Assembly (NCBI GenBank): GCA_951799425.1
Contig: OX637402.1
Coordinates: 22,333,844-22,397,843, forward strand
Direction of reading: 5' to 3'
From: Ilex aquifolium
Lineage: Eukaryota; Streptophyta; Magnoliopsida; Aquifoliales; Aquifoliaceae
DNA length: 64,000 nt
Shown here: positions 1 through 64,000 of the stretch, one piece after another
Numbering within the stretch: position 1 is the stretch's first letter
Layout of the letters: each line of letters begins with the position of its first letter
Program-made: the position numbers and the translations under genes
Notes under the pieces: generated by a model
What the model was told of the DNA's origin: nothing
The model's input: only the letters and a program-made list of their open reading frames with translations
Database searches by the model: none

Positions 1-263
1 CCTGGCGCTCCACAAAACACTGCCAATTTCTCTCCCAACAAAGATGTTTGAAACACTTCAGGCGAGTATTTGTTCATCCTCTCATACACAAATTTTTGAG
101 GCCCTTGTAGAACAAACTCCATATTTTCCCCAACCATTGGCCATCCACTCGAACCTGGTGGAAGGTTTAAGCCAGTCGAATTCCGTTTTCGATTTAGGAA
201 GAGGAGAGAGAGGGATACAGAGAGCACTACAAAAGGCAGCAGATATGCAAAGAAGGCCTCCAT
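1..263 (-). CDS. CYP716-like cytochrome P450, N-terminal part of first exon (cut by window edge)
   Basis: Reading the minus strand from an ATG at 263-261 gives 87 codons open to the window edge. The product starts [11 protein letters not shown], continues with a hydrophobic membrane anchor (about residues 4-23), a basic stop (NRKR), and a proline-rich hinge [17 protein letters not shown]. It then has [20 protein letters not shown] and FCGAPG. Hinge plus the [13 protein letters not shown] and VFCG blocks is the pattern known from plant CYP716 enzymes, ER-bound monooxygenases that often oxidise triterpene scaffolds such as beta-amyrin. The heme-binding cysteine and I-helix lie outside the window, so activity cannot be judged. 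A TATA box lies about 75 bp upstream. The subfamily is inferred from memory of the family pattern; another CYP85-clan member is the main alternative. Confidence 0.85.
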
Positions 264-333
264 GCTTTTTCTCCCAAAGAATAGAGAAGAGAAGAAATAT
301 GAATGTGTTAATGCCTATAACAGTGTTGGTAGA

Positions 334-346
334 ACCTATATATAGG
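334..346 (-). promoter_or_regulatory. TATA box of the CYP716-like gene
   Basis: The palindromic CCTATATATAGG lies about 75 bp upstream of the P450 start codon on the minus strand. That places a start of transcription near position 305-312 and a leader of roughly 45 bases. Assigned by position and sequence only. Confidence 0.6.
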
Positions 347-349
347 AAA

Positions 350-1024
350 CAAAAGGCTTCATGGCCACCAATATGTATTGCCTGTGGCAGTGAGAGAGAG
401 AGACTATCTGATAAAACAAAACATAGTATATCTCTAATCGGAATGAAAGAGGTTGAAATTCTTATATGTGATTTTAGTATTTACCATAGTAGATAATGAC
501 AAAATTTGGCATTTGTACCACTAATAAAACATCAACTTTGTAATATTCTTCCTTGTATACCCATTTGCGTCTTATTACGTATGTGAATTTGATATAGAGA
601 GATTAATACAAAAAATTGGATCACATTTAAGTTCCTCAATCAGAATGTTGCCCATGTACAAGCAATAGTCGGCCCAAGTTCAAAATTTTGAGAATGTAAC
701 TTGTTAAACAACCATCTACTATAAAAGTTTAAACTATTAAAGATAGTATAATTTAAATATTTTTAATTCAACACACCTCTTGTGGGAGCTGCAATTTGAG
801 CCTAGCACGTGTGAATTTTTTAATATTCAAGTGACGGAGATATTCGAACACAAAGCCTCATGCTCTAATATTGTGTTAAAAAACTATCTACACAAAAAAT
901 TTAAATATTGTAGATGGTGCATATTTAAGCTTCAACATAAGTTACAACTGAAAAGACTCAAAATTATAACTAAAAAAAATTGTTATTGATCATAACTTGG
1001 TGATCATCACCAAAAATAAATCTT
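350..1024. other. AT-rich upstream region, no gene seen
   Basis: Upstream flank of the P450 gene. It contains short AT-rich and A-rich stretches and no supported coding sequence; the open frame at 780-989 has no recognisable protein character. Confidence 0.5.
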
Positions 1025-1038
1025 TTAAAAATCAAGTT
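1025..1038. repeat. LINE target-site duplication, left copy
   Basis: TTAAAAATCAAGTT, identical to 2772-2785; its last two T bases merge with the poly-T run. Confidence 0.9.
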
Positions 1039-2771
1039 TTTTTTTTTTTTAAAACCACCCAGTGTGGGTGGGGGGTTTGGCAGGACCCCTACTTGTATAT
1101 ATAACTAAAACGAAAAATGTACAAGGGAGGAGGACATAGAGCTAAGCCTCCAGAAGTGGAAGAAAGTCAAAACAAAAGTTTGGTGATGACTCATCACCAA
1201 AAGCATGAAAAATAAAACATCAATTAAAAAAAAATAAAAACTCAACGACGAACGTGAGGAGTCTGTCGAGCGTCCAAGGCGAGGATGCCAGCAATCCCAG
1301 AAGGAAGGGATGACGAATCAAGGAATCGCTGATTGAGCTGCTGAGAGTAAGCCCAATTAGCCATGAAGTCTGCAGCCTGATTCACCTCCCGCACGACGTG
1401 GCAGACGCGAGCAAAGAGAGAAGCACACAGAAGCCGAATCCGAGCAAGTAGGTAAGCATAAACCCAGCACCCAGTACCCTGAGACGAAACCCAAGAAACC
1501 ACTGTAGCTGAATCTGACTCTACTACCACCTTTGAAGCTCCCAAATCTGCGGCCAACTCCAACCCAGTACAAACAGCCTGCAACTCCGCATACAGAATAG
1601 GCTGATGCCCCAGAAACAAGCCAAAAGCCCTAAGTACCCGACCCTGATGGTCCCGAATAACACCCCCTGCCGCAGACAGTCCCGGATTGCCTTTAGAACA
1701 GCTGTCAACACTGATCTTCAGGCAACCTGCTACAGGACGAGTCCAAGCAACCAAGCGAAGAGGTCGAGGCCGAGGAACCAAGACCCTAAGAGAACCTACA
1801 AACTCCACAGACTCATCCCGACGCAACTGACTCGGAGCAAACCCAAAAGCAAGCCCAACCAACTGCATATTGGTCATAACCCTCTGAATCACAACGGGCA
1901 CCTGAAAAACCTGACCATCGAATCTATAAGCATTACGGGCCTTCCATAAGTGCCACAGAATGAAGCACGGCAGCAGTACCCGCACGTGACCTGCAGAAGG
2001 AGCACAACACCGCCAATGAAGCATCAAAGCATAAGGAGACTGAAACGACCGACATCTGATAAAAGTGACCCCACACCTGAACTGCAAGCGGACAATCCAG
2101 AAAAAGATGCCTAAGAGTCTCAACAGCCCCACCACACACACACCGGGATACTACATGGAAACCCCGTCTCTCTAAGCCATCATCTGTGGCCAGAAAACCA
2201 TGAAACAACTGCCACATAAAGAAAGAGATCTGAGTCGGAATATGCCTCTGCCAGACACAAGAAAACCTAGGCCGAACTGTAGCCACACCCCGAATATCAG
2301 CCCAAGCAGTCCTCAATGAAAAATTCTCATCCAAAGACAACCTCCACCTCATCTGATCAATCCCCTGCTCTGGAATCGGAATCTGCACAATCTTAATGCC
2401 AAAGGGTAATCCTCCAACCAACAATCATACCAGAAGCTGACCTCGCCAGACCTTACTAACCATCTGATCCTCGGCTCAGCCACGGATCAAATCCCACACA
2501 ACCGCCTCCAAAGAGGTGAAGCTGGGTAACGAAACTCAATAAGTCCAAGATGGGCGGATCTACAGTACTTGGCCCTCATAAAAGTGGACCAAAGTGACTG
2601 TTGAGCCCGAAAACTCCACCAGAGCTTCACCTCACAAGCCTCGGCTACGTCAGAAATACCTCAGCCCAGTGACACCAGTGAATCCTCCGATGAGTAACTG
2701 TATCACCCCACAAGAAACGTGTGAACAACCTCTCTAACTGGTGAAAAACATCCGCAGGAGGCCTCAGCACG
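1039..2771 (-). mobile_element. 5'-truncated LINE (non-LTR retrotransposon) with zf-RVT and RNase H remnants
   Basis: A minus-strand retroposon flanked by a perfect 14-bp target-site duplication TTAAAAATCAAGTT at 1025-1038 and 2772-2785. A run of T beginning at 1037 on the plus strand is the poly-A tail of the minus-strand element. Two overlapping frames (2424-1933, then 2141-1242) cover the 3' part of ORF2. The first has a zf-RVT zinc-binding module (CVCGGAVETLRHLFLDCPL). The second has a plant-LINE RNase H domain with SVDSCSKGNPG, the AELQAV glutamate, ESDSATV and REVNQAADFMANWA. The switch of frame shows a frameshift, and the endonuclease and reverse transcriptase are missing by 5' truncation, so the copy is dead. 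Boundaries are secure because the tail and both duplications agree. Confidence 0.93.
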
Positions 2772-2785
2772 TTAAAAATCAAGTT
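2772..2785. repeat. LINE target-site duplication, right copy
   Basis: TTAAAAATCAAGTT, identical to 1025-1038, at the truncated 5' end of the element. Confidence 0.9.
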
Positions 2786-4500
2786 GCACCTTTTAAATGT
2801 AAATTTATAAGTAATTGATTGAGGTTATTCATTATCGATCACGATGTTATAATCGATCATAAAAAATTATAATTTATTCTTTAGAAGATATAACTTGACT
2901 CTTAACAATAGTATTTTTTTGGTACAATACTGAAAAAACTTCTCGGTACCATATATCATTTTCACAAGTTCACGAGTTTTTTTTTTTTTAGGTATGCCAT
3001 AAGTTTAGGTGTTTGACTATAGGGAAATGTGAAGTTTCTGCACTATTTATATCTTTTTATAAATTAGATTTTGATTATGTTTGCATACACATAGCATGCA
3101 TATTGATAAATAGTTACTAATGGTGTTATATATTCTTGCCATCAAAAATTGAGCACAGATCTATGCAATAGTACATATGTGTTCTTATATTGTTGAAAAT
3201 AGTGTAACGTACAATTCCTCATATATCATATACTTGCAATAATTATGTACTTGAAGACACTCTATAATATAAAAAATTAAGCATTAATCATATAAATATA
3301 TATATTTTTTAAATAATAATTTATATTTTCTCTTTTTTTTGTTAATTTTTCAATTTAAATTTAAAGTGAACAGAGAGCAAATAAGAGAGATAGGGAAGAG
3401 GAAAGAGAGAAGAGAGAGGCACTGTGAATTAATGAGGTAGGTTAACATTAGGGGCTGTGTAGAGAATATGATTTTTTTAGCAAGGAAAAAAATTGAGATA
3501 AATTTTGTACCATTGGATCAATCTTGACCATTTTTGTATTTTTATATGTTGAGAATTCAATTTCCTAGTTGTAACTTTAGATAAATTATAATTATAGAAA
3601 TGACTCTCATATGCGCGTTGTGTTCTCCAATGAGCAACTCTTCTCAATGTATATATATTTATGGGAGTGTGTGGGTATGTATGTATATACCATGTAAGTT
3701 TATATTTTTCAATCATTTTGCGACATTTCGTTGAAATGGCGTTTTTGTGTCATTGCTTGGTCATGTTGTTTTTGCTTCTGTTGATGTTATAAAAATTTCG
3801 TATTTTCTGACGTTTTGGTGTCAAATGGGTTTGGAGTTTCTTGATTGTTCCCTTTTGAAGGTTCTTATAATTCAAGTCGGTTCATGAACGCGGTGATTTG
3901 CATCTCTTTACCATCAAGGGCTTTGGTTCACCTCTCGATTATATCAGTGAGTTATTGAAACGATCTTTAGATGAAGTGACTTCCATCACCATGATAGGAA
4001 TAGTCATATCGGAGGTGGACGAATAATCTCTCCACTTCTGCTTAGGAGAAGTTCTGGAGTAAGATTTAGTCCATGAGTTCATGTTGGAGTATATGTTGAA
4101 TAAAGAATCGTCTGTTTTTTTCCTCCAAATCAATGGAAGAATGGACATGTTGTTTCTTTTTGGGTGAAAAAACTCTTTTTTTCATTGTTTGGAGTGGTGC
4201 TCCATTGGTGGTAAAAGTTGAGATTTGTCTACCTTTGTTCTAGCACAAGTTATTGGGATTGACTTCTTAACCACATCTGCCGACTTGCCTATGGGACGAA
4301 TCAGGATGCCTTTGGTTACCATTATTGTTCGGCTTGCTGGATTTTTTGACTAGAGAGATAAAAGGAAGATAGTGTCCCATCGGGTGTGCCATAAATTTGT
4401 GGCGACAAATTTTGCATGTAAGATTATACAAAAAATAATGTCAAATTACAATCATTTGATTATTTGACTTTTGAATAGAAAAATAATATTGACTCTCTTT
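2786..4500. other. AT-rich intergenic stretch, no gene seen
   Basis: No coding sequence is supported. The part at about 3240-3430 resembles 35890-36110 in order and wording (a GAAGACA-type box, an ATTAAT box, an AAAGTGAA box, then a GA-rich tract), so both are probably decayed copies of one repeat family whose ends I could not define. Confidence 0.4.
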
Positions 4501-4529
4501 GACGTACTTTCCATGGGCACAATCCTTTG

Positions 4530-4890
4530 ATTCTTGATAAATTTAGTAAAGACCAGGGCCGAATCGAAGTAGTCGATCTTTGATTTGGTGGTGACTTTGA
4601 TGAATTTGATTGTGACTTGATGGATTTGGTGAAGACGAGGGTTGGATCAGCCTGATTCTCGATCTTCAATTTAATGGTGATTTTGATGTATTTGATGAAG
4701 ATGAGAGTCGAGTTGGCGTAATTCTCGATCATTGATTTAGTGCTGACTTTGGTGTATTTGATGAAAATGAGGACTGGATCAACATGATTTTCAATCTTTG
4801 ATTTGATGATGCTTTGATGAATTTAGTGAAAAAAAGAGTTGGATTAGTGTGATTCTCAATTTTCGATTTAGTGTTGACTTTGGTGGATTA
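4530..4890. repeat. 66-bp tandem repeat, about four to five copies
   Basis: A GATGAAGATGAG-like word recurs at 4628, 4694, 4760 and 4826, exactly 66 bp apart, with a more diverged copy near 4546. Because 66 is a multiple of three, the minus-strand open frame 4732-4460 contains repeated 22-residue peptides (IENxANSTLIFIKYIK and IENQADPTLVFTKSIK). There is no sign of a real gene around it, so the coding frame is probably a by-product of the repeat. Confidence 0.75.
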
Positions 4891-5149
4891 TCTCTCCGTT
4901 CTTTGTGTTAATCAGCTTGAAAATGATTTGAATTTCTTGAAGAAGGACATTGGTGGTGTGCTCTCTCTTTAGAGATGGACTTCGAAGACTTCAGTTGAAG
5001 GTACACTTTGGCAGAGCTTCGTTACTAACCTTCCTTTCTCCTTTTGATATGGACTCGGGCAAAATTTTCTTAATCTTGCTTATTCATTGGCTTCGCCTCC
5101 TTAGCTTTCTTATTCATTTTCTTGGCCTTCCCTTAGGCCTCTTATTTAT

Positions 5150-5330
5150 GGAAAATGCTATTTGGACCTAAAAATCTGACATAAAAATCTGACATAATGA
5201 TGTGGCTTCATAGGAATCATTGGATCAACACCAAGTTCCAATGTTTGATGGGGTCTACAGTGAATCCAAAGGTCACAGTGAATTAGGTCAGATTTTTATG
5301 TCAGATTTTTAGGTCCCAATAGCATTGCTC
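5150..5330. mobile_element. 181-bp Mutator-like MITE with 9-bp TSD
   Basis: Terminal inverted repeats of about 40 bp: left GGAAAATGCTATTTGGACC, right (reverse complement) GGAGCAATGCTATTGGGACC, followed by a shared direct pair of AAATCTGACAT words inside each arm. The element is flanked by the 9-bp direct repeat CTTATTTAT at 5141-5149 and 5331-5339. Nine-base duplications with long inverted repeats are typical of Mutator-like elements. It has no coding capacity and would need a transposase in trans. Confidence 0.88.
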
Positions 5331-5639
5331 CTTATTTATAGAGCTGAGAGTTTGTTATCCATATAAAGGTATTTTACTTGAATACCCCTATATGGGCTTA
5401 GGTAATGGACTATGAATGTTTATTTAAATGAAAATTTTGAAAGCCGGTCTCCCTTTGTGGACTTATTTGGTAATAAGCCCATCAATGAAACTTGTTTAAT
5501 ATTAAATCCGTTTTGATCTTCATTGTCCAAAATACTCTCAGTAGTTATATTTAATTAAAATAAATTTGAAAACTAATAACTCCTAAATTTTAAGAATTTG
5601 ACTAACATTAAAATTCTCTTTCTCATATCTATTTCTATA

Positions 5640-5820
5640 TATGTGTGTGTGTGTAGTACCATTTAAACACAAAAAAATAGCAACATTCAAAAATAAAAAA
5701 TATTAATATTTAATATTAATATTTAAAAAAAAAAACAGTAGTAACATAATCAACGCTTATAAAAAAAATAGTAACATGCTCAACAAAAAATAGTAACATG
5801 TAAAAAAATAGTAACACTAA
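5640..5820. repeat. A-rich low-complexity tract with repeated ATAGTAACATG words
   Basis: The word AATAGTAACA recurs about every 25-35 bases within A-rich sequence. It could be the decayed edge of the gag-like element to its right; no boundary can be fixed. Confidence 0.4.
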
Positions 5821-7006
5821 TCGATAGAACCCTTGAAGTCTTCCTCAGCTGCACAAGTAATAGCTTTGATAGCATCAACAAGTCTTTCTTCTTCAAGACA
5901 TCAGAGAGCTCAGTCTTTTCGTGTTAAATGCAACAGACAATTCAGAAATCCTATATCAAAAAAAAAAAAAAATTTCAGAAATCCTAAGTGAAAGAGACTT
6001 GTTCTCATCAGTCATCTTCTCCACTTGTGAAGAGAGATTAGAAACAGAACTCTCAGAGGCAAAGAGCTTCAACTCCACCTCCTTCCTACCATCCAAAAAT
6101 TGATTCATCTCCTCGATAATCTAGCTCAAGCTCTACTGGAGGTCCCATTTCTCCTTCAATTCCTGAAGGACCCTCTCTTGGGAAAGCCAACATGCTATTC
6201 TGCAGCTTCTCCATCTTCTCCACCAGGCAAAGGAACTCCTTCTCACATGACTTCTTCTCATGTAAAGTTGTATAAGAAACACTCAAGGCAAGAATGGCTA
6301 GCTGCATAAACAAAAGCAAATTATTCAAAGTGGAAATAGTGAGGAATAGAAAGTAACAGCAAGAAGCCAAGAGATGTTTCACCTTCTCGATGGTCTCTTG
6401 GAGAGCAGCCACAACCCGGTCAGGCCCCATTGAGAAGGTAACTTGGATCTCGCTATTATCAACAAACTCAAGGAGATGAAGTTTGGCTTCCTCTTCATTG
6501 TCCCACATTGAAGGCCTAAACCCCGTAGGGGTTGGTGCCTCCCCTTTATTAGTAGACTAGCACTCAGGGAGCTTCTCATTCCCTTTGACCTTCGAAGGAA
6601 TAGGGGAAGAACTGGGGAGCAAGAGAGGGATTTTATGTATAGGAGGCCCCTCTTTGTATGTGCTTGAAAGGTCCAGAACAACCTCCCCAACAATCTTGGT
6701 TCTCGAGGAATCAACTGGAAGCACTGGAGGAGTACCAAATGGAGTCTTGGAGCTCGGCATGATCATGGTAGGTGTAGGACAACTGGAAATAGCTATCTTC
6801 AGCTTTGGAGAAAACAACCTGGGCTTCTTGAGACGTGAAGATCTGTTTACCGGATCTCTGGATGCCTTAATCTCTTTCAGAAGTTTCTTACCAACAACCT
6901 TAGGAGCTATTTTTGCAAGATACAAAAATTAGAACCCAGAAGAAAGAGAAAAAAGGGAGGTCAAAGCACGACTCACTGTTCGATGGAGAAGGACTAGGTG
7001 TAAATG

Positions 7007-8325
7007 TAGGGATGTCAATGGACCGAAACGGGGGCGGGGGGTATAGTCTTCATCCTCATACCCGTTTAAAAAATCTTCGTCCATCCCCGGTCCACCCCCG
7101 TTAACGGGTATAATTTTCATCCCCATCCCCGTCCACGGATAAATTTTTAATCCCCGTCCCCGTCCCCGCTTCTCCCGTCCCCACCCAAGCCCAAGCCCAA
7201 GCCCTATTATTATAAATTTTTCATCATAAGGAGGTCATGCACAAGAAAAGCTTAATGTTTATAGTATTTCACCACTGTTGAAAATCAGTACATGATAGTA
7301 AGACCTATTAATTTGAAAATCAGCTACTTTATATTCACTTATATTTTCAATAAGCTTATATGATTGAAAATCAGCTACTTATGTTCACGGCTCAGTACCA
7401 AAACAATAAGACCTATTATTTTCCTTTGGTCTTTATAGCACTTTCCATGAGTAATTTTTAGTCAAGTTTCTGAAGGCATCTTGAAATTACAATGTGATGC
7501 AACATAAGGGACATACTTAGTGATCAGAATGAACACCAATGTTCTCTTGCTCTTACAAATGACGTCTGAGATCAAAAGAACATTATATAAAGGTATATAA
7601 TATACTAACTAACTATATGCTTACAAATGACAACTGGACAATATAATATACTAACTATATGCTTGGAAGTGTGAACTAGTTAAAAAAGTCCAATTATATA
7701 ATGGTATATAATATAATTAAGAAAATGGTATATAATATAATTGAAGCAATTTTCACCCAAAAAATCCCAAGATGACAAGAAAGGAGCAATTATACAAAGT
7801 TAAAAAAGTTCCTTTCTTTTCCCCCTACGATTAGGTGTTAGAGATTCCTAAATTAACAAATTTCTACTTGAACATTTCAAGCAAACCAATAAATCAGGAT
7901 TGAAGCAAACCAAAGACATAATTTAAACAAACAATATAGGCGTATATAGATATATAGAGAAACTACACACAGACGTATACATATAGGCGTATATAGATAT
8001 ATACTATATCTAGCTTTTCAATGGCTTTGAAGAGCAAATCTCCGAATAATCGCAATGCTTGTTCTCTGAGCTGTTTCACTTTCTCCCTCTTCTCACAAAG
8101 ACGGTAACCAAGAGCTTTGAATGAAGCAATTCATAAATATGTGTAGATATACATATACATATAGAAAGAGAATGGAAAGTGGGGGGGGGGGGGGAGCGAG
8201 ATTGTCATACAAAGAGTCAGAGAGGAGAGAGAGAGAGAGAACCTGTGTGATGCTTGTTGTGGTGCCTGGCTTGTGGCTTCGAAGATGAGACAGCGAGAGA
8301 GGCGAGAGTCTCTGATCGTGTATTC

Positions 8326-8362
<37 letters not shown>

Positions 8363-8645
8363 GGGGGGCGGCGCTGATAGAGAAAGAGGAGTAAGTTAGG
8401 GTTTAATGGGTATATATATTTATATTTATATAAATATATATATTTAACTGGGATAGCAGGTACGGGGAGTGGAGGGGAGGGGAGGGGCGGGGGTAAGGGT
8501 AAGTCCATCCCCACCTTCATCCCCGCACGGGTTTATACGGGTATCCCCGTATACGTCCACCGTCCAATACGTATAGTCCATCCCCGGTCCAAACGGGACG
8601 GATTTGGACGAATACCCGTTTTTCTCCGGTCAACTGCCATCCTTA
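7007..8645. mobile_element. 1.64-kb non-autonomous hAT element with 8-bp TSD
   Basis: The left end TAGGGATGTCAATGGACCG and the reverse complement of the right end TAAGGATGGCAGTTGACCG are inverted repeats of hAT type. The 8-bp duplication TGTAAATG lies at 6999-7006 and 8646-8653. Both sub-terminal regions are packed with CCCCGTCCCCG/ACGGGTA words, a likely transposase-binding array. The interior is AT-rich with TATA-type repeats and GA/TG microsatellites; no transposase frame is seen. It interrupts the gag-like pseudogene. Confidence 0.9.
8179..8365. repeat. Microsatellite cluster (G-run, GA and TG/GA tracts)
   Basis: A G-run of about 15 bases at 8179-8194, a GA tract at 8227-8241, and a TG tract passing into GA at 8325-8362, all inside the hAT element. 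Confidence 0.85.
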
Positions 8646-9889
8646 TGTAAATGGCAGCTCTGGGGGTAGGGCCCAATTGGCACTCGGACAATGCTTGGTT
8701 AGTAACTAAGTCGGGGCAGGCTCTTGGTATGATAAGCCAAAGCCCTCTCAATCCGAACCTTGAGCTCAGTAGGAAGAGGACTAGGCTTGTCTGGACCAAG
8801 AAAAGCACGTCAATATAAATCCACAAAAAAAAAAGGCCAAAAGAAAGAACCAAACAACTTATGAAGAGAAGGAGGAGGTGATCCCCAAAGTCAAGGGACC
8901 AAAAGTGGTCTTCTAGTAAGGGGATCAGAAGGACCAAACTCCCAATCAGGCCTAGACACAAAGAAAAAATTGTCCTTCCATTTCTTCATGCCGGAGGAAT
9001 AGCAAAAAATGAGCTTGATTTTCTCCCTTTTCAAAAGATAGAACCACCTTTTGTTCTACCCAGAGAAGGGTGTGAGCTTGTAGTAGTATCGGAGCTCTGC
9101 TATAGTTGGACGAGCACCAACACCATTGGTTCTTGCCCAAAGAAGCCGATGCCAATCAAAAACCCCCCAACTGTGTGGAATTAACTGAGAAAGGGCAAGG
9201 TTCAGGTAGTTGAGGGTTTCTCTAATGTATTGTAGTATAGGGAATCAAAGGCCACACTTGAACATCGATTCATAAAAATAGACTTCGTTGCCTACAAAAA
9301 GAGTCTGCAATTTCTTCTAGAAAGGGGAGACGAAGGCGAATAGAATGAGGAATCTAATAGAGTTCCCTAATCTTGTCTAGTGCCTTATCATCAAGAGAGC
9401 TTTGGAATAGTTTTTCCCCCACCTCTAGTTTTTCCCCCACAATCTCCAAGATGGAATTTGGTTCTTCGTTGGCCCTATCAGCCTTGGCAACAAGAGACGC
9501 GATGCTCCCTGAGAGAGTTCGCCTTTGAATCACCTATTGTTGAAGAACAGTTGTGAAGAATGTACAAATTAGGTGGGGGGAAGACAGGTAGAACTATGGG
9601 AAAGAAAAGTTAAGCAAGAATCAAAGACGGATTCGAGCCGAAGTTGAGAAAATTGATCGATGAAAAGGTCTAAGTGATCAAGATCAAAACCCTTCCACTT
9701 GAGAAAACAAAAATGGTAGAAATAAAATTAAAAGGTATGACTCCAACCTAAATACTCCAGCTTGAAGAGTCCAAGAAAATCAAGAAAAAATCAAGAAGAT
9801 CAAGATTGAGGAAGAGAAATGTACCCGGGCTCTCGGATGAGTTCTTGAGATGTGTTGGACTTTGACAATGAAACCTGTTTAAATTTTAG

Positions 9890-10773
9890 CTACACAACGG
9901 CTCTTTGGCAGTTACATCCATACGAGCCATGATGTTGTTTCCTGAGGCACCAACTGACGAAAATATTAAATGCGGACCAAGTACAAGTCATGCCAAGATA
10001 AACTGGGGGCAACTGATAAAGCTGAAAAATGCACGTGCTCGTAATACCGAGCTTAATAGCTCGAATCAGTTCCAGTTCGATAACCACCCCGATAGCCCTA
10101 GAGCTCGGTAGAGTCCTGCCTCTTAAGGACTTTGATTAGTTCAACTCAATCTTCACTTCCACTTAGTCAACAAGACTGAGTCAAGTAAGTGGAGTAACCA
10201 ACTTAACTAAGTAGGCAAAGCAAGATCTGCTAACAACCTATAACAGGGAAGGCCATGCAGGAGATCAAGGTAAGTGAATCAAGCACATACAAAAGCTTCT
10301 TCTGATCCCTTAAATATCTTCGTCTGACTTTATTATCAGAGGGTCAATCTTCGAAACTTCTCCAGTCTTTGACTTGTCTTTGTAGGTTACTAGAAAACAA
10401 CAAGTCTAGCTCGCTGTTGGATATGAAGCTTGGTGAACATTCTAAACTAATATATTAGTTTATTTAAATATCTCACTGTGCACTTCCTCTTTTAAGAAGT
10501 TGTGTCTAGTGTGTGTTCAAAAAAAAAAACTAATATATTCACAAACTTTTGATACTCCTTGACTTTCCCTTTCCTATATCATCCTTCAAAAATTCAGTCA
10601 ATTATCCATCAAATCTTGTCACTCCTTGCTTCTCTATATATCTATGCAAAGAAGATTCATGCCATACCTCACTAACACTAACCCAAGGGCAAAGCAGAAA
10701 GAGATGCTCTCTTCATTATTATACAAATTTTGAGATATATATATTTTCAATAATGCAATGCTGACCAAAATTA
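9890..10773. other. Flank of the gag-like pseudogene, no gene seen
   Basis: Sequence to the right of the gag-like remnant. It may hold the leader or LTR of that element on the minus strand, but I could not find a paired copy at its other end. The open frames here are short and unlike any protein I recognise. Confidence 0.35.
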
Positions 10774-10995
10774 GGGACTAAATAAATAGCTCAAATAACA
10801 TAGCAGTTGCAAATATGACAAGATTAACTGTCATATCAGCAAAATCTTTTTGTCTTCTCTAAATCAAGGACAGATGGGACAAAATTTTTTTGTCTTCTCC
10901 ACTTTCCTAACAAGCTCAGACAAAAAAAAACAGAGAAAATAAATGATATGACAATTAGTTTTGTCATATCAGCAACTGTCATATCATTTGGTCTC
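10774..10995. mobile_element. Possible Tourist-like MITE
   Basis: Left end GGGACTAAATAAAT and right end (reverse complement) GAGACCAAATGAT are similar, and both arms continue with a GTTGC..ATATGACA block. Flanking triplets are TTA on the left and TAA on the right, so the expected 3-bp duplication is imperfect. About 220 bp, no coding capacity. Confidence 0.45.
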
Positions 10996-11428
10996 TAAGT
11001 TTCATCAGTATAGCATTATTAATATATGTTTTAAAATCAATTATTTCAGAGTTGATTAATGAGTTTTATGATTTATCTTTTGAAAACTTTTGTTAAAAAA
11101 ATTAAGCTCTGATTTTAATTTGACTCGAATACTCATAATAAAATCTAACTGGAAATTCAAACACGAACTCGACTAATTAGAATGGAACTGAACTCCACCA
11201 AAAAACCCATGCTCCTCCGAACTCCTCGGCAGGAACATTCTCGCGATTGATCCTCAGAAATTTATTTAGTCAACCGAGACTTACCAAATTGACGTTATAA
11301 TCCTTCGATACATTGCTTCTACGATACGACATGACATTCCCATCCAAGGATGTCAAAATAACTGTAAATTGAAACCAGTAAATTTCCCCCAACTCATCTG
11401 GGAATACCAATTTGGTTGATCGGTGTCA

Positions 11429-11806
11429 ATGGATTCTTCTTCTTCTGCATCTTCTTCTTATGCAGGACACACTCTCTCCTACTTTGATTATCTCAATCTC
11501 CTCCTCCTTCGACCCATTCTCGCCATCACCTTCGTTTTCTCCTTACTTCTCCTAGGTCTCTCTCTCTCTCTCTTGCGCGCGCTCTATTATGATGTGAGTT
11601 GTTGAGATTTGTTCCTAATAAGAGGCTTTGATGGGTTTTTTTCAGGCTGGTTTTTGGCGTGGAAGCTAGTTCTAGTTCACGTTCCTCTGGTACAAGAAAT
11701 CTTTGGTTTGAGGAAAAAACCTGTAAAGCCAAAACCCGAGACAAGGCGGCGGCTTACTCGGTTTTACAACAGCGTCAATGCCCAAAATTCGACTTCTTTA
11801 TGGTAA
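11429..11806 (+). CDS. Small predicted membrane protein (two exons, 95 residues)
   Basis: Exon 1 is 11429-11555 and exon 2 is 11646-11806. The donor CCTAG|GTCTCT and the acceptor TTTTTTTCAG|GC keep the frame; without splicing the frame stops at 11605. The protein begins with a serine-rich stretch and the block YAGHTLSYFDYLNLLLLRP. One or two hydrophobic segments follow (about residues 22-56, LAITFVFSLLLLGWFLAWKL), then a charged tail with FGLRKKPVKPKPETRRRLTR. I do not recognise a named family, but the clean splice, hydrophobic core and basic tail are unlike the random frames nearby. The ATG is chosen because it directly starts the MDSSSS segment. The stop TAA at 11804 overlaps a possible second donor (TATG|GTAATT), so a further exon cannot be excluded. 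Function unknown; likely a single-pass or hairpin membrane protein. Confidence 0.65.
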
Positions 11807-13054
11807 TTCCCTCCCCTTCACACCCTTTCCATCAATTAGGGATAATTCGCATGTGATCGGTCTATAGGTGTATAAAGTTTGACGATTTGGTTTCCTTGCC
11901 TCTAATTTTCTGCTAGATTGATGGGTTTGATACAAAATTTATGGATTTTGACAGAAATTTAATCCATGTATATATTTTTTTTAACTTATATATAGGCAGC
12001 GATGGTATTAGTTACTTGTCTGTTAATATAGTTCTCAATTGTAGACACATTCAGAGGACTGTTGGATTCGTGTCCAATACTCTCCCAACCGTGTTGTTGC
12101 TACATAAGTGTTCCCGGTATGAATACAGTCCCTTTAGAGATCTCTGTGCTTCTTAGTTTATCTGTGATGTATGATACTTCTTACATACGATCAAGATGCA
12201 ATCCATAGGGGAAAGTTGGCATGAACAATTAAAGACAATTTGGCTCCAAACCTGCTTAAGGAATACAAGTTTCAACTCTTCAAAAAAAAAAAAACTTCTG
12301 CAGATTTGATTCAGGATCTGGTATTGGGAGTGAGTACCAAAGACTAATTAATGCTTCACAAAAGGAATAAAATATGCTTTGTGTACCCTTAAAAATTAAA
12401 AAGTATATACTCTTCCTGTGAAAGCTTGAATTGAAAGTCAAAATGTCATATAAATCACATTCTGAAGAAGTCATGTTATATAAATTGCTATTGGGATTAG
12501 TTTATTTGATGGTGAAAACTTTTGCATTTCTGAGATCTTGTAAATGATGATTATAGGCTCAGTATTTTTATTTTCATGCAATGATGCATTTTAAATTTTG
12601 GTCACCAGGGGTTGTTATTTCTTTTGAAAAGAAACTTGGAGGCAGCAACAAACCATGTTATATGTTGTTTGTTAGACAGTTAAATGTGAAATTCTAATTT
12701 GTCCCTGATCTATGCATGTCTGACTTTTTTCTCAATTTGAACAAAATTGAAATTTTGAAAACCCCTTTTTAGAATTAGGAAGCTGTTTTTTAATGGTTGA
12801 ACTTGAAAAAATGTAATGGTTCAAAAAACAGAAACCCATTCAGTGTGGGTTTTTTGAAGGGGGAAAAAGGCAACCCATTGTACAACTGAAATTGCGGGGT
12901 TTGGGAATGGTGAGATGTACGCAAGCTTATTCCGCATACTGGGAGATTTTTTCCATATATTTTTTAAATTCCTTCTAAGGTTATTTCCAACAAATGCAAA
13001 AATGTGGTTGTCATCTTGTTGAAAGAAATCCATGAAGATTTCCTCAAAAGATAT
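11807..13054. other. Downstream non-coding region of the small membrane protein gene
   Basis: Probably 3' UTR then intergenic sequence. AATAAA occurs near 12366. No further exon or gene is supported. Confidence 0.4.
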
Positions 13055-13150
13055 AGGGCCTGTTTGGTTTGCATCTCATAAAATAGTATCCGAAAAATAG
13101 TTTTTAGAAAGAGTTTTAGAGAAGTGTGTTTTGGTATTTTCTAAGACGAA
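13055..13150 (+). mobile_element. Truncated end of a Harbinger-like element (same family as 25776-26315)
   Basis: GGGCCTGTTTGGTTTGCATC followed by CTCATAAAATAGTATCCGAAA matches the left ends of the elements at 25776 and 27974. No right end was found, so only one terminus remains. Confidence 0.5.
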
Positions 13151-13869
13151 ATTATTTGAGCACTAGATAGTTGATTTGTATTGATAGATTTTTCAACTTG
13201 AAGTCTTTATCACATTTTTATGAATACACATAATTTATATTATAACATCATAAAAGGAGGAAGTCTTGGCAACTTAGGACCATTGAAGTGCTTACATCCT
13301 TGAAAGAATAATATACTCATATTGGGCATTAACAAATGATGTTTAGCTACGATGGCATCCTTTATGGACTTTGATGTCAAATACCAAGCAACTAGTATCG
13401 ATATCAACAGTTTTTTGCTTGTTATCGCTTTTCTTCGAAATTCTTTGAAATTCGGTTCTTTAATAATTTTCTGCAAAATCAGGGAAGAAGGTGCTCATTG
13501 ATCTGGCTGGTACAGTGTTGAAGATGGTAAGAAGCCCCCAAGGAGGGGGAAATATATTACAAATAGATATAGGGAAATTTTGGCTCAAATTCAAGGCAAA
13601 GTATGTGAGGAAGCTGGTATTCTAAAGTTATTTGGATTCTTTCTTAAGTTTTAAATAAATTAGAAGTTGTTAGACCAAGGCTAGGATATCAACGCACCTA
13701 AATTGGAAGGGGCATTTTGGTTATTTCCTTATGGGGCTGAGAATGACTTTCTATAGTGAACTTTTTTGCACCAGGAGCTTAGTTATGCATTGTATGGCAA
13801 CTTCGCATGTGTAATATTTCATGCTGAAATGGTGTTTCGTCCTCATTGACTTGATGTTCCTTCGTTTTT

Positions 13870-14908
13870 GTCGCATCTTTCAAGATTGGGCCACTAATTT
13901 AACCAATTATAACATCTTAATTTTGATCTACCTTAACTCCATACTTGGATGTCACATTCACATGGGTGATATATATTATTCATGCAGAATTCATACTTCA
14001 CGCACTAACTATGGTGTTCCATCATCCGCGACAAGATAATCCTTAATATTGGTCACCTCTTTCATGTATCAGCCACCAGTTTAACCAAATAGAACTTCCT
14101 AAATTCAACCAACCTTAACTTTAACCTCAGATATCCCATTCGCATTCGCAATGGTTATATATGCTTTTCATGTTCCACGCACTTATTATTGCATCCCAAT
14201 ACTCTGCGATACAATGATCCTTTGAATCTGTCACATCTTTCATGTTTCAACTATCAGTTTAACCAATTAGAGTGTCTTAACTTAGACCATCTTAAATTCG
14301 TGCTTGGATGTTGGGTGCAGTTGCAACGTAGCGCTATCGGGTAATGCCCTAGTATTCATGTGAATATTCTTTGGATTCATGTCCCTATCCTTAGCGACAC
14401 GATAATTCTTAGTATTTGTTACCTATTTCGCGTTTCTACCCCTAGTTTAACTAAATAGAATTTTGTAATTTTGATCAATCTTAATTTCATACTCAGGTGT
14501 GGCATTTGCATAGGTGATACATGTTCTTCACATGGAATGTCATGCTCCATGCACTTATTATGGTGTCCCTATACTCTACGACACGAGAATTCTTCACATT
14601 TGTCACATCTGAAATTAGACCACTAGTTTTACTAATTAGACCTCTCAAACTTTGACCTAACTTAACTTTGTATTCAAATATATAATTCATAAAGGTACTA
14701 TATGTATTTTATGCGGGATTTCATTCTCCACACATTGATTATGGTATTTTATCCTCCGCGACATGATAATCCTTAGTATTTGTCATTGCCTTCAGGTTTC
14801 GGCTACTAGTTTAACCAAATAGAGCTTCATAAATTTAACCAACCTCAATTTTGTGCTCGGATGTCGCATTTGCGTGGGTGATATATGTTTTTCACGTCTT
14901 GGTCCCCA
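13870..14908. repeat. Diverged satellite-like tandem array, about 182-bp unit, 5.7 copies
   Basis: The anchor TTTAACCAAAT/TTTAACCAATTA recurs at 13899, 14081, 14259, 14447, 14629 and 14811, spacings 182, 178, 188, 182 and 182. Each unit has the same order of blocks: GTCACATCTTTCATG, the anchor, ACCTTAACTT, a GGATGTCGCATTTGC-like box, GGTGATATATG, TTCCACGCACTTATTATGG, and TCTGCGACACGATAATCCTTAG. The last copy stops at about 14908. No coding sense is seen. Confidence 0.88.
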
Positions 14909-17900
14909 AGTCTTAGCCTCTATCTATTCATTTCTAGCATTCACAAGAATGTGGAATGAAGAACAAGGAAACCATTTAACCATATGTCTTGGGATGTGTG
15001 GGTCATCTTTTCTTCTATGTGAGACCTAAGGCCCTGGGTGTGACTCCTAATTTCTTCCACTTCCTTTCTTCTTCAATTTCAAGTTTCTGAATTTGCAATT
15101 TAGACCTGCAACCATGCCTGAAATCCTCTCCTTTCCAAGCCTAAAACTTCTACTTCACCAAGCCCAAGTACCTCCTTAACTCAAGACCCAACCCAGCCTC
15201 CTAAAGTATCCATTAGCAGTCCATGTGTACTGCTCACAGTGCCTGAACACCCCGGAAAAAGCCACAAAATCTCCCTGTTCAATCCCCCTAACATCCCTTA
15301 ATTAGTTTCAACCTTTTCCCCAAACACTAAGCCTTTCACCAAAAACAAAAATCCTTGCTTCCTTCTCAGTTTCCCTTGAGGTCCTTAGTATTTTTGTACT
15401 GTGAGTAAAGATCCTGAATCGTAAAGTCTCTTGATCTTTATAACAAAAACTGGTTGAATTTCACTTTCACAAAATGGTGGGGTCAATAGGGGCAGGGCTA
15501 ACTCGTTTGGTATGGCTCATCGATTGCAGATTAAAAGAAACTTTGAGTAAGAGATAGCCTGGTTTATTTGGAAGCTTAAGATGTTTTTGCTTGTTTAGGC
15601 AAGAAATTGAAGCCAGTAAATTTAATGTTGCTAAGAGCAAATTGGCTAAAGTACACAAAAATTTTAAAATTTAGCTATGTTACCCTAAAATTCCACTCCA
15701 ACAGAACATCTCTAAAACATCTAAAATAGCATTTCTTGCTATAGTCTGTAGCAATATGTATAAAGTTTTTATAATATTTTCTCTCTGCTCCTTTCCTTTC
15801 ATCCATTCTTTCTCTTTCTCCCTTTCAATATTCCCAAAGAAAAATAATATAAAAGGAATGAGAAATAATATTTAAATGAAGTAGTTAAAAATATAAAAGA
15901 TATGTTAGAGTGTGTATTGAAAAAGTGAGTTGCCAAAATAGAAAATGGTGTTTTTTGAGTTGCTAAACTAACTTTTATTATTGGACATGCTCTGATGGTT
16001 GCACTTCAAGAAGAAAATGTTACTACTAGTCTGAAGTGTCGTCTTTGGATAATTTGTTGTTACTATTGTTTGGCCAATCTTTAGCCTCGAGATGTGTCTA
16101 GCTCCTCTCCTCTATTCTAACTTCACAACAAATATCATAGTCAGAGGGTCTCCTAATTGTGCTCGAGGGACTCAAACAAAGCACGTGTAAATAAGTTGTC
16201 AAACTTCTCTTTTTCTCCTTACTTTGGATTGGATTTCTTGTATTTTGAACCAAAATTCTTTCAACAACTGGTGAGTTCATGCTGTGCTTCTGCATATTTT
16301 CTCTTTGGCTCCATCATTACGACTATACTAAACACTTTCGTGCTCATTTGATTTTCGTTTCAATGATGCCAACCTCATGTTTCTTGGTCTAACCTAGAAG
16401 AGTTGTGTGTGTTGCATATCCACAAGCTTGTGGGTAATAATTGACCTGCGTACCTTCTGAAATGGGGATTGCTACGTACCTGCTGTTGAATCTTAGCCCC
16501 ACGTGGATATTAGGCCCTTTAACTGCACTCACGACAATCAAGAGTAATTGTCTCTTTCTAATCCAATTTATTTGGGGATATTATAAATTTCTTTTCCTGT
16601 CAAACGACAGTGCCACAGTGAATGTTCCCATACGAAACACTCGACGATTTGAAAGAATTATAAAGTAGGTTAATTTATTCTGCCTATAAATGCTTTTGAG
16701 TGTAGTATTTGTGAGAAAACCTTGTATTAGTATGTTTAACATGTCAACTGATGCATATAGAAGTTCATCTCAGTGAGCTCACACGTAACCCTGCAGGCAT
16801 GTGACAAGGCAAAAAGAGAAACTGGGGACAAGAGCAATAGTTTTGATTGTAGGTTACTTATTTGTATTTGCTTAGGTGAAAAAAATGGATATTTATATAA
16901 TTATTTTATGTTACTTGTACTAATATTACATAGTAGGTATCATGAATGCCATCATTGTGTTTTCCCCTGCATTTAGAGGTACAGTTATCTCATTTAAAAT
17001 GGGACCTTAACATAAATTGAAGCAACCCTCAGTTGTGTTAAGAGTGTAAATTTAGGTCTACATGACTAGCCTCAAAAGATTTTCTGATCATATACTTTAG
17101 GTCTTCCATTTTCTTTAACGATCACATTGTTGTTGTCTGATTCAGCAAATGTGAGTTGTTGTAACATACGGTGCCACATATCTTTTTCATGGGAAGTCTA
17201 AAATGTACCCTTTTTTTTATTTTGTAAACTATCAAATTTGACGATACTACCAGGGATGGATATTGCAGATTAAACAAACTTCAGAATATAAGTGGAGCCA
17301 AGTTCCTGAGATGGCTTGTTTCCAAGGGTGAAAAAGTGGGTATCTGGTTTGCAGAGCCAGCAGAATGCATGTGAACAGTGTTCAAGTTTTAAGAAGGTTG
17401 AATATAGTAGGAAAATGTACCTGTGGGTGTGTAAATTAAACTATGGTTTAGGTTCATTATTAGGTATTAGGTATTAGCTGTTGTATTATGATTGCATTCT
17501 TATTAATGTATAACTTCATTTTTATACCACTGAAATATTTAGTGACAATTTGATGCAAATGATTTGTTGGATCCAAGGCCAACATTTTCCTTGAAGTAAA
17601 TGAGGTTGGTGGATCCATAACAGAGTGGAGATTGAGCTTATGGGTGTCGAAATTTATAATGTCAGGAAGTATCCATGGACTGTAAGCTAAATTGAGGATT
17701 GGACATCTAAGAGTTTTTTTTTTTTTTTTTTCTGATTGCTAGCAAGTGTTTGGACTCCTAAACCAGCCATTATATGGGCAATTGAGTAGTGTGATGCCGT
17801 ATGTGGGTTGTTTTATTCCGGATTCATGTCATATTCGTGTCGGGTCTTTTTTAGGTCCTGTTATGTTTAGGTGAAAGTATGTAATTTGTGAACTTAAAAT

Positions 17901-18960
17901 CTGCTATGAACCAAATCCCTTAAAAGTTAAAAATGTATTTAATCCACATCATTCATATTGTGTGAATCAAGAATTTGAGACAAAAAATAAAGACAGGTTC
18001 TTCATATGATTTCAGTTGAATGAGTTTGTTATGTTAAAATCAAATTATTCGTGTTAGAAACAAACATGATTCACTTATTATTTGCATTAGTTAACTTTTT
18101 TATTGCATTCATGTACTACCAACTTGTCAATATCGACTGGACTAACACGAGTCTCCTCCCTCTAGATATAAAGGCTTTTTTCCATTCATGTACTACCCAA
18201 CTATTCCAGTTTATATGGGAAGTGACAACATATTCATGAAAGTATACAGATGAAAGAAATTTGTATGGGACACAATGCATAATCAAAACCTTTTAGGACT
18301 CCCAAGAAGAAATAAATCCATGCCTAGGAAAAGTAAATAAATTCACGAATATTATAACATTCTTTATTAATGGTGATAAATGATTTTTTTTTCCGAGGGA
18401 TATAAAACTTGGTAATATTTATCCCTTATGAAATTTTAAAAATTTTACTTTTCTACGCCAAACACAAAAAAAGTTCACGGTGACCCTTCAATTTTTCAAA
18501 AATGCAATAATATATCCCAACTATTAGATGTCGTTTAAATTTCTATACATAAAGATATCATAATATGACTTTACTCCCTTAAAGATGTCATTTGCCAAAA
18601 ATCAATCTATTTTTAGTTGAGTTCAAGACAAAATCAAGTTTTTTAATATCACATAACCGTCATATGCATTTGCATTTTTTTCCTAGCATAGATATATATA
18701 ATGGTGAAATATTTAGTATGGAATGAAGATGCAATATTAGAGCAAGAATGGCCTCATTTATACATTTCATCCCCCAAAAAAAAAACGAGTAGAGAAGATA
18801 TAAGATAGAGAGCTCTTCAACTCAATAAGCTGATTCAACCCTTAGACTTTTTAGTTTTGAAATTCGATCAAATCGATCAAGAATCTCATCATTTGTTAAG
18901 TAGGCTAACTGACCAACCAAGTTGGAAACAGAACGTCGATGTCACAGAATCTTTCTTTAG
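14909..18960. other. Long intergenic stretch, no gene supported
   Basis: About 4 kb of AT-rich sequence between the 182-bp array and the GrpE gene. Open frames are short and patternless. At 15685-15996 a segment ending in TTATTATTGGACATGCTCTGATGG looks like a common plant MITE terminus, but no matching inverted end was found. At 17790-17880 a GTCATATTCGTGTCGGGTC motif resembles sub-terminal hAT sequence, again without a partner. Confidence 0.4.
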
Positions 18961-19390
18961 CCAAGCTTTACTAAAGGTCATCAAGATATAATCATGTGAT
19001 CACATGACCACCAAAGTAGCTTGAAAATTGTAGCATCCACAACGATATATCTACCCAGCAAGAGACTAAAGCTAAAGTTTCATTAAAGAGCGTTTCCACG
19101 TGGTACAACCTCCTCAGGGAATATAAGGTTACAACAACACTACCCTGACCAAATCTTTTACCAATTCTTTGTGAACAGTTAAATCAGTGAGTCCCACTGG
19201 ATCGCTCTAATCATTGATAAAAAAAAATGGTTACACCACAAGTGGTACAAAAAGTTGATGACAACAGCATTATTGATTCAAGTCTCTTCAAATCAATAAG
19301 CCGGTTACAACAACTGCTTCATGCATGGCAGGTGGTCGCGAAATCGCTCCCTTTAAAAGTTGAGAGCTGGATTGTGCTATTGAATTCCGA

Positions 19391-22300
19391 CTATCGTTCA
19401 TCTACTCCGGCAGCTGTTGCAGGTTGCTCAGTGGATGTCTCAGCGATCACTTGGGGTTTTCTTTTACCAGGGCCTGCTGAAACTTTAACCATTGCTGGTC
19501 TTAATAATCGATCTCCTAGAAGAAATCCACGACGGAACTCTTGAATTATAATCCCGCCCCTAAACTCTTCAGACTCCTCCCGTGCAATAGCCTCGTGCAG
19601 CTATATGCAAAAAAAACAAAAGCTTCAAAACGGTAAAATACAATGTATTATTATCTTGCATGTTTGTGGTATGTGATGACTAACAGTTCACAGAACAAGC
19701 TTACAGCAAACTGTTATTTATCATTAACTATAAGACTAAGGTCTTGTCACTCAAGCACTCAACCTCTTGTGAATTCAGTTTACTCAGTACCTTTCCATGC
19801 AAGCTTGCTATCACTCAAGAACACAGATATGACCACTGACAAGAATATGACCTCTGTATTTCAGTGTATATTGGCACCTCTATTTTTTTCCATCCAAGAA
19901 TATGCCCAAGTAACCCGACAAGGGAGGAGCAATGATTTTTTTTTTTTGCAGTGGTGACAACTTAAAATGCATTACTAAGTTATTTTGATAAGAACTTTAA
20001 TTCTTACCATCTTTTATTACTACGGTTTCGTTAAAAGAATGTCAATCGGATAGGCACATCGTATACACGAGGGATGTACAAAATGTGCCACCAAAAGAAG
20101 GACTCACTTCAAAAAACTCTTATGGTCCTATAAAGTTATACACAGTATCTAACAAAAAACAGATATGAAAAACTTTTGTACCAAAAAAGATGATGTCCAA
20201 TTTATGAATTTGGGTATATACACATGGAGCTCCAAGCAATTATTCAAAACAATTTTATCCATCACAAGCAAATTTTAAAATTTATATATTGAAATCTAAT
20301 TCCAAATTGGGTGAGGGTCATGAGATTGAGTCATAAGGGGGGAAGAGCAAGTCTAATTTTATACTTTAAGAAAAAAATTTGCTTATTTTCTAAAATATAA
20401 AACTTCCCCTAACTTTTAACAACTTTTTCAGTGGGGCGAGTTCTAAAAAAATTTTAAATTCTCAAATCTTTTAAGTATACCTCAAACCTTTTTAAAATTA
20501 CAGCGGGAGTAGGTGCCCCGACTGCCCCCCACTGTGGGGACCTCTGTACCAAGTGGGGGTATACGGGCCGTGCTATGCCATGCGTGATAAACACATCATA
20601 TTAGGATTAGAGGTTTTGACAAAAGTACTTAATATTATCACTTTTACTTAACCCATTTACTTGAATACCAATACTTTGACATGGCACGACCCACATGACA
20701 TGATAAGATTGCCACCCCTGCCATACATTTTCTGTACTACTCTCCTTTCAAGGTTTCTCATCCTTTTATCTTTGCATTACAAACCAATATAGTTTGCAAG
20801 CATGAACCGCCAACATGCATAAAGGATATTTACACACAAAAGCCAAGTACCTCAAGAAATACATTATATATATACAAGTCTCGAGGGGTCTGACTTACCG
20901 AGGGATCAAATGGCTTGCCAACTGTTGCTACTGTAGAAACTCGCAAATTCCTCATGATTTCCACAAATTGCTTGTATATACCCTGATAACTCGCGTCAAT
21001 CAGTTTTTCCTTGTCTGTTTCTAGTTTGATTTGTTGCTTGGCTCTCTCAAAATTATCCACCATGGGCAAAAGGCTCTCAATTACTTCTCCTTGAGCATCA
21101 CTCCTTGTTGTAAGTCGTTCCTTCTCTGATCTTTTCCTAAAATTATCAAAATCTGCTTGCAAACGAAGATATTTTTCCTTACCAGAATTTATTTCAGTGG
21201 ACAAATCTGAAACTTTCTGCACCAACTGGTTTTTCTCATTTTCCACCATGCACATCATGGTCTCAACGTCAGCTGCAATCTTCTCATCTCCATTTAAAAC
21301 AGCCTCCTTGTAGACTTCAATGAGGGACGTCAAACTGGAGGCATGTTTTTGATCTGCTTCACGTTCTGATGTATTTGCATCATTGAGATAAGCATCATCT
21401 TCATCATTTGTCTGCGGAAAAAAATGTATAAGAAGATGGACAGTTGTTAGACAATAATAAGGTCTTATAACAGTCTCGAGTTCTGTGAAAAATCATTTTT
21501 TTATAAGAAACAAAATTTTATTTTTAATATAGTTAAGTGTCACGTGAGCCAAAACAAAGGTGGACAACTCGTCCAACTAGAAAACAAAACAGAAGATGGC
21601 ACTATTAGGAATAGAAAACCCCATCAAATGCCAGGACCCATCCAAGTTGCAGTAATACCAAAGAGAGGGCCATTCTTGAAATCTTTCAAATCCATGGCTC
21701 AAAAAAAAAAAAAAGCCAAGATATAAATATGATCCCTTAACCACCTCCTCACATTTGTTCTCGAAAGTTATCGAGTTCCTCCCTCCCAACCAATGGCTAG
21801 AAAAGCACAGCCAATAAAGCACCACCGCTCGTGCCTCCTTAACATCCATGCAAAGCAAAGATGACATGGGGCCACCCAACAAACTCCTTCCAACTCAATC
21901 GACATATTCCACTAAGATAAAGCAAGAGGACAATGGAAAAACAAATAATTCACTCTCTCACCATCGCCTTTACACATAATACACCACTTTGGTCATAGAC
22001 AAACACCATGTCTTCTTTTTTCAAGTACATCATTGGTATTGATCTTCCGGTGAGAATTTACCCATGGACACACCTGCACTTTAAAGGCACCTTTGCCCTT
22101 CAAATCTTCAATCATGGGTAACAGAGAGGAAGAGAAGAATCGTCAACCAAAGACTCCAAAAATGACTTACAAGTGAACGAACTCATTATCACAATGACCC
22201 AACATCTTCCATCGAAGAAATCTAAACTCAAGGTAGTATTGTTGAGTATGGAAAGAACTGACACCAATTCCAAAGATTTCATTTTATTGAGATTTCTAGT

Positions 22301-25281
22301 AATGACAAAAAACCAAGAAAGTGGGTCAAAATAGGATCCAACCAAAGAGGCAATACAAGCATCATGATAATAAGATAGGTGACAGAGACAAGAGACCAGA
22401 TACGAGAAGGAAAACTTCACTAGTCCAAGTATCCTCCCAAAAGCGAAATCTCTGCCTTTCCCACAACAAATTAAACTTTTGAGAAAAATAACATAATTCC
22501 TGAGAAATAAATTTCCAAGGTATCCAAAAACTCTCTTTCACCCCACTTAACATCCCAGCCATTGGTCTATAGACCATATTTGCTTCTAATAACAGAATGT
22601 CACAATGAATTTTACTCCAAGAGAAATATCCAAAGCCATTTCGACCATGGCTACATTTCTATCTAACAAATTCCACACCGAAAGACCACCTTTTGCTTTA
22701 GGTCTAGACACCAAGTCCAACCTAACGAGCTGATCCTTTCTTTCTTCACCCTCACCACTCCCACAAAAAAATCTCTCCTCATCCCTTCAATCCTCCTAAC
22801 ACCATACTAGACATTTCAACAAGAGACAAGAAATAATTGGAGAGACTAACTAATAGATACTGAACTAGTGTTAATCATCTTATCTTGACTACAGTTTATT
22901 CCATCGATCGCACATGAGCTTAACACAGAGGAAATTGTTATCATGATTGGAAAGGGTTTTGCATTAAACTCAACTTTCAAATTTGTTCTACGGAAGCCGG
23001 ATTTTGGTTTGTGAAGGCGAATTCTGGCCTGGCACAATTAGTAAGGATTCAAGAATAGTTCCAAATGCCACAAATGAAATGGCCAACCCTTAATTGCAAT
23101 TCACCCACCCATAAACAAAGCTTTACTCCTCACCACATTGGAGTTATGGCACCATCCTACCACCTTTGCAGAAGAAGATGACCTTGTCATCTTGGAAAGC
23201 CTTTCATATAACTTCGAAAAATTCAGGGCCTTCGACTGAGAACCCTGAATCTCCCTCCAGGGTTGAAATACACTTTCCCTTATAAATACCACTGTCTTCT
23301 TCTATCTCTCTTCTTCTCTAGAAGCACTTCATAACCCAATTTCTTTGAATCCTCCTCCACCCTTACCATCTGTCTTCCATTACCAATATCACTATTAGCA
23401 GAAACACTTCCCCTGTTCTACACCATTCTAATAGATTTGTTCTTTCCGTAAATAATTTCAGCCAACATCCTACAAAATGTAATCCAGTATCCTCCTTCAA
23501 CACCTCTATGAATTGTCAAACTCATTCTCCTTCCATTATTCATTGGCTTAGTGACACTAATGGAGTCACTAAATCTTCTAGTCTCCATCTCAACCCACAC
23601 GCAGTATCCACCATGCCTATATTTCCTAAGGAACACTCCCCTCTCATTCCAACCAACTAAAGGCAACAGAAAATGATTCTTTCAACCACAGCATGTAGTC
23701 ACAGTTCAACAAAGAAGAAAGGGATTCAAGGCAATTCTGCTCAATAGTACTAGAACTCCCTTCAAATTCTACTGAGAAAGTTTTTGTTCAATTCTTATCT
23801 CTGCCTTGGACATTGTAGTGAAGAAAAACACAGTGGAGAGAAGATTTGTCAACTAATCCACTACATCACTTTTTAACACCTTTGTGGAACATCTTGCCAT
23901 GAGGAAAATGGGAAATTTCATTGACACTCTACTCGTGAAATATTTTATGGTCAACAAAGAGATCATTGAAAAAAAATGGGATATTTAAATGAAAAATCAA
24001 GAGGTTCAAGATTAAAATCCAAAAATGATAAGTCACCACAAATACTTGAAATAAATTGACAATTTACCAGAGTAGAACTAAGTCTTTATAAAGATATAAC
24101 ATCCGAAAAGATACATCAGCCAATAGGTAAGTAAATAACTAACAAAAATTTAATGACACAATCAGCACCTTAACAAACATAAATGTTTTACAAGGGGCAA
24201 AAATGGACCTTAACGACTGCTGAGGCATGGATGGAATTAATTTGAAACTAAGAAAAATCAAGTTTCATGACTACATTCAGCAAGCAAAGCGCTGAGAGCT
24301 GCCATTAGCTTGTATATACATCTGAAATATCATCTGATATTCCTGAAGGCACTACTGCAAACAATTCACACAGGAACTGTGTTTTTGTTCAAATAGAAAC
24401 TAAATAATTTTGAAAATGCTCTTCTACCAGCTGAAATTTACATCATGCCTCCAGTGGCTGATGATGTTCATGGGTCATTCTCATAATAGCAGAAAAGCTG
24501 GGAGAACTTACTAATAAACAATAGGCAATGTCCAAAGCAACAAAAGTGTGCATTCTCAGATGTTATAGCTTTATGACAAAAAATTGCATTCTCGCATGTT
24601 CTAGTTTTATGATAAAAAATTTCATTATAGGGTGTTTGCAAGAAAAATGCCTCTTTTCCAGCTTTGGAATTTAGAGGAAGAAAACATAGAGGTACATTTA
24701 TAGAAAAATTTATCGGCGAAGACAATGTGCGATGAATAAGCGAAAGTGCATTGAGCAATGACCACTCTAAATACAATTACAGTATCACTTCATTAGTTGG
24801 TTGAAACAATCAGCTAAAATCAAAACCAAACGTACGAATAAATAAGCCAAACAATTATCCTTTCCAATTGCACAAAGAATCCCTCAAAATGTTCGATAAA
24901 TCAACCAAAACAAGCATCAACCCCACACTCCCAATAAAAGCACTTATCATAAGTGTTTCAAAAAAATAAACAGAAAGAAATCACTTTAAGAATACATGTA
25001 TATATAGACATATATATATGTGTATAGAGTGATCGCCAATAGAGTACCGGAATCGTAGAGCCCTCAGCCCCAAGAGATGCCCGAAAGGAGCGGCTGTTGT
25101 TGCTCTTAATTGAATATGAAGTAGAAAGAGACAGCCCTCCAAAGGGATTGGTAAGAAGATGAGAAGCAGGTTGAGATTGAAGAGTTAGGGTTTTGAATTC
25201 CAGGGGCTTGGAAGGTTTCGCTAGAGATACACGCAATCGAGGAGTGTAGAGAGAGAAATTGTTAGAGAGAGAAACAGCCAT
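19391..25281 (-). CDS. GrpE: Chloroplast GrpE co-chaperone (nucleotide exchange factor for Hsp70), three exons
   Basis: Exons on the minus strand: 25281-25048, 21411-20899 and 19600-19391, all joined in phase 0, giving 318 residues. Donors are CCG|GTACTC and TCG|GTAAGT; acceptors are CCGCAG|ACA and TATAG|CTG. Residues 1-70 are rich in Ser, Leu and Lys with few acids, a chloroplast transit peptide. An acidic linker follows (TNDEDDAYLND), then a long coiled coil, the core LRLQADFDNFRKRSEKE (the GrpE dimer helix), the LLPMVDNFERA block, and the beta-domain with GKPFDPSLHEAIAREES and RRGFLLGDRLLRPAMVKVS. GrpE makes DnaK-type Hsp70 release ADP; in plastids it serves cpHsp70. Length fits plant plastid GrpE of about 320 residues. 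Intron 1 (3.6 kb) holds a LINE. Confidence 0.94.
20530..20725 (-). mobile_element. Possible small hAT-like fragment in GrpE intron 2
   Basis: The minus strand reads GGGGTGGCAATCTTATCATG at its start (20722 downward), a hAT-like terminus, followed by GTGGGTCGTGCCATG. A similar GGGCCGTGCTATGCCATG lies in inverted arrangement near 20565. No target duplication was confirmed. Confidence 0.3.
21496..23989 (-). mobile_element. LINE remnant inside GrpE intron 1, internally deleted, with 10-bp TSD
   Basis: Flanked by the direct repeat TGAAAAATCA at 21486-21495 and 23990-23999, with a T-run at 21496 where the poly-A tail of a minus-strand element should be. The minus strand has fragments of an ORF1-like domain (23666-23418, block GGYWITFCRMLAEIIYG), then pieces of ORF2 after the reverse transcriptase: RIEGMRRDFFVG near 22790, RQRFRFWEDTW near 22450, and a zf-RVT-like tail near 22060-21880. 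The endonuclease and most of the reverse transcriptase are gone, and many stops and frameshifts interrupt it. It lies in the same orientation as GrpE. Confidence 0.8.
24000..25047 (-). other. Rest of GrpE intron 1
   Basis: Non-coding intron sequence between the LINE and exon 1. No exon with GrpE character was found here. Confidence 0.6.
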
Positions 25282-25775
25282 TGGAGACTTCGAGTGTGTT
25301 CTAGCTTCGCTGTTTTCGGTTGACGCTTTTCTGTTACCAGCTAAATGGCCTCGGTAATGAAGGCCCGAGTATCAAACAGCACCACAAAATGGAGTTCTTG
25401 TTAGTGGGTCGGGCCATGGGCTTATTGGTCTAAGAAATACGACCCAGTCTTTAAATGAATGATGACGAAGGTTGAAGCCCAATTGTTGGACTTCTCCTCA
25501 GTCCGCACTATGAGTGGGGTGGGGTCCTGGAATTCGAATCTTCCACAGTTCGACTTCTTGGAGGCAAATCCAATGAGAATACAAGATTAAACTTGAGTAG
25601 TCCCACAACAGTTGTGTCCTAGATCACATAGAATGAGAGTGGGGGCAAGAGTCAAAGAGGGAGAATAAAAATAATAAAATTTTAGATAATGGAACGTCTT
25701 TAGAGTGTCATATTATATGTATACTAATACAAATTCACCCATAAAAATTAATACAAATAATATGTAAAAAAGTAA
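25282..25775. other. GrpE leader and upstream region
   Basis: 5' UTR and promoter of GrpE on the minus strand. No convincing TATA box was seen; many plastid-protein genes lack one. Confidence 0.45.
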
Positions 25776-26315
25776 GGTCCTATTTAGTTTGAGTCTCAAA
25801 AAATAGTATTCGAAAACTGTTTTTGATAAGAGTTTTAAAATATTATTTTTGATTTTTTTTGTGTCGCATAACTTGTTTAGTTATAAGATTTTAAAAACAG
25901 TTATACAGAATAGAAAACAATAAAACTTGTTTGGACAGTAACCCTGAAAATAATAAAAACAAAAATATAGTAGTAGTGGAAGTGTGAAAGTGGTGGTGTG
26001 GTAGACGTGGTGGTGGTGTTGGTGGTGGTGATGGAAGGGCGGCAGTGGTAGTAGTGGACATGGCGGTGGTAGTAGTGGACGTGGTGGTGGTAGTGGTGAT
26101 GGTGGTGGTGAAAGTACAGTGGGGGTGTTTTCTCAATTCTAAAAAAGTTGTTTTTAAAAACACACAAAACAATTCTAACTTGTTTTCTAAATCTAACAAT
26201 TTTTTATTTTAATTTTCAAAAAACAAAAACAAAAAACAACTGGTCAAACAATTTTTCTCTCATAAACTGTTTTCGAAAACAGAAAAATATTTTGAGATAC
26301 AAACCAAATAGGGTC
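25776..26315. mobile_element. 540-bp PIF/Harbinger-like MITE with TAA duplication
   Basis: Ends are GGTCCTATTTAGTTTG and, in reverse complement, GACCCTATTTGGTTTG, with inverted similarity running about 45 bp to GTTTTCGAAAAC. Flanking triplets are TAA at 25773-25775 and TAA at 26316-26318, the classic Harbinger/Tourist signature. A GGT/TGG trinucleotide-rich core fills 25972-26115. No transposase is encoded. Confidence 0.85.
25972..26115. repeat. Imperfect GGT trinucleotide repeat inside the MITE
   Basis: Runs of GGTGGTGGTG and GTAGTAGTGGAC occur over about 140 bp. Read on the minus strand this yields artefactual His- and Thr-rich frames. Confidence 0.85.
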
Positions 26316-26318
26316 TAA

Positions 26319-27970
26319 TTTTCATGTACGAGTATATGACAAACTATTTAATTTTTAAATACATGTTGATTATAAGGTCTTAAAACAAAAAAATATAAAT
26401 ATTATTTTAATTTGATAAGTATCTTTAGGCATGGATTGATACTTTCAAAATAAAATTTTGAATAGTAATAAGTATAAAGCAAATAACAACGCGAATTAAT
26501 CAAATTTGCAAATTAAAAAATAAAATCCGTGAATTCCATAAAATAAAAACATGAATTCACTCTCAAAATACGAATTCGCGCGCAAAGTGTTGGAGCGTGA
26601 GATGCTTAGATATATTATCGACTAAGGTCATGTCTCATGCACAAAAATTAGGGTGATGAAGCTTAAAGGTGCATCTTTCTTGAAACCCATCCTGAGTAGG
26701 GCTGTGAAGTCCAGTCTAGAGTTGGACGATTTGATCTAATCGCATACTATGCTATGTACAAAACTTGATATCAGTCATGTTCCAAGAATTGCAAGCAGTT
26801 ATCATCAAATCTAGATTTGGTATATGGAAATGCAGTCAAAAACATTTTTAAATACTTGAGAAAAACTAAAAAAAAATATTTTTTTTTTTATGGAGGAGGA
26901 GAGTTGTAAAATTCAAATAACAAATAAGTGTAGTAATAGTCAAATTAACAATCACAGGAATTCAGCACATATCGATAATCACAATTCATCAATTCTCTAG
27001 TCCACGCCTGAACCGTCTCCAAAAAAAACTTTGGAATCTTGTGCACTAAAGAATCCGATGCGTTTCTTACTTTTCTGGAACACCAAAACCAGGACTTCTG
27101 TTGCACCACATAAGCTACCAATGACAACCGATATTACTAAACTAATGAACCCAGGGATTAGTAGAAATTATGTGAATCTTCACAAGGACCATGCGTCTAC
27201 TAACCATCTGACATCAATAGTGTACATCTAAAGTAATTTCATCAAAAATCATAAAAACATACTCATATCGTATTCAGATTCAACAACAAGAAAAAAGTCA
27301 GACATTAAATAAATATATCATAATAAAATTAAAAACATTTTATATGCAACTTGGTTCTATAAGATAATTAGGGTTTTGATCCAAAAATATAACATATGTA
27401 GGAACCACGGTTTATTTTTAAAAATCCAAATCCAACCCCATGGATAATGCAAGCTAAATATTTATGTATTATATAATCAACATAGGTTTAATATGAAACC
27501 CCCAAATATGCATGAGATGTACAATGACAGTAAAAAATAAAAGAAACACCACCTTCAACGTCACCTCGACTTGATATCTTGTGTTGTGGCAAAGCAAACG
27601 GAGTAATATTTTAGAATAAAAATAAAAAATAATGACTTAGTTAAATTAAAAATAATTTTTGGAGTACATAATGACAAATAATAATATTCGAATTTGATCC
27701 AAAAATATTTAACGAGATCCAAAAACAAACCTTAGAATATCAAAGCATCTTTCCAACCCTGACTCTCATTGATATTCGAGTTGTACGAAGGGATTTGGAT
27801 CTTGTGCATCCATGGGAAACTCGTTCAAAAGGAAATTTTACTTGAATTCATGATAAATAATATAATGTTGAGTTATATTGAGAAAATATGTTAATATTTT
27901 AATATCTGACTAAGCACATTCTTGCCATTCATTCACAATGACTTACATACTCTAGGAAGCAAGTAAACAT
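26319..27970. other. AT-rich intergenic stretch, no gene seen
   Basis: Very AT-rich sequence between two Harbinger-like elements. No coding sequence or repeat with definable ends. Confidence 0.45.
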
Positions 27971-27973
27971 CTG

Positions 27974-28935
27974 GGGACTGTTTGGTTTGCGTTTCCAAAA
28001 CAGGTATCCGAAAACAGTTTTTGAGAAGAGTTTTAAGAAAATGGTTTTGATATTTTTTGAGATAAAAAACTTGCTTGGTTAGATGATTTCAAAAACAGTT
28101 TTACAGAACAGAAAATAGTAAAACCTGTTTGGACAGCCTAAATATATGTTTGAACAGTAATTCAAACATTAATAAAAAAATATAAGAAAGTTATTTTTAG
28201 ATTGATAATTTCATAAAAAAAAAATTCAATAAACCAAACTTTAAAATATAATATATATTATAATATTTATAAATTCTTATATATAAATTCGTAGATATAT
28301 ATATACCAATTTATATGTATAAATATATGTACCAATTTATATGTATAAATATATATATATATATTTATAAATTCGTATATATAAATTCGTAGATAAATAT
28401 ATACATATATATACCAATTTATAAATATATATGTATATATGTATATATAAATTGGTATATATATGTATAAATATATATATATTTATATATTTATAAATTC
28501 GTATATATAAATTCGTAGATAAATATATACATATATATACCAATTTATATATATATATTTATATACGAATTTATAAATAAATATATATATATATATACGA
28601 ATTTTAATAATATTATATAATATAATATAATATTATATAATATTATATATTATGAGAGAGAGGAAGAAGTAAAAAAAAAAAAAAAGGAATGAAGAAATTT
28701 GCTGCTAAGGAGACTCGAAGGGCAGACCTCATTAAAGTCCAAAATTGTTCTCCTTGTTTTCAAAATTTTCAAAGAAAACTCCGAAAACAAGCTAGACTTG
28801 TTTTCTGTTTCTTTGACTCAAATCTAATTTTTTCTCAAAATTTTGAGAACAAAAATGCTAAACAAACAGGTTTTGAGTGTTTTTGAAATTTTGAGAACAA
28901 AAAACAGTTTCCGGAAAGCTAACCAAACATGGCCC
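27974..28935. mobile_element. 960-bp Harbinger-like element with AT-palindrome core
   Basis: The left part (GGGACTGTTTGGTTTGCG, then GTATCCGAAAACAG and TTTTACAGAACAGAAAATAG) closely follows the element at 25776. The right end in reverse complement is GGGCCATGTTTGGTTAGC. No matching 3-bp duplication is seen (CTG on the left, AAG on the right), so one end may be altered. The middle (28240-28630) is an expanded AT-rich palindromic array. Confidence 0.65.
28240..28630. repeat. AT-rich tandem and palindromic array
   Basis: The segment AAATTCGTATATATAAATTC..ACCAATTTATA recurs about 121 bp apart (about 28371 and 28492), and the words ATAAATTCGTA and TACGAATTTAT face each other. It should extrude cruciforms easily; the open frame across it is an artefact. 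Confidence 0.75.
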
Positions 28936-29670
28936 AAGATTCTTGCTTTTTTGCTTGTCACTTTTGGATCATCGTCAACTCTCCAAATTTTCAATCTATC
29001 ACAACTCCCTCCCTATTCGGTTGACCCTATCAAGGAAAGAGAATGGGGTTCTCTGCCAAATGTGACAAACCGCAACTTCCTCAAACTGGAAAGAAAAAGG
29101 TGCCACTGCAGACTAATAACCACCTACCACACTTAGTTGGGTATTAACTACAATTTAAGTTCGTGACAAGTAGAAGAATAAAAAATTAAAAGAATATATA
29201 AAATATTATTTTTAGTAAGAAAGAAAAATAAAAAAGTGAATGAATTAATTTTTTTTTTAACTTATCAAAATCTATCGATCAAAAATTGAGAAAAAAAAAT
29301 GAATGAAAAATTCATTGTGTTAGCATGTACATTATTTATCTATTAAATAAGATATACATATTAATTTCATATGTAAATACAATGGCAAAATATGTATGTA
29401 TATTTTTTTTATCTTCCTTTTTCCATCCCTACCAAACAAAAAAATCAATTATTCCCACTTTTCATCTCTACCACCAAACACAAAGAAGGAAATATAAAAA
29501 ATATATCACTCCCATCTTCCATCCACTCTGCCAAACACATCATTAGTCTCAACATCTGCCCGTTGATGTAGTTTTGACAAATCCTAACGTGTTCCGCATT
29601 CAATACAACAGAGAGCAAAAGACCTAACTAGAGAAGCAATACCTCCGACAAGCATAGTAAGTATTCTTAT

Positions 29671-30889
29671 GGGTTTTTTAGGTGTGGGTACAATTTTTTA
29701 GACTTATTTAGGCAAAAGTGTATGGATAAGTTGTTTATTCCATTAAGTACAATTTTTATAAAACTTTTTGTGTTTAGGTACAAAATTCAAATGAATGAAA
29801 ATCCTTTTTACCTAAACACCCTTCCTTAATTTATGCATTCTTAATTGGCAGTTATATATCTAATCAAATATGTAAAGATTTCATTAGATTCTTTCACTAT
29901 CTCTCCCCTATTTTCTCTCAATCTCTCTCTCTCTTTCCCCTTTACTTTCTTTATCTCTCCCTTATTTTCTCTCTATATCTATCATTGATAATTTATTTTA
30001 TTTTCAAATATGTAAATATTTGATTTATTTTTTCATCTCTCCCCTTATTTTCTATAACCATTTCACTCTCTCCCTATTTTCTCTCTTTATTTATATCAAC
30101 ATTACAACAACATAATTACACTAATCAGTTACATCAATCAGTTACAATTGTCTTATAATACATCAAACAGTTATTCATGCATTCTAATAAACCAAACAGT
30201 TACACCAAACAATTACACAAATTTATAATATCAACTCAATTTGTCATTCAATTGTTTACATAAACTTAATAGTTGCACTATTTAGTATCGCGACATCGTT
30301 ACACCAATCATACATATCAAATTTAGTATAATGATAAAGTCTTTTGTGTAATGATAAACCCAATTTGGTGTATATAATTGATGTAACCATGTCGTGATAC
30401 TAAATGATGTAACTCTTTGATTTATGTAAATAACAAAATGACAAATTGAGTTGGTGTTGTAATTTCGTATAACTGTTTAGTATAACTGTTTAGTTTATTA
30501 GAACACATGAGTAACTGTTTAGTGTATTATAAGGTAATTGTAACTAATTGGTGTAACTGATTAGTATAATTGTGTTGTGTAACATTGATATAAGGAGAGA
30601 GAAAAAGGGAGAGAATAAGGAAATAAGAAGAGAATGAGTGAGAGAGAGATGAAAAAATTAAATCAAATCTTTACATATTTAAATTTTTTTTATCAATATG
30701 AGAGAGAGAGAGAGAGAGATAAATAGATAGAGAGAAAAGAGGAAAGAGAGAGTAATGAAGAGAGAGTAATGGAGTAATAAATACCCTTTTAGTCTTTTTT
30801 TAAAAAAATGCACTTAGGGCAAAATAAGTTTTTTTAATGTAGTTTAGCTCAAATAAGTCTAAATTTTTGTACCGGCTTCTAAATTACCC
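29671..30889. mobile_element. 1.22-kb foldback MULE with 9-bp TSD
   Basis: Termini are GGGTTTTTTAGGTGTGGGTA and, in reverse complement, GGGTAATTTAGAAGCCGGTA, both followed by TTTAGACTTATTT. The 9-bp duplication TATTCTTAT lies at 29662-29670 and 30890-30898. Inverted similarity is not limited to the ends. For example ATCGCGACATCGTTACACC near 30290 faces GATGTAACCATGTCGTGAT near 30380, and ACAAATTTATAATATCAACTC near 30220 faces its partner near 30450. The whole element is therefore close to a hairpin with 0.55-0.6 kb arms centred near 30320-30340. No transposase frame. Confidence 0.88.
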
Positions 30890-30913
30890 TATTCTTATTA
30901 TAAATATTACCAC

Positions 30914-31390
30914 CAGGGCCGGCCCAACCTCATTGTAGATAAAACTTGGGCTTTAGGCCCCACAATTTGAGAAGGCCTCACAATTTGAGTTATATAATTA
31001 ACCCACATTAAAATTTTAACTTTACAAAAATTTTAAGTCCTATAAATAGGCCTCAAAAAATTTAAGTTCAATCAAAATTTTTAATTTCAATAATTTGGGC
31101 TCATGATTCAACCTATAATATTATAAAATTAAAAATCAAAAGTTAAAAAAAAAAAACTAAACGCGTAAAAAATTTACTCAAAAGTCAAGTTATATTTACC
31201 TCACATTTACTCTCTTCTGGTAAAAAAAAAAGTTGAAACATCTCTATCGACAACACTGATTCTTCCTCTATCACACACACATATAATAAATAAAAAAAAA
31301 ATTAATTTTTAATAAAATTTTAATATTAAAAATAAAAGGCCTCGTTCGATATTATCGCTTTAGGCTTCAAAATGCTTTGAGCCGCCCCTG
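30914..31390. mobile_element. 477-bp hAT-like MITE with 8-bp TSD
   Basis: Ends are CAGGGCCGGCCCAA and, in reverse complement, CAGGGGCGGCTCAA. The 8-bp duplication ATTACCAC is at 30906-30913 and 31391-31398. Interior non-coding and AT-rich. It lies only 16 bp beyond the duplication of the neighbouring MULE. Confidence 0.9.
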
Positions 31391-31398
31391 ATTACCAC

Positions 31399-31967
31399 TA
31401 TGCGTGCAAGTCACCAAAGCAATAGAGACGCTCATGAATATCCTGATCAAGCTATATCATCTAATAACCTGCCAAATCTCACAGATAGTTCTCAGTAAAC
31501 ACGTTCTGATAACCTGCCAAATCTCAGACAGTTCTCAGTAAACACTTCCAACCTTCATGATGACGAAAAAAGTCCCCCAGCAGTTTGTGGAACAGGAAAC
31601 ATAAACATCACACACAACGTGAATACTCCGAATGAAAATAACCATTAAAAGTCATTACAATAAGGTCAAATATAGTCTTAATGACCAGTAAAAACAAACA
31701 GAAGCAACACAAGGGAGACTCAGCAGTTAACAAACACCTGCTGCTAAGTTTCCACTTTATTTCAGGGCACTGACAGAGCCAGCTACCTTCAAACATGCTA
31801 TACGGACCCATACCAAGTGCTTATTCCTCAGACTAACAATGCAAACCAGACATCATCCACTAGTAATAGAAGTAAATACTAGATAACAGACCAACAAGAA
31901 GCTAGGGAAATGCAAGACAAAAGCAGGTAAAGCTTGGACACCTGACTGGGAAGAAGTGCACACTGGC
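31399..31967 (-). other. eIF5 3' untranslated and downstream region
   Basis: Downstream of the eIF5 stop codon on the minus strand. A 33-base segment around 31446-31480 (CTAATAACCTGCCAAATCTC) is repeated imperfectly at about 31508-31540. Confidence 0.45.
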
Positions 31968-33320
31968 TCACTCCTCTTCAGATTCAGACTCCGCACTCTG
32001 TAGCCACTCCACAAACGGCTTAACATTCTTCCAGATTGTGGAACCCCTATTACCACCACTCAAGCCCTTCTCATACCACTCCACAACAAACTCTTCTTCC
32101 AGTATATCATTGTCATAAAGTGCTTTCAGAACCAATCCAACCTCCTTCGCCACCTCGGGATTTGCTTTCCCACAGAAAGCCTCAGTAGCATGAAGCAGAG
32201 CTGACTGTGATCCCTCCTCCTGAGAGGCAGCTAAGATGAACTTCTTCTTCTTAACCACTTCCTTGGAGAATCCCTTTCCAACACCATAAAAAAGAGCTTC
32301 AAACAGGGCATCCATGACCTCTTGGGCAGTACCAGAGAGAGATCCAAGGAAGGACTTGAGCTGGCCCACAGGGGAACCCTGCTTGAGGTATTCCTTGATC
32401 TCGTCAACGAGCTTCTCATGGGGATTACAAGATTTAACCCCGTTCACATGTCCATTGATCTTGGGTTTCTCTTCACGTCCTGGAGAGTTTTTGCCCGACT
32501 TTGGCTTCTCTTCATTGGTAGAAAGCATAACCATGCCAGCTGTAACGGAACTAAGCTGTTCCTGAATCCTTTGCTGAGCTGCCTTTGCAGATGTGTCAGT
32601 CTGCCACTGGATATCATCATCACCATCACCATCGACAACCAATGCTTCATTCTCATCTGCCTGGCTGCCCACTGAGGAGTGATCCTCATCAGAGGCATTG
32701 GCTTTCTTCTTGGTCATTGCTTTAGAAGCCGCATCCTTTGAACCACCAGAGGAGCCTTTCTTCTTTGCAACCTCTTTCTTCAGTTTCTTCTGCTCCTCAT
32801 CAGCAGCCTCTCCTTCCTTGAGTCGCTCTTTCTCAGCCCTCCTCATTGCCTTCTTATCCTTTGACCCCTTCTTCTGTTCAGGAGGGTTCTTGACAATAAA
32901 GGTTGTGAGCTTGTCCCTCATATCGACATCCGACAAAAACCCACATGCAGCACATTTCAGCGTAATCATTTGAGATTTTGTAATGATTATTTCAGTTTCA
33001 GGATTCCCACAACCATAACACTGTACATATTTCTTAATGAAGTTTTCCAGAAGTCCAGCAAGTTTTGAAGTGTCATGTGCCCCATTAACATGCGATGTTC
33101 CAGTCTTTTCATCAAATTTGGATTGGGCTCCGAGCTCACAACCAAAGTACTTTGTGGTGTAAGAAGCAGGCCTACCCAAGGCCTTAGCAATATCAACCAT
33201 ATTAACCACATTAGTCTTGATGCCATTTCCTCGACCTTCAATCTTTGTTATCATTTTTGGCATCTTATACCTATAAAAGGCATCATCCTTGTTTCCAGCA
33301 CCAATATTTTGTAAAGCCAT
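31968..33320 (-). CDS. eIF5: Eukaryotic translation initiation factor 5 (eIF5)
   Basis: A single uninterrupted coding exon of 450 codons, close to the roughly 440 residues usual for plant eIF5. The start is MALQNIGAGNKDDAFYRYKMPKM; Arg17 in FYRYKMP corresponds to the conserved arginine needed for GTPase activation of eIF2. Residues 28-100 form the eIF2beta/eIF5-like N domain. A C4 zinc ribbon has Cys101, Cys104, Cys123 and Cys126. A Lys/Glu-rich linker (about 150-290) leads to a C-terminal W2 HEAT domain (about 300-440), and the end is the acidic SAESESEEE, typical of eIF5. The factor works in the 43S/48S preinitiation complex, triggering GTP hydrolysis by eIF2 at the start codon. The frame extends 12 bases upstream of the ATG without another ATG. 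A leader exon lies about 2.3 kb upstream. Confidence 0.97.
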   Translation of the reverse strand: MALQNIGAGNKDDAFYRYKMPKMITKIEGRGNGIKTNVVNMVDIAKALGRPASYTTKYFGCELGAQSKFDEKTGTSHVNGAHDTSKLAGLLENFIKKYVQCYGCGNPETEIIITKSQMITLKCAACGFLSDVDMRDKLTTFIVKNPPEQKKGSKDKKAMRRAEKERLKEGEAADEEQKKLKKEVAKKKGSSGGSKDAASKAMTKKKANASDEDHSSVGSQADENEALVVDGDGDDDIQWQTDTSAKAAQQRIQEQLSSVTAGMVMLSTNEEKPKSGKNSPGREEKPKINGHVNGVKSCNPHEKLVDEIKEYLKQGSPVGQLKSFLGSLSGTAQEVMDALFEALFYGVGKGFSKEVVKKKKFILAASQEEGSQSALLHATEAFCGKANPEVAKEVGLVLKALYDNDILEEEFVVEWYEKGLSGGNRGSTIWKNVKPFVEWLQSAESESEEE

Positions 33321-33343
33321 TTTGTTTTCCACGAAATATGTAT

Positions 33344-35745
33344 GCTACAATTGATTTTATCAGAGGGGGTGCAAGGTGTCTCTTTTGGTGATTATTTCTT
33401 GAAAATTGGTCAAATTCCTTGAAAATGGAAAAGGTCGCTTACACTGGCAACCCTGGTAGTCCGAGTTATATCCCCGAAATTGAGCAAGATGCATACAGCC
33501 AACTTTAGCAGAGAAATGTCTCTCCTTTTTCCTAGACTTAGGACAATACTCTCCAAGCAACCCAATAGATGACAAAAAAAGAGATGCCCTCTCAGACATA
33601 AAAAGAGCTTCTAACTTCACACCCTCCACTTTGGCTAACTACACTTATTGCAGATTGAACTGCCAAAATCCTGGAACAAAATAATGACTATATTAGAGAC
33701 AACCTAAAAATCATTAAATTAAATGCAGGAACTAATAAGAAAAGGAACATACTAATACTTTACCAGATAAGTCACAAAACAAGATTGCTGTTAACCTTAC
33801 ATACTCAAAAAAGGTGAGGGCCAGAAGGATGGAATTAAACACTAGAACAATAAGATGGTCTGGCAGTGTGATCGCAAGCTCCCCAAACTTTATCCAAACT
33901 AGAACCATTATTTCATCTAAAGGTGGAAAACCTCAATTCCAAAGGGAATAATAAGCTTAATCTCACCATTTCTTTCTCCTAACCACGTGCATATTTCTTT
34001 TCTTTTTTGTGGGAGGCAGGGCAGGTTGTGGGTTGTGCAGTATAGAAAATCAAGTGAACATTTATACTTTATCAGAGATACCCAAATACCCCAAGTAACA
34101 GAGACAGTAAGGATTCTGCTCAATAACAACAATAATTCATTTCACCTTATTGGAAACAAACAAAAAAACTGTTCACTGGACACAAACAGAAAGGAATTCA
34201 TCCCATGATCCATCGTCCACCTAGTTGTTATAAACAAATCAATGATCAATCATATAGATGACCTACAATTAATGATACAGGACAAAATGTTGACCTGTTA
34301 CCTTGCAACAAAATGCGAGGAAGTATAAAACATGTCCGCGAATTTAACATGGCCCCTAAGATATTATTCACACTTCTAGATCAAGATAACTTCACCACCA
34401 CTATTTAATGCCGAGTATTAAATATTAAAATTAACACATTTAGATTAAGACTAGAGCACGAATATGGGAGGCAAAAGCAACATCGTAACGCAGGAAATTA
34501 GATCTAACATGAGAACCTTTAAATGAGGAATGAAAAACATGAAAATATATCTCTGGTTCAAAAGGTTATATTAAATGCAAAAATACATAAAATTTTAGTC
34601 AGAATCCAAAGTCATAACTCAGATTTTATAATTATAAACAAAAGGCTACAGGACCATTAAATCTCCTAAATAGCTGTACAAGACCTCCCAAGTGTTCTAA
34701 CACACACACACATACATATATAAAGCACAAGAGGATAATTTGTTAGATCAAAAGGTGAGATCAGAGCCACAAAACTAAAACATCAATAATTTGTTTATTT
34801 GTAAACAATATTTGCAAGAATAAAACCATTCTTAAAATCGAGGAGTTTTAATACGCAAACCCTCAACTATCACCACAATTATTTCTGTTCATGAATTATT
34901 AATGATGGGTAATAAAACATATACTTTTGCATAAAATTACCCTTATCACGTAATATACCCAACTCAAACAACAATTATGTTTATATGATGAACATACATA
35001 GAAAATCACAAATAGTACAATCCAGTGTTTTCATTAATCTAGCCCCAAATCGATTCACAGATTAGAATTTCGGTACTCTTTTACTTTGGTTGATCTAGGG
35101 ATATTTTTGGATCCAAAAATCCGCTCAAATCCAATGAATAAAATCTGAATTACTGTGACCATAAACCAAAATTCATTGTATAAAAGCACATAAAAATCAG
35201 ATGTCCACATAGACGATTACATGAAAAAATCTAAATCACACAAAACGTATTTAAATATATAAAAATTCAGCAGATCTAAAAACGATTTAGCAAAATACAA
35301 ACACGGAATTAAAGTCAATACTATAAATCTGAGTTTTTCAATCCCAAAAAAACTGAAAATTACAAATACTAGAGCAATAACAACCATACAAGCAAGTTCA
35401 AACCCAATCGAATCAAGTGAAAGGCTGATTATCCAATTAGGTACCAAGTCCGTGGAAATTCGGAGGCATCAACTCGGTCCAGACCTAACTTTAGGAGTTA
35501 GAACCAATAACCTTAATAACCTCAAGGTTTTTAGCCCAAGCGTTTTACCATTATAGAAAATAATAAAATTGAAACATGTAAAGCCAATCCGAATAGATCG
35601 ACGATGAAAATAAGATCATCATAATAAACATCAGGTTGAAATTGAAATAGGTGAAGTTTCGAAGATGATACCTTAGATGAGATAGAGAGAGAGAGGATAA
35701 CTTCAGGTTGTAGGTTGCGTGGCTGTGAGTGGAATGAGACGATGA
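33344..35745 (-). other. eIF5 5' UTR with a large leader intron (33345-35671)
   Basis: The likely leader exon ends with CTAAG|GTATCATC at 35672 on the minus strand. An acceptor TTGTAG|CATACA at about 33345 is only 24 bases before the ATG, so the leader would splice straight to the start codon. The sequence in between has no coding pattern. An intervening small exon cannot be excluded. Confidence 0.55.
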
Positions 35746-35769
35746 GAGAAGATGGAATGGGAGAGTAGG

Positions 35770-35780
35770 AAGTTATATAG
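35770..35780 (-). promoter_or_regulatory. Putative TATA box of eIF5
   Basis: CCCTATATAACT on the minus strand, followed about 30 bases downstream by a pyrimidine-rich leader (CTCCCATTCCATCTTCTCTC), gives a start of transcription near 35745. The TC-rich leader is typical of plant translation-factor genes. Confidence 0.6.
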
Positions 35781-35819
35781 GGAGGTACCAGATGAAGAGA
35801 GAGAAACCCTACCACTTCA

Positions 35820-36594
35820 AGGATTAGATTAGGGCAAACTCATCACGTAATTTGGTAAATAACAAAAATAATAAAAATACGACACCACATATTTTTATTT
35901 ATTTATATATTAGCAATAACTCTATACTTGGAAGACATTGTGCAACACTAAAAGTTAGACATTAATCGTGTAATATTTATATTTTAAAATTAAAGTGAAT
36001 AATGTGAAAATACAAGTGAGGTAGGTGAGAAGAGAGATAAGTATGGATTAGTGGTATTGTAAAAGATTGAGGAGTGTGTTGATTGAATTGTCTAATATTG
36101 AAGGTCGTTTGGAGAAGATGATGTTTTTGAGAGAGAAAAAAAGTTAAAAAAAAGTTTTGTGATAAATCTTATATCACCTGTAACGCACGACATGCATTGC
36201 ACGTGAACTTATTTAAATATTAATTTTTATAAAAAAATTAAATTATTTTTGTAATTTAATTAAATAATAAATTATATTCTGAGTAATTAATTCTCATTTT
36301 AATTATTGATTTATTCTACTCATATTTGAATATCTAATTTTTTTATTTTTTTAGGTATCTCCCTGACTACTTTAATATTTTTTTTTTGTTTGTTTATAAT
36401 GAAGTTTCATCATCATCAGATTGTCATTTATTTGCACATCTTAATTTATAAAATATTTTTTATATTTTTTATCAAAGAGATTAATTAAATTATAAACTAT
36501 TATTTATATTATAATATTATGATATTGTTGCATATAAAATAATCAAATATGATATATATTTGACAATAAAAGTCAATCTAACAATTACATGTAT
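35820..36594. other. AT-rich eIF5 upstream region, no gene seen
   Basis: Includes a segment similar to 3240-3430 and a CACGTGCAATGC-type word near 36190. No coding sequence. Confidence 0.4.
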
Positions 36595-36599
36595 ATAAT

Positions 36600-36853
36600 T
36601 GATGATGCACAAAATTGTCTTGTGCAAGATCAACAATCAAGAATGTATAATGGTGTAATTAATGAGCAATTAACAATCAATCAATGGCAATCAAGGAATT
36701 AAAATTGTAAACAGAGAACCAACACGGGGATGTATAGTGGTTCGGTCTCGGATGACCTACTCCACTTTCGGGAATGGCAGCGGTGACTTGGTGTTCTTTA
36801 TTGATGAATAAGAGTCGTCGGAGGGATGTTCTCCGGGAGTATTACAGTGCTTT

Positions 36854-36893
<40 letters not shown>

Positions 36894-37535
36894 ACAATAT
36901 GTGTAGTAAGTGTGTGGGATCTTGGAGATGTCTCAAGGTCCTACCCAAGTGTGTAGATCATGCCCTCTATGTGGAGAGGACTTACATTATATAGGCTTAG
37001 TAAGGCGGTAAGGCGGTGACGTGAGGGAGATGTCTTCCACTATTTTGGTAAGTGCAATCTTAGTAGGAATAGATCTCTTTGGCAAGCACAGTTAAGGTAG
37101 GAATAGATCTCCGTCTACATCCCGATATTTTCTCCCTCCTGTTCCTATTCCTTCGGAGGAAGATCCTGAGCTGGGTTGAACTTGAGTTGGAGTGATGGAG
37201 TCAAGAGGAGTGGAGAGAAGTAGACGCCCAAGGGACCTGCCCAGGCGGTCCTGCGCCCAAAGGACCAGGTCCAAGGGACCTGCCCAGCGGCGCCCAAGTG
37301 CAGCCATGGATGGCGCTCAAGGGCTGCCATAGGCGGCGCCCAAGAGGTCTGCCTAGGTGGCGCCCAAGGGTTGCCATGCCTTCCTGTTTTGGGCGTTGGC
37401 CTCTTGATGCCTTCTCTTTGTTTGGGCTCTTCTTTGGGCTTTCTCAGTTCTGTTTTCATCGGGCTTGAATCGCTTTTTATTGTCTTGGGCCTTCTTGATT
37501 TATTGGGCCTGACCCAGTTAATTTCGGGCTCATCA
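36600..37535 (-). repeat. 3' LTR (left)
   Basis: About 936 bp, nearly identical to 41199-42182 except for shorter GCGCCCAAG and GA repeats. Contains a 34-base GA tract at 36855-36889. Confidence 0.92.
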
Positions 37536-37639
37536 TTTGTCCCCCATGCCCCAAGCCTCTGACTTTTTACGAGAGGAAGGGGTTGAGGGCATGTGCTTCG
37601 TCTTCGCTTGAGTGAGCAGAAATTTTCTTGTTTCCCACT

Positions 37640-38215
37640 GTGTTTTTTCATCTTCAGAGACTTGCTGGATTTATCGGTATCAAATACATAATTTTTTCCC
37701 CTTTTTTTTTTGTCTTGGGCGCAGACCCTCTTTTGTCCTTTTCTCTTTTTTTTTTTCCTTCTTTCTTAGGCGTTAGCTTCCCTGACCTTCTCATTTTCTT
37801 CTTTTTCTTCCTTTCTTGGTTGCTTTGGGCGCTGACCCTTCTTCCTTTTTTTTTTCTTTTCTTTTCTCTTGGCCTCCTTACTTGGGCACCGCCTCCTGGG
37901 AATTGGCTTCTTGTTTTTTTTTTTTTTTTTTTCTTGCTTGGGCGCCTTCACCCTTCACCCTTCTTTCTTTTTTCTTTTCTTTTTCTTCTCTTGGTTTGGG
38001 CGCCGCCTCTTGGACCTCCCCTCTTTTTTTTTTTTTTTTGGCTTGTTGAGCTTGGGCGACGCTTCCTTCACCTCTTTTTTTTTTTTTTTTTCCTCTTTGC
38101 CTGAGCTGGGGGACCTCCCCTCTTTTTTTTTTTTTTTGGACTCCCTGGGCGAGGAGACTTGGGTGCCTCATTTGGGCAAGAGGGAGAGCTATTGTGGGCG
38201 CCACCTGGAGACTGG
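37640..38215 (-). repeat. A/G-rich imperfect repeat inside the LTR element
   Basis: On the minus strand, units of GGCGCCCAAGNNAAG followed by long A-runs recur about every 60-90 bases. All six-frame open frames here are low-complexity Lys- or Phe-rich artefacts. Confidence 0.75.
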
Positions 38216-38719
38216 TAAGATGCTTTGAGTGACGCCAAGAGGTTGGCAGGGCGACGCCAGAGGTCTTGAGCGCTGCTATGTTTGGGCAAAGCCTTGAATC
38301 TTGCTATGGACGACGCCTCTCTGGTGCTTGGTCATTAGCTGACATTGTCTCTGATTGCAGGCGTCCTGTTGATAGGGCGAGTTAGGGTGGTGTCTTGTCC
38401 TCCTCCCAAGAGGGCGAGGTTTGATGCCTCCAGTGCTTCTCAGTTCAGGTCCAATGGCTAGATTGCTTCCTGGGAGATGGGACCCCGTGGTGCCCCCACT
38501 CTTTCTTTGACTGTGACTCATGTGTGTATCAGAGTTAGTTGTTGTATTGCTATAGGAGTTGGGGCTCCAGTGCAGACGGCTTGAGTTGTAAAAGTGTAAC
38601 TGGCAAAGACTATGTTATCTCAACATTAAAATATCTAACATGATTACCTGCAGGCTGTTTGCATGAGAGCAAAGTCAGAGTTGTGGGCGTCTCGAGAGAG
38701 GGCCGCATGAGCTGAGGCC

Positions 38720-39130
38720 AAGCTACGTATAGCGTCGGTGGATCGCTGCCGTGGCAGAGGTTTGTAAGGTGACTACTTGCGCGAGAGCAGAGTCATAGAG
38801 GTCGAGCTACGTATAGTCTCGGGGGTGGTTGCCATGGCAGAGGCTTACTAGGTGACTACTTGTGCGAGAGCAGAGTCATAGACCGAGCTACGTATAGTCT
38901 CGGGAGATGGCTGTTGTAGCAGAGACTGACTACTTGCGCGAGAGCAAAGTCACAGAGGCCGAGCTACGTATAGTCTCGGGAGATGACTGCCGTAGCAGAG
39001 GCTTACAAGGTGACTACTTGTGCGAGAGCAGAGTCATAGAGGCCGAGCTACGTATAGTCTCGGGAGATGACTGTCATAGCAGAGGCCCATTCCATTGAGA
39101 TGGAGATGAGGAGATGGCTGCCGTAGCAGA
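38720..39130 (-). repeat. About 80-bp tandem repeat inside the LTR element, five copies
   Basis: GCTACGTATAG begins at 38722, 38806, 38887, 38963 and 39047 (spacings 84, 81, 76 and 84). Each is followed by a CTCGGGAGATG box, CCGTAGCAGAGG, and GACTACTTGCGCGAGAGCA. A 47-base block ending in GAGATGGAGATGAGG is then duplicated at about 39085-39160. Confidence 0.88.
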
Positions 39131-39697
39131 GGCTCATTCCATTGAGATGGAGATGAGGAGGACGCTGAGGAGCTGAGCGCCTGAGGTGCGCCTGGTGAGA
39201 TGGGACGAGACCCATCGTCTTGGCGGGATCATTGGAGGTGCCCAAGGTGGAAATGGTGAGACCCCTTGTCTGGGTGGTATCATGGAAGGCGCCCAAGGTG
39301 GAGAGGGCGAGACCCCTCGTCTGAGCGCCTGCTGCTAGGTGCCTGGTGATGGGCGCCCTTTGTCTTTTTGTCTACCTTGTTGTGTCATGTTCTGACTTTT
39401 GTAAGCTGTTTGTAAATTTTAAAAAGGCAAAACAATTCTGGACATAATAATCTCCGCAAAATTTTATTTTATAAAATAACAAATAACAAGGTAAATCAAC
39501 TAATAAATGATAGATAAAATCTTCAGGTGCTCGGTGTCCCGTAGGTGGGCCAAGACTTTCCTGGTAAAGTTGGAGTCACCCCTTCCTAGCCCTTAGGCTA
39601 TCGTCTGGATTTCTCCGAGGGGTTGTTGGCGTTCTCTGTCATCCTGGTCCCAACCAGGTGGCGGGGCTTATCCTCTGCCAGCAACGTACTGCCTCAA

Positions 39698-41140
39698 CTA
39701 GCCACGTTGTATGAGCTCCTCAATCTGCCTTTTAAGATCAAAACAGTCGTCTGTGTCGTGGCCATGGTCACAGTGGAAGCGACAGTACCTGCTGGGATTT
39801 CTGCGATTTGGGGCAGACTTCATTTTTTCGGGCCAGCGGAGTGTGGGGTCATCCTGTATCTGGAATAGGATGTGCTCCACCGAGGCATTGAGTGGTGTGA
39901 GAGCTTGCCACTCTCTCAGAGGTGGGGGACCAAGACGGTCCTTGACAGAGATTATCTCTGTCCTATTTCTTTTGTTCTCTACCTCCCACTTGTCTTCGCT
40001 GGTGTCCTTCCTTTTCTCCCCTCCTCGGGAGGACTCACCTCGACGGGCCTTGGTGACGTCTTCGGCATTCACATACTTCTGGGCCCTCGACAGCAGCTCG
40101 AGCATGCTAGAGGGCGGCTTCTTGAGGACATAAAACGTGAAACTGGAGGTGCGAAGGTCGGCAATGAAGGAGGCCAGGGCTACCTTGTCATCTGGTTCCT
40201 CAATTTGGAAAGCCTCCTCGTTGAAACGGGTGAGGTAGTCTCTGAGGCTTTCATCCATGTCCTGCTTGATGGTGAGTAGGTGGGTCACAGGCTTCTGATG
40301 TCGGCGTCCCCCAATGAAGTGGGAGACGAAAAATCTACTGAATTTTGTGAAGGAGTGGATGGAGGAGGGCTTGATCCTTGCAAACCATTGGCGAGCAGAC
40401 CCTTTCAAGGTGGTAGGGAAATCTCTACACATAATCTCTTCAGGCATGTTGTGGAGTTGCATGAGAAACTTGTATGTGTCAAGGTGATCGAGGGGGTCCT
40501 TGGTACCGTCGAAGATCTTGATGGTAGGCATCTTGAACTTCGAGAGTAGGGGATAGTTAATTATATCAGCAATGAAGGATGTATCAGTGCGTCTTACCAG
40601 GTAGTCCACGGTTTCGGGCGCTTGTGCCTTCATGGCGTTGAGGGCGTCGCCGAGTTGGTTCTCTACCTCTCTAATCTTCTCGTCCCACTAGTTGGGGACA
40701 TCCTCCGTTGGGTGGTGGTACTGGCTTCCATGATCGCCATACTGGGTCTCACCTTCGTCCTCCTGCGCGGGTACATGAGGAGGGACTGCTGGGCGAGGGG
40801 CACCCGGGCGTGGTCCTGGGGCGCTCTGGCGAGGGACCCTATGACAGGGTGCTGCTTGGCGCCCTGAGTGAATAGGATGTCGCTCATCTCCTGTTGGAGG
40901 GAGTGGGGCTCTTCCCACAGGGGGAGGGGCGACGCCCCCTTGGGTGAGCATTAGCTGGATGATCTGCTGGTTCTGTTTCACCAGCAGCTGCATGGTCTGC
41001 AAGAGTTGTTGTTGTTGTCCAACGGCTGGAGTTGCCGTGACAGAGGGTTCCGAAGGTGCGAGGGGAGGCGGAGCCTCCTCCCGGTGGGCTGGGTTATTGT
41101 CTCCTGGTTGTTGAGACCTTGACCTCGTAGTGATTGCCAT
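39698..41140 (-). pseudogene. gypsy-type gag, interrupted by one in-frame stop
   Basis: Two segments lie in the same frame: 41140-40688 (starts MAITTRSRSQQPG, Pro-rich and Gln-rich, 150 codons) and 40633-39698 (311 codons). A TAG at 40688-40690 separates them, so gag is broken by a single nonsense codon, and translation could restart at the Met at 40633. The second segment has the retrotransposon gag core with FDGTKDPLDHLDTYK, GSARQWFARIKP and SLRDYLTRFNEEA. It ends with a zinc-knuckle-like CRFHCDHGHDTDDCFDLK and a stop just after EELIQRG, where full-length relatives usually continue into pol. Confidence 0.9.
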
Positions 41141-41198
41141 GGATTGGAAGAGTAGGAAAGTAGTAGAAACTTAGTCGTTCCCACAGATGAGGCTAAAC

Positions 41199-42182
41199 TG
41201 ATTATGCACAAAATTGTCTTGTGCAAGATTAACAGTCAAGAATGTATAATGGTGTAATTAATGAGCAATTAACAATCAATCAATGGCAATCAAGGAATTA
41301 AAATTGTAAACAGAGAACCAACACGGGGATGTATAGTGGTTCGGTCTCGGATGACCTACTCCACTTTCGGGAATGGCAGCGGTGACTTGGTGTTCTTTAT
41401 TGATGAATAAGAGTCGCCGGAGGGATGTTCTCCGGGAGTATTACAGTGCTTTGGGAGAGAGAGAGAGAGAGAGAGAAAAAAAGCAATATGTGTAGTAAGT
41501 GTATAGGATCTTGGAGATGTCTCAAGGTCCTACCCAAGTGTGTAGATCATGTCCTCTATGTGGAGAGGACTTACATTATATAGGCTTAGTAAGGCGGTGA
41601 GGCGGTGACGTGAGGGAGAGGTCTTCCACTATTTTGGTAAGTGCAATCTTAGTATGAATAGATCTCTTTGACAAGCACAGTTAAGGTAGGAATAGATCTC
41701 CGTCTGCATCCCGATATTTTCTCCCTCCTGTTCCTATTCATTCGGAGGAGGATCCTGAGCTGGGTTGGACTTGAGTTGTCTTCTTGAACTGTGTTGGACT
41801 TGAGTTAGAGTGACGGAGTCAAGAGAAATGGAGAGAAGTAGGCGCCCAAGGGACTTGCCCAGGTGGACCTGCGCCCAAAGGACCAGGTCCAAGGGACTTG
41901 CGCCCAAGAGACCAAGTCCAAGGGACCTGCCCAGCGGTGCCCAAGTGCAGCCATGCATGGCGCCCAAGGGCTGCCATAGGCGGCGCCCAAGAGGTCTGCC
42001 TAGGTGGCGCCCAAGGGTTGCCATGTCTTCCTGCTTTGGGCGTTGGCCTCTTGATGCCTTCTCTTTGTTTGGCCTCTTCTTTGGACTTTCTCAGTTCTGT
42101 TTTCATCGGGCTTGAATCGCTTTTTATTGACTTGGACCTTCTTGATTTATTGGGCCTGACCCAGTTAATTTCGGGCTCATCA
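41199..42182 (-). repeat. 5' LTR (right)
   Basis: About 984 bp. It differs from the left LTR by an extra GTTGGACTTGAGTTG-type duplication near 41765-41805, an extra GCGCCCAAGAGACCAAG segment near 41900, and a shorter GA tract. The two LTRs have therefore had time to diverge. Confidence 0.92.
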
Positions 42183-42189
42183 ATAATAA

Positions 42190-42449
42190 TCTATACTACA
42201 ATAAAATGTCAACAAAAGTGAAAAACTTTTGATTGACGTAAATAACCTTACTAAAAGAACTAATACCTCTTATATCCTACCCTTTCATATTCCTCTCTTT
42301 AATTTTCCTCTAATATTAATCTCTACTACAATAAAATGTCAACAAAAGTGAAAAACTTTTGATTGACGTAAATAACTTTACTAAAAGAACTAATACCTCT
42401 TATATCCTACCCTTTCATATTCCTCTCTTTAATTTTCCTCTAATATTAA
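42190..42449 (+). repeat. 130-bp tandem duplication of the Helitron 5' end
   Basis: Two nearly identical 130-bp copies (42190-42319 and 42320-42449), differing at TCTATAC versus TCTCTAC and a few other bases. Confidence 0.92.
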
Positions 42450-44891
42450 TTTCAAATTAAATTCATAATTTCATCTATACTAATCTAACCCATCAACAAT
42501 TCAATTATTTTCTCTTAAACCTAAAGCTCTTTATTAGGTCATTACACTAACCTGAAGCCCCTTCATCTCTCCTACCGGCCCCTTCATCTCTCACTGTCAC
42601 TGTTGAAGGGTCGCTTGTGCATAATCTCCCAATTCATAACCTTTGTAATTATAACTCATGCATAGTATCGATTCTAGACAGTGTCATTCATCTTCCAAGT
42701 TTCGTTCATCTTGAGATAATTAACACTCAGATCCAATCTGCTTTCCTACAGAGGAAGCATTCATTATCTCCTTTTTGTTTGGCCATTTCTTGAAGAAACT
42801 ACACACGGTTTCTGTAGCATATTTCTGAAGAAGCTTCACGTTATATTCTTAAACATCATTAAATCACTGTCCAGTTCAAAGCACTTCTCTCTCTGTGGGT
42901 GTGTTGAGAAACTGGCATGCTCCTTGAATAGGTAGGTACTCTCCCATTGGTTCATTGCATTTTATTTTTAAGAACATAATCCTTTTACTCTTTTTTTTTT
43001 TGTCAGGTCCGCTATTATGCACTTATAACAAAAATAATAGATGTAGATTGTGGAAGAAGCACCAGGTTATGCATTTTGCCAATGTATAAAGATTCATATA
43101 TTCCGTCTCAAACTGCATAGTAGTCTATTAGTCGGACAAAGTATAAATTTGTAAGATAAGTTCACTTTTGCACCTTTGTTATTTCTTCTTTTCTCAAATT
43201 TTTATCCATTTAACATCTACCCACACATGACTAATGCAAGTTATGGTTCCCCTACCTGAAAATCCTCGGAAATGGTTGCCAAAAGGATGCAAGGAAGAGG
43301 TTGCAATCAATAGCGATCTATATCAATCTGCTTGCTGAGATGGAGATTCCAAATGCTTATTTAGAAAATTTGCCCAATGTATAGGATGGTTCATTTTTTT
43401 TTGGTCTGGAAATGCCAAAATATATCGTAGAGCTGGGTACTATATTTGATGGTCATCATCACTTTTGTTTCAAGGATATAGTTTAACTTTCAATTTATTT
43501 TTTAAATTAAGGAAAGCTGACACTTAGAATCATATATTTTTTTGCTTCCTTCCAAGTATATTTGATCTTAATTCCAAAATCCTCCGCCTACAAATTTTAC
43601 CTGCTTATGTAATTGTCTTATAAAGTTTTCCTTTTTATATAACTGTTAACATGGTGTGGTTTTTAAATGCATTTGAATTGAATCTATTTATATTGTTTCT
43701 AATTCATGAGTTTTAGTTTCTGGGTTGAACACTTTACTATGTATTCAAAGGGGAAATAAGTGAAAAAGATGCAGTGTTGCTCAACAAATACTGACTTATT
43801 ATTTATATTTGTTTTGAATAAATTGATTGAACGTGTTTGAACTAATCTACAGACAGTAGTGTATGATCAACATAGGTTCTATACATATGTTCATTTGGCC
43901 TTTCAAATGAAAAAGTGAAGAACATTGATCATATTGGATAAGGACACTTCCATTTCTTAAAAAAGATTGATCATAGCTCAGAACATCAAACTATGAATAA
44001 AGAATTTGTCATATGTTGAGCACATAAAAGAAATCTGAAAACTTCTTGAAACACAAACATGGGGCACAAGACTATATTTAAAAATGATTGAATACATTTC
44101 ATAATACAAACACTTGTGCATGCAAGATTATAGAGGAAAAGGTTAAGTAAAAAGTGAAGAACGGAGAAAATTGTGAAGGCAAGGTTGTTACCTTGTCTAT
44201 GTATTAGGCGTCTAATTAACATCACTACGGAAGTTTAATTTTGACCACTTTTTGGGTTTATGGTTTACTATGATTGATACTTTTTATGGATAAGTATAGT
44301 TTTATTTTCTCTTGACTTGTGCTAGCATGTTTAATTTCGTCTCACATGCAATGGAGATGGGGTGATTTGTTATAATTTTTGTGTATATTATTTATGCTTG
44401 CAGAACCTCATCGACTTGGCAAGTAATTAAAGTTTTAAGTCTGATACTACAGGTATACGTTAAAAAAAAAATGTTACATCAATAAAAGTCTGCTAACTCT
44501 TAGAACTGTAAGACCTTGCTCATTGTCACTTTGTTGACAACGTAATAGTTTTGCTCAAATGATGTTTTTCCTTAGTTTTCAAATTATTTATAAAAGTCAT
44601 CCAAATAATTTATCAGTCACAAATATTTATTTAATTACTGTAATATTTCTTTGTGAGACGATGTACAAAACTTGTAATAGTTAGTGAAAGTTGCATGACA
44701 TTATAAAGATGATATAAAGAAAAATGTACTTGCCCCAAATATTCAATTCAATATTTATTTACCCAGTACTTTTTGGGTATTAGAAAATGTGATTTTTGGC
44801 TGACCAATATCGATGTTTTTTAAAGATGTTGATTTCAAAAAAGAAGTTATCAATTTATCTAATGTGTACTATTTTTATATTCAAAATTATT

Positions 44892-44921
44892 CACGTACAA
44901 CGTACGTGTGCATCAACAAGT
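44892..44921 (+). repeat. Second Helitron-like 3' end, internal
   Basis: Hairpin CACGTAC-AAC-GTACGTG followed by TGCATCAACAAGT. It has the same spacing as the terminal hairpin followed by TGCACCAACTAGT, but the CTAG is changed to CAAG. Confidence 0.7.
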
Positions 44922-45267
44922 AATTACAAATGGAGCGAGACAACAATGGAGTGGGATTACTATTACTTAACCTTTTTTTTTTTGTCATTTTGCAATTTGG
45001 TTAAGAAATTGACCTACTTCCAACATCTTTTGTTGATATGCATTTGGCTCAAAGGAATTATGTTTAACAAATTAATTTAAATGATACTAACCTTAATTGT
45101 TTTAAACGTGATACGAAAAAAAGTAATAATGCGTGTTATTATTTTATTTTTTTGATAAATAATGCATGTTAGATTGGCACATTTAAATCTCAATTTTTAA
45201 GTTAATAACACCAACTAAACTATAATTTAAAATGGTTCATGTGCAACGCACATGTGCACCAACTAGT

Positions 45268-45826
45268 AGAATATAAAAGACTACATAGAAGCAAACTACA
45301 AATAACTAAGTTCAAAAAAATTTAGAAAATAGAGTTCAAAAGAACTTAGAAGTCAAATAGGGATAGAAAATAAAAATTAAATGAAAATAAATATGTGGGT
45401 AGAATTGATTTTACAATAATAATTAGGGATAAATTAGAAAATTAAAAAAATTTCATAGATACTGACATTTATAAGCAGTATCGATATAGATATAGATAAA
45501 TTAGATCAAAATAAGTGAACATTAGATCAATCTTAATTAACCTTGTTATACTTTTATGAAATGACGATTCAACTTTCTAACAATAATATTAGATATATTT
45601 CATAATTTTCTTTTTTTGGGTACTTATTCCAATATTAGTGAGAGTCTCTAACAAATATTAAATCAAATCCTAATAAGTTTAGTCATTTTGATTTGGGTTT
45701 GAAAGGTATTAGATCTCGAATTAACAATCTCCACATTTCTTAAATTTTTGGAGTTTTGAAATTTTTAATTACCAAACTAAGGGTGTGTTTTTTTTTTTTG
45801 ATCAAAAACCATTTTTTTTTTTTAAC
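45268..45826. other. AT-rich stretch between Helitron and Harbinger pair
   Basis: No gene. The words ACTAAGGGTGTGTT occur at about 45777-45790 as well as at the real element start (45826-45838), a small tandem slip with T-runs between. Confidence 0.45.
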
Positions 45827-45829
45827 TAA

Positions 45830-46618
45830 GGGTGTGTTTGTTAACTTAAATTCAACACTTAAAATAAATATATTCCGCACTTATTAATTAAACTCGTTGG
45901 ATAACTAAAATTTTAATATCTTAGTATATTAAGTTCTCCTTAAAAATATGCTACAATATTAAGTAGAAGACCTCTTACATAATTTTGAAAGTGTTCAATA
46001 AAATCATCTTTAATAATATTTACAATATGACAATTCTACTCCGAAATATTTCACAATCCTATTAAAACTCTAATTAGTCTTCTCTCCAAAACCTCTAACA
46101 TATCTATCCTCCTTGCCGTCTTGATCGTCTTCTTCAGCGAGCGACACAGGTAAGTCTTCTTCCATGTCTTCTTCCCTTGTCTTCTACAACACACATATAC
46201 ATACATAATTACACACATACACACACAATTACACATACATGCACTGCATACACACATACACATACTCTATGCACACACACACACACACACACACATTTAT
46301 TCTAATTTATTCTATTTTTTTAATAAAATCTAATTTATTCTACTTTTTAATATTTTCAATTATTTATTAGTTATTTTTCACTTATTGTGTTATTCAATTT
46401 GTTATTATTCTATTAGATAAAAACATATTTTATAAATATTTTCAAAGTAAAAAGTGGAAGGATAAAACTAAAAATTAATTCATTTTCAAAAGTCATTTCT
46501 ATGTAGTTATCAAACAGTTTGGTTTAATTCAGTACTTAAATTTCAATGGGCACCAAACAGTCTACGAATTCAGTATTCAGCTTTTAGACTTCAGCTTTCA
46601 GTTTTATCAAACACCACC
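45830..46618 (+). mobile_element. PIF/Harbinger-like element A (L to R)
   Basis: Left end GGGTGTGTTTGTTAACTTAA; right end in reverse complement GGTGGTGTTTGATAAAACTG. TAA lies on both sides (45827-45829 and 46619-46621). Contains a CA microsatellite at 46184-46293. About 789 bp, non-coding. Its left 230 bp match the right end of element B in inverted orientation. Confidence 0.82.
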
Positions 46619-46920
46619 TAAAGTGTTGTTTGATAAAATTGAAAGTTGAATATTGAAAACTAAATGTTGAATTTTAATTACTAAATGTTGTATTTTTTAA
46701 TTTGTGAACTGTTTGGTATCCACTAAAATTTAAGTACTGAATTAAACCAAAATATTTGATAAGGTTGCAGAGTTGAAGTCTGGAAATAAATTAGTTTATA
46801 ATTTTACCCTTGTACTCTTTACTTTGAAATTATTTATAAAATAAGCATTTATTTAATAAAAAACCCACGATATATTATTAAAAGTAATTTATAATATGCA
46901 TTTATTTATAAAATATGAAT

Positions 46921-47210
46921 TTATTTGGGTGTGATTGTGTGTGAGTTTCTGCGAAAGTGTGCAGATTTGTGTGTGATTGTGTGTGTGCATGTGTGTGGTT
47001 TTGTGTGTGTGACTACATCCTTCAAATTGTGTGACTGTGCGTGAGTTTGTGTGCCAGTGCACGCGAATTTGTGCATGACCTGTATGTGTGTGCGTGTGTC
47101 TTTGTGATGTAGTGAATGTATCTGTGATTGAGTGTATGTGTGTGTATTTTTTTGTGAATCTCTGTATATGTGATGGAGTGTGTATTTGTGTGCCATGGTC
47201 TGTGAACTTT
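46921..47210. repeat. TG-rich imperfect microsatellite
   Basis: GTGTGTG words interrupted by ATT, AGT and TTT over 290 bp. Frames through it are artefacts. Confidence 0.85.
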
Positions 47211-47225
47211 TATGGGTGAGATTTA

Positions 47226-50200
47226 GGGTGTGTTTGTTTACTGTTTTTGTTTCGTGTTTTATGTCTTTATTTTCAGTTTTTGTCAAAAATGAAAACAAAA
47301 ATATGTTTGTGTACTGTTTTTGGTTTTGTTTTGTTTTCGTTGTATTGGAGACAAAGACAAAAAAATGGGAACAAAAAATTTTTGTTCCAGGAAACAGAAA
47401 ACACGCGTTTTTTGTTTAAATGAGGTCTCACCTTCGACTCTTGTTAGCCACAAAATTCCACTTCAAAACAGGGGCTATAAATATGGGATCTTTCGCACAG
47501 GTCAGTCCCTTTGCCACTCCCTGTTCTCTCAGCCACTCTCTCTCTTTTGTTAAGGTAAGCAACGATTGTCTCTCATCATCTCTCTCTCAGTACGTCTCTC
47601 TTCTTCGGAGCTCTCTCAGCAACTCTCTCTCTCTTCCACTCACAGATCGACGAAGACGAAGCAAGGCTCACACGAAGAAGACTCACAGCCGAAGACCAAG
47701 AAGGCAAGTGTAACCCCTTTACTTGTATACGTATATGTATATATATACATAGATCTGTATATATATGCATATATCTACATAGATCTGTATATTATAAAAC
47801 CCTAATCATATTTTTTTTTCAATATTTTTTTATCTACATTGATCTGTACGGTTTTGTGCTTTAATCGTATTTTTTATGCTTTTGCTATGTCAGAAAATAT
47901 GTTTAAATTGTTTGAGTGGTTTTGCATTTGTTTTCTCAACGTTGGGGAAATCTTCTGTTTGAGTCACTTTAAGCTTCTGCTTTTCAATGGGTGTTCTTTT
48001 ATTCAGAGTATGAAAGCTAATGCCAAGCGAAATTATATAATTTGATGTCCTTTTCTTTGCAAACCATTCATTAGATTCGGAAATCAGTGCCTTTTGTGCC
48101 ATGATTTGCGTTTGGCTTCATTTCTTGAATGACTCTGAATAAGCCACAGTTTGTCTAGGTCAAATTTGACAACAACTACCATGCTTTACATGTATTTTTT
48201 ATTTTATTTATTTTCATTTGGAACAGGCTTTGCTTGAAATTTAAGATGTGGAATTGCATAATCTGTTCAATTAAAAAAAAATCACCAAATGAGCAATGTG
48301 GGTTTGTCTGAGCACTTAAGGGTTACCCACTCTTGGGTATATTCACTTTTTTTTTTTTCAATGAGCTTCGTGTTAAATTTTGTTAAAACCAATTAAATTT
48401 CCGAAAAGATCCAATGGTTGAAACTATAACCAATTAAATGGCAAACAAAAGAACACCAATTGCAGTTGTATTTTCCCTTTTTGGGGGGTAGAAGGCAGAG
48501 TAGTTCATAATCCAATGAGAGATGATCTTTCAATTGCTTACTTCAATATCAGTTATATAGTAGAAGTAGTCGTGGCACCTTGCAATGATAAAGCCCTTAT
48601 GAAAATTTTGTTAAAAGCTATCATTCTAAGAACTAGAATCTATTCGACTTCTTGATTTTTTCTCCTCATGCTATATCATTCAGAATATTGCTATAGTTGA
48701 ATGGATATCAATTCTTGATTTTAGTTAAGTGATATGACTTATTAATGTCTGAACTTAGGGGTTGTATGTTGGGCACTATGATGTATGAATGTGATTACTC
48801 ACTTATGTAATATAACTATCTTTCTTTAGATGTTCTTTGGATTTGTATTTTGATGTAATATAACTATCTTTCTTTTGATGGGAGATTGCTTTTACAAAGG
48901 GACCAGGGCATGTTACCTACTGCTAGATTGGAGGATGCAGGTCCAGGTTTGGGCTATTAGCAGTCAGCAGTCTGTGTTGCTTAGATCATGGACTGGTGAT
49001 GGCTTGCTTTTGGTGTCTGGGCAGTTGGTGTGTGCAGTCTGAGTCTCTGTTTTGGTTTGCATTGCACTGTTCTGTTTGCATTGGACTGCACTGGTCTGGG
49101 ACATGGAGTGTATTGGCAGTTTGTGCAGTACTGTATCAGGAAAATGGAGGGATTTGAGACCAAGAGCTGAGTTAATAGCTTTAATTCTTTTGAAGGATTA
49201 AAGCCAACTCTTGGGGGAAATTTCCTTTTGCATCAGGTAGGCTGCTGCTGTTCTGGGCAGGAGTTCCTATGTTCCAGACTCTGAAGCCGCAACAACTGAT
49301 CTGTGAGGACAAATGCTGAGCAGTGAGGATCTAAATACAATGACTGTGCAGAATTGTATTTCTTTGTACAGATTACAAGTTTTGATTTGTTAAAAGGATG
49401 CTCTGCTATGAGGATACTGCAGTTTTTGTTATAGACTGTGAGCTGGTGCTTTTTGGTTAAAGATCTGCAGCTGGGCAGCAGCTGTACAGGGAATACACTG
49501 TTCTCTGTTTTATGTTTTGCTAGCAGTCTTGGCAGTCTATTGTGGTTCTTGATCTGTGACTGTTAGTTTCATGGCTTTTGCTGGGATGGTTCTTGAATAT
49601 GGCTGCTGGGGGTGATAATGATGAGAGTGGCTGTGGTCTTTTTGATGGGTTACTGGACTGGGTTTTTTGCTTTGTTTCAGTAGATATTCCCTGTTCTGGC
49701 ATTTTTCTGCTGTGAGTTGAGCTGAGAGCTTTGGTGCAATAACTGAGCTATAGGATCATAACACAGTAAGGAAATGTTGGTTCAGCAACTAGAGAAAAGC
49801 AGTTCCAGACTTTGGGTTATGTCAGCAGACAGGTTATGGTTGCTTGGGCCATGGATTTGGATAGCTGGCAGCTGGACTGTATTGATTAGTTTTTGGTTTT
49901 AATCATTTTTGAAGGATTAAAGCCAACTCCTTTGTAATTAGAATTTTTGAATTCTTTTGCTTCTTGTAACTCCTTTGTAATACATGGTTGTAAATCATTT
50001 TTCATGAAATAAAGTGTTGATTTGTTTGAAAACAAAAAATGATATATTATAAAACATATTTAGGATAAAACTTGAGGTAGTTACCAAACATGTTTTTTGT
50101 TTTTATTCTCATAATTTGATAGACAAAAATGACTACCAAACATGTTTTTTGTTTCAGTGTTTACCGCAAAACAAAGACAAAAAATTGTCTCTGTTTTTGG

Positions 50201-50242
50201 TTTTTTGAAGACGCAAAAACAAAAACGTTACCAAACGAGCCC
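47226..50242. mobile_element. 3.0-kb non-autonomous Harbinger-like element with gene-like interior
   Basis: Left end GGGTGTGTTTGTTTACTG, right end in reverse complement GGGCTCGTTTGGTAACG. TTA lies on both sides (47223-47225 and 50243-50245). The inverted ends are about 200 bp of ACAAAAACA-rich sequence. The interior (47460-50020) has lower A/T bias, a TATA-like box, a GT donor and an AATAAA, but no long coding frame. It sits inside element B. Confidence 0.78.
47460..50025 (+). ncRNA. Possible captured non-coding transcription unit inside the Harbinger element
   Basis: A TATA-like GGGCTATAAATATGGG at 47470-47485 precedes a TC-rich leader, a donor-like TTAAG|GTAAGC near 47553, and a second one, AAGAAG|GCAAGTG, near 47703. 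AATAAAGTG occurs at about 50009. The second half (48890-49990) is G/T-rich with CAG words and carries a diverged duplication: TGAAGGATTAAAGCCAACTC at 49191 and 49910. No protein is seen. Transcription is an inference. Confidence 0.35.
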
Positions 50243-50613
50243 TTAGTGTTTTTGTTGCCGAAGAAGACAATAGAAAGAGGGAATTATCTGAATGTTAGAA
50301 GCATATGAGAGAGACGGTGAATAGGATCGGCAGATTAGGGGTTTTGGGGAGGAGATTAGTTAGATTTTGAATACGTTTGAAAAATATTTCAGGGTATAGT
50401 TGTCATATTAAAAAAATTATAAAACTATTCCAATTGAGTGATTTCAGCATTTAGCCTTAAATAAGGGATCTCCTACTTATTATTTCAACCTATTTTTAAG
50501 AACCACATAACAAATTAAGACATATCAACTTTGGTCATCAAATCAACTTTATTAAATAAGTGCGAGGTACATTCAGTTTAAGTGCTGAATTTGAGTTAAC
50601 AAATACCACCTAA

Positions 50614-51430
50614 GGCTCTCTGCAATCACATTATACCATATGTTTTTTGTAACCACTCCTCAACACCACACTTAACTAACCACTACATTTTCAAATTTAT
50701 TTAAATAAATTTTTTAACTATTGGATTATTCATTACTTTATTTTATCTAACTTATTAAGTGATAAGGTGAAAGAGAAAAGACATTTGCTAAGAATATATT
50801 TGTAACTGACTAATTTTGTGAAATATTTTTATAAATCTCAATTTATTTTATGGTCATGATGCTACAAACTTCAAGATCCGAAAGTATCAATTAAAAAGAT
50901 GAGTTCAAGCTACAACGACACATCAAAAACTCTTCAAATACATCTTCAAGAACCCTTGGTTTGATTTTAGACTTAGGATGATAAGGGTAAAAATCCTATT
51001 GACGTTTAATTCGTTAATGACTCCTAGGTATTCTTCAAAGAATTTTTTTTAAACCTTTATTGTATTTTAAATTAAATACATATGATTGAATTATTAATCA
51101 GACCCTATTTGAGCAACACTTTTTAGTACTCAAGAAAAGTTTTTACTTGATTTCTAGCTTAAAAACCAGTAGAGACTATCATATGCTCTCTTGCCTTTGG
51201 ATAAAGCATTCTCTAAATACTTAAAGATAAATTTGGAAAACCTGACGAATTGGGCAGAGGAGACTGCCCTCTAGGTTTTGTGTTTTGAAAGCATAGTTTG
51301 AACCATTAGTAGACCCTTTTTGAGCAACACTCTTTAGTGCTTAAGAGGACAAGTTTTTTGTCTATTTTTAGGCTTGAAAAACTAATAAGGGCCACGCTGA
51401 GTTTGAATTTTCATTCTGGTTCGTAATTCT
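50614..51430. other. Intergenic, with an imperfect direct repeat
   Basis: The segment beginning AGACCCTATTTGAGCAACAC (about 51101) is repeated at about 51308 (AGACCCTTTTTGAGCAACAC), spacing about 206 bp, with the following 75 bases alike. No gene. Confidence 0.55.
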
Positions 51431-51439
51431 GAGTTTTTT

Positions 51440-52300
51440 TGTTGACCATGATTACTCTTATTTGGACGAGTCTTTTCTTTAGCTAAGGTAAGCCTCGTGT
51501 AAGCCTTTTTGAGAGTAAAAATGCAACTTCTACCCAGAGAACTTCCACCACCCTAGATTCCTAAGACCTAAGGTTACCATCTAGATATTCTACCCAACCT
51601 CAGAAATTGGAGTGAAGACCTTGATTGGTATACCAAACTCATTGGTGTGTGCATACCGGAGATTTTTGGTGTACACATGATTGGTTGAGGCCTAGAAGAT
51701 TCTCACGGAGGTGGAATGAGGGCCTTTGACAAAGAGATATATTGAAGAAAGGGATCATCTAATCATTGTATTAGTTGTGGTATAAGACTTAAGTCCTTAT
51801 ATGCTGACTTTGAGAGAAGTGTATTAGACTTTTGTGAACCCCGAGTAGTTTCCCGCAGTTTTTCCTAAGGAGGATTTTCTACATTAACAAATTGTTTGTG
51901 TTCATCTTGTTTATTTACATATACACTTGCATTTGTTAGCACACGCGCACTATGTGTTTGTATGAATGATTAAATGACATCTTTTCATCCATAGTTGCAT
52001 TTGGAATTTGGAATCCCCATGAGATTAAGTATTTTTGTGAATTAATTGAATTAATTAACATCAATCTTCATGGATGTAAGAGATCATGGTGATTAAAAGA
52101 GGTTCTCACTAATTAATTCACCAAGCTTTGTGAGAAGAGGTGATTGTGTAGATTAAGTTTTAATTTATAATGATTGTGCTTAAAATCAAAAAAAACATAT
52201 TCACTCCCCTCTAGGTAGTATCGTGCGCTACATGTGTATAATCGTGAAAGAAGATTCACTTCATTTCTCCTCCTCCCAGAATAACAATTAGTATCAGAGA
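51440..52300 (+). mobile_element. Possible copia-type solo LTR with decayed primer-binding site
   Basis: GTGAACCCCGAGTAGTTTCCCGC (near 51835) and TTCACTCCCCTCTAGGTAGTATCG (near 52200) are motifs typical of plant copia LTR 3' parts. AGAATAACA at 52278-52286 would be the LTR end and TAGTATCAGAGA at 52289-52300 a mutated primer-binding site for initiator tRNA-Met. The LTR start is not defined and no second LTR was found. Confidence 0.5.
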
Positions 52301-52403
52301 ATGGTTGCCTTGAGTTGCACATAGACATATCTTTGTGTTTTCTTTCTTGAGATCTATCATTACTACAACTTAGTCTTTAGTGGAGTCTTGAAAAAAAGGC
52401 AAA

Positions 52404-53149
52404 TCAATTGTTGTTCAATCCAAAAACAATTATTTTACCCCCAAAAAGTAAGTCAGAATCACTAACATCTTTTAGCATATCATTCAATGCTTCAATGGCT
52501 TGACGCCTAGCCATAGATGCTTCATCCCAAATTATGAGTTTTGCTATTCTTAAAAGTTGAGCGAGAGAACTTTGCTTACCCATATTACAAGTTGTGTATA
52601 AGTCTATATCTATAGGTATTTTAAAATGCGAATATGTTGTGCGTCCACCTAGTAAGATTGAAGCTGCAACTCCATATGTTGTAGTTGCAAGAGCAATATA
52701 CTTTTTTGATTTAACTGTAGCCAAAAGTGCTCGACTGAGAAAAGTTTTGTCAATAATATCAGATCCGTCGATGAAAAATGACATTTGTTTTCCAAAGAAA
52801 ACTCTATCGATTATTATTATTATTTGAAATGCATTATGTTGCAGCGAGTTTAGAATTGAAATTGCTTGATAATCTTTCTCAAAAATAGAAATATTCATTT
52901 CGGCTTCAATTTCTTTGCATATGGTTTCATTGTTGTTGAGAATCGTATCATTATTTCAAATGTTGAAATCTTTGATATCTCTTCCCATTGTTTTGCAACA
53001 CTTTCTTTTGAGAGATTTTTTTTGTCGGCATAATCTTTGGACATAGAGCATTCAAATTTTTCCCATAATGTTTTATGATTGTTAGAAGCGCAATGGACAA
53101 GAATGGTAGCAAAGTCCGAAATCACTATTAAGTAATTAAAATTAAACAA
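52404..53149 (-). pseudogene. Helitron Pif1-type helicase fragment
   Basis: Frames 53149-52895 and 52898-52404 on the minus strand follow one another. The first has the HKTLWEKFECSMSKDYA block that precedes the helicase core. The second has a damaged Walker A (FFIDGSDIIDKTFLSRALL, where FFIDGPGGTGKTFLYRALL is normal for the family), LATTTYGVAASILLGGRTTYS, the FKIPIDID block, an intact-looking Walker B LIIWDEASMARRQAIEALN, and a final FGGKIIVFG. The Walker A glycines and threonine-lysine order are lost, the frame shifts between segments, and it ends at 52404, so it is dead. It shows that an autonomous Helitron lineage was present in this genome. Confidence 0.9.
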
Positions 53150-53940
53150 CTATAATAAAATTAATGAAAATTCTATTGATTAATAAAAACTATAAAGGGT
53201 ATTTAGTAATGATAATTTCATTTAGAACCAAAATCAAGAATGTAATCAACATGATAATTTGATTGTCAGGATCAATTCCAAAGAATGTATAGGTAGGTTA
53301 ATGTGACTGATTTTTTTTTTTCTCTTTTTTTGTATGAAAGTCCAAATAATAGGATGGATTCTAAACATTGCCCAATGGGAAGGCCATCAGGTTAGCTTAA
53401 TTTGCATGAATCATGAATCACGTCATGGTTCTCTCATTGATCTTTTCAACAAAATGAACAACACAGAAGAATACGCAAATCAAGGCTCACACATTATGCA
53501 TGCTGCACTGCAAGTACCCCATATTTCAGAGTCCATCGTTTTATCTAGATTAATTTTTTTTTTAAATTCCAATTAAAAAAAAGTAATATTGCAAAAAAGA
53601 ACAAATGCTTGCTAAATTTGATCAGATTAGCAGAAGTCTCGGGAGATCTTTATCAAGAGCAAGCCACTAAAAAACTAAAAAAAAAAAAAAAAAGAAGATT
53701 ACCCCCTTTTTTTTTTTACCATAAATCAAAGATTGATGGAGTAGTTGGTGGAAAAATCAAAGATTACTCCATTGTTTGGAAATTCTATTTTTTTTGGAAT
53801 TTGATAAAAAAAACAATAATTATACCCAATCAGAGCACTTGCACAATCTGTTTCATCAACTGGTTCCCAATTTTTCTTATGAAACCTAATGACAACCTCT
53901 TTCCCATAAATAGGAGAAAAGATTGAGGGAAATCATAAGT
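53150..53940. other. Intergenic, no gene supported
   Basis: AT-rich with A-runs. The frame at 53334-53576 has no recognisable pattern. Confidence 0.4.
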
Positions 53941-54001
53941 TATGCCTCATCCCTCATTGGTCTGTCTTCAAAGGGAGAAAAAGAGAGGGGAGCAGATTTT
54001 C

Positions 54002-54133
54002 ATGGATTTCTTCCACAATTTGCGTCAAAAAGCTATGAGGAGAGATGATCTCTCGACCCAGCTGAGACATCTTGCTCTTTTGGGATGTTCTGCACGTTGT
54101 TTTGTTGTTGAACAGGGAAAAAAAATCAAATAG
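54002..54133 (+). CDS. Hypothetical short ORF (43 residues)
   Basis: MDFFHNLRQKAMRRDDLSTQ begins a short basic peptide that ends in GKKIK. A TATA-like CCCATAAATAGG lies at 53903-53914, about 95 bp upstream, giving a plausible start near 53940. I do not recognise a family and this could be chance; an upstream in-frame ATG at 53942 would add 20 residues. Confidence 0.2.
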   Translation: MDFFHNLRQKAMRRDDLSTQLRHLALLGCSARCFVVEQGKKIK

Positions 54134-54139
54134 AAGGCA

Positions 54140-55098
54140 GAATTGTGGGTCTTTCTTGAGTGGCAGTTAATGTGAAAGAGCACATTAGCTGAATGTTTGA
54201 ATTTTGAGCATCAAATTGATGAAATTAAAACTTTGAAGACCAAAGTACAATAAACGTTAAACCTCAGAGTCCATCGGTGCAATTTACCCTTATAAATTTG
54301 ATATAAGATTTAAATCTCACTCAATTTTGGTCAAGAATAGGTTTTTCCTTAATTTGATATAAGTTTGAGAGTTTCTTCAATCGTGACTCAAATTTAAATT
54401 AACATTTGAGTAAAAAACTTGATTTGATACAAATGACTGCAATGGACAAACTCAAATTTAAAGAATGAGAAATGAGGTCAAACACAAATTTAAAAGAGAG
54501 TAAAGATGACTGTTGGATCTTTAAAATAGGGTAAAATCTCACCATTAAAGATTGGGTAAAGATTTGAATCTCCCTTAATTTGAGTAAAAAAATAGTCTTA
54601 TTTGATTTGGTATAAGTTTGAGTCAAATGTTAAAACAAGTTATTTGAACTTTTTTAGAGTTGTAAATATTATAAGGTTAGAAAAGTTTTTTAGGCCTTTT
54701 TGATTCAAATTTAAATTTGAGTTAGTGTTTAAAATGCTCTAAGAAATTATAAAAAATATTTAATTTCAAATTTAAATAAATAATTTTTTTTGATCAAATT
54801 TAAATAAATAGTTCAAAAATATCAATTGAAATTCAAATAATCTTGGGACCACAATCTGATAAATCTTTAGAGGGATGTTGCCGTTGGACATAGGACGATG
54901 TGTTTTTTGGTTTTTAATGATTAGTGAAACAGACAGACGACTGACCGACAGAGCGGACACGGTACAAACTCTGAATGATCCAACCCGCGTGGACGCACAT
55001 AATATTCTCCGAAAACAATTTACAATTCTCCAAAGTTCCAATATTCTCTGTATCCAGCTCCGTTACCTGATTCACCCCCCTTCTCACCTTGCACAACT
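54140..55098. other. AT-rich region upstream of the GT31 gene
   Basis: Repeated TTTGAGTCAAAT/AAATTTGAGT words occur in both orientations (54270-54770). The last 150 bases are likely promoter and leader of the GT31 gene. Confidence 0.4.

Positions 55099-55099
<1 letters not shown>

Positions 55100-55135
<36 letters not shown>
55100..55135 (+). repeat. CT dinucleotide repeat in the leader of the GT31 gene
   Basis: About 17 CT units, ending eight bases before the start codon. TC-rich leaders are common in plant genes and often vary in length between individuals. Confidence 0.9.
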
Positions 55136-55137
<2 letters not shown>

Positions 55138-55142
55138 AAAGG

Positions 55143-58100
55143 ATGAGGAACCGAAACAGTGGTAAAATCTCTTCCAAATGGATTCCGGTTTTCTCCATCT
55201 CTTTCTTCTTCCTTGGAATGCTCTTCACTAACAGGTATCTCTCTCTCTTTCTCTCTCAATTCTATGTCTTTTTGTGGATCTATTGGTTAAAGAAATCGAG
55301 GGTTTGGGTTGAAATTGTCAAAGAACAGTGATTTAAGCTAATTCTCTCTGCAATGGGTGCTTGTGTGTAATGATTGTGTTGGTAAGTTTGAAGTTTGATC
55401 TTGAATAGTCTTTGATTGTAGCTTATGAATTTGTGATTTTTAATCTGTTGCGACCCAGATTGTGGGCCCCGCCTGAATCCAATAGTCAGCTCATATCAAG
55501 CCATCGACGTGAACAAGAATTGCAGATCATTTCAGAGGACTGCACAACTAAGAAGGAGGTTTGTGTTGCACTTAACACATTGCCATCTCTGTCTCAAATT
55601 TCAAGTTTTTGAGTATTTTTATATCCGGGTAATTACACATTGTGCTTACATATTCACTGTTTAATTGTTCTCTGCATTAGAAGCCAGGACAAGAAAAAGA
55701 TGTGATGGACGAGGTTTACAGAGCACATGAAGCAATTCAGTGAGTTCATAGGCTTAAATAGTCCTAATTTTGGTGCATTTCTGTACTATACCCCATTCAC
55801 TATATCCATCTAATCTTCGGTTCAAGTCTGTGGTGTTAATTTAGAAACTTTTTGGTGAATTTTGCGGAGGCCTGATAGATCACTGGACAAGTCCATGTCG
55901 ATGCTTCAGATGGAGTTGGCTGCCACTCGGAGTACTCAAGAGATCGGGAGGTCTGATGGGTCATCTAGTGTCTCAGCCTCTTCACATGAGGGCCCTCCGA
56001 GGAAGAAGGCGTTTATGGTTATTGGAATTAATACTGCTTTTAGTAGTAGGAGGCGCCGTGATTCAGTTAGAGAGACATGGATGCCCCAAGGTACTAGCTT
56101 AATGTTATTATATGTTTGATGTTGATCTTGGTGTCATAGACCTCTTTGATCTGAAATTTACTATTTTGTTGGGCTACATTAGGGGACAAGCTTCTCAAAA
56201 TGGAGGAAGAAAAGGGAATTGTCGTCCGGTTCATGATTGGCCATAGGTAAACCAATTTTGTGTATCATTTCATTGGTGAAAGTAGCTCTACAATTTGTTA
56301 CAACAATTAAATTCTTGGGCAAGTGACCCTCGTTAATAGTTTTGGAAGTTACATATATCTCATTTTCTTCTTGTCTCAAGGAACAACATGATTGTGCCTA
56401 GTTGTGGGAGAGACACTGTAATGCCAGCGATCCTTGTCTCATGCTCTGCAGACTATGCATGCCCTTTTGAGCTTTTAGGAAACAATGAGATGTCAGCTTG
56501 TTATGTAAATGGATTAGTTTTGCATCACTTATTTACGGCTTCACCAAAAGTAAAGAGCAGAAATTGTTTAGGCTTACGAGTTAAATTTTGTTCCAGCTGA
56601 GGGTCTGATATGTTGTGCAAACTGCAAAGTTGTTTAAGTTGATAGTGTTGTAAGGTAGTTTAATGAGAGACTGAAGCAGATAAATTAAAATAGATCAAAG
56701 GGTTATTATGAGTTGTTTGGATGGATAATGAGCTACATGATATCCAATATTACAAAATCCACTACCAAGGCCGCATGATGATGTATAGGTACTTCTTTAG
56801 TGTTCATGGTGGGCTGCTAAAGCTGCAATGTGCGACTTGATTTTTTATCGTTGTTAATTCAGTATCTGGTAGATTAATTCGTACGGAATTACAGATAGAA
56901 AATTCATACCAACAGTGTTGGACCTACTGCAGGATTTGGTACATAGAGGGAATAATGGAACACCAAGCAACGACTCCTCAAGTTTTATAACCACTGAAAT
57001 GAGGCTTAGCCAGAGAGAGGTAAAGGATAAAGGACGGGATGGGGTTTTTGGAGATAGGTGGTGTAGAAGAAGAAAAATTGTGTATGACAATAAGGGACAT
57101 GGACATTTTCATAAGATATGGTGACCTTAATAGCTGATACTGTGGTTGAGATAGTTCATTCATGTCCTTGGATCATCAATTATTAAGCATTTCAAAAGAA
57201 GTTAGCCTGTCCTTTCTAATATTAGAGTCACTTTCTCCATTTTGGTATGTCCCAAAATCATAGTATAGTTCAAAAAGTGAAAAGTATTTTTTCAAAAAAT
57301 TTACCCAACATACCCTCGCATGAAATTTGTGGCTTTTTTGAAAAGTTCAAATTTCAAATTGATAGGTAGGGTGATATGGGAAATAGCAATGATTTAACTA
57401 TATCCTTAAAAAGTTGGATTCTCAGAAAAGGGCCCAAGTTGAGGGGGAGAGGGAGTAATGTTTATGGTGAGAAAAGCTAAAAGGAGAGAAGGGAAACGTA
57501 AGATAAGCAAGTTTCGTTGCATTAGACATTAGAAGCTCCCAAGTATAGAAGTTATTGTAGATGACATGCACTCTTTCTTTAAAATTGTTTGTAATAACAG
57601 AAGGCAGTTCCCTCAATTCGAATGGACATTATACTTTCTTTGTTTTAATTTTTTTTTTTCAGTATTGGGTAATTATGTAGGGCTACTTTGTGGTTGCATG
57701 AGATTATTTTTTTTTTATAATTAGGACAGATCTGTTACTTGATTCAAGTTATCAACTAGGTTCATGGCAGCCTACTCTCTGTCCACCAGATAGAGTACGA
57801 ATAGTTAGGCTTCAAATGTTCGCAGTTCGTTTTTGTTCCAGACCTTTAGTTATCTGGCATGGAGACCATTCCTTAGATCATTGATCTAGTGGGCTATTAT
57901 GCATGAGCATGTGGATTTGAGCATGAGAGGAACTACTTCCTTATCGATTTTATTTGCTCCAATGTTTTTTTATGCCAGCATGCCCAGTATATTGCGACGT
58001 CTGTTTGAATATAAACAATCCTTCCATAAATAGTGTTTTATGGTTATGTAGATGGAAAGTTCCCTTGAGTGAGAGCATTTATTGCCAAATCCGATTGAAT

Positions 58101-61100
58101 TTTTTTCCCCAAACAAATCTTTGATTCATATCCATAAATATCTAGCACAGACAAATTGAAAACTGACTATTTTTTATGATGAAAAATTGTTCACATGAAA
58201 CGATGCATGTGTATTGCTTGTGAATTTTCATTAATATAATGGAATATTCCAATATATGTAATAGATGATGATGTCGTCAAAGTTTTGAAAATCGGCCATT
58301 ATGGAGTGTAACGACTGTTACGTAATGGTAACAACGGAAAGCGATTCCGTTGCACCCCGTTTTCTCGGTCCTTTTTTATTTCACGACAGTAACGGGCCTT
58401 AACGGTTGTTACGTTTGGGTAACGGGTGTGTAACGCCGGTAACAGCCGATTCAGGTTAAAATGGACCGTTACAGGCCGTTTCGACCCGAAAATCCGAGTG
58501 ATGTGTAATCCCTTAGAAGAATCGATTTTTAACCACAAAACCCCGATTTTTTGCTCTCAATAATCCAATCGATTCACCATAACTTGAAATCTTAATCATT
58601 TGGATATAAAATAATGAAGATTCTACCGCAAAACTTCAATTGGATTTGATTCTTTTGAGGATTTTGAGAATGAATTAAAGAAGAACAAAGAAGAGAGAGA
58701 GAGGGAAAATGAGACTCAGGACTAACCTGGGGAGTGCCTAACAGTTCGTCTCTTCCCCATCTTTTGTTCACCTATTACTGAGTTTTTTTTTTTTTTTTCA
58801 TTTGGATCGCCAGAAAACCGAGTCCACCGGCTTCATGTGTTGTGAACGGAGGGAGTGGATAGAGATGACAAAGAAAAGAGGGAGATGCTTAAACACGTGG
58901 ATGTGGTTAAATGAGGCTGAGATGTTGGCCATCATATCCAAGCCACGTGAGATGGGTTCTTCTATTTTACTGTGCCTTGTTCCAAAATTCAACCACGATT
59001 AAGGGATAATATCTTCTGGTTTTAAACATTAAACCCACTTTTTATTTATGAACTTTTAATATAATAACACCATAATTATTATTTTTTCATGTACTAGCAT
59101 CTACACTTAACATGATTTTAGAATTGAAAAAAAAAAACATTCATTTTTAGAGATGGTGTGAATTGAAAAAAAAAAATTCACGCCTCTGGTTTCCATTACA
59201 GTCGCGTAACGTCTGTTATGCCACGCGTCCGTTACACCGTTACCGTTATCGTTACGGCGGCTATTACCGTTATTCATAACCATTGATGTTGTGGTCTATA
59301 TGGAATTTCAGAAATTGCCACTCTCATGCACTCGTTCTAGCTCCCACTCCCATTCTTGATATCCTAGGGTTGTAGATTTCCAATAGCAAATTTATATGGA
59401 GTATTGAAGTATAAATACATAAGTTACACTCTCTTCAACAATATAAACTTATGGAGTAGATGGTTGTTTAACATGGTATCAGACCAAGAAGTCTTGTGTT
59501 CGAATTTCGCTGCCACCCTAATTATTAAAAAAAGTTCTCATGTGCTAGACCCAAAATATAGCCTACACGTGAGGGGGTGTGTTGAAGTATAAATACTTAA
59601 CTTATATTCTCTCTAACTAGTTAAGTTTTTGGAGTAGATGGTTGTTTAACATGGAGAAACATATTTCTAGATGAAATCTTGAATAGCATTGTGGCTTCAT
59701 CAACAGAAATATGTCCAAATTTACCCCTTTTTTGGCTTAGTTGTGGCCCTTTCTATATGACAACATTTTCAGTTTAAGTCTTTAGAAGGCATAGTCATGT
59801 CCCTTGCGACCTGGTTTATTTCTTTCTTCACTTTGCAAACTGTCTAGTTTATTCCTAATCAGTCCCTCGTATCCCTTACCATGTTATCTTGTAAGTTGAC
59901 TTCTAGGATTCCATTGGCTCCTTAATCTAGGATTCCTTTGTCTTCTTGACTTAGTATCTCTTGGAACTACTTCACCTCAAATTGCTTTCAGGTGATGGTT
60001 TTCTGGCAGGTGGGGGGAAGGGCCTCTTAGTCCCGAACTTCGGGCCAACTTTTTGGCTTCAAGATCTGGAGATGAGGGAGATTTTAGCAAAAAAGTTGCA
60101 TCTGTTGTTCTGGGTTTTTATAATACTCCCAAAATTTTGGGTCAGGTTAGATCTATTAAGTTGTGGTTGAGTGACTTGGATCATGAGATTCTGTCTCATA
60201 AGTAGTTGTTGACAGTTACGTGCTCATTGGCTTGTGTTTGAATAGAATAATTTTGCAACAGTATTTTTATTTCACACATTGCACTTATTTTTGGTATGTC
60301 TTCCAGCATGGACATGTAGATAGATCATAGGTCAGTATTGAAATAACATGTTCCCCTAAAAGTGGGGACTACTCTGATAGTTTGTTTATTGGTTCAGTGC
60401 AACACGTAGCAGCATCTTGGATCGGGCTATTGACTCTGAAGATGCTCAGCATAAGGACTTCCTCAGGCTGGTTAGAAAGCACATGCCAATTTTACGAATT
60501 TTATTTGGGATATCTCACCATATCATGAACCACAATCTGCATTGTTGTGTAGGAGCATGTTGAAGGGTATCATGAATTGTCTGCAAAAACAAAAATTTTC
60601 TTTTCCACTGCTATTGCAAAATGGGATGCTGATTTCTACATCAAGGTTGACGATGATGTGCATGTCAATTTGGGTATAGACTGTCCACCTTTTTCCTTCT
60701 CCCTCGTCTTTTAGAAGATTGTTACCATTGTTTAACTCATCTTTGTTATGTGTTCTGCTTCTATAGGTATGCTAGCTGCAACTCTTGCCCGCCATCGTTC
60801 AAAGCCTAGAGTTTACATTGGGTGTATGAAATCTGGGCCTGTTCTTTCTCAAAAGTAATCCTAGAGCTTTCTTAGTGATGAAGATTTGCCTTTTCAACTT
60901 AAATTTTGCCTTCTTGCAATAGTGGTACATTTCTTCTTCTTCATATTTAACTCTTTTTGGTTCAATAGGACTGTTAAGTACCATGAACCAGAGTACTGGA
61001 AATTTGGGGAAGACGGGAATAAATACTTCAGGCATGCAACTGGGCAGATTTATGCCATCTCAAAGGATTTGGCTACATACATCTCAATTAACCAGTAAGG

Positions 61101-61619
61101 AAGCTCGATTTTCTTTCTCATGAGTATACTTGAGTGTTATGAAAGCTCATGCTTTGTAAATGTGATGACCATTTTCTTACTTGCTGAGATACACATTTGG
61201 TTGTTTGTGCGCATCTGGCGCCCTCACGTAAATCAGTTCTATTTAAAGCATTGGGATGTGAATAAATATAAATGGGCAAAATTCTTACATAATCTGCATT
61301 TAGGGACTCTGCTAATTAATGAAATTGAGGTGTAAAGGTAAATAATCTTGCAAGTTCAACAAAAGTTGGCCTTGTTTCAGGATACTGGTTATTCTTGTAA
61401 TCATAGTAGTGGAGCCTGCAATAAATTTTTTCAATTATTCAAACATAACATATTCTTTTAATCTTTTGGACATTGCTAAAATTTCTGGATCTGCTACTTG
61501 TGATTGTAGGCCCATATTACACAAGTATGCCAATGAAGATGTGTCACTTGGCTCATGGTTTATTGGTCTTGAAGTTGAGCACATTGATGAGCGCAATATG
61601 TGTTGTGGAACTCCACCAG
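55143..61619 (+). CDS. Beta-1,3-galactosyltransferase-like protein (family GT31), ten exons visible, 3' end beyond the window
   Basis: Exons: 55143-55234, 55459-55558, 55681-55739, 55879-56090, 56183-56246, 60398-60470, 60553-60673, 60767-60854, 60969-61094, 61510-61619; all GT-AG and in frame, 348 codons so far. A type II signal anchor (about residues 13-29) and a DUF4094-type stem come first ([20 protein letters not shown]). The GT31 domain then has [46 protein letters not shown], the metal-binding DDD at 233-235 in [27 protein letters not shown] and [20 protein letters not shown]. Plant members of this clade act in the Golgi on arabinogalactan-type glycans. About 50-60 residues (the CEWKA.. 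end) are missing because the last exon is past 64000. Intron 5 is 4.15 kb and transposon-rich. Confidence 0.93.
56247..58266 (+). other. GT31 intron 5, left part
   Basis: Non-coding intron sequence before the GTAACGG-rich element; no extra exon fits the GT31 protein here because exons 5 and 6 join directly ([12 protein letters not shown]). Confidence 0.6.
58275..59284. mobile_element. GTAACGG-rich putative hAT-like element in GT31 intron 5
   Basis: Both ends are packed with GTAACGG/CCGTTAC words: at least eight within 58305-58470, and again at 59205-59272. Left end CGTCAAAGTTTTGAAAATCGG and right end in reverse complement AATGGTTATGAATAACGG are weak inverted repeats. An imperfect 8-bp pair, GATGATGT (58267-58274) and GATGTTGT (59285-59292), may be the target duplication. 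No transposase frame. Confidence 0.55.
59402..59651 (+). mobile_element. 250-bp LTR retrotransposon (TRIM/SMART type) with 72-bp LTRs
   Basis: LTR1 59402-59473 and LTR2 59580-59651 are 72 bp each and clearly homologous. LTR2 runs from TGTTGAAGTATAAATAC to GGTTGTTTAACA, with the TGTT..AACA inverted ends of an LTR. Directly after LTR1 comes TGGTATCAGACC (59474-59485), a primer-binding site for initiator tRNA-Met. Directly before LTR2 is the purine tract GTGAGGGGG. The 5-bp duplication TGGAG lies at 59397-59401 and 59652-59656. The internal part is only 106 bp and non-coding. LTR1 starts TATT, one base off. It lies in intron 5 of the GT31 gene in sense orientation. Confidence 0.92.
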
Positions 61620-62117
61620 GTACTGTTCTTTGGAAATTTATTAATTTAAACAGTGTTCTGAATACGAGTACTAGTTAACTGGTTAAGATTTGACCTAATA
61701 ACATTGAGTTTGTTGGTTCGAACCTAAGGGCAGATATTTTGTGAAAAGTAATGCTAAGGATTAAGTTTGTATCCAATCTTCCCTCTTAGACCTCCATTAA
61801 TGGGGACTAAACTAGATGTTCTTTATTTATTTTAGAATGCTTCGAATTTATATCTTGGCTTCCCTAAAAATGGGTTCTTGACTACTCTTAGTGGGATTGG
61901 CACATGCTCATTGTTGAATATTTCACCACCAGATTGGCATGGACAGAAACCAGCATGGTTGGTTATGGTACCTTGTAAACTTTCTGCAATAATTAGTCAA
62001 GAATTTTGCAGAAAAGGCTTTGTGGGATGGAGGGTCCTATAAAGTGCAGAAAGAAAATGCCCCGTTCTTTTAGGAGTTTGTTTGGAGAACAAATTAGGAA
62101 GAAGGTTTCCGGTATTT
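61620..62117 (+). other. GT31 intron 10, left part
   Basis: Non-coding. No match to the expected last exon of GT31 proteins was found up to the window end. Confidence 0.5.
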
Positions 62118-62122
62118 GTTTG

Positions 62123-63583
62123 TGTTAAGAGTTCTACTTTCTTATTGTTCTACTTTCATATTAGATTATTTTCCTAATATTGTAATTTTTTTCAATCAAT
62201 ATATTATAACTCGTGATAGGGTGTTGGCAACACACACCCTACACACAATATTGTTATTCTCTTTCTTCCTCTCTTCTTTTTTTTCTCTCTTTCTTCCTTA
62301 ACCCTAATGTACAATTATTCAAATTTTAACTTGGTATCAATAACAAGATACTTGGGTGAGTAGAACCCAGCCCTAGGTGAGTGCCTCACTCGCCTAGTGG
62401 TTAGGCTGGCTCAGGACACATCAAGTTGTAATCGTCTATGTTTGTTCATCGGTTGCTGTGATCATTATTAGTTATTGTTGGGTGCCTGAATCCGTGTCCT
62501 TGTCTTAGGTGTCTAATCATGAAAGCACAAATTTTAGTGTTTTTATGTCAGTTTAGTGATTTTCAACTTAGTTTGTTGTTAGTTTAGTGCTTTCATCCTA
62601 GTTTAATTTCGATTCAGTGTTTTCAGCCTGATTTAGTGTTAGTGTAGTGGTTTTTTGCCCAATTCAGTGTTTTCAATTTGGTTTAGTGTCAAGCCAATGA
62701 TTTTGTGTACAATTTGGTGCTAGTTTAGTGGTTTTCACCCTTCATCCTAGTTTAGTACCAATTTTTAGAGTTTTCATTCCGGTTTAGTATTGTTTTTATG
62801 GTTTTCAACACCGGTTCAGTCCCTTTTTGATTGATTCAACTTCGGTTACGCTTCATTTACCCTGTTTTCAATTGTTGCAGTTTAATTTGTTGTTGATATG
62901 GTTCGTTGTGCTGTTGTTGATTATGTTCGTTTGTGTCGCTGGTATTGGTGGTAATGGTGCTATGTTTTTGTGTTTCTTTTCCTTTGCCATCACCGTGTTC
63001 TTTTCCCTTGTGTTGTCGTGATCATTGTTTTTTGTTGCTTGTTTTGCTGTGGTCGTTAATTGATTTTCTAGAAAACCAAAGGGATGTCTTAGACTTTACA
63101 TAGATCAACCACCTTGATTTGTTGCTCAGGGGGAGTATTGTATTAGTGTGTGTCGATTAGAGAAGTTTTTGAATGGTTTGAAGCAATCACCCAGAGTTTG
63201 GTTATTTCATTCTTAATTGTCCCTGTTTGCAGCCAAGTCAATGATTTTCTCACCAAACCATTGGTGTGGCCTACGCTTAGTAGCGTTTGTCCCAAGCATT
63301 TTTTATCTTTATGCTCCCTACTTGAGGGAAGTATTACTTTCCTATTGTTCTACTTTCTTATTATGTTATTTTCCTATTATGTTACTTTCCTATTGTTCTA
63401 TTTTTCTATTATGTTCTACTTTCCTAAGACTGTAATTATTTTCAAAATCAATTTATTATAATTTGTGATAGGGTGTTGGCAATGCACCCCCGACACATAA
63501 TATTGTTTCATATTTGCTTTCTTTCTCTCTTCTTCTTATCTTTCTCTTGGTTAACTCTACCAACAATTATTCAAGTTTCAACC
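62123..63583 (+). mobile_element. 1.46-kb copia-like non-autonomous LTR element in GT31 intron 10
   Basis: LTR1 62123-62331 and LTR2 about 63334-63583 share CTACTTTC..TATTGTTC, GTAATT.TTTTCAA.ATCAAT, GTGATAGGGTGTTGGCAA and ACAATTATTCAA. TGGTATCAATA at 62332 is a primer-binding site like that for tRNA-Met. A possible 5-bp duplication GTTTG is at 62118-62122 and 63584-63588. Before LTR2 is a fragment resembling the copia RNase H end (VNDFLTKPL) and a purine stretch TTGAGGGAAG. A second copia-type purine tract, CAGGGGGAG, is at 63128. The gag and most of pol are gone. Confidence 0.78.
62525..62825 (+). repeat. Degenerate short tandem repeat (GTTTAGTG..TTTTCA)
   Basis: Units of about 25-35 bases built on AGTTTAGTG and TTTTCA(A/T)CC(T/C) recur around ten times within the internal part of the copia-like element. 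Confidence 0.7.
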
Positions 63584-63588
63584 GTTTG

Positions 63589-64000
63589 CTTTTCTGAAAA
63601 ATAACCCATCAATTCTCTGCAAGAAAGTACAAGAAAATTAAGATCTTGTTGTGTTCCCTATTGGTCCACTCTCTATGCACAAACTCTTCTTTATTCGACA
63701 GATTCAAAGCATGTGTATGTTTTTTTAATTTCCCCGATGAATTTGAATTACTTTCAGATTTTTTTCATATTTTGCCCCTCTTCAAAAAACATGTATATCT
63801 GGGTAAAGAGGATCAAATGGTGACAAATCCGCTACTTAAGAAAAATAAAAGCATATCTTGTAACTTTGATACTTTCCAAATCATAAAATGATACTCATAG
63901 AATTTCTTTGGAATTTGGGCGTTCTTATCAGATACAGCTGGAGTTTTATATTTCCTTTCAATTTCTCACTCTCTGCCTTTCCCACACTACGAAAAGTGTT
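63589..64000 (+). other. GT31 intron 10 continuing to the window edge
   Basis: No exon recognised; the last GT31 exon must lie further downstream. Confidence 0.5.

Follow-up and report, generated by a model that had tools for sequence, protein, structure and literature searches.

Terminal-repeat retrotransposons in miniature (TRIMs) are non-autonomous LTR retrotransposons, recognized by two LTRs, a total length below about 1 kb, the lack of coding capacity, a primer-binding site (PBS) complementary to the 3′ end of a tRNA beside the 5′ LTR, a polypurine tract ahead of the 3′ LTR and a target-site duplication (TSD). In plants they have been sorted into 156 families, of which CcaRetroS9, 233 bp long with 52-bp LTRs, is the smallest named in the available part of the source (PMC4717578). 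The same part describes TRIMs as often lying in or near genes, introns included, reports tandem arrays for 129 TRIM subfamilies and gives larger relatives that share 79–98% of their LTRs (PMC4717578). SMART (FRetro129), with 292 bp and 85-bp LTRs, belongs to a similar size class and is reported, in the accessible portion of its description, from grasses only (PMC3281118). SMARTs are likewise often found in or near genes, introns included, and the SMART/FRetro64 pair shares an 11-bp LTR motif, the PBS and the polypurine tract, plus 96% of the SMART interior, as far as that portion goes (PMC3281118). Helenus elements are TRIMs with a tRNA-like LTR, and the only plant case that the consulted section reports comes from Selaginella (PMC10886601).

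Here, we describe a 250-bp element in Ilex aquifolium, found in a stretch of 64,000 nucleotides (the window), together with its family in the same genome. With very high confidence, we regard it as an aged member of a TRIM family, a reading based on its LTRs, the PBS match, the existence of a family, fixed ends, 5-bp duplications and tandem arrays.

The element and its host gene

Direct reading and a repeat search of the window place the element at 59402–59651 on the + strand, the search returning a direct repeat of 79 nt at 82% identity with a spacing of 178. The 5′ LTR (59402–59473, +) starts with TA and ends with CA, the 3′ LTR (59580–59651, +) has the form TG...CA, and the alignment of the two 72-bp LTRs, which contains no gaps, gives 59 identical positions out of 72. 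Directly behind the 5′ LTR, with zero spacer, lies a PBS-like site, TGGTATCAGACC (59474–59485, +), which matches the initiator tRNA-Met gene of this genome at 11 of 12 positions and from which priming is predicted. It is followed by a non-coding internal region (59486–59568, +) and a putative polypurine tract, GTGAGGGGG (59569–59577, +), in which GAGGGGG stands two bases from the LTR, as TG sits between GTGAGGGGG and the 3′ LTR and the tract is not flush with it. The whole is flanked by TGGAG at 59397–59401 and again at 59652–59656 (both +), an exact 5-bp duplication that would arise by chance with a probability of about 0.0016, judged from local composition. The element thus combines two LTRs of 72 bp within 250 bp, no coding capacity, a PBS, a tract for putative plus-strand priming and a TSD, the last examined across 48 copies. 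The coordinates of the original prediction, which had named the 250-bp element, its two 72-bp LTRs, the zero-spacer PBS-like site and the TGGAG duplications, are confirmed by this reading. Its phrase ‘complete with all cis signals’ is right as to the presence of LTRs, PBS-like site, G-rich tract and TSD, but too generous as to their state, with a 5′ terminus of TA and a mutated PBS.

In the window copy, the two LTRs have diverged by 0.208 (Kimura), within a family range of 0.014–0.261 and above the median of 0.159 (46 copies). At the substitution rate of rice, 1.3e-8, this would correspond to an age of about 8 million years, and to a greater one with slower rates, with the wide error that comes with 72 bp. 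From its sequence, the window copy is old and decaying and probably dead, which fits its 5′ terminus of TA rather than TG and the changes in its PBS and LTRs.

The element lies in sense orientation within a GT...AG intron (56247–60397, +; splice ends by eye) whose flanking exons, also joined by eye, continue in frame. A Galactosyl_T profile matches downstream at 60553–60711 (E 1.3e-8, above the cut-off) and again at 60865–61095 (E 2.6e-4, below it), and a weak DUF4094 match, also below the cut-off, lies at 55859–56116. The predicted location in an intron of a GT31 gene is therefore upheld by the profile match and the in-frame exons, GT31 being the name that we take to apply to this Galactosyl_T gene.

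Other features of the window include a PIF1-like helicase fragment at 52407–52955 (−; PF05970, E 1.5e-34), probably a Helitron remnant, a tandem duplication at 42182–42450 (2.1 copies of a 130-bp unit at 97%), and tandem-repeat clusters at 38770–39327 and 41842–42024, in which several units contain GGCGCCCAAGG.

A dispersed family with fixed ends

The whole genome that carries the window (800 Mb, 103 contigs) served as search space. The element as query gave at least 46 matches on 17 contigs, with the best 40 of 881 candidates scored. The 21 nt of the LTR 3′ end, at up to three mismatches, occur at 1083 places genome-wide compared with 38 for the reversed control, and a 25-nt query joining the LTR end to the PBS, at up to two mismatches, occurs at 177 places, which include the junctions of a Copia family discussed below, compared with none for its reversed control.

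To count duplications, 70 loci were reduced to 48 near-complete copies by leaving out 13 partial loci and nine more that represented the same element twice. When the ends were predicted from the window copy, the flanking 5-mers were identical in 16 of the 48, the window copy among them, differed at one position in 14 and at two or more in 18; with the ends shifted, 13 controls gave an exact duplication in 0 or 1 of 48 and a one-mismatch duplication in 0 to 4. The 48 copies are not all independent, as three have like flanks on contig C14 and several form tandem arrays, and one of the 16 exact duplications sits in an AT repeat. Because the counts at the fixed ends exceed those of the shifted controls, the family is a mobile element that makes 5-bp duplications, and the ends of the element are fixed by the family. 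The original prediction would have failed had other copies lacked 5-bp duplications or had homology run past the ends, and the outcome (16/48 exact against 0–1/48) favours the element. The 18 copies with two or more flank mismatches, together with the G-rich tract that is not flush with the LTR, count against the TRIM reading.

The same counts bear on the idea that the window holds two unrelated 72-bp repeats, produced by tandem or segmental duplication, whose resemblance to an LTR element is accidental. The PBS string, with at most one mismatch, occurs at one place in the window, and 19 of 100 shuffled versions of the window contain it at least once; taken by itself, the PBS is therefore weak evidence. 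Against the idea stand copies scattered through the genome that share their ends but are flanked by differing 5-bp duplications, as well as LTR-end counts far in excess of the controls; the fixed-end TSD counts already contradict this explanation, which we regard as scarcely credible.

The alignment excluded L012 and L024, which are probably segmental duplicates of L003; the remaining 46 copies are 240–252 bp long, and 36 of them have a 5′ LTR of 72 bp. Base by base, conservation across these 46 singled out no signal, A/T positions being mostly kept and many C/G positions varying. The window itself contains a second, more decayed copy of 236 bp at 702–937 (−), flanked by ACTTA and AGTTA (four of five positions identical). 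Tandem arrays are also present: L023 (C6:37844377-37845554) comprises five LTRs and four interiors, L026 three LTRs and two interiors, and smaller or partial arrays occur at L014, L035 and L054. The genome search with the LTR that had been proposed as a check, for copies, solo LTRs and 5-bp duplications, thus yielded the first and the last; no solo LTR with a TSD was found among the 12 LTR matches read, which were among the best of 47 (the best 40 of 730 candidates scored) and which all adjoin interior sequence, either of an element or of a fragment.

Signals for priming and transcription

The commonest PBS in the family is TGGTATCAGAGC (12/46 copies), followed by TGGTATCAGAAC (7/46); the form of the window copy, TGGTATCAGACC, occurs in two of the 46 and is one base off the commonest. 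A 36-nt initiator tRNA-Met pattern has seven exact places in the genome, and the two that were fetched were both called tRNA-Met. The 3′ end read from one of these genes, with the CCA that we assume to be added to it, is complementary to TGGTATCAGAGC at 12 of 12 positions. A similar G-rich, purine tract stands ahead of the 3′ LTR in other copies of the family.

Within the LTR, TATAAATA, which lies at 59410–59417 (+) in the window copy's 5′ LTR, is a putative Pol II TATA box, found without change in the 5′ LTR of 36 of the 46 copies and in the 3′ LTR of 34. A CA whose A lies 27 bases past the first T is present in 22 of these 36 5′ LTRs, and one at 30 bases in 23; the corresponding numbers for the 34 3′ LTRs are 18 and 19. 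A distance of 27–30 bases from the TATA box is usual in plants, and the combination of TATAAATA with CA at these two distances points to Pol II initiation at about LTR position 36–39, with the reservation that related copies share the signal by descent.

The transcription, priming and help in trans that we infer for this TRIM would then proceed as follows. A Pol II transcript, directed by the putative TATA box of the 72-bp LTR, would run from near position 36–39 of the 5′ LTR into the 3′ LTR and be roughly 180–210 nt long; initiator tRNA-Met would prime the minus strand at the PBS, which adjoins the LTR, and the G-rich tract the plus strand. An autonomous Copia element would provide reverse transcriptase and integrase in trans, and insertion would generate the 5-bp target duplication.

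Transcription could also be imagined to start from an internal Pol III promoter, made up of the A-box-like TGGAGTAGATGG at the LTR end and the B-box-like TGTTCGAAT behind the PBS. The element would then contain a tRNA-gene-like unit straddling the LTR and the PBS and would be akin, in principle, to Cassandra and Helenus. The best A-like/B-like pair does begin at 51 and 96 (bins of 5) in 31 of the 46 copies, and GTTCGAA follows an intact AACA plus PBS at 16 places genome-wide (at a distance of 12 bases in 15 and of 10 in one, with none in the control), at least 10 of which are also matches of the 25-nt LTR-end and PBS query. Scored against a box consensus, in a test chosen after the words had been seen, the copy whose LTRs differ least (L005) is equalled by only 7 of 300 shuffles, but the window copy by 39 of 300. 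Box positions are kept no better than the rest of the element across the 46 copies, no tRNA or 5S match appears at E≤10 among 17 loci and 12 loci (one place in both), and the TTTT immediately ahead of the A-like box would be likely to terminate Pol III transcription already within the 5′ LTR. Support for a Pol III promoter is weak overall, and we consider a TRIM of this construction very unlikely; equally improbable is the reading in which a degenerate Pol III promoter of this layout, terminated by the T-run in the 3′ LTR, spares the 72-bp LTR the need of a Pol II promoter.

Two further candidate signals were rejected. Second tRNA-pairing boxes behind the PBS are known from Ty1/Ty3; here, the duplex energy was matched by 223 of 500 shuffles. 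For a special fold of the presumed transcript, z was −0.89 and 37 of 200 shuffles were equally good.

A candidate Copia helper

Junction matches from the 25-nt search, consisting of TGATTGTTTAACA joined to TGGTATCAGAGC, led to a family of 4.7 kb, of which eight loci (L071–L078) were picked by a pattern that itself selects the junction. Seven of the eight have one direct repeat of 194–215 bp with a start-to-start distance of about 4.5–4.6 kb, while in the eighth, L072, the repeat comes in two overlapping pieces at 4.65–4.7 kb; L075 and L076 look like a single duplicated locus. LTR identities range from about 95 to 100%, so some of the Copia copies are young. Two loci were scanned for domains: L078 has Copia gag, integrase core and RVT_2, and L071 has RVT_2, with integrase core below the Pfam cut-off.

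All seven Copia copies compared carry TTGTTTAACA followed by TGGTATCAGAGC, for which they were selected, and six of them GAGGGGAGA ahead of the 3′ LTR. The TRIM and the Copia family have in common TTGTTTAACATGGTATCAGAGC, a TGTT start and a similar purine tract (six of the seven copies), the overlap amounting to 22 nt across LTR end and PBS. By eye, comparison of the TRIM with the seven copies disclosed no further likeness, the LTRs being otherwise visibly unalike. Among the first 100 of 307 places with another kind of junction, one with T at −11 that excludes both families, TTGTTTAACA occurs at none and TTTAACA at four.

The case for a link is therefore the 22 nt and the similar purine tract, found through a pattern that selects the junction, and on it the 4.7-kb family is a tentative candidate for the enzyme donor, or helper, of the TRIM, with a probability that we place somewhat below an even chance. 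The search for a larger relative able to supply enzymes, also proposed at the outset, has accordingly produced a Copia family with the 22-nt junction, though one whose LTRs are otherwise unalike and whose standing is that of a helper candidate only. The junction and the similar purine tract would also be expected if the 250-bp element had arisen by internal deletion from this family. Such a derivative would hardly have LTRs of 72 bp against 194–215 bp, devoid of other visible similarity, or a differing stretch behind the PBS, and we judge this origin unlikely.

Comparison with known systems

The TRIM family resembles Cassandra, with which a comparison had been suggested, in being a small non-coding LTR element with tandem arrays, and Helenus in being a small TRIM with a 5-bp TSD in plants, as described in the section cited (PMC10886601). 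Cassandra found no backing, since 17 loci and 12 loci (one place in both) gave no 5S rRNA match at E≤10. In the same loci there was no tRNA match at E≤10 that would point to Helenus, the A/B-like words being weak, and no hammerhead match that would point to a retrozyme; the Rfam matches seen, some of which overlap the elements, all remained below gathering scores. With no 5S, tRNA or hammerhead match in these loci, the family is none of these three by their defining features.

The family is well delimited, lies near the lower size limit of TRIMs and shares its genome with a possible Copia helper. As a small natural template, it could be used to ask what minimum of sequence is required for LTR retrotransposition, and it leaves the accepted picture unchanged. 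The statement that its size is ‘at or below the small end’ does not stand, nor is the size record-small: CcaRetroS9 is smaller by its published dimensions, the window element being slightly larger (250 versus 233 bp), and the two are set apart here by description (PMC4717578, available part).

SMART is alike in size class, in TGT...ACA ends, in the 5-bp TSD and in its often intronic position, and also in having a candidate helper with a short LTR motif, PBS and polypurine tract in common, this likeness being one of description (PMC3281118, accessible portion). It differs in that the helper candidate of FRetro129 has 96% of the interior as well. The TRIM/Copia pair thus resembles the SMART/FRetro64 pair in its short LTR-end motif, PBS and similar purine tract (PMC3281118, same portion), whereas its visibly unalike LTRs distinguish it from the larger TRIM relatives, at 79–98%, in the part of the text cited (PMC4717578). 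With the plant TRIMs described there (PMC4717578), the family shares two short LTRs, a PBS, the lack of coding capacity, a 5-bp TSD, a genic site and tandem arrays, and it is an ordinary TRIM family, well-formed and either new or unnamed.
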